Source of the DNA: Pleurocapsa sp. MO_226.B13
GTDB lineage: Bacteria; Cyanobacteriota; Cyanobacteriia; Cyanobacteriales; Xenococcaceae
Length of the DNA stretch: 13,331 nt
Direction: 5' to 3'
Assembly: GCA_030064795.1 (NCBI GenBank)
Contig: JASJEI010000187.1
Location: 1-13,331 of the forward strand
The stretch's first letter is position 1. Every line of letters starts with the position of its first letter. Shown one piece after another: positions 1-13,331 of this stretch. The notes under the pieces are model-generated. The model saw only the letters and a list, made by a program, of their open reading frames with translations. It had not been told where the DNA came from and searched no databases. The position numbers and the translations under genes are program-made.

Positions 1-68
1 ATATAGATTTGGATTGAATCTATAATTGCGATCGCAGTAGCGAATAAGTAAGCTTGAAATGTCTTGAA

Positions 69-117
69 AGCTAAGAGCTAAGAGCTAAGAGCTAAGAGCT
101 AAGAGCTAAGAGCTAAA
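69..117. repeat. Heptanucleotide tandem repeat (AGCTAAG)n
   Basis: Six exact copies of AGCTAAG start at 69, 76, 83, 90, 97 and 104, followed by a seventh copy, AGCTAAA, at 111. This is the short tandemly repeated repetitive (STRR) type known from cyanobacterial genomes. Three decayed heptads of the same family (GGCTAAT, AGCTAGT, AGCTTTA) lie at 160-180, nearer the first gene. Any role in the leader of the downstream operon is unknown. Confidence 0.9.
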
Positions 118-224
118 AACCATTTAATAAACAACGTAGACCCTTAACTTGTCACGATTGGCTAATAGCTAGTAGCTTTAGGTTTAAGTTTTTAGAATTT
201 TGCTGTAATTGAGGTCTTTTGCTC

Positions 225-1124
225 ATGATTTCAACCCTAAAACCCACCCCTTGTATTATCACTTGTGCGATCAATGGCATCACATCTCGTGCCATGAATC
301 CTAATGTTCCGATCACACCCAAGGAACAAGCAAGGGCGATCGAAGAAGCTTATAAAGCTGGCGCGAGAGTCGCTCACGTACATCCTAGAGAGGATGATGG
401 TAGCGAATCCCATCGTCCAGAACGCTATCGGGAAGTATTGTACGAAATTAAATCGAGATGTCCTGAAATTATTGTGGAAATCTCAACCCGTGCTACCAGC
501 ATTGAGGATGGAATCGATCGCGGTAGTTGTGTCGAACTAACATCAAAGTTGTGGGGGAATGACGATCGTCTTAAGCCCGATCTGGTTTCACTCAACACGG
601 GAACATTAAATCTTAGAGACACAATTTTTCTTAATTCGCCTCTAGATATTGAATTACAAGCTCGGCGGATTTACAATGCTGGCATCATCCCAGAATTAGA
701 TGTTTTTGAAATTGGGCAGATGGAAAATGCCTTCGAGCTTTTCCGCAAAGGAGTCCTACGAAAACCACTTAATTTTCTTTTTGTACTCGGTAGCGGTGGT
801 ATATCAGCCGATCCAGCTAACCTCTTGCATTTCGTGCGCTCTCTACCCCCTGGAACTCATTGGACTGGATTGGGTGCTGGACGATACAATTTTCCCATTG
901 GTTCTCTGGCTATTCACTTGGGTGGTCATGTTAGGACAGGGCTAGAAGATACAACTTATATTCGCAAGGGTATCAAAGCCAAGTCTAATGCTCAATTGGT
1001 CGAGCAAATGGCACAGTTATGCGAAGAAATCTATGGTAGACCCCTTGCCACACCTCAAGAAGCTCGCGAACTATTAGGATTATCCTCCAAACCCGTATCT
1101 AATTTAAATCTTGCTTATGCTTAA
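225..1124 (+). CDS. BKACE family beta-keto acid cleavage enzyme (Kce-like, DUF849)
   Basis: This is a complete 299-aa member of the BKACE family (3-keto-5-aminohexanoate cleavage enzyme type). The family uses a divalent metal to condense a beta-keto acid with acetyl-CoA, giving acetoacetate and a new CoA thioester. The sequence shows the N-terminal ITCAINGI strand (12-19), the metal-binding HVH motif (His51, His53), the PELD segment, a Gly-rich LGSGG stretch and GGHVRTGLED with the third metal ligand Glu241. It ends with the usual SNAQLVEQ and ATPQEARELLGL signatures. I chose the ATG at 225 because GAGGT at 211-215 lies 9 nt upstream; a TTG at 219 would be too close. Its last 8 nt overlap the next gene, so it heads a coupled operon. 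The substrate cannot be assigned: family members differ mainly in the acid they accept. The family is confident, the reaction partner is not. Confidence 0.88.
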   Translation: MISTLKPTPCIITCAINGITSRAMNPNVPITPKEQARAIEEAYKAGARVAHVHPREDDGSESHRPERYREVLYEIKSRCPEIIVEISTRATSIEDGIDRGSCVELTSKLWGNDDRLKPDLVSLNTGTLNLRDTIFLNSPLDIELQARRIYNAGIIPELDVFEIGQMENAFELFRKGVLRKPLNFLFVLGSGGISADPANLLHFVRSLPPGTHWTGLGAGRYNFPIGSLAIHLGGHVRTGLEDTTYIRKGIKAKSNAQLVEQMAQLCEEIYGRPLATPQEARELLGLSSKPVSNLNLAYA

Positions 1125-1686
1125 CTATCAAACTGAAACAAACATATCGACTGACAGCGTTTTTGGAGTTTTTGCTCTGGGGGATAAAGTACCCAAGATT
1201 CACCCAAAAGCTTGGATTGCACCCACAGCTTTAGTGATTGGCGATGTCGTAATCGAGGAAGGTGCATCAATCTGGTTTAATGCCGTGCTACGAGGAGATA
1301 GAGCATCTATTCATATTGGCAAGTATACTAATATTCAGGATGGCTGTGTAATTCACTCAGATGGGACACCTGTCTATGTGGGCGATCGCGTTAGCGTGGG
1401 ACACCGAGCGACTCTCCATGGATGCTCTATTGGAGCGGGATCTTTGATTGGTATTAACAGTGATGTTTTCGATCGAGTTTCCCTGGGCTGCAATTGTATA
1501 GTTAGTGCGGGTAGTCTGGTGACCAGATCGCCCAGCCCTAACGATAATGTTGTTTTGCGTGGAGTACCAGCTAAAGTTTATCGGGAAACTCGACCAGAAG
1601 AAATCGAGCAAAACCTAATCCGTTCCCAGAGATATGCACAAACAGCAGAGTTGTATCAGCATTCGCTGAGGAAAATTAAATTATAA
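1117..1686 (+). CDS. Gamma-carbonic anhydrase-like hexapeptide-repeat protein
   Basis: This 189-aa left-handed beta-helix protein belongs to the gamma-CA/PaaY/CaiE/YrdA group, which forms trimers. The catalytic framework is intact: Arg59 and Asp61 in LRGD, Gln74 in TNIQDG, and the three metal histidines His80 (VIHSD), His96 (VGH) and His101 (LHGC). One coil reads GINSDVFD where most relatives read GMGAxVLD, so it is a divergent subgroup. It is much shorter than carboxysomal CcmM and lacks the RuBisCO-small-subunit-like repeats, so it is not CcmM. The ATG at 1117 overlaps the upstream stop by 8 nt, which implies translational coupling. Known relatives are either carbonic anhydrases or, like PaaY, CoA-thioesterases. 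The second reading fits a neighbour that produces CoA thioesters, but this is inference. Confidence 0.85.
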   Translation: MLNYQTETNISTDSVFGVFALGDKVPKIHPKAWIAPTALVIGDVVIEEGASIWFNAVLRGDRASIHIGKYTNIQDGCVIHSDGTPVYVGDRVSVGHRATLHGCSIGAGSLIGINSDVFDRVSLGCNCIVSAGSLVTRSPSPNDNVVLRGVPAKVYRETRPEEIEQNLIRSQRYAQTAELYQHSLRKIKL

Positions 1687-1690
1687 TCTT

Positions 1691-2446
1691 ATGTTACATT
1701 TTTTAGGACTGTTGCCGTTGGGAATTGTGGTGGGCTTAGTTGCAGCAATACTAGGGATTGGAGGGGGTTTACTCTATGTCCCCGCTCTTACCTTAGTAGG
1801 AGCTAGCCCAATTCAAGCTACTGCTACTAGTTTGCTAGGAATCTCTCTCGGAGCGATTTCTAGCTCCGTTCAAAATTGGCGATCGCAATCTTTAAATACA
1901 AAATTAGTAATTTTGCTAGCTATTCCTGCCATGTTAACTGTAGGCATAGGAGTGACAGTTGCCAATCAAATTCCCGAAAATTATCTGTTGTTTGGTTTTG
2001 CTGGATTGCAGTTAGTGGCGATTTACCTAATTAATTGGAGAAAAAATTTAGCCAGATCGCAACCAACTAAAACCACTAAATCGATTTCCTTACCCAAGGT
2101 GGCTTCTATTGGTTTTTCGGCAGGAATTTTATCGGGCTTGTTCGGAGTTGGTGGTGGTATTATTATGGTTCCTTTACAAAGGGCATTTTTAGGAGAATCC
2201 CTCAAAGCATCTATTACTACTAGCTTGGGAGCAATTGTTTTAATCTCTGGAGTAGGGGTTACTCAACACGCATTAGCGGCTAATGTACTTTGGCTACCTG
2301 GGTTACTCCTTGGTATCGGTAGTTTGATTGGCGGACAGCTAGGCGCGAGACTACTACCAAAATTGCCCGAAACTTGGGTGCAATATCTATTTACAGGATT
2401 ATTAATTTCTCTTGCTACCTATATGGTTGGGAAAGCATTGGGCTGA
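1691..2446 (+). CDS. TSUP family (TauE/SafE-like) membrane transporter
   Basis: This 251-aa polytopic inner-membrane protein has the internal two-fold repeat typical of TSUP/DUF81 transporters. Each half starts with the Gly-rich motif: GIGGG at 22-26 and GVGGG at 152-156, each followed by a hydrophobic helix with a VP dipeptide. About seven or eight membrane segments are visible, with a basic loop around 110-130. Family members move sulfite, sulfonates, sulfoacetate or other small organic anions. The ATG follows the previous stop after only 4 nt and lacks a well-spaced ribosome-binding site, so it is probably translated by coupling. As last gene of the operon it is a candidate exporter or importer for the substrate or product of the two enzymes. 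I saw no obvious terminator after it. Confidence 0.88.
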   Translation: MLHFLGLLPLGIVVGLVAAILGIGGGLLYVPALTLVGASPIQATATSLLGISLGAISSSVQNWRSQSLNTKLVILLAIPAMLTVGIGVTVANQIPENYLLFGFAGLQLVAIYLINWRKNLARSQPTKTTKSISLPKVASIGFSAGILSGLFGVGGGIIMVPLQRAFLGESLKASITTSLGAIVLISGVGVTQHALAANVLWLPGLLLGIGSLIGGQLGARLLPKLPETWVQYLFTGLLISLATYMVGKALG

Positions 2447-2842
2447 TCGAGAACAGTTTAGCTTTAGGAAAAAGGATAAATTTAAAACTTTTTATACCGC
2501 TATGTTTCATCTGAAATCCAATTAGTAAAACCAGCAAAAAAATAAATAGATTGTATAAACGACTTTGTTGTACTCTTTAAGTAAACGAAGCACAGGTCTA
2601 ATTACAGCTACCTGATTGAACACGGATTTACAATGCTTTGGTGTAGATGTTTTAATATATTCCAACCTCCGTTTTAGTTTTAGGCAAAGTTTTTTTCAAT
2701 ATCTATCATGCCAGAAAAACATTTATGTAACTGATCTTTTGGCGATCGCTATTGTTTCCGTTGCTGTTAGTCATTGCTATACTTTTAATAGATTTGATTT
2801 TACTTGAAACATCCCCTTTGATTAGGTAACTTATTCAAAACT
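2447..2842. other. Gene-poor spacer after the TSUP operon
   Basis: About 400 bp of AT-rich DNA separates the operon from the accessory island. It contains one GCGATCGC octamer near 2743. Short open stretches here have no ribosome-binding site, recognisable domain or good start. A hydrophobic reading around 2740-2810 could be a remnant, but I cannot support a gene. Confidence 0.5.
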
Positions 2843-3043
2843 TCAAGAACGAACATAATCATTCAACGAAGCTGTGGTTTTGTTTCTCCAGACCCAAAAC
2901 CTCACGTGGTCGGGGTTTTCTCGATACTCTTCGGACTTAAAATTGGATTTAGATATCATTGAAAATTCATCAATCAAAGCCACCTGATAGCCACCGATAC
3001 TATCTGTTCCCTTGCTAATAAACTCTTCCTGGTTCTGTTGCAA
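2843..3043 (-). pseudogene. Short ORF fused to the IS6-like palindrome; probable 3' gene remnant
   Basis: A 66-codon open frame reads out of the palindrome at 3031-3082. Its only upstream start is a TTG inside the palindrome arm, so its first codons (LQQN) come from the repeat. The remainder looks protein-like (GGYQVALIDEF, then HVRFWVWRNKT, ending DYVRS) but I recognise no family. An in-frame TAA lies in the palindrome loop. The simplest reading is the C-terminal part of a gene whose 5' part was replaced when the palindrome arose. It lies downstream of, and on the same strand as, the 196-aa gene. It may not be translated. Confidence 0.35.
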
Positions 3044-3082
3044 AAAGTTTTAATGGACAGAAAAACTTTTTGCAACAGAACC
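3031..3082. repeat. 52-bp perfect palindrome with IS6-family-like ends
   Basis: Two exact 21-bp arms (3031-3051 and 3062-3082) flank a 10-bp centre. Each arm begins GGTTCTGTTGCAAA, which matches, from memory, the terminal inverted repeat of IS6-family elements such as IS431/IS257 and IS240. No transposase lies between the arms, so this would be an extreme internal deletion or a miniature derivative. The 8-bp flanks (CTCTTCCT and ATTGTTCT) are not direct repeats, so a target duplication is not visible. The structure could also fold as a strong hairpin in RNA. Confidence 0.7.
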
Positions 3083-3138
3083 ATTGTTCTAACTAATATT
3101 AGAAAGCAAGACCAAAACTTTAAATTTGTTGCGGATAC

Positions 3139-3729
3139 CTAAAGCTGGTAAAGGCTTTTAATGGCGTTCCAGTAAACAGAATCATCATCTGGTATCATTC
3201 TCAAGTATGCAGCTAGCAACGCAAAGCAGATACCTAAATCATCCTCAGTTAAGCTACTAGGCATCTCGCCAGCTAGATCGCTAGAGATGATAAGTTTCTC
3301 ATCCTCGATAAACTTTTCGGCTAGCTTTCTATGGGCTGAAGCAACTCCGAGAAATCGGATGTTGTTATAAGCCAATGAATCACCAACCTTCTTTTTACCG
3401 TCGTTATCTATGATGAAATTGGCTTGGCGACAATATTGGTGGAGATTGGAATCGATAATTAATTGACAATCATCCCCCCAACTGTGTCTATCAATGCGCG
3501 GATACTTCTCGTCTAATTGCTTTAGTAGTTTAGGTACTACAATATCCAAAGTCGCATCATTCCAGATATCACTAGTGCCTACGCGGATAACATGAGCCGA
3601 TTGAGGTATATTTTGACCGTTCTCATCAGCCTTATTAGTAACTATCGCTATGACTAAGCTCTCACTACCAGTTTCACCTCTAGCGTAAGTGATCACTAGA
3701 TTCTTGTGTTCTTCATTTTGGTTTCTCAT
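3139..3729 (-). CDS. Hypothetical protein, 196 aa, island gene
   Basis: This is a complete ORF from ATG (3729) to TAG (3139) with no signal peptide or membrane segment. It has a hydrophobic strand LVIAIV near residue 25-30, a strand QLIIDSN after an acidic DD, the segment YNNIRFLGVASAHRKLAEKF, and a final acidic-then-alanine-rich helix (EDDLGICFALLAAYL). That strand and helix order, with acidic residues at strand ends, loosely recalls the RNase H-like nuclease part of phage large terminases. However, the first expected Asp is not clear, so I leave it unassigned. The start has only a weak GAG nearby. Upstream on the same strand lie the intron-split gene and a truncated ORF, so it may be part of a decayed phage or plasmid module. 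A short basic open frame (3713-3781) overlaps its start. Confidence 0.6.
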   Translation of the reverse strand: MRNQNEEHKNLVITYARGETGSESLVIAIVTNKADENGQNIPQSAHVIRVGTSDIWNDATLDIVVPKLLKQLDEKYPRIDRHSWGDDCQLIIDSNLHQYCRQANFIIDNDGKKKVGDSLAYNNIRFLGVASAHRKLAEKFIEDEKLIISSDLAGEMPSSLTEDDLGICFALLAAYLRMIPDDDSVYWNAIKSLYQL

Positions 3730-3868
3730 ATCTCAATCTTAATTTCTGATTCTGTGACTTCTCCCTAGCGCGTAAACGCATACGGGCTTCATCTCTCGCG
3801 AGACAAACCTGACTGCTCTACGCCACTACATGCGGCGAACTATGCGCCTTTGTCTAGATACACAGCAG

Positions 3869-5285
3869 CTACCATGCATCCCCGACGAGATCGACTTCGC
3901 AGTCAATTTCTTTCCCCGCCAGTCCTGCGGTACTACTCGTATTTGGAATACTCGCGCCATCTAAATACGCTTGGATTTTTACAGATGCGACTCTCGCATC
4001 CAACCCATATCCAAATTTTCTAGGTGCGTTGCTTTGTACCAAGTTACAGCAATTTATAGCTGTTATAGTCGATGTTGGAATCGCTTCCAATCACCTCTAC
4101 TTCAAAACCGTACGTGAGAGTTTCCAACCTCATACGGCGACTCGCTCATAGCCTTGACGCTTCTCAGCTTCGGTGTTCACTTTTAGATTACTCTTACTTG
4201 CGAACTCGGATTGTTTAACGTTGTTTATCCCCTTGTTATCCCATGCTCAACCGCCTTGGAAGTGTCACGACGAGCGCGTTCCCTTGCGCCGTAAAACGAC
4301 GCGGGGTCGCTCGTCAGTTTTAAACTCCTTCTGTACGCATTGGCATTTTTAGGCTTATTAGAGATTATTAAATCGTATCCTCTATGAGACGTAACCTACG
4401 TGGGCATATCCCGCCGATTATCAGGGTTTTAGTACCTGGTTTTCTTGCTCTTTCAAGCAGGGCATTAGCTTTTTAGGTTATCCTTCTCCCTATTTCCTTG
4501 CGCTTTGGTTTTTACTTATGGATATTTTAAGGCTTCAAACTTTCTGATATTTTCCCAATGTACATAACAGTTGATGTCGAGTGACAATTTGTGTTACCTT
4601 GGGTCAGACCAATTGTCTTGACGGATTAGTAGTAATTATGAAATCAAGCTATTTTACTACCTATCCAGGTTCATAGTCTTATCGTTGAAGTTTAACCTCC
4701 ATAGACAATAGGGGTTTCCTCGTTCCTCAGTATCATTTCACGATGAACTTAGGTTCACACAATACACCTGGGTCTTCATCCCACGACACCAATACAAATC
4801 TAATTATTGGCAAACCAGACTCCTTTTTTCTCTTGTGGGTGTAACGCCTATGATAGCTCAGTTAATCAGTCATTACTCTGTAGACCACTATCCTCGCGTT
4901 TCTTACTGTTTTTGTAAGAATTAACAATCATTTTCACAACACAAGGTACCTAAAGATGCTTAAATGTGTTCACGCTATTGTTAACCATATTCATCTCCAG
5001 TAGGAGGGATTCTCTAATGATTTCAAGTTCCCCCCATTGAGCCTCGTAGCACCGCAAGTTATGGGTACCAAACCATAAAATGTGAGCTATCTATTTACTC
5101 CTGTGGTTCGGAGAACAGGAATTTAACCTGTATGATCCAGAATTTTATATTTGCCTTTCTAGGTTCATATAGTACCTTCCTTTATCTCAACTTGTGAGAG
5201 ACTCTGGGTACAACGAGTCGCACAGATTTCTGGCACTTGAGGGGATTATACAGCAGCCAAAACCAATGCTATATAAAGAGTTCAT
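3869..5285 (-). CDS. 84-aa hypothetical gene split by a group II intron (exons 5285-5224 and 4061-3869)
   Basis: Exon 1 starts at the ATG at 5285-5283 and runs 62 nt to the intron boundary. Exon 2 runs from 4061 to the TAG at 3871-3869. Joining them gives 255 nt, an uninterrupted 84-aa frame that begins MNSLYSIGFG, crosses the junction at Leu21 and ends VDLVGDAW. The frame is retained even if the 3' splice site lies 3 or 6 nt earlier. The start codon overlaps the TGA of the preceding ORF in an ATGA arrangement, typical of translational coupling. I recognise no domain in the product; it is Cys-containing near the junction and acidic at the C-terminus. Without splicing, translation would enter the intron. 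Expression therefore depends on splicing with a maturase supplied from elsewhere. The exon join is clear in the sequence; that the gene is functional is inference. Confidence 0.55.
4062..4140 (-). ncRNA. Group II intron domains V and VI
   Basis: Domain V spans about 4140-4104: GCCGTA pairs with TACGGT, a CG two-base bulge precedes the 3' strand, and a TGAG/CTCA distal stem leads to a GGAA loop. The triad position reads CGC rather than AGC, a known variant. Domain VI (about 4104-4062) pairs GTAG with CTAT, GGTG with CATC and TTGGAA with TTCCAA. An unpaired A in CGACTATAAC sits 8 nt from the inferred 3' end, a usual branch-point distance. Confidence 0.8.
4269..4315. repeat. GC-rich hairpin inside intron domain IV
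   Basis: GACGAGCG at 4269-4276 pairs with CGCTCGTC at 4308-4315, enclosing a GC-rich, partly self-complementary centre. It stands out from the AT-rich intron around it. It may be an inserted palindromic repeat or a native domain IV stem. Confidence 0.55.
4789..4810 (-). other. EBS1 hairpin of the group II intron
   Basis: CCAATA and TATTGG form a 6-bp stem. The loop carries AGATTT (plus-strand 4796-4801), complementary to the six bases just before the 5' splice site. This is the expected placement of exon-binding site 1 in domain I. Confidence 0.7.
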
Positions 5286-5479
5286 GAATTGCTATTTAAC
5301 TGTTCAATCTGACGCGAAGCTAATCCTTTAGGGCTTTCATCCCTATACCTTAAAAGGTATGGGAATTCCCGCTCACACATTTTAATATCCTCTGCAATCT
5401 TGAGAATATCACGATCGCCATTATTTGACATTAACTTATCGAAATACCAGCCAGATTGCTTAATCGAATTCACAGGTGT
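5282..5479 (-). pseudogene. C-terminal fragment of an unrecognised gene
   Basis: An open minus-strand frame ends at TGA 5284-5282, reading ...SNNGDRDILKIAED... and ending QIEQLNSNS. The frame stays open up to 5584, but beyond about 5480 it lies opposite a better-supported plus-strand gene remnant. Its only distant start is a TTG, so the protein-like part is probably a truncated 3' end joined to foreign DNA near 5470-5490. Its stop overlaps the ATG of the intron-split gene (ATGA), suggesting the two were once cotranslated. Family unknown. An internal ATG could still give a short product. Confidence 0.4.
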
Positions 5480-5833
5480 AGAAACAGAAGCAGAATCAAC
5501 CCAGAAGCAAGAGAACAGGTCTTCTGAACACAAACAACTGAAGCAACAAACAACTAGAGAAGTCAGAAGGATTGGTTGGAGCAAAAAACAAGCGGTGAGG
5601 TATATTAAGGAACAATATGGAGTAAGCGATCGCGATCGCGGCCGAGTGTCGAGCAGTTGATTAAGTTTAGGGATTATTTTAAAGAGCCACTTAACATGAT
5701 ATACGTAGTTTGGTAAGAACCGAATGCGGTGCGAATCGATGCTGATGGCAGGAAATTCTTGGTAGCGGTAATTGAAGAACCAGAAGAAATTACCCCCACC
5801 GAATTTTCTACTCGTGAACCAGAAAGTAATTAA
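5475..5833 (+). pseudogene. Degenerate 3' remnant of a cyanobacterial gene (RIGWS...YGV motif)
   Basis: The plus frame reads a Gln/Glu/Lys-rich linker, then EVRRIGWSKKQAVRYIKEQY up to about 5619, then hits TGA at 5658-5660. Another frame continues the expected domain as VEQLIKFRDYFKEPLN, which places a frameshift between about 5626 and 5650, right at two overlapping GCGATCGC octamers (5626-5639). That frame meets TAA at 5714-5716 and then stays open to TAA at 5831-5833 (NAVRIDADGRKFLVAVIEE...). The IGWSxxQ...YG...LxxFxxY pattern resembles a small C-terminal domain I have seen in cyanobacterial proteins, but I cannot name the family. No start or ribosome-binding site remains, and the 5' part is absent. 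It is almost certainly not functional. Confidence 0.5.
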
Positions 5834-6072
5834 AATTCGGCTGGTGTTTGACTATTTTTGACCATTTCTAGACAATATTCCAAATCATCCCCTTGCCAAC
5901 TTGGGCTTTTTTGGGCCAAATCAAATATTTCCTGTGGGGTAGAGGAGTTCTCAATCAATTCCTTTAGTTTCTCGAATTGGCTCTGGTTTCGAGCCTGATT
6001 TGATGCGATTAATTCTATAAATCTCTGTTCTCAAGGGTTTTCTTGATTCAATGATGCTGAATAATCGTTCAT
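5830..6072 (-). pseudogene. Small 80-codon gene with an in-frame TGA
   Basis: ATG at 6072 is preceded by a strong GGGAGA ribosome-binding site. The frame runs 80 codons to TAA at 5832-5830 but has TGA at codon 14 (6033-6031). The rest is clearly protein-like: a helical stretch RFIELIASNQARNQSQFEKL followed by STPQEIFDLAQ and a C-terminus ending SQTPAEF. I recognise no named family; the length and helical character would suit a small regulatory or antitoxin-like protein, but that is a guess. Its last bases overlap the end of the convergent plus-strand remnant. Either this is a recent nonsense mutation, or a downstream start gives a shorter protein. Confidence 0.5.
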
Positions 6073-6269
6073 AAATCTTCTCCCAATTCTGACTATATAT
6101 CTAGATTATAGGATCGCGATCGCCGTCGGTAGTCCACCAATTTAATTTTGACAGGTAAATTGAGAATAAAAATAAATCCCTAGGATTTAGTCTAAAAAAT
6201 AGGCGATCGCCTCAAGTTTTTTAAGCAGTATCTTTTCTCTGATGGAAAACTCTTGGCAATTATTAATAT

Positions 6270-6716
6270 TTAATCATTATTTAAATAATTAACTAAAGCC
6301 CGTAACCCAAGACTATAACTATCTGCACCAAAACCGCTAATTTGACCAATAGCCACAGGAGCAATATAGGAATGATGTCGAAACTCCTCTCTGGTGTAGA
6401 TATTACTTAAATGTACTTCTACCGTAGGAATTTTAACTGCTGCTAAAGCATCCCTAATTGCTACGCTTGTATGGGTGTACGCACCCGCATTGATTATAAT
6501 CCCTTGGTGTTTTTCTCTGGCATCATGTATCGCATCTACCAGTACACCTTCATGATTGGACTGCAAGCTGGTAAGAGTAACTTGCAGTTTTTTGGCATCG
6601 TATTTTAAAGCCTCGTCTATTTGCTTGAGAGTTTTTAACCCGTATATTCCAGGCTCTCTCAGTCCTAACAAGTTTAAGTTAGGGCCATGCAAAACTAATA
6701 TGCCGATTTCAGACAA
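6270..6716 (-). CDS. aroQ: 3-dehydroquinate dehydratase, type II
   Basis: This enzyme catalyses trans-dehydration of 3-dehydroquinate to 3-dehydroshikimate in the shikimate pathway, in the cytoplasm as a dodecamer. The 148-aa protein is full length for the family. Visible motifs are HGPNLNLLG (10-18), the flexible catalytic lid with Arg20 and Tyr25 (REPGIYG), QSNHEG (52-57), NAGAYTHTS (76-84), the catalytic pair Glu100 and His102 in EVHLSN, and Arg109/Arg113 in TREEFRHHS. The start is a TTG at 6716: an in-frame TGA sits two codons upstream, so no ATG can extend it, and no clear ribosome-binding site precedes it. It lies 46 nt after the 47-aa gene on the same strand, so it is probably cotranscribed and translated weakly. 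Confidence 0.95.
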
Positions 6717-6762
6717 AATTCAATTAAATTAAAGTATTGTAGATTGTAGTTTCAGCAGCTAG

Positions 6763-6906
6763 TTAACGATAGCGACGACTTTGGCGATCGTCTACTGGAA
6801 TAGGAATAGCCTCTCTTTCTGCCTCGGCTTCTGGGCCTAGTAGGACTTCAATTAGTTTTTGAGCCAAATCTCTTAGTTTGTCTAGTAGTTGTTCTATATA
6901 TTCCAT
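6763..6906 (-). CDS. Conserved-looking small protein, 47 aa, upstream of aroQ
   Basis: ATG at 6906 follows AAGGAG by 11 nt and the frame closes with TAA at 6765-6763. The product is one amphipathic helix (residues 1-25, starting MEYIEQLLDK), then an acidic LLGPEAEAEREA stretch and a basic tail IPIPVDDRQSRRYR. From memory, small proteins with this helix plus IPIPVDDR-type tail recur in cyanobacteria, but I know of no assigned function. It leads a probable two-gene unit with aroQ. The good ribosome-binding site, base usage like its neighbours and a clean start and stop argue that it is real. Confidence 0.7.
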   Translation of the reverse strand: MEYIEQLLDKLRDLAQKLIEVLLGPEAEAEREAIPIPVDDRQSRRYR

Positions 6907-7457
6907 CGGATAAACGACTCCTTAGGATAATCTTGTATTTACTTAAGTTTTATTATCTCGACTCAATGGCAATGAAGCCTCCAACTTTCTATATAAAAAA
7001 GTTGCTGTTGAGCCACTCCTTTATATTGTACTAATTTCTTTACATTATTTAAGGTAAAAAAATCAGGTTATTTGGGAACTACTATTAAGGTTAGCACAAG
7101 CTGAGATTATGAGTAGGTGTTGCTAACTCGATCCGAGTCTTCTTAAGATTTTTCTAAGCATTGACAGAAACTGTCATCTGGCGATCGCCAAATGAAGTTC
7201 GATCGCCAGCAAATAGCTGCCGTCATTAAGTTTTATTGCTCAAAAACCGCTGTAATCTTAGTAAATTAAAAACTTGTTAACCTAGTCGCCACAAGGCTTA
7301 ACTCTCTAATAAGCTCTTAATTGTCGAGCCCAACCCAAAGTCGCCCTGACTTACCTAATTCTGGGACAATCAAAACCGAAGTTAGTCAAATTACTTTGTA
7401 ATTTTCTATTTAAATATCCGAATCGATATTGACAACTTAATCTAGGAGAAAAAATTT
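6907..7457. promoter_or_regulatory. Divergent control region between the small gene/aroQ unit and chlB
   Basis: These 551 bp separate two divergent transcripts, so they must hold promoters for both. Two adjacent palindromes stand out: TGACAG-AAA-CTGTCA at 7162-7176 and TGGCGATCGCCA at 7179-7190. The first overlaps a TTGACA hexamer at 7161-7166, but no good -10 box follows at the right distance. AGGAG at 7444-7448 is the chlB ribosome-binding site, 9 nt from the ATG. I saw no coding frame here. Confidence 0.5.
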
Positions 7458-8984
7458 ATGAAGTTAGCTTACTGGATGTATGCTGGCCCAGCACATATCG
7501 GCACGCTACGTATTGCTAGTTCTTTTAAAAACGTTCATGCGATTATGCACGCTCCTTTGGGAGATGATTATTTTAATGTCATGCGATCGATGTTAGAAAG
7601 AGAACGCAATTTTACCCCCGTTACCGCTAGTATTGTCGATCGCAATGTTTTGGCGCGAGGTTCGCAAGAAAAAGTAGTAGATAATATCACTCGCAAAGAT
7701 AAAGAAGAAAACCCCGATTTAATTATTCTTACTCCCACCTGTACCTCCAGTATTTTGCAGGAAGATTTACAGAATTTTGTTAGTCGGGCATCAATGGACA
7801 CCCAGGGAGATGTACTGCTAGCAGATGTCAATCACTATCGTTACAACGAACTACAGGCAGCCGATCGCACTCTGTATCAGGTAGTTAAATACTATCTAGA
7901 TAAGGCGCGGAAAAAAGACCAACTACCGACAGACAAAACCGAGAAACCTTCAGTAAATATTATTGGCATTTCCACCCTGGGTTTTCATAACCAGCATGAC
8001 TGTACCGAGTTAAAACGCCTGATGGCAGATTTGGGAATTGAAGTAAACGAAGTGATTCCCGATGGTGCTACAGTAAATAATCTAAAAAATCTACCTCGTG
8101 CTTGGTTTAATCTCGTTCCCTATAGAGAATTGGGAATGATGACTGCAAAATATTTAGAGTCAGAGTTTTCCATGCCCTATGTCGATCTTACGCCGATGGG
8201 TGTGGTGGAAACTGCCAGATGTATCCGTAAAATTCAACAGGTAATTAACGATCGAGGTGCAGCAGTAGACTATGAAGAGTATATCAATAACCAAACTCTT
8301 TATGTTTCTCAAGCTGCCTGGTTCTCTCGTTCGATCGACTGTCAAAACTTAACGGGCAAAAAAGCGGTAGTCTTTGGCGACAACACTCACGCAGTAGCCA
8401 TGACCAAGATTCTGGCTAGGGAAATGGGTATCCGTGTGGTTTTAGCTGGTACTTACTGTAAATACGACGCAGACTGGTTTAAAGAACAGGTAAGCGAATA
8501 TTGCGATGAAGTCCTGATTAGTGATGATAATGCCGAAATTGGCAATGCGATCGCTCGTCTCGAACCCGCAGCTATCTTTGGTACTCAAATGGAACGTCAT
8601 GTCGGTAAACGCTTAGATATTCCCTGCGGTGTCATTGCTGCACCAATTCATATTCAAAACTTCCCCATTGGTTACAAACCATTTATGGGTTACGAAGGTA
8701 CAAATCAAATTGCCGACTTGGTTTACAACTCCTTTACCTTGGGTATGGAAGATCACTTACTAGAAATCTTTGGGGGACACGATACCAAAGAAGTCATTAC
8801 CAAAGATCTTGCTACTGACTCCGATTTGAACTGGGACAAAGAAGCCAAAGCCGAACTAGGCAAAATTCCAGGATTTGTCAGGGGTAAAGTTAAACGCAAC
8901 ACCGAAAAATTTGCCCGCGAAAGAGGTTTTGCCGAAATCACCTTAGAAGTAATGTACGCAGCTAAAGAATCTGTTGGTGCGTAA
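7458..8984 (+). CDS. chlB: Light-independent protochlorophyllide reductase subunit B
   Basis: ChlB pairs with ChlN to form the nitrogenase MoFe-like component of dark-operative protochlorophyllide oxidoreductase. ChlL passes electrons to it for reduction of protochlorophyllide to chlorophyllide a without light. The 508-aa length and start ([18 protein letters not shown]) match the family. Asp36 in APLGDDYF corresponds to the unusual Asp ligand of the shared [4Fe-4S] cluster in BchB. Asp294 in SRSID is the likely counterpart of catalytic Asp274 of Rhodobacter Bch[23 protein letters not shown] and the C-terminal [20 protein letters not shown] domain are typical. The ATG is set by AGGAG 9 nt upstream. 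chlL and chlN are not in the window, in line with chlB often being unlinked in cyanobacteria. The enzyme is oxygen-sensitive. Confidence 0.98.
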
Positions 8985-9188
8985 TCAATTATCAGCAAAC
9001 AACCCTTAATTATAGCAGTCGAAGCAAGGATAGAGACAACTAATATTTATCTTTCGTTTATCCTCAAAGCGACGAGGACAAGTCCCCATCGCATAAGGGG
9101 CAAAGGCGCAGAGAGATTTGAAAGGTGTTCTAATTTATAGTTCGGTTGCTATAACAGTGAATAATAGCTGACTTAAAATATTTGTACG

Positions 9189-9217
9189 AGGTGGGTAAAT
9201 AATTATCCACCTTTATT
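9189..9217 (+). terminator. Possible terminator downstream of chlB
   Basis: AGGTGGGTAA (9189-9198) pairs with TTATCCACCT (9203-9212) through 10 bp including one G-U, with an ATAA loop, followed by TTATT. The U-tract is short and the hairpin lies about 200 nt past the chlB stop, so the assignment is tentative. Confidence 0.4.
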
Positions 9218-9295
9218 CGATCTCATCCTAAAGTTAAACAAAAAAATAATTCATACCAACTCTCTATAACAATGCACTCTTTTAAGATTTAACTT

Positions 9296-9319
9296 CTTTG
9301 TGTCTTTGTGTCTTTGCGT
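9296..9319. repeat. Octamer tandem repeat (CTTTGTGT, CTTTGTGT, CTTTGCGT)
   Basis: Three consecutive 8-bp units with one change in the third. Similar CTTTGYGT strings recur as intergenic filler in cyanobacterial genomes, from memory. Confidence 0.6.
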
Positions 9320-9519
9320 GAGGTCTAATATTATATACCGAATAATTATCTTGACAAACACTAAACAAATCAACATAATTATAGATTGGGCATTCAATAA
9401 CTTGCTCGGATCGGGTAAATAAAGCTTTAAGCCGTTAGTCATCAGCCAAATTGCCTAGTGAATTTAACATCAATATCAATTTGTGTTTCATCTTTTCACG
9501 AACAAACTATGGTGTAAAA

Positions 9520-9554
9520 AGCTAAAGGCTAAAAGCTAAGAGCTAACAGCTAGT
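9520..9554. repeat. Degenerate heptad repeat (AGCTAAR type)
   Basis: Five in-phase heptads read AGCTAAA, GGCTAAA, AGCTAAG, AGCTAAC and AGCTAGT. They are the same unit as the perfect array at 69-117, here upstream of the ribosomal protein operon. Confidence 0.8.
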
Positions 9555-9570
9555 CAAATAAATAAAAAAC

Positions 9571-9602
9571 GCCACACAAAAGCCAGAAAATTTTGGTGTG
9601 GC
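9571..9602 (+). promoter_or_regulatory. Leader hairpin upstream of rplU
   Basis: GCCACACAAAA (9571-9581) pairs with TTTTGGTGTGGC (9591-9602) with one bulged base, forming an 11-bp stem with a 9-nt loop that ends 34 nt before the rplU ATG. On the plus strand no U-tract follows, so it looks like a 5'-UTR structure. Read on the minus strand the same stem is followed by GTTTTTTATTT, so it could equally terminate antisense transcripts. Confidence 0.5.
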
Positions 9603-9636
9603 TACCCTTACGGCAATACAAACAGAGATAAATTTT

Positions 9637-10044
9637 ATGACTTACGCAATTGTTGAAATAGGTGGCGGACAAATTAGAGTTGAACCTGGTCGTTTTTACG
9701 ACATCAATCTATTAGCTGCCGAACCAGAATCTAACTACACCATAGACAAAGTTTTATTGGTAAGTAATGACGGCGAAGTAACAGTCGGTCGTCCTTTTAT
9801 TGAAGGTGCTACCGTAGAAGGTACTGTCATGCGTCATAGACGGGGCAAAAAAGTCATCGTCTACAAGATGCAGCCTAAAAAGAAAACTCGCAAAAAACGC
9901 GGTCATCGTCAAGAATTAACCCGCTTGATGATCGATTCTATTAGTTTAAATGGTTCAGTTGTTGCTCAAGCTGAAGCCGAAGCAGAAGTCGAAGTAACTA
10001 CAGCAGAACCAGAAGTAGAAGCAGAAGCAACTGCTGCTGAATAA
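9637..10044 (+). CDS. rplU: 50S ribosomal protein L21
   Basis: L21 binds 23S rRNA in the large subunit. The 135-aa frame starts [19 protein letters not shown], the family N-terminus (MYAIVxxGGKQYRVxxG), and contains the VGRP turn and the basic [15 protein letters not shown] rRNA-binding signature. After about residue 107 comes an Ala/Glu/Val-rich acidic tail (AEAEAEVEV...) beyond the core domain. The frame is open from a GTG at 9598, but that codon lies in the leader hairpin and the family starts at the ATG at 9637. rpmA follows after 42 nt, the conserved rplU-rpmA pair. Confidence 0.96.
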
Positions 10045-10086
10045 ACAAGTAACTAAAACAAGCAAAATTTACAGAGGATAGATAAT

Positions 10087-10356
10087 ATGGCTCACAAGAA
10101 GGGAACAGGTAGTACTCGTAACGGTCGCGATTCTAATTCTAAACGATTAGGTGTAAAACGTTATGGCGGTCAAGAAGTTACCGCAGGAAGCATCTTAGTG
10201 CGTCAAAGAGGTACTAGTGTGTATCCTGGTAACAATGTTGGTCGTGGTAAGGATGATACTCTATATTCTTTGATTAATGGCGTGGTCAAATTTGAATACC
10301 GCAGAAGGGGACAAAAAAAAGTTAGTGTTTACCCCGCAACAGAAGGTGCAGCATAA
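10087..10356 (+). CDS. rpmA: 50S ribosomal protein L27
   Basis: L27 sits near the peptidyl transferase centre, where its N-terminal tail contacts the P-site tRNA. The 89-aa protein starts [20 protein letters not shown], so it carries the mature-type N-terminus directly and needs no prepeptide removal of the kind known in Firmicutes. [20 protein letters not shown] and [16 protein letters not shown] are family hallmarks. AGAGGA lies just upstream of the ATG. It is the second gene of the operon and is followed by an intrinsic terminator about 60 nt downstream. Confidence 0.97.
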
Positions 10357-10413
10357 ATCTAATTTGATTTAATCGATCTTAAAAGCGATCGCTTTAACGG
10401 CATGGCTTGGCTA

Positions 10414-10443
10414 AGCACTCATAATCAATGGGTGCTTTTTTTT
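10414..10443 (+). terminator. Intrinsic terminator of the rplU-rpmA operon
   Basis: AGCACTCAT (10414-10422) pairs with ATGGGTGCT (10428-10436) through 9 bp with one G-U around an AATCA loop, followed at once by a run of eight T. It lies 58 nt after the rpmA stop. Confidence 0.9.
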
Positions 10444-10561
10444 GTTCTCGAATACTTTTAATATAAGGTGTTGACAGATTAAAATGCGATCGTTTACGGT
10501 AAAAAGCCTAGACTCTATAGCTCTTAGCGGTTGAATATTTGAATTCACCAACGTTGTAATA

Positions 10562-11194
10562 ATGCCCGATATTCAAACTTTGATAGATGCAGTAAACCAA
10601 GCCGACTCTGCGGATCTGCTATTAGAAACGGTAGAAAATTTAGCTGAAGCTAGCGACAAAGCTGCTATCCCCACTTTAGTTGAGGTTTTAGGTTTTAACA
10701 ATCCTGGGGCTGCGGTGGCTGCGGTTGACGGTTTGATTAAAATAGGCGAACCCGTCGTTCCTTATTTACTCCATAATTTAGATGACTACAACTATGGTGC
10801 AAGGGCTTGGGCTACCAGAGTCTTTGCAGGTATTGGCGATCCTTCCGCTTTAGATTTGTTACTCGAAGCTGCGGTATCTGACTTTTCTCAAAGCGTGCGC
10901 CGTGCAGCAGCTAAGGGTTTGGGTAGCATTATCTGGTCAAAATTGCCCCCAGATGAAATAATTCTGGCCCAACAAAAAGTCTTAGAAACTCTCTTGCTGG
11001 CTACAGAAGATGGAGAATGGGTAGTGCGTTATGCAGCTATAGTTGGTTTGGAGTCTTTGGCGGATACTTTAGAAGACAGTCAACCCGAACTGCTAGGGAA
11101 AATTTTAGCTAGATGGCAAGAATTAGTTGCTAGCGAACCAGAAGCAGCTATCTGCGCCAGGATTAGATATGCGATGCAGAAGTTAAATCAATAA
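10562..11194 (+). CDS. cpcF: HEAT-repeat phycobilin lyase subunit, CpcF-like
   Basis: This 210-aa all-helical protein is built of HEAT/PBS-lyase repeats. With CpcE, CpcF attaches phycocyanobilin to Cys84 of the phycocyanin alpha subunit and can also remove it. The repeats are recognisable at [20 protein letters not shown] (about 34-53), [20 protein letters not shown] (about 77-96), [12 protein letters not shown] and [14 protein letters not shown]. They match the CpcF/PecF type in order and length rather than the longer CpcE. No cpcE or phycocyanin genes are nearby, so it is an unlinked copy, as also occurs in Synechocystis. A TTGACA at 10471-10476 upstream has only a weak -10 partner, and no clear ribosome-binding site precedes the ATG. 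The family is confident; CpcF rather than PecF or another E/F-type lyase is likely but not proved. Confidence 0.75.
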
Positions 11195-11749
11195 CTAACC
11201 TCTGGCATTATGCAGATACTTTAAAACGCTTTGAAGCCTCTAATGCTACTGATAGATCGAATTCTTGTGCGCAAAAGAGCCTTAATCGAGACGGTTAACG
11301 ACCAACTAAAAAATATCTTTTAAATTGAACATTCGCTCGCATCGTAGTATCTGGAATTTTTTAGTTAATACCATTTTTCTAAAGTAGTGAGAGAGATCGA
11401 TAGAGTATTGTAGGTTGGGTTGAGTTTACGAAACCCAACAATAATTGGGTTTAGGTTGGGTTTTACTTCGTGCAACCCAACCTACTAAGTCTCTCATTAC
11501 TTTTTCCAATTGGTATAATCTGATAGCTGGGTTGATTGCTTAGACCTATCTACCCAACAAACCTTCTCTCGATCTAGAGCCGAAAGAATTACTGGCACTA
11601 CCTTCTGTTACTTTCTAATTTTGTCGAACTCACGTCCAAGAAGGTAAATTGGGTATTTGGCAGGACAAGTAAGAATTAAGCTTTTTCTCTATTAGTGCGT
11701 AGCTTTCGCCATGCTGTCAGGCTTATCGCTCTCTGGGAGCTTTTGTCAG
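11195..11749. other. Convergent intergenic region
   Basis: 555 bp between the convergent cpcF-like and VOC genes, without a supported frame. Its main content is the nested inverted-repeat element at 11368-11516. I saw no U-tract terminator for either gene. Confidence 0.6.
11368..11516. repeat. Nested inverted-repeat (MITE-like) element
   Basis: The outer arms of about 27 bp start ATACC at 11368 and end GGTAT at 11516, and are imperfectly complementary (for example AAAGTAGTGAGAGA against AAAGTAATGAGAGA). Inside lies a 76-bp unit, 11410-11485, with perfect 12-bp ends GTAGGTTGGGTT and AACCCAACCTAC and inner TTGGGTT/AACCCAA copies. The GTAGGTTGGGTT unit resembles a dispersed repeat common in cyanobacteria, from memory. 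No coding capacity. Confidence 0.75.
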
Positions 11750-12118
11750 TCAACCAGCTTGGCTAAGTTCGATAATATTACCATCTGGGTCTTGAGTAAA
11801 AAGAGCAGCTCGACCAGATGCACTCAATTGAATCGGATAGCCTCGATCTTGTAGTGTTGTTTTCGCTAATTCTAAATTATCGACTGTCAAAGCCAGATGA
11901 GGATTTCTGCCCCACTTTTCTCGATTATATAGCTCACTCACATAATCTTGATGGACAATTAAATGAATTTGATGATTGCCAATTTGATACCAAGTTCCTG
12001 GAAATTTGGCTGTGCGGTTAGCACAGTCGGATAAACCTAAAGTATTGCCGTAAAAATCTGCTGCTTTGGCTAAATCTGAGACTAGAATAGCTGTATGCAA
12101 GCAATGAGTTATATTCAT
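11750..12118 (-). CDS. Single-domain VOC (glyoxalase/dioxygenase fold) protein
   Basis: This 122-aa protein of the vicinal oxygen chelate superfamily has one pair of beta-alpha-beta-beta-beta modules. It likely dimerises to build a metal site. The probable ligands are His8 (LHTAILVSD), His52 (IHLIVH), His74 (PHLALTVD) and Glu117 (IIELSQ). DPDGNIIEL near the C-terminus is a hallmark of the fold, and DLAKAADFYGNTLGL is the first helix region. The spacing resembles glyoxalase I, but His at the second position and the short length also suit other lyases or resistance proteins, so the substrate is unassigned. ATG 12118 has GAGGT 5 nt upstream. It is a single-gene unit, convergent with the cpcF-like gene. 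Confidence 0.88.
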   Translation of the reverse strand: MNITHCLHTAILVSDLAKAADFYGNTLGLSDCANRTAKFPGTWYQIGNHQIHLIVHQDYVSELYNREKWGRNPHLALTVDNLELAKTTLQDRGYPIQLSASGRAALFTQDPDGNIIELSQAG

Positions 12119-12540
12119 TGATTACCTCGCGGTTTAAGTCTATTTTTGGCTCGGAAAATTTATTTAACTAAAATCTATCTAACCAATTATGTTACTAGAA
12201 ATTCGGAGTCCTTTCTCATTCAAGAAAAATACTGGTTTGATGAATTATTTGCAGCCAATAACCGAGCCGACAATTGCTGTTTGTAAGCCCTTTGCAGATA
12301 TTGTTAGCCGATTATTATTTATTGTGAGTCAAACGCTTAATTATATTTGCAAATATTGTGAGTCCAAAAAGCGAGTTTTTGCGAGTCGAGCCAAAGGCTG
12401 AAGCCAAGCCGTTACAACTAGGGGCTACAATAAAACAGATAAGCGATCGCTAACAGAAATACCTATGTCTTATATCAAGTTCGGGTAATTGCTTTAAATA
12501 CAATATGCATCCATGAAATAATTAAAACTAGGTCTAAAAA

Positions 12541-12575
12541 ACTTGCTACTTGCTATCTGTTACTTGCTACTTTAC
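12541..12575. repeat. Heptad repeat of a second type (ACTTGCT)
   Basis: Five in-phase heptads read ACTTGCT, ACTTGCT, ATCTGTT, ACTTGCT and ACTTTAC. They have the same period as the AGCTAAG arrays but a different unit. Confidence 0.75.
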
Positions 12576-12870
12576 CTACCTAGATTTAACTCTTCATCCG
12601 AACCTGATATTAAGTTCTTCCCAGATTAGTTCCACAACCGCAAAATTACCATCAACCTTTCTTGTTTCTGCTTCGGGGCGTGTGTAGTATGCAGTTTTGT
12701 TTATTTCTTGGCACGATCGCATTGTCATGTTGTAATGTTCGCCGTCAACTCCACTGCGAAATTTATTTACTTTTTGGGACTATTGGAAATGCGATCGCAG
12801 ATGGTATTAGTGGTTCTTCTCTACTGGCGTTATATTTTGTGACTGCGGTTTATTTGATTATAATAAAGTC

Positions 12871-12900
12871 CACAGATTAACACAGATTAACGCAGATAAA
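12871..12900. repeat. Decamer tandem repeat (CACAGATTAA)
   Basis: Three in-phase decamers read CACAGATTAA, CACAGATTAA and CGCAGATAAA. It lies at the end of the gene-poor region, about 70 bp from the TPR gene stop. Confidence 0.75.
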
Positions 12901-12967
12901 TGAATCTGCTTGACTACATTATTGAATTGCTAAATGTTCAGATAGTCTTGCAAAAGGCTGTATTATT

Positions 12968-13331
12968 TTACCCTTCTTCTAAATCTTGAATCGCCTTATC
13001 GCATTCCTCGACCTTTTTATCTAATCCCATTGCTTGATATAGTTTTCTCGCATTTTCATAAGCTGTTTTAGCTTCAGATTTTTGCTGTAAGTTTTTCCGA
13101 GTATCTCCTAAATTAAACCAAGATTCAGCTTCAAGATCGCGAGTGCCGATTTGTTGGCTAATTTTTAACGACTGTTGATAGTAATCTATTGCCCGTTGAT
13201 ATTCTCCTAGGTTATTGTAAGCAATGCCTAAATTATTTAAAGAATTAGCTTCTCCATTGCGATCGCCTATTTCTTGTTGAATCTTTAATGACTGTTGATA
13301 GTAATCTATTGCCCGTGGATATTTTCCTAGG
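12968..13331 (-). CDS. TPR-repeat protein (C-terminal part, runs off the window)
   Basis: The minus-strand frame is open from the right edge to TAA at 12970-12968, about 121 codons. The start lies beyond the window. It holds TPR units of 40 residues in the kinesin-light-chain style: LGKYPRAIDYYQQSLKIQQ, then EIGDRNGEANSLNNLGIAYN, then a near-copy LGEYQRAIDYYQQSLKISQQ, and a divergent capping unit ending KAIQDLEEG. The two central units are almost identical in DNA with a 120-bp period (for example near 13170 and 13290), pointing to recent duplication. Such repeats mediate protein-protein binding; in cyanobacteria they often follow NB-ARC, CHAT or other effector domains, but the N-terminus is not visible. 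Confidence 0.85.
   Translation of the reverse strand, partial: LGKYPRAIDYYQQSLKIQQEIGDRNGEANSLNNLGIAYNNLGEYQRAIDYYQQSLKISQQIGTRDLEAESWFNLGDTRKNLQQKSEAKTAYENARKLYQAMGLDKKVEECDKAIQDLEEG

Follow-up and report, generated by a model that had tools for sequence, protein, structure and literature searches.

What does the apparent group II intron on the minus strand of this locus interrupt? The stretch of DNA analysed here (the window; 13,331 nt of Pleurocapsa sp. MO_226.B13) had been given a sequence-only reading in which removal of the intron restores an in-frame gene of 84 codons (5285-5224 + 4061-3869, minus strand; 3869..5285 overall). Based on the frames of host copies and a protein search, we judge this spliced ORF to be spurious. 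We consider it probable, at roughly 0.8, that an ORF-less group II intron lies in the sense strand of a tnpB-less, IS200/IS605-derived RNA element and not in a protein gene. Judging by its gene content, the window is cyanobacterial. It encodes aroQ (6270-6716, minus; Pfam DHquinase_II), with best identities of 81-82% to Pleurocapsa, Xenococcaceae and Pleurocapsales records, followed by ORFs that we take, from their sequences, to be homologues of chlB, rplU and rpmA.

The intron spans 1162 nt (4062..5223, minus; GTGCGACTCG ... CGACTATAAC), as identified from its relatives and delimited by intron-less copies of its host. It begins with GTGCG at 5223 and ends with AC at 4062, which conforms to the GUGYG/AY pattern. 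A hairpin loop upstream of domain V, placed in domain I by its position, carries the EBS1 sequence AGATTT (4796..4801, minus), which is complementary to IBS1, AAATCT, the last six bases of the 5' exon (5224..5229, minus). Domain V lies at 4105..4140 (minus), with a CGC triad at 4139-4137 and two broken basal pairs, and domain VI at 4065..4100 (minus), with an unpaired, bulged A at 4069, 8 nt from the intron 3' end. Between EBS1 and domain V, a variable region that is probably domain IV holds a dispersed palindromic repeat (4269..4315, minus; GACGAGCG ... CGCTCGTC) with matches in all six Pleurocapsa/Xenococcus-type genomes searched. The repeat stands where four sister introns have another sequence, common to them.

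Covariance-model searches of the kind proposed earlier for 4062-5223 gave two domain V families, both below the Rfam cut-offs. The window has no Rfam match at the gathering threshold. At E <= 5, RF00029 scores 34.5 bits (cut-off 40), with its 3' end exactly at 4062, and RF04357 provides a second sub-threshold domain V match (38.9 bits; cut-off 53). Beyond these two families nothing was found in the window at E <= 5, one overlapping same-clan match being set aside, and scans of the window and host loci returned no group I match.

Further evidence comes from a family of related introns. Pleurocapsa sp. MO_192.B19 (G001) has a full-length relative, and with the intron as query at least 6 of 388 genomes of the order were matched at E <= 1e-8, a lower bound because two candidates per genome were scored. 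One of the six, G313, has its matches at the same place as the plasmid of Gloeothece verrucosa PCC 7822. This was the one record matched in the plasmid collection, at three places, and two full copies from it (Gv1 and Gv2) were included in the comparison. The phage collection gave no matches to the intron, and the plasmid collection none to the 3' exon. The set compared comprises eight full introns of 934 to 1205 nt (window, G192a, G192b, G273, G001, Gv1, Gv2 and G323) and a ninth copy, G167, matched in its 3' part only. All eight full copies start with GTGCGAnYYGTT, so that the GTGCG end proposed for the window recurs throughout. Their longest stop-free stretches on either strand are 47 to 101 codons; none of the eight therefore encodes a reverse transcriptase, which upholds the description of the intron as ORF-less.

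Family members are inserted into flanks that are unlike one another, except in G001 and G273, where the introns occupy the same place, in frame at codon 4 of related tnpB genes. Gv1 lies in frame inside an ORF with an intron-less paralogue, and for the sites of G192a, G192b and Gv2 we found no recognisable gene or empty site among the loci examined. The two Gloeothece introns (L125 and L126) end with AAG and not AAC, an end that for Gv1 is backed by the in-frame join and by the paralogue. In G323 (L127) a family intron lies near the start of an ORF, its splice ends uncertain by one or two bases; this ORF presumably encodes a ribbon-helix-helix protein. A TATAAT-like box 15-21 nt upstream of seven of the eight copies suggested a promoter carried by the family. 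We dropped this idea because a box within a gene most simply belongs to the host.

The unlike sites allow the predicted exon recognition to be examined. When one register of the aligned loop was kept for all introns and set against the final six bases of each intron's own 5' exon, with G-U allowed, six of six bases pair in seven introns and five of six in G192b; G323 uses four G-U pairs and G001 two. The own-site sum of 43.0 out of 48 is reached by one of the 40,320 permutations of the eight introns over their sites, namely the true assignment. EBS1 thus tracks IBS1 across unlike insertion sites. A looser test, which took the longest run anywhere in a 35-nt stretch with no penalty on wobble pairs, could not tell own from foreign exons, the latter sometimes doing as well or better. 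The 3' domains also covary. Over the nine copies, 95.2% of cells in domains V and VI are paired and 11 of 28 pairs are changed on both sides; shuffled alignments reach four of five measures in 0/500 cases and the fifth, further pair types, in 112/500, and slid versions of the structure pair 37-50%. The features described for the window are beyond chance, since they recur with compensatory changes in eight other copies (seven complete, one 3' part only). Hence the EBS1 loop, a recognisable domain V and a domain VI with its unpaired A, all proposed from the letters of this one copy, hold across the family.

Intron-less copies of the host define the boundaries. When the window flanks were joined, a single BLAST piece crossed the junction in 10 of the 11 loci without the intron that were searched (L160-L168 and L170, L169 having the 3' part only), covering 6-63 nt before and 48-217 nt after it. 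Matched separately, the flanks meet with neither gap nor overlap in L160, L162, L163 and L164, and are one base off at the junction in L165. An alignment of seven of these loci is gap-free at this point. Therefore the predicted join of 5224 to 4061 is exact. Two family mates provide independent support, again by sequence comparison: the site of Gv1 is uninterrupted in a paralogue on the same Gloeothece plasmid (annotated as WP_013335023.1), and in G167 a related tnpB reads on where G001 and G273 carry the intron.

The joined flanks belong to a repeated, apparently non-coding element with a conserved RNA fold. Its 5' exon (5224..5282, minus) has TATAAT at 5250-5245, and the first RNA hairpin begins within it; its 3' exon (3754..4061, minus) comprises the remainder of the RNA element, with a right-end hairpin and GTCAC at the end. 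By excising with a motif from 25 loci we obtained 17 intron-less exon copies. The host RNA consensus was built from 11 of them, the six lengthened by insertions being left out, and has 46 pairs. Across these copies 98.0% of cells are paired and 21 of the 46 pairs are changed on both sides. Shuffles reach four measures in 0/500 cases and further pair types in 10/500. Slid versions pair 34-41%. Since one alignment both gave rise to the structure and supplied the counts, this comparison is tilted in favour of the structure, and the pairs changed on both sides carry more weight. The -10-like box is an exact TATAAT in 10 of the 17 copies and fits TAnnnT in all of them, and the intron sits inside the first hairpin, 21 nt past the box (about 20 nt in the copies). 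A sigma-70 consensus scan of the window returned no -35/-10 pairs. Rfam 15 gave a weak, unrelated L20-leader match in L160 among seven host loci and nothing in six further loci (the two sets overlap, L181 of the second with L164 of the first). Searching eight genomes with the 3' part of the host returned between 1 and 35 matches in each, where one copy may give several.

Some further features accompany the host element. At 3821..3858 (minus) the window copy includes another dispersed repeat (GGCGCATAGTTCGCCGC...), which the remaining aligned host copies lack and which differs from the repeat at 4269-4315; other insertions are present near this point in L160, L162 and L182, which suggests a site tolerant of insertion. 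A hairpin (GGGAATTCCC...GGGATGAAAG) lies at 5370-5334, upstream of the host RNA; it has similar stretches in several host copies and is perhaps the left end of the element. Directly behind the right end is an ORF of 196 aa (3139-3729, minus) with no Pfam match at E <= 0.01 and, among the fetched loci, a match at chance level only.

Comparison of loci connects the host with TnpB. Part of the 3' exon (3754..3935, minus; hairpin at 3790-3754) is homologous to the 3' end of tnpB and the right end of tnpB-bearing elements. The intron-less element as query matches in some part in 70 of 388 genomes of the order (E <= 1e-5; two candidates per genome scored), and most of the weaker matches listed fall on the 3' part. 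Among 23 loci with the 3' part only, 15 have a tnpB match upstream on the same strand, 12 of which end within 30 nt; in L196, L202 and L206 the tnpB match is partial or farther away, and in L171 tnpB is on the other strand. None of the 21 loci with the 5' part has tnpB. A wider set gives tnpB in 20 of 32 loci with the 3' part only versus 0 of 42 with the 5' part, counts in which, as in the first set, loci overlap and for which 2 of the 11 queries are not TnpB. Several loci with the 3' part only start at a contig end and therefore cannot be judged for tnpB. The identity of TnpB rests on PF01385, PF07282 and PF12323. The tnpB-bearing and tnpB-less kinds both end with a hairpin and (A/T)GTCAC, after which the flanks are unlike, and G001 and G273 hold both kinds, with tnpB-bearing copies at L241 and L244, respectively, beside tnpB-less ones. 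An RNA region 3' of and beside tnpB, with a right-end hairpin, is the arrangement of an omega RNA; the host has this region by homology and, in the window, is without tnpB. Thus, the host is most likely a tnpB-less, IS200/IS605-derived non-coding RNA that resembles an omega RNA, and it may be transcribed and may guide TnpB.

These data bear on two other accounts of the host. That the intron interrupts a genuine 84-codon protein gene, restored by splicing, is very improbable. Joining 5224 to 4061 does give an open frame of this length from an ATG that overlaps the previous stop, as had been described, and some family mates do lie in frame within genes (tnpB in G001 and G273, the ORF in Gloeothece). 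Against this, the search for uninterrupted homologues of the product, run against 5.8 billion proteins, yielded one word-sharing candidate and none at E <= 1. Among the 17 host copies, the frame stays open over the exon in four (L181, L231, L170 and L160), with L160 alone reaching the same C-terminal tail, and stops or small indels break it in the other 13; indels of one or two bases are common. No ATG recurs in the aligned copies at the place of the start at 5285. Moreover, compensatory RNA pairs extend throughout the exon, and the final codons fall in the frame of the tnpB tail: the tnpB frame passes through the 3' part (in L195, STQGLWGKEIGCQVGLSG), and SSTAGLAGKEIDCEVDLVGDAW of the window is read in the corresponding frame, so that part of the open frame is accounted for. 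We have therefore rejected the protein-gene reading, for which neither homologues nor a conserved frame were found. Alternatively, the host could be a structured RNA functionally unrelated to TnpB that shares a right end with tnpB elements by moving with their transposase. In keeping with this account, blastn finds no counterpart of its 5' part in the tnpB-bearing loci, and it has a -10-like box of its own. Against it, tnpB-bearing elements have the same 3' part, with the terminal hairpin and the GTCAC end, and both kinds of element are found in G001 and G273; we regard such an RNA as unlikely.

If the intron is spliced, a maturase would presumably have to come from elsewhere, and reverse transcriptase (RT)-bearing introns of sister genomes are candidate sources. 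RVT_1 matches occur in all six genomes with intron relatives, and Intron_maturas2 in one of them. We chose seven RT regions (L210-L216) because they resembled the family or lay in tnpB. In five of them (L210, L211, L213, L214 and L216) GTGCGAYTCGTT precedes the RT frame, and the proteins of all five score over the TIGR04416 cut-off; that of L210 has RVT_N, GIIM and HNH domains. Thus RT-bearing introns with the same 5' motif are present in sister genomes. The likeness of the family to these introns at the RNA level is weak (nhmmer, up to 25.9 bits). One region, L215 (G167, contig C626; 1600-1800, 4060-4441), has an RT-bearing group II intron, beginning GTGCGGTTCGTT, near codon 11 of a related tnpB, and after about 50 nt of further exon the apparent start of another intron (GTGCGATTCGTTC). 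Together with the codon-4 site of G001 and G273, these two make three insertion sites at the start of one type of tnpB.

Whether the window intron can itself splice we put near even, on the evidence of its sequence. The domain V triad is CGC in the window and AGC, the triad expected, in the other eight of the nine copies, and the basal pairs 4140/4105 and 4139/4106 are broken in the window copy alone; splicing of this copy is therefore doubtful. It could be a decaying, splicing-dead copy that has kept its outline, has a damaged catalytic core and inactivates the host RNA, an account we rate a little below even odds and one compatible with our explanation of what the parts are. In its favour are the altered triad, which has no matching partner, the two broken pairs, and departures of the window copy at 23 of the 291 columns that do not vary among the other seven full introns; the palindromic repeat also replaces sequence common to the sister introns. 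On the other hand, domain VI, the EBS1-IBS1 pairing and the boundaries are intact, and the copies of Gloeothece and G323 either lack the region of the repeat or have a different one. Counted in the same leave-one-out manner, the other seven full copies depart at 0, 2, 7, 15, 23, 24 and 49 columns, two of them more than the window. CGC triads occur in group IIC introns, so the triad here is to be read as a variant or as decay, and not as exclusion from the group II family.

The sequence of events that we favour for the tnpB-less RNA element and its intron is as follows. A retroelement-derived, ORF-less group II intron, sharing its 5' motif with RT-bearing introns of related cyanobacteria, would have recognised its target through EBS1-IBS1 base pairing and entered the sense strand of a tnpB-less element that is present in repeated copies. 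This host would derive from an IS200/IS605-type transposon, with a -10-like box, from which it may be transcribed, and a conserved RNA fold, its 3' part being the right-end (omega-RNA) region that is found behind tnpB in tnpB-bearing elements. The intron would split the first hairpin of the predicted transcript shortly after the box, and its splicing, aided in trans by the maturase of an RT-bearing cousin, would restore the host RNA exactly.

Several known systems are close to this arrangement. PATEs, known from haloarchaea, are protein-less, transposon-derived repeats. By this description, the host is like them in being a protein-less repeat that comes from a transposon, and unlike them in carrying a covarying RNA and a -10-like box. 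PATE-type non-autonomous elements are treated in PMC3119063. As summarised in PMC4424553, ORF-less group II introns are rare in bacteria and usually have related introns alongside, and splicing in trans by an intron-encoded protein has been demonstrated in a cyanobacterium. The window intron resembles such introns served in trans, as outlined there and in PMC12702839, in its 5' and 3' ends, EBS1, domain V and domain VI, and in having no RT gene while RT-bearing introns with the same 5' motif exist in sister genomes. It differs from them in its CGC triad and in that one member here interrupts a repeated, apparently non-coding RNA element. With tnpB-bearing IS200/IS605-type elements, as sketched in PMC8612924 and PMC10097598, the host shares the right-end sequence, the terminal hairpin, the GTCAC end and the strand order; unlike them it has no tnpB, and it has a 5' part of its own of about 200 nt and its own -10-like box. 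IStrons, which join a group I intron to an IS (PMC4227781, in outline), likewise combine a ribozyme intron with an IS-type element, but here the intron is of group II and is inserted inside the element, so that it does not make an IStron. Among open-access titles and abstract openings we found none describing a group II intron that interrupts a TnpB guide RNA, or one that lies within a comparable element without tnpB.

The intron adds a member to a small ORF-less family and occupies an unusual host. What had been claimed as an intron in a gene is replaced by a nested case, in which an RNA element derived from a DNA transposon has been invaded by a retroelement-derived ribozyme that in turn carries a palindromic repeat. 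The host RNA covaries, lacks a match to its own fold in Rfam 15 in the loci scanned, and recurs, its 3' part having 1 to 35 matches in each of eight genomes; these properties make it a testable candidate for a TnpB guide RNA that stands alone. More broadly, and tentatively, since we hold this for possible while leaning against it, the order may carry many promoter-bearing, tnpB-less guide-RNA elements that use TnpB encoded elsewhere; a group II intron family would have colonised both tnpB and the stand-alone guide RNAs, and splicing by a maturase acting in trans would decide whether guide RNA is produced. The intron family, with empty sites at several of its targets, offers a means of asking whether a non-coding guide RNA can be restored through group II splicing; such a case would parallel, for group II, the IStrons with their group I introns.
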